Source: Desulfovibrionaceae bacterium
GTDB taxonomy: Bacteria > Desulfobacterota > Desulfovibrionia > Desulfovibrionales > Desulfovibrionaceae
Direction: 5' to 3'
DNA length: 6,930 bases
Assembly: GCA_009783115.1 (NCBI GenBank)
Contig: WRHT01000078.1
Coordinates: 1-6,930 of the forward strand
Program-made: the position numbers and the translations under genes
Shown: positions 1 to 6,930 of the stretch, one piece after another
How the letters are laid out: each line of letters opens with the position of its first letter
How positions within the stretch are numbered: position 1 is the stretch's first letter
Notes under the pieces: model-generated
What the model was told of the DNA's origin: nothing
Database searches by the model: none
What the model saw: only the letters and a program-made list of their open reading frames with translations

Positions 1-28
1 CAACCCGGCAAAACAAAACAAAAACTGA
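1..28 (+). CDS. Possible C-terminal tail of an upstream gene (parA expected)
   Basis: The frame starting at base 2 reads eight codons (NPAKQNKN) and stops at TGA 26-28, which is 14 bp before the parB start. In most bacteria parA (soj) lies immediately upstream of parB in the same operon, so a closely spaced upstream gene ending here would fit. Eight low-complexity residues cannot identify a protein, and this could equally be non-coding leader. The call rests on spacing and expected gene order only. Confidence 0.2.
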
Positions 29-42
29 ACCAGGAGACTGTC

Positions 43-942
43 ATGGCTGTAAGCCCCAATCGTCTCGGCCGCGGACTCGGCACAGACATCCTCTTCGCCT
101 CCAAAGAGCCCGCGGCCTCCACGGAACTGGCCAAACCCCTTCCCCTGGCGCACATTACCCCCAATCTCAAGCAGCCACGCCAGAAATTCTACCAAGAATC
201 CCTGGAAGAACTCGCCGAATCCATCCGCCGGCAGGGGGTATTGCAGCCCATCTTGGTGCGTGGAATCAAAGACAGCACGCCTTTTCGCTACGAGATCGTG
301 GCCGGTGAAAGACGCTGGCGAGCCGCCCAACTGGCCGGACTGACCGAAATACCAGCCATTGTTCGCGATTTGGATGACCGCGAGGCCTTGTTCGTGGCCC
401 TGGCCGAAAACCTGCAGCGGGAAAATCTCAACCCCCTGGAAGAAGCCCTGGGCTTTGCCCGTCTGAAGGAAGAATTCCAACTGAGCCAGGACGACATCGC
501 CGGCATGTTGGGTAAAAAACGCAGCACCATTGCCAATAGCCTGCGCTTGCTCAATCTTGGCGAAAACTCCCGCAAAGCCCTGGCCGAAAACCAAATCAGC
601 GCGGGACATGCCCGGGCGATCCTGGCCCTGCCGGACACAGCCGCCCAGGATGCCCTGCTGGAGCGCATCCTGGACGAACAGTTGACGGTGCGCGACAGCG
701 AAGGACTAGCCGCCCTGCGCAAGGGCGAAGAACCGGAAAACGCGCCCCCGGGCAAGGCGGCTTCCACGAAACGCCCCCAAAGCGCCGTCATGTTGCGCCT
801 ACAAAACAGGCTCGCCGAAGAAATACGCCTGCCGGTCAAGATCAGCGGCCAGGAAGACCGCGGACGGTTAAGCATCCGCTATGCCAGCAAAGAAGAACTC
901 ACCTCCCTGTTGGAGAAAATGGGGCTGGAGGCGGTATTATAA
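43..942 (+). CDS. parB: Chromosome-partitioning protein ParB (Spo0J family CTPase)
   Basis: This 299-residue protein has the usual length and domain order of chromosomal ParB. The N-terminus carries the RLGRGLG motif (residues 7-13) typical of the segment that contacts and stimulates ParA. The ParB/sulfiredoxin-type N-terminal domain (about 34-130) contains the CTP-binding boxes GERRWRAA (89-95 region) and AENLQREN-LNPLEEA (121-135). A helix-turn-helix follows (about 146-172, QLSQDDIAGMLG then KKRSTIANSLRLL), which is the parS-recognition part. A charged linker (about 225-250) leads to the C-terminal dimerisation segment, with GRLSIRYASKEEL near the end. By family knowledge it loads on parS sites as a CTP-dependent clamp and spreads to segregate the origin. 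The start is supported by AGGAG at 32-36, six bases before the ATG. No parS site was found in the window. The stop overlaps the next gene by one base (TAATG), so translation is probably coupled. Confidence 0.96.
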   Translation: MAVSPNRLGRGLGTDILFASKEPAASTELAKPLPLAHITPNLKQPRQKFYQESLEELAESIRRQGVLQPILVRGIKDSTPFRYEIVAGERRWRAAQLAGLTEIPAIVRDLDDREALFVALAENLQRENLNPLEEALGFARLKEEFQLSQDDIAGMLGKKRSTIANSLRLLNLGENSRKALAENQISAGHARAILALPDTAAQDALLERILDEQLTVRDSEGLAALRKGEEPENAPPGKAASTKRPQSAVMLRLQNRLAEEIRLPVKISGQEDRGRLSIRYASKEELTSLLEKMGLEAVL

Positions 943-1967
943 TGAACGAACCTCTCCCCCGGCCAGAAGAACTCCTGTCCAGGCTTTCTTGCCTGGAAGG
1001 GGCCAAAGTGCTGATCATCGGGGATCTCATCCTGGATGAATACCTCCTTGGCGATGCCGGGCGCATTTCGCCGGAAGCCCCGGTGCCTATAGTCCTGGTG
1101 GAAGAAGAACGCTTCATGCCCGGCGGAGCCGGAAACGTGGCCCGCAACATCCGCTCCCTGGGCGGACAACCCCACCTGATCAGCGCGTGCGGCGACGGGC
1201 ACAACAGCGCCCTGCTCAGGCAAATTCTAAATAATAATTCCCTGGCCGCGGACCTTGTCCCCCTGCCCGGACGCCCGGCCACCACCAAAACCAGGATCAT
1301 GGCCCGTGGGCAGCAAGTGGTGCGCGTGGATCGCGAAGATGCTTCCTCCATCCCCAAGGAGGCCAGCCGGAAAATCCTGAAAATCCTGTCCGGAATATGG
1401 AATGAATTCCCGGTGCTGGTGCTCTCCGACTATGACAAAGGGGTCATCAACCGGGAATTTATGGAGGGGCTGCGGGAACTGCGCCTGGAAAACCCGCGAA
1501 AAAACAAAGTGCTGGTGGACCCCAAGCCCCGCAATTTCCCGCTCTATCAAGGCCTGGATCTCCTCACTCCCAATGCCTCGGAAACCGCAGCCGCAGCCGG
1601 CATGCCCGCCCATACCCAGGCGGAAATACTGGCCGCCGGCCGGACCATCTTCGCCAGGAATAACTGCGAAGCTCTCCTGAGCACTCTAGGAAGCAACGGC
1701 CTGGCCCTGTTCCAAGGGCCCGACGATGTTCTGCACATCCCCACCGTGGCCCAAAAGGTCTTTGATGTCAGCGGCGCGGGCGACACCGTGATCGCCACTC
1801 TGGCCCTGGCCCTGGCAGGCGGCCTGAACTTGCTGGAAGCCAGCATGTTGGCCAATTTCGCCGCCGGCAACGTGGTCGCCGAGGTCGGCGCGGCCACCAC
1901 CACCCTGCCTCAAATCGCCCAAGCCATCCAGACTCTGGGTCGTCTCCCCCTGGAACGCTGGCTCTGA
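942..1967 (+). CDS. hldE1: D-glycero-beta-D-manno-heptose-7-phosphate kinase (HldE N-domain type, RfaE1)
   Basis: This 341-residue PfkB-family sugar kinase matches the kinase half of HldE (RfaE domain I). The family phosphorylates heptose 7-phosphate at C1 on the way to ADP-heptose for the LPS inner core. Visible motifs are GDLILDEYLLGDAGRISPEAP (27-47), the PfkB glycine motif GGAGNVARNIRSLGG (61-75), KTRIMARGQQVVRVDRED (116-133), LSDYDKGV (161-168), VDPKPRNF (192-199), LTPNASE (208-214), and the catalytic SGAGDT with Asp281. It ends soon after VGAATT, so the cytidylyltransferase half of bifunctional HldE (about 475 residues in E. coli) is absent. A separate HldE2/RfaE2 adenylyltransferase should be encoded elsewhere. 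GGAGG at 927-931, inside the parB tail, serves as ribosome-binding site ten bases before the ATG. A cell-envelope gene coupled to parB is the odd point. Other PfkB kinases are possible but fit these motifs less well. Confidence 0.92.
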   Translation: MNEPLPRPEELLSRLSCLEGAKVLIIGDLILDEYLLGDAGRISPEAPVPIVLVEEERFMPGGAGNVARNIRSLGGQPHLISACGDGHNSALLRQILNNNSLAADLVPLPGRPATTKTRIMARGQQVVRVDREDASSIPKEASRKILKILSGIWNEFPVLVLSDYDKGVINREFMEGLRELRLENPRKNKVLVDPKPRNFPLYQGLDLLTPNASETAAAAGMPAHTQAEILAAGRTIFARNNCEALLSTLGSNGLALFQGPDDVLHIPTVAQKVFDVSGAGDTVIATLALALAGGLNLLEASMLANFAAGNVVAEVGAATTTLPQIAQAIQTLGRLPLERWL

Positions 1968-2012
1968 ACCTTGATGTAGCGCTGGAACTTTAAGAAGCGA
2001 ACCCTGAATTTC

Positions 2013-4265
2013 TTAGGAACAACGGCTGAACGCGCAGGCCGCGCAGATCAGGCAGCCTTCCTGGAAGCGCAGGCTGTTCTGCCCACATTCCGGGCAGACG
2101 TTATGCAGGGTTTCCCCCTGTTCGTTCTCCACCCGGCATTCGGAGTAAATATCCTCCAAAACCCAGGCGATGCCGTCCGGGATGGACTGGATATTGCCCT
2201 TTTTACCCTGCTGAAAGACCGGGCTGTCGCCGCCGATACCCTTGATCTGCCTGGCTATATCCTTTACCGGGGTGCCTCCGCGCAGGCAAAGGGAAATAAG
2301 GCGGCCTATGGCCTCGGCCTTGGCCATGATGGAATATCCGGATTTGCCGATGGTGGCGAACACTTCAAAAGGTTTGCCATCGAGTTCATTGACCGTGACA
2401 TACATGGTGCCGTGGCCGGTATTAACCTTTTGGGTGATGCCGGTGAGACGCCCGGGCCGGCTGAGGACCGCGGCGCTATGCGGCAGATCCGGCATTACAT
2501 CCGGCAGCGGCTCCTTTTCGGTCCCGGCCGTAAGCACCTGGCTGCTGCGTGAACCGTCACGGTAAACCGTGACCCCCTTGCAGCCGAGATCGTAGGCCAG
2601 ATGATAGATCCGGCGCACATCTTCCACCGTGGCCGAAGCCGGCAGGTTCACGGTCTTGGAAACGGCATTGTCCGTATACTGCTGAAAGGCGGCCTGCATG
2701 CGCAGATGCCATTCCGGCTCGATGTCCATGGCGGTCACAAAAACCCGGCGCAGTTCCTCCGGCAGAGCCTCAAAAGAGGCGATGCTTCCGGCCTTGACGA
2801 TCTGATCCAACAGTTCCTGGCTGAAATCCGGGGCATTTTGCAGGGCTTCGGCGAAAACCGGATTAATTTCCTTGAGGTTTTCACCGTCCATGACCATCCG
2901 GTCAAAGCTCAAGGCAAAAATAGGCTCAATGCCCGAGGAGCATCCGGCCAAAATAGAAAGTGTGCCGGTGGGGGCAATGGTGGTCAGGGTGGCGTTACGC
3001 AGGGGGGCAAGTCCCTGGGCTTTCAGGGCGGAATGAGCGTAAGCCGGGAAGGGACCTCGTTCTTCCGCCAAGGCCATCGAAGCCTCACGGCTTTCTTCGC
3101 GGATGAAGCTCATGATCTTTTGGGCAAGCTGAATCCCTTCCTCGCTATTATAAGGAATGCGCAACAAAAAGAGCAAATCCGCCCAGCCCATGACCCCCAG
3201 GCCGACCTTGCGGTTGGCCAGCACCCTTTCGGTTATTTGCGGCAGGGGGAAGACCGAGGCTCCCACCACGTTGTCCAGGAAGCGTATCGCCAGATGGATG
3301 CAATCCTTGAGTCCGTCCCAGTCTATGCCGCCCTGTCCGCCGTTCTTGGGCGGCTGGTAAAACTTGGTGAGATTGACAGAGCCGAGATTACAGGCCTCAA
3401 AAGGTAGCAGGGGCTGTTCGCCGCAGGGGTTGGTGGACTCAATATCCCCCTGTTCCGGGGTAGGGTTATCCCGGTTGATGCGATCAATGAAGATAATCCC
3501 AGGCTCGCCGCTCTGCCAGGCCTTGAGCACCAGCAGTTCGAAAACCTCCCGGGCATTGGCCCGGCCGATTTCGTCAGATGATAAGGGGTTGATCAAGGGG
3601 TAATCCTCGCCCCGATCCACGGATTCCATAAATTTCTCGGTCAAGGCCACCGAGAGGTTGAAATTGTTGTATTCCCCGTCTTTTTCCTTGGCCCGTATAA
3701 AATGCATGACATCAGGATGGTCCACGCGCAAAATGCCCATATTGGCCCCGCGCCTGGTGCCCCCTTGTTTGATCTGTTCCGTGGCCGTATTAAAAATACG
3801 CAGAAAAGAAAGAGGACCGGAGGCCACCCCGCCGGTGGATCCGACCCTGCTGTCGCGGGCCCGCAACCTGGAAAAGGAAAAACCCGTGCCCCCGCCCGAT
3901 TTATGGATCATCGCCGCATGTTTTACCGCGTCAAAGATCTCCTCAATAGAGTCTCCTACCGGCAGCACAAAGCAGGCCGAAAGCTGCCCCAAGCCAGTCC
4001 CGGCGTTCATCAGGGTAGGGGAGTTCGGCAGAAACTTCCAACTGGTCATCAGGCTATAAAATTCTTCCGCCAGGTCCTCCACCTTATACCGTGAGCCCGG
4101 GTATTTATTTTCTTCTGCGGCCATGGATAAAGACACCCGCCAGAACAGATCCTTGGCGTCCTCCACAGGACGGCCATCAGGTCCCTTAAGGTAGTAGCGT
4201 TTCGCCAGCACAATGGCGGCATTGGGGTTTAGCTCGACAGGATTCAGCGTTGAAGATTTTTTCAT
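2013..4265 (-). CDS. nrdJ: Adenosylcobalamin-dependent (class II) ribonucleoside reductase
   Basis: This 750-residue NrdJ-type reductase makes deoxyribonucleotides using a B12-derived radical, and by family knowledge it works with or without oxygen. The catalytic set is visible: Cys98 in QLSACF and Cys292 in EACNLG form the expected redox pair, and NPCGE carries Asn279, thiyl-radical Cys281 and Glu283. The 11-residue gap between Cys281 and Cys292 equals that in Thermotoga NrdJ. APTGTLSILAGCSSGIEP (431-448) is the substrate phosphate loop region. A TSCPD-type domain lies at about 608-705, including GGTPVKDIARQIKG. The C-terminus has CPEC (724-727) and CLICAAC (738-744), a zinc-ribbon-like cysteine cluster presumably used for reductive regeneration. 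The ATG at 4265 is chosen because the protein then begins as family members do. The frame is open to a TTG at 4364, but those 33 extra residues look unlike the family. No clear Shine-Dalgarno precedes the ATG. It is divergent from the dnaA-like gene and convergent with hldE1. Confidence 0.96.
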   Translation of the reverse strand: MKKSSTLNPVELNPNAAIVLAKRYYLKGPDGRPVEDAKDLFWRVSLSMAAEENKYPGSRYKVEDLAEEFYSLMTSWKFLPNSPTLMNAGTGLGQLSACFVLPVGDSIEEIFDAVKHAAMIHKSGGGTGFSFSRLRARDSRVGSTGGVASGPLSFLRIFNTATEQIKQGGTRRGANMGILRVDHPDVMHFIRAKEKDGEYNNFNLSVALTEKFMESVDRGEDYPLINPLSSDEIGRANAREVFELLVLKAWQSGEPGIIFIDRINRDNPTPEQGDIESTNPCGEQPLLPFEACNLGSVNLTKFYQPPKNGGQGGIDWDGLKDCIHLAIRFLDNVVGASVFPLPQITERVLANRKVGLGVMGWADLLFLLRIPYNSEEGIQLAQKIMSFIREESREASMALAEERGPFPAYAHSALKAQGLAPLRNATLTTIAPTGTLSILAGCSSGIEPIFALSFDRMVMDGENLKEINPVFAEALQNAPDFSQELLDQIVKAGSIASFEALPEELRRVFVTAMDIEPEWHLRMQAAFQQYTDNAVSKTVNLPASATVEDVRRIYHLAYDLGCKGVTVYRDGSRSSQVLTAGTEKEPLPDVMPDLPHSAAVLSRPGRLTGITQKVNTGHGTMYVTVNELDGKPFEVFATIGKSGYSIMAKAEAIGRLISLCLRGGTPVKDIARQIKGIGGDSPVFQQGKKGNIQSIPDGIAWVLEDIYSECRVENEQGETLHNVCPECGQNSLRFQEGCLICAACAFSRCS

Positions 4266-4403
4266 AATAAAATATAGGGTTAAAGATAAATAGCGGCAAT
4301 ATCCGTCCGTAAAAGGCCGAAAAAAACAATTAACCCAAGCGGCGGGCAATGGGAAGGCGAGCAAAAAAAATTATGTCTTAACCAACAATATTTATTTTAC
4401 ATT

Positions 4404-4432
4404 TTTTTATTTGTTGTTTTTACGCTTATATA
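4404..4432 (+). promoter_or_regulatory. Weak candidate sigma70-type promoter for the dnaA-like gene
   Basis: TATATA at 4427-4432 is a plausible -10 element (four of six matches to TATAAT). The base run 4404-4409, 17 bp upstream, is only a poor -35 match (three of six). If used, transcription would start near 4439 and give a leader of about 60 bases. That leader includes a short possible stem (GCGCC 4448-4452 with GGCGC 4470-4474) ahead of the ribosome-binding site. Such hexamers arise easily by chance in AT-rich DNA. Confidence 0.2.
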
Positions 4433-4490
4433 GGTAAAAACCGCGCCGCGCCTGCGAAATAGCTCATAAGGCGCTAACGGCAAACCAAAC

Positions 4491-4495
4491 AGGAA
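4491..4495 (+). promoter_or_regulatory. Ribosome-binding site fixing the dnaA-like start
   Basis: AGGAA lies four bases before the ATG at 4500. The reading frame is closed by an in-frame TAA at 4467-4469, so the protein cannot extend upstream. Together these show that the missing DnaA domains I and II are really absent from this gene and not the result of a misplaced start. Confidence 0.7.
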
Positions 4496-4499
4496 CTAC

Positions 4500-5426
4500 A
4501 TGAACTTTGGGTCTTTCCTGTATAACCGCAAAAATGCGGCGGCGGTCCGGGACGCTGAAAATTTCTCCAGGGGTTCCCTGACCGGGACGCTTATTTTTCA
4601 TGGTCCGCCGGCCTGCGGCAAAACCTGTCTCCTGCTGTCCATACACGCGGCCATGGAAAAAACTTTTCCGGGTTCATCTTGCTATTTCAATATGTTAAAA
4701 GACTGTTCCTCCTTTATGAAAGACAAGGAAAAACTGGATAACTCTAAACTTTTACGCTATATTCTTCTGGACGACGCGGAGGCGGACAAGCTGGCGGAGA
4801 TAGCGGCCTGCGTAAAAAAACCAAGGGGATTTATTCTGGCTCTTAGGTCAGGCCGGAAGCCGGATGAAATTCCGGCGGCCTTTATAGGCAAAAAACCTGA
4901 AATACATACGCTGGCCATGCCGGATTTGGATATACGCCTCCGCTGGCTGCTCCGGAGAGCGCACGAACTCGGAATTACTCCGGATAACCGGCATATATTG
5001 AAATTAGCCGTAAACTATCAGGATTTGGAATCAGCCTCAAAACACCTTAACAAAAAAGACGCCGCTTTTATGGTTAATGTCCGGGCAATACCTCTGACCC
5101 CGGAAGAAATCATTCAAAAGGTGGCTGATTTTTTTGGCATAGGCCTGGAACAAATCCTGGGAAAAAGCCGTGTCAAAAAAATAAACCTGGCCCGGCAACT
5201 GGCCATGTTCTTATGCCGGGATCTCCTAAAAGCCGGCCTTAAATTCATAGGAGACTGTTTTCACGGAAAAAACCATGCCTCTGTTTTATACTCAATAAAT
5301 AAAATAAGCATGTTATGTGAAAAAAACCAGGATATGCACAATTTGGTGACAAGGCTTAAACAAAATATAAATCAACAGATAAATCCGCAGCCGGCCGCAA
5401 AAAAAAATTCCAGGCCAATGGTATAA
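4500..5426 (+). CDS. dnaA: Short divergent DnaA-family protein (AAA+ domain plus DNA-binding domain IV only)
   Basis: This 308-residue DnaA homologue lacks domains I and II; E. coli DnaA has 467 residues. Residues 3-35 already match the entry into domain III (FGSFLYNRKN up to LIFHG). Walker A is GPPACGKT (35-42) and Walker B is YILLDDAE (87-94). The stretch between them is about eight residues shorter than in E. coli, so the initiator-specific helix insertion may be trimmed. At sensor I the usual TSDR reads ALRSGR (114-119). The box VII arginine-finger segment reads GKKPEI (130-135) with no arginine. The box VIII sensor II arginine appears as Gln174 (NYQDLE). Domain IV (about 199-270) is well kept: LTPEEIIQKVADFFGI, then GKSRVKK with Arg224 at the place of E. 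coli Arg399, then HGKNHASVLYSINKI at the signature where E. coli has GGRDHTT. A 38-residue tail follows. Its place before dnaN and gyrB suggests a role at the origin, but ATP-driven filament assembly may be reduced. It may be the initiator or a paralogue or regulator; the symbol denotes family and position. Confidence 0.82.
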   Translation: MNFGSFLYNRKNAAAVRDAENFSRGSLTGTLIFHGPPACGKTCLLLSIHAAMEKTFPGSSCYFNMLKDCSSFMKDKEKLDNSKLLRYILLDDAEADKLAEIAACVKKPRGFILALRSGRKPDEIPAAFIGKKPEIHTLAMPDLDIRLRWLLRRAHELGITPDNRHILKLAVNYQDLESASKHLNKKDAAFMVNVRAIPLTPEEIIQKVADFFGIGLEQILGKSRVKKINLARQLAMFLCRDLLKAGLKFIGDCFHGKNHASVLYSINKISMLCEKNQDMHNLVTRLKQNINQQINPQPAAKKNSRPMV

Positions 5427-5527
5427 AAAAAACGTTACTGTTCAAATTATTATAAAATAATATAACATGTTATATCTATTATAAACAAAAATCAAACCCT
5501 TTCTTCTACCACTAAAAGGAGATTATT
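5427..5527. other. AT-rich dnaA-like / dnaN intergenic region
   Basis: This 101-bp gap should hold the dnaN promoter and leader. Positions 5421-5490 contain 10 G+C in 70 bases (about 14%), lower than the divergent gap to the left. It holds an inverted repeat ATTATT (5446-5451) / AATAAT (5456-5461), a 16-bp palindrome, and TTATAAACA (5479-5487), which matches the DnaA box TTATCCACA at seven of nine positions. TAAAAT (5453-5458) and TATTAT (5477-5482) resemble -10 elements, but no good -35 element is spaced correctly. AAGGAG at 5516-5521 is the dnaN ribosome-binding site. Function as an origin part, an autoregulatory site or only a promoter cannot be decided from sequence. Confidence 0.45.
5460..5475. 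repeat. 16-bp perfect palindrome upstream of dnaN
   Basis: ATATAACATGTTATAT reads the same on both strands, centred between 5467 and 5468, and lies 52 bases before the dnaN start. Its AACATGTT core is more structured than the surrounding A/T runs. It could be an operator for a dimeric regulator or an origin-associated protein site. It is not a DnaA box and not a parS site. Confidence 0.5.
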
Positions 5528-6706
5528 ATGAATATTAAAATTTTCAAAGAGGATGTGCTTGATGGTTTGCAAAAAGCCGCCAATATCATCCAAAATCGCA
5601 GCGGGTATCCATATTTGCGCTCATTATGGCTTCAGGCTGGAGAAAACCGGGTCAACGTCATGGCCACGGATATGAATATTGAATTTAAGGGAAGCTATCC
5701 TTCCGAAGTTTCAGCGCCAGGCTTGGTAGGGGTACAAGGAAAGGATTTTGTTGAAATAATCCGCCGGGCTTATCCTGGGGCCATTTCCCTTAAACTTGAC
5801 GCCGAAGGTAAGCATTTGAGCATAGATCAGGGAGGGCAGCAGGGCAGTTTCAGTTGTAAGATGCCGGTTCTTGATTCCTCCTGGCGCCAGGATCTGGCTG
5901 AGTTCCCGGATAAAGAATCCGGGCAGGTGCTTTGGTCGGGCGATTTTTTTCAGGAACTCATTGATAAGGTGAGTTATTGTATTTCGGACGGCGATGGCGA
6001 GAACATTTCCTGTATGCTGATTAAGCCGGGAGAGGGGTCTTTTATTGACGTCTGCGGACTTAATTCGCACCAGATGGGGATAATCCGTTTTACCCACGAC
6101 GATTTGCGCGCCGTTCTTCCGGCCTCTGGCATTTTGATCCAGAAAAAATATCTCCTGGAACTAAAAAAATGGATAGGAAACAAGGATGTTGAAATAAGCC
6201 TTGACGAAAAGCGTGTTTTTCTCCGGGATGTTGATCACAAGGAGCTTTTCAGCCTCCCCCTGTCTTCTTATCAGTATCCTGATTATTTGAGCCTGCTTGA
6301 AAGAAGCAAAAGCCGGTCGACCTCCAGGCTGACCGTAAACCGCAAAGAGATAATTGATGCCCTGGAGCGGCTTTCCATATTTAATTCAGACGCGAATATT
6401 TTCACCTGTTATGATTTGAATTCAGCAGGTCCGGGGGTGTTATCCGTATCGGTGAAATCCCAGGACAAAGGATCCTGCAATCAAAAACTTAAAGTTGATT
6501 TTGATGGGGATCTTAAAGTTATATCCTTTCCCACCAAGTCCATGTTGGAGATCTTTTCCCATTTCCACTCCGAAAAGATCGATCTGATGATGGACGCCGA
6601 GAATCCTTGCGCGGTCAGCGGTGGAGAAGATCCCGATTATACGGTCATTATCATGCCAATGAAGGTGAATGAACATGTCAATTACCAAGAGGAAAAAGTT
6701 CAATGA
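5528..6706 (+). CDS. dnaN: DNA polymerase III beta subunit (sliding clamp)
   Basis: This 392-residue DnaN forms the dimeric ring that tethers DNA polymerase III and other repair and replication proteins to DNA. The start fits the family ([20 protein letters not shown]), with AAGGAG at 5516-5521 six bases before the ATG. The first domain shows [11 protein letters not shown] (45-54), equivalent to the clamp's LxxTDxEI segment. The second shows SYQYPDY (247-253), matching the RFPDY segment that helps shape the protein-binding pocket. The third ends with [10 protein letters not shown] (371-380), the canonical C-terminal MPM motif. A 12-residue tail extends beyond it, and the protein is longer than E. 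coli beta (366 residues). The middle of domain III is rather divergent. It follows the dnaA-like gene by 101 bp and overlaps gyrB by four bases, so dnaN and gyrB are probably co-transcribed and translationally coupled. Base composition is visibly less GC-rich than in parB or hldE1. Confidence 0.95.
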
Positions 6707-6930
6707 CTGATTCAGGGCGCGCATCGTCCTTATATAATGCGGAGAGCATAACCGTTCTGGAAGGACTGGCCGCCGTGCGCAAGCGGCCGGCCATGTACAT
6801 AGGCAGCACGGACGGCCGCGGGTTGCATCATCTGGTCTATGAGGTGGTGGATAATTCCATTGACGAGGCGATGGCCGGACATTGCAGCAAGATAAGCGTC
6901 CGGCTGCACCTGGACGGTTCATGCTCGGTT
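6703..6930 (+). CDS. gyrB: DNA gyrase subunit B, N-terminal part (cut by window end)
   Basis: The first 76 codons of gyrB are present and the frame remains open at the window end. GyrB is the ATPase subunit of gyrase, which introduces negative supercoils. The translation contains [17 protein letters not shown] (18-34) and [21 protein letters not shown] (41-61), the GHKL ATP-binding region. Glu47, Asn51 and Asp54 fall where E. coli GyrB has Glu42, Asn46 and Asp49, a constant offset of five. ParE has a similar N-terminus, but position next to dnaN and the close match to GyrB favour gyrB. The ATG overlaps the dnaN stop (ATGA, 6703-6706), and AGAGG at 6688-6692 inside the dnaN tail can act as ribosome-binding site. 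No recF lies between dnaN and gyrB. Codon use returns to GC-rich choices compared with dnaN. Confidence 0.93.

Follow-up and report, generated by a model that had tools for sequence, protein, structure and literature searches.

DnaA is usually viewed as one protein per chromosome that reads one box code and is encoded upstream of dnaN. In E. coli, domain I, the arginine finger and the sensor II arginine of DnaA matter for initiation. Hda, which is related to DnaA through its AAA+ domain and has no domains I-II, carries an arginine finger and a clamp-binding motif of its own. With respect to box recognition, residues 399, 423, 432-435 and 438-439 are listed as base-specific in an excerpt of one study (PMC5043019), and D433 is described in an excerpt of another as highly conserved across all bacterial classes and important for contact with box base 7 (PMC8235120). 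DnaA-like proteins are also encoded by the Rickettsia felis plasmid pRF; going by their description in an excerpt of PMC1800911, these are plasmid-borne, unlike the gene analyzed here. Among the matches listed from open-licence papers, we found no description of two DnaAs in Desulfovibrionaceae.

The DNA analyzed here, referred to as the window, is a 6,930-nucleotide stretch from a Desulfovibrionaceae bacterium (contig WRHT01000078.1, positions 1 to 6,930). It carries a DnaA gene, dnaA1, directly upstream of dnaN. The encoded protein shares with DnaA of E. coli and B. subtilis (TIGR00362) the domain IV residues R399 and H434, the signature region, AAA+ Walker A and B, and the gene order dnaA-dnaN-gyrB at the skew origin. 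In contrast to those proteins, it has no domains I-II, it has lost the arginine finger, R281, D269 and the sensor II arginine, and it scores 89.3 against the TIGR00362 cut-off of 343.9; a further difference is that a sister genome of the window has a second, full-length DnaA. An initial annotation made from the window sequence had likened the protein to Hda, and this comparison stands as a concept only: domain IV is present and the NCBIfam Hda profile (TIGR03420) gave a score of 26.7 versus a cut-off of 194.8. Our main reading, to which we assign a probability of about 0.6, is that the window gene is dnaA1 of a DnaA pair in which DnaA2 would initiate in trans and DnaA1 would be a regulator free to shrink.

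The window carries a reduced dnaA gene under purifying selection

The following features were assigned in the window (L001 is the locus of a sister MAG with shared gene order).

4267..4499, no strand: nrdJ-dnaA1 intergenic region, presumptive promoter that may also belong to the origin; identical to L001 at 197 of 218 aligned positions
4467..4469, plus strand: in-frame stop TAA bounding the dnaA1 N-terminus (sequence)
4491..4495, plus strand: AGGAA ribosome-binding site of dnaA1 (sequence)
4500..5426, plus strand: dnaA1, reduced dnaN-linked DnaA paralogue of 308 aa (ORF, Pfam, 79% identical ortholog in L001, shared gene order)
4602..4625, plus strand: Walker A GPPACGKT, residues 35-42, kept (K178 column conserved in 47/47 DnaA1 rows)
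4764..4775, plus strand: Walker B LLDD, residues 89-92, kept (sequence)
4881..4904, plus strand: box VII/arginine-finger stretch FIGKKPEI, residues 128-135, arginine lost (alignments)
5019..5021, plus strand: Gln174 within the sensor II stretch NYQDLE (alignment)
5076..5375, plus strand: domain IV, the DNA-binding domain, residues 193-292, most constrained part with dN/dS 0.12 (Pfam, dN/dS)
5427..5527, no strand: dnaA1-dnaN intergenic region, AT-rich; together with the dnaA1 3' end the site of the TTANGAACA cluster in relatives, with no exact site in the window
5528..6706, plus strand: dnaN, sliding clamp, divergent (profile matches, DnaN tree)

The initial annotation had described a DnaA of 308 residues in which domains I-II are missing, Walker A and B are kept, the arginines of the finger and of sensor II are gone, and the DNA-binding fold is intact; our analyses bore out each of these points. 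The frame opens with ATG, and 50 codons lie between the upstream in-frame stop and the Walker A lysine, a count that is independent of start codon choice. Pfam searches revealed Bac_DnaA_C at residues 201-269 (77.5 bits) and no match to Bac_DnaA (PF00308) or DnaA_N at E up to 1, a range in which HMMER filters discard most matches above about 0.1. The exact residues facing R285 and R334 vary with the alignment (glutamate at both in one, glutamine at R334 in another), and neither alignment places an arginine at either position. Box VII R281 and sensor I D269 are also lost in the alignment. In domain IV, R399 is retained and the GRDHTTV stretch reads GKNHASV, so that D433 is replaced by asparagine.

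We also considered a hidden frameshift or mis-assembly concealing domains I-II, which the initial annotation had named as a refuting case. We rejected this because the 233 bp between the nrdJ start (4266, minus strand) and the dnaA1 ATG would not accommodate domains I-II and because L001 has the same layout, with a nrdJ-dnaA1 gap of 274 bp. A further reason is that comparison of the window and L001 genes revealed a dN/dS of 0.24 over 304 codons with no internal stop. By part, dN/dS was 0.12 for domain IV and 0.31 for the AAA+ base, the fastest-evolving part, compared with 0.07 for dnaN. The intergenic region upstream of dnaA1 is 90% identical between the two loci despite a dnaA1 dS of 0.46. 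The window gene is a real gene, and purifying selection still acts on a DnaA that has neither domain I nor the arginines of the finger and of sensor II.

Most sampled Desulfovibrionaceae genomes encode a dnaN-linked DnaA1 and an unlinked DnaA2

The sister genome G001 encodes a second DnaA of 471 aa on a separate contig, with DnaA_N, Bac_DnaA and Bac_DnaA_C domains as well as R285 and R334; window dnaA1 is orthologous to the dnaN-linked copy of this two-DnaA genome. A protein from another assembly, P0021, is 93% identical to G001 DnaA2 and may be the window organism's own DnaA2; we infer that the window's genome also carries DnaA2.

PF08299 was detected in 195 of 199 sampled genomes of G001's family, which by hand count comprised 168 genomes with two copies, 27 with one and 4 with none. 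Seventy of these were examined further (51 two-copy, 15 one-copy, 4 none). Both loci were taken for 44 two-copy genomes and single copies from others, giving 46 DnaA1 loci (45 dnaN-linked, that of G055 at a contig end), 47 with the window, and 56 DnaA2 loci. Each of the 44 two-copy genomes has one dnaN-linked copy (at the contig end in G055) and one unlinked copy; the unlinked copies matched G001 DnaA2 at 216 bits or more, and no linked copy exceeded 107 bits. E. coli DnaA matched G001 DnaA2 at 176 bits and gave no match to window DnaA1 at E 1e-4.

At E up to 0.01, PF00308 was found in 45/47 DnaA1 and 56/56 DnaA2 proteins, and DnaA_N (domain I) in 14/47 and 54/56, respectively. A survey of relatives for a short gene before dnaN, as the initial annotation had proposed, revealed 96 codons or fewer from stop to Walker A lysine in 10 of 45 closed DnaA1 frames and 147 or more in the other 35, whereas none of 53 closed DnaA2 frames fell below 135 codons; frames reaching a contig edge (two DnaA1, three DnaA2) were kept out of these counts. 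On a DnaN tree, five short forms of the G041 type formed one clade, and the window and L001 were placed apart from it. This placement disfavors a single origin of short DnaA1 and makes separate truncations likely, although not proven since the window and L001 sit on a long branch and the tree came with a warning.

R285 is present in 39/47 DnaA1, 41/56 DnaA2 and 30/30 outgroup DnaAs, and R334 in 43/47 DnaA1 and 56/56 DnaA2. D433 is kept in 43/47 DnaA1 and 28/30 outgroup proteins, and H434 in 47/47 DnaA1. All 56 DnaA2 proteins have replaced D433, with arginine or lysine in 49; they also carry Q408 to N (53/56) and A440 to G (56/56). Within the pair, altered base-reading residues thus appear confined to DnaA2. 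The ATPase motifs of this presumed initiator are altered too, with Walker B D235 changed to E in 56/56 and sensor I D269 to S in 55/56. As a separate observation, a sample of the phylum (e.g. G221, G233 and G239) gave many weak Bac_DnaA_C matches of about 20-37 bits, several per genome and often in frames of about 320-345 aa, which may represent a mobile-element family.

The skew origin lies at dnaA1-dnaN in three sampled chromosomes

To locate oriC, GC skew was sampled as 20 pieces per chromosome. The skew switched from negative to positive at dnaA1-dnaN in 3/3 chromosomes (G041, G049 and G071); in G071 the switch lay across contig ends beside dnaA1 and not at dnaA2. A sign change near dnaA1 was also seen in L001. 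Across the short loci, local skew gave no usable signal. An oriC at dnaA2, where canonical boxes are found, was ruled out by the sampled skew.

Two box types mark dnaA1-dnaN and the dnaA2 promoter

A repeated-word search around dnaA1 in the 70-genome set yielded the word TTANGAACA, which clusters in the dnaA1 3' end and the dnaA1-dnaN gap of many family members. The 18.6 kb surrounding the dnaA1 stop contained 34 exact TTANGAACA sites (1.83/kb), compared with 9 in 35.2 kb just upstream of dnaA1 and 2 in 152.4 kb further downstream. Allowing one mismatch, 118 sites were observed versus 17.2 expected from the same loci. The pattern recurred in 23 genomes outside the discovery 70, with 11 sites in 9.1 kb (9/23 loci) compared with 2 in 63.3 kb. 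Within the tested 500 bp, exact TTANGAACA was present in 21 of 47 genomes with R/K433, leaving 26 without, and in 0/4 others, an underpowered comparison (P = 0.13). In five GC-rich genomes (G027, G099, G123, G135 and G175), we found neither a one-mismatch box around the dnaA1 stop nor a separate box.

The canonical box TTWTCCACA was concentrated at the other gene, with 34 sites in 41.4 kb upstream of dnaA2 (0.82/kb) versus 3 in 151.9 kb downstream. In 30 further DnaA_N loci, there were 11 in 18.9 kb versus 8 in 73.4 kb. The box often lies around -190 to -240 of dnaA2, and in 9 of the 30 further loci its position is about -209 to -244. Some dnaA2 loci (e.g. L076 and L083) carry three DnaA boxes that alternate in orientation and are 11 bp apart, about 145-230 bp upstream.

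Origin boxes persist at dnaN loci without dnaA1

Twelve dnaN loci, all from draft assemblies read across 1.5 kb upstream of dnaN, are without dnaA1. TTANGAACA persists in 10 of them, with 17 sites in 18.0 kb upstream of dnaN and none in 22.0 kb downstream. These genomes have at most one PF08299 match each (none was found in G035), and DnaA2 was seen in nine, the typing leaving out G198 and G185. The initial annotation had offered two readings of the window gene, a reduced DnaA acting as initiator or an origin-resident paralogue with a full-length dnaA elsewhere. The latter is favored by the 471-aa DnaA of G001 and the two copies in 168/199 genomes; against the former stand the boxes mostly kept at dnaN loci without dnaA1, with DnaA2 seen in nine of these genomes. 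A DnaA located via dnaN is probably not the initiator in this family; the copy beside the origin has the look of a DNA-binding helper that can be dispensed with.

The same loci bear on a mixed filament at oriC, in which DnaA2 would supply the ATPase and domain I while DnaA1 caps, spaces or dampens it, resembling Hda with a DNA-binding domain. We consider this improbable, as boxes are kept in 10 of the 12 loci from which dnaA1 is missing, and in the window it is the AAA+ base that evolves fastest (dN/dS 0.31 versus 0.12 for domain IV).

At five of the 12 loci (G129, G148, G171, G192 and G198), the best DnaA1 match is a stretch of 26-40 residues near the DnaA1 C-terminus with the box inside (E of 4e-7 to 4e-4 against these loci alone); G171 has an additional weak match to DnaA1 residues 20-89 (E 0.002). 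Since the best match is this short box-bearing stretch, dnaA1 seems to have decayed at these five loci, leaving the box-bearing end behind. Such remnants upstream of dnaN would also fit a view of the window gene as a decaying relic, retained only through DNA overlap with the origin. The window gene, however, has a dN/dS of 0.24 over 304 codons, no internal stop, a kept ribosome-binding site and no exact box in its 3' end, so that this explanation is very hard to sustain.

The dnaA2 promoters were compared between genomes with and without dnaA1. Exact TTWTCCACA was found in 25/43 dnaA2 promoters of genomes with dnaA1 versus 0/7 without (Fisher P = 0.0096), and a relaxed TTWTYHACA in 39/43 versus 1/7 (P = 8.5e-5); counts were anchored on domain I and restricted to loci with enough upstream sequence, which for genomes without dnaA1 meant seven of the nine. 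In a kinship control using five independent pairs on the DnaA2 tree, the exact box gave on average 1.9 pairs in agreement, 0 in disagreement and 3.1 tied (median P = 0.5), and the relaxed box 4.4, 0 and 0.6 (median P = 0.06). The contrast is linked to kinship; it runs in one direction on the DnaA2 tree, with too few independent pairs. Within the tight G139 group, a box at -86 is intact in G139, which has dnaA1, and altered in G171, G129 and G148, which are without it (G192 was left out of this comparison, being cut by a contig end).

DnaA2 was not recognized in some draft genomes

Nine genomes appeared to have DnaA1 only. A DnaA2 profile recovered a DnaA2 fragment in one of these, G005. At locus L317 of this genome, the 5' part of dnaA2 lies close to a contig end and is preceded by TTTTCCACA, about 105 bp ahead of the open frame; the DnaA1-only status of G005 is therefore an assembly gap. 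The same profile search revealed no recognizable DnaA2 in eight draft genomes (G013, G024, G026, G066, G091, G103, G132 and G133), with a marginal second match of 19.1 bits in G026. Ribosomal protein L7/L12, used as a rough yardstick for assembly gaps, was present in 21 of 24 genomes checked; some absences of dnaA1 or dnaA2 can thus be put down to assembly gaps, though perhaps not every one. Should one of the DnaA1-only genomes be complete, DnaA1 is able to act by itself, and the two roles are not divided universally.

These eight genomes speak for DnaA1 as the initiator, acting via boxes in or beside its own gene, with DnaA2 accessory or stress-specific and the window lineage using a minimal DnaA. 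The classical place of DnaA1 at the skew origin, R285 in 39/47 and R334 in 43/47 DnaA1 proteins point the same way. Against it, TTANGAACA is still found at 10 of the 12 dnaN loci without dnaA1, truncation affects 10/45 DnaA1 versus 0/53 DnaA2 frames, and the window copy has neither domain I nor an arginine at the finger and sensor II positions. We regard this alternative as unlikely, if slightly less so than the mixed filament.

A proposed division of labor between DnaA1 and DnaA2

In our preferred reading, the initiator is most likely DnaA2, whose gene lies apart from the origin. This protein has domain I and the AAA+ ATPase, and with the substitutions in its recognition surface (D433 to R/K, Q408 to N, A440 to G) it would read the re-coded origin box TTANGAACA at dnaA1-dnaN. 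DnaA1, with ancestral recognition residues kept, is the most likely binder of the canonical TTWTCCACA boxes that precede dnaA2 by about 190-240 bp, where it would act as a regulator of initiator supply. These assignments of box to protein, and the regulatory role, we infer from residues and box positions. Helicase loading and ATP switching would not be needed of such a DnaA1, which could explain why it was shortened in several lineages and is missing from the dnaN locus in others; the window protein would be a degenerate AAA+ module joined to a DNA-binding domain, with selection still maintaining its binding to DNA.

More tentatively, the whole family may have split DnaA in this manner. The trans-acting initiator DnaA2 would have re-coded the origin to TTANGAACA, while DnaA1 would have kept to ancestral TTWTCCACA, reading it at the promoter of the initiator gene alone. 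There it would serve in feedback regulation and could be reduced to a DNA-binding stub, as in the window, or lost, the origin boxes in its old 3' end surviving. The family would then offer a natural experiment in the joint specificity change of initiator and origin and in the separability of DnaA functions. In Desulfovibrionaceae, the likely boxes would escape origin finders that look for TTATCCACA close to dnaA.

The window lineage departs from the family pattern

No exact TTANGAACA was found at dnaA1 of the window or L001, including the window dnaA1 3' end, and neither dnaA1 has a TTAGGAACA site even when one mismatch is allowed. Canonical TTWTNCACA with one mismatch occurred 14 times in the window versus 9.7 expected, a count reached by 18 of 200 shuffles. 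The G001 dnaA2 promoter has a degraded TTTTTAACA only. G001 DnaA2 carries alanine at 433 and tyrosine at 408, having lost R433 and N408, and window DnaA1 carries N433. With no exact boxes and with these residues changed, this fast-evolving lineage may have shifted both specificities once more. Support for the model is accordingly strongest at the level of the family, from which it is carried over to the window by extrapolation.

Profile matches were also recorded for two other genes of the window. Window DnaN lies on a long branch of the DnaN tree and scores 137.4 bits with TIGR00663, just below the cut-off of 137.65. An HldE-type kinase of 341 aa (window 942-1967) matched in domain I only (TIGR02198, 324.8 bits, cut-off 345), with no adenylyltransferase domain match within the protein. 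Finally, three TTAACC words about 50 bp apart lie in the intergenic region at 4267-4499, out of six across the entire window. They are kept in L001 (9727-10000), and two TTAACC words lie within 400 bp upstream of G001 dnaA2 (L007); these words are a possible lineage-specific replacement box.
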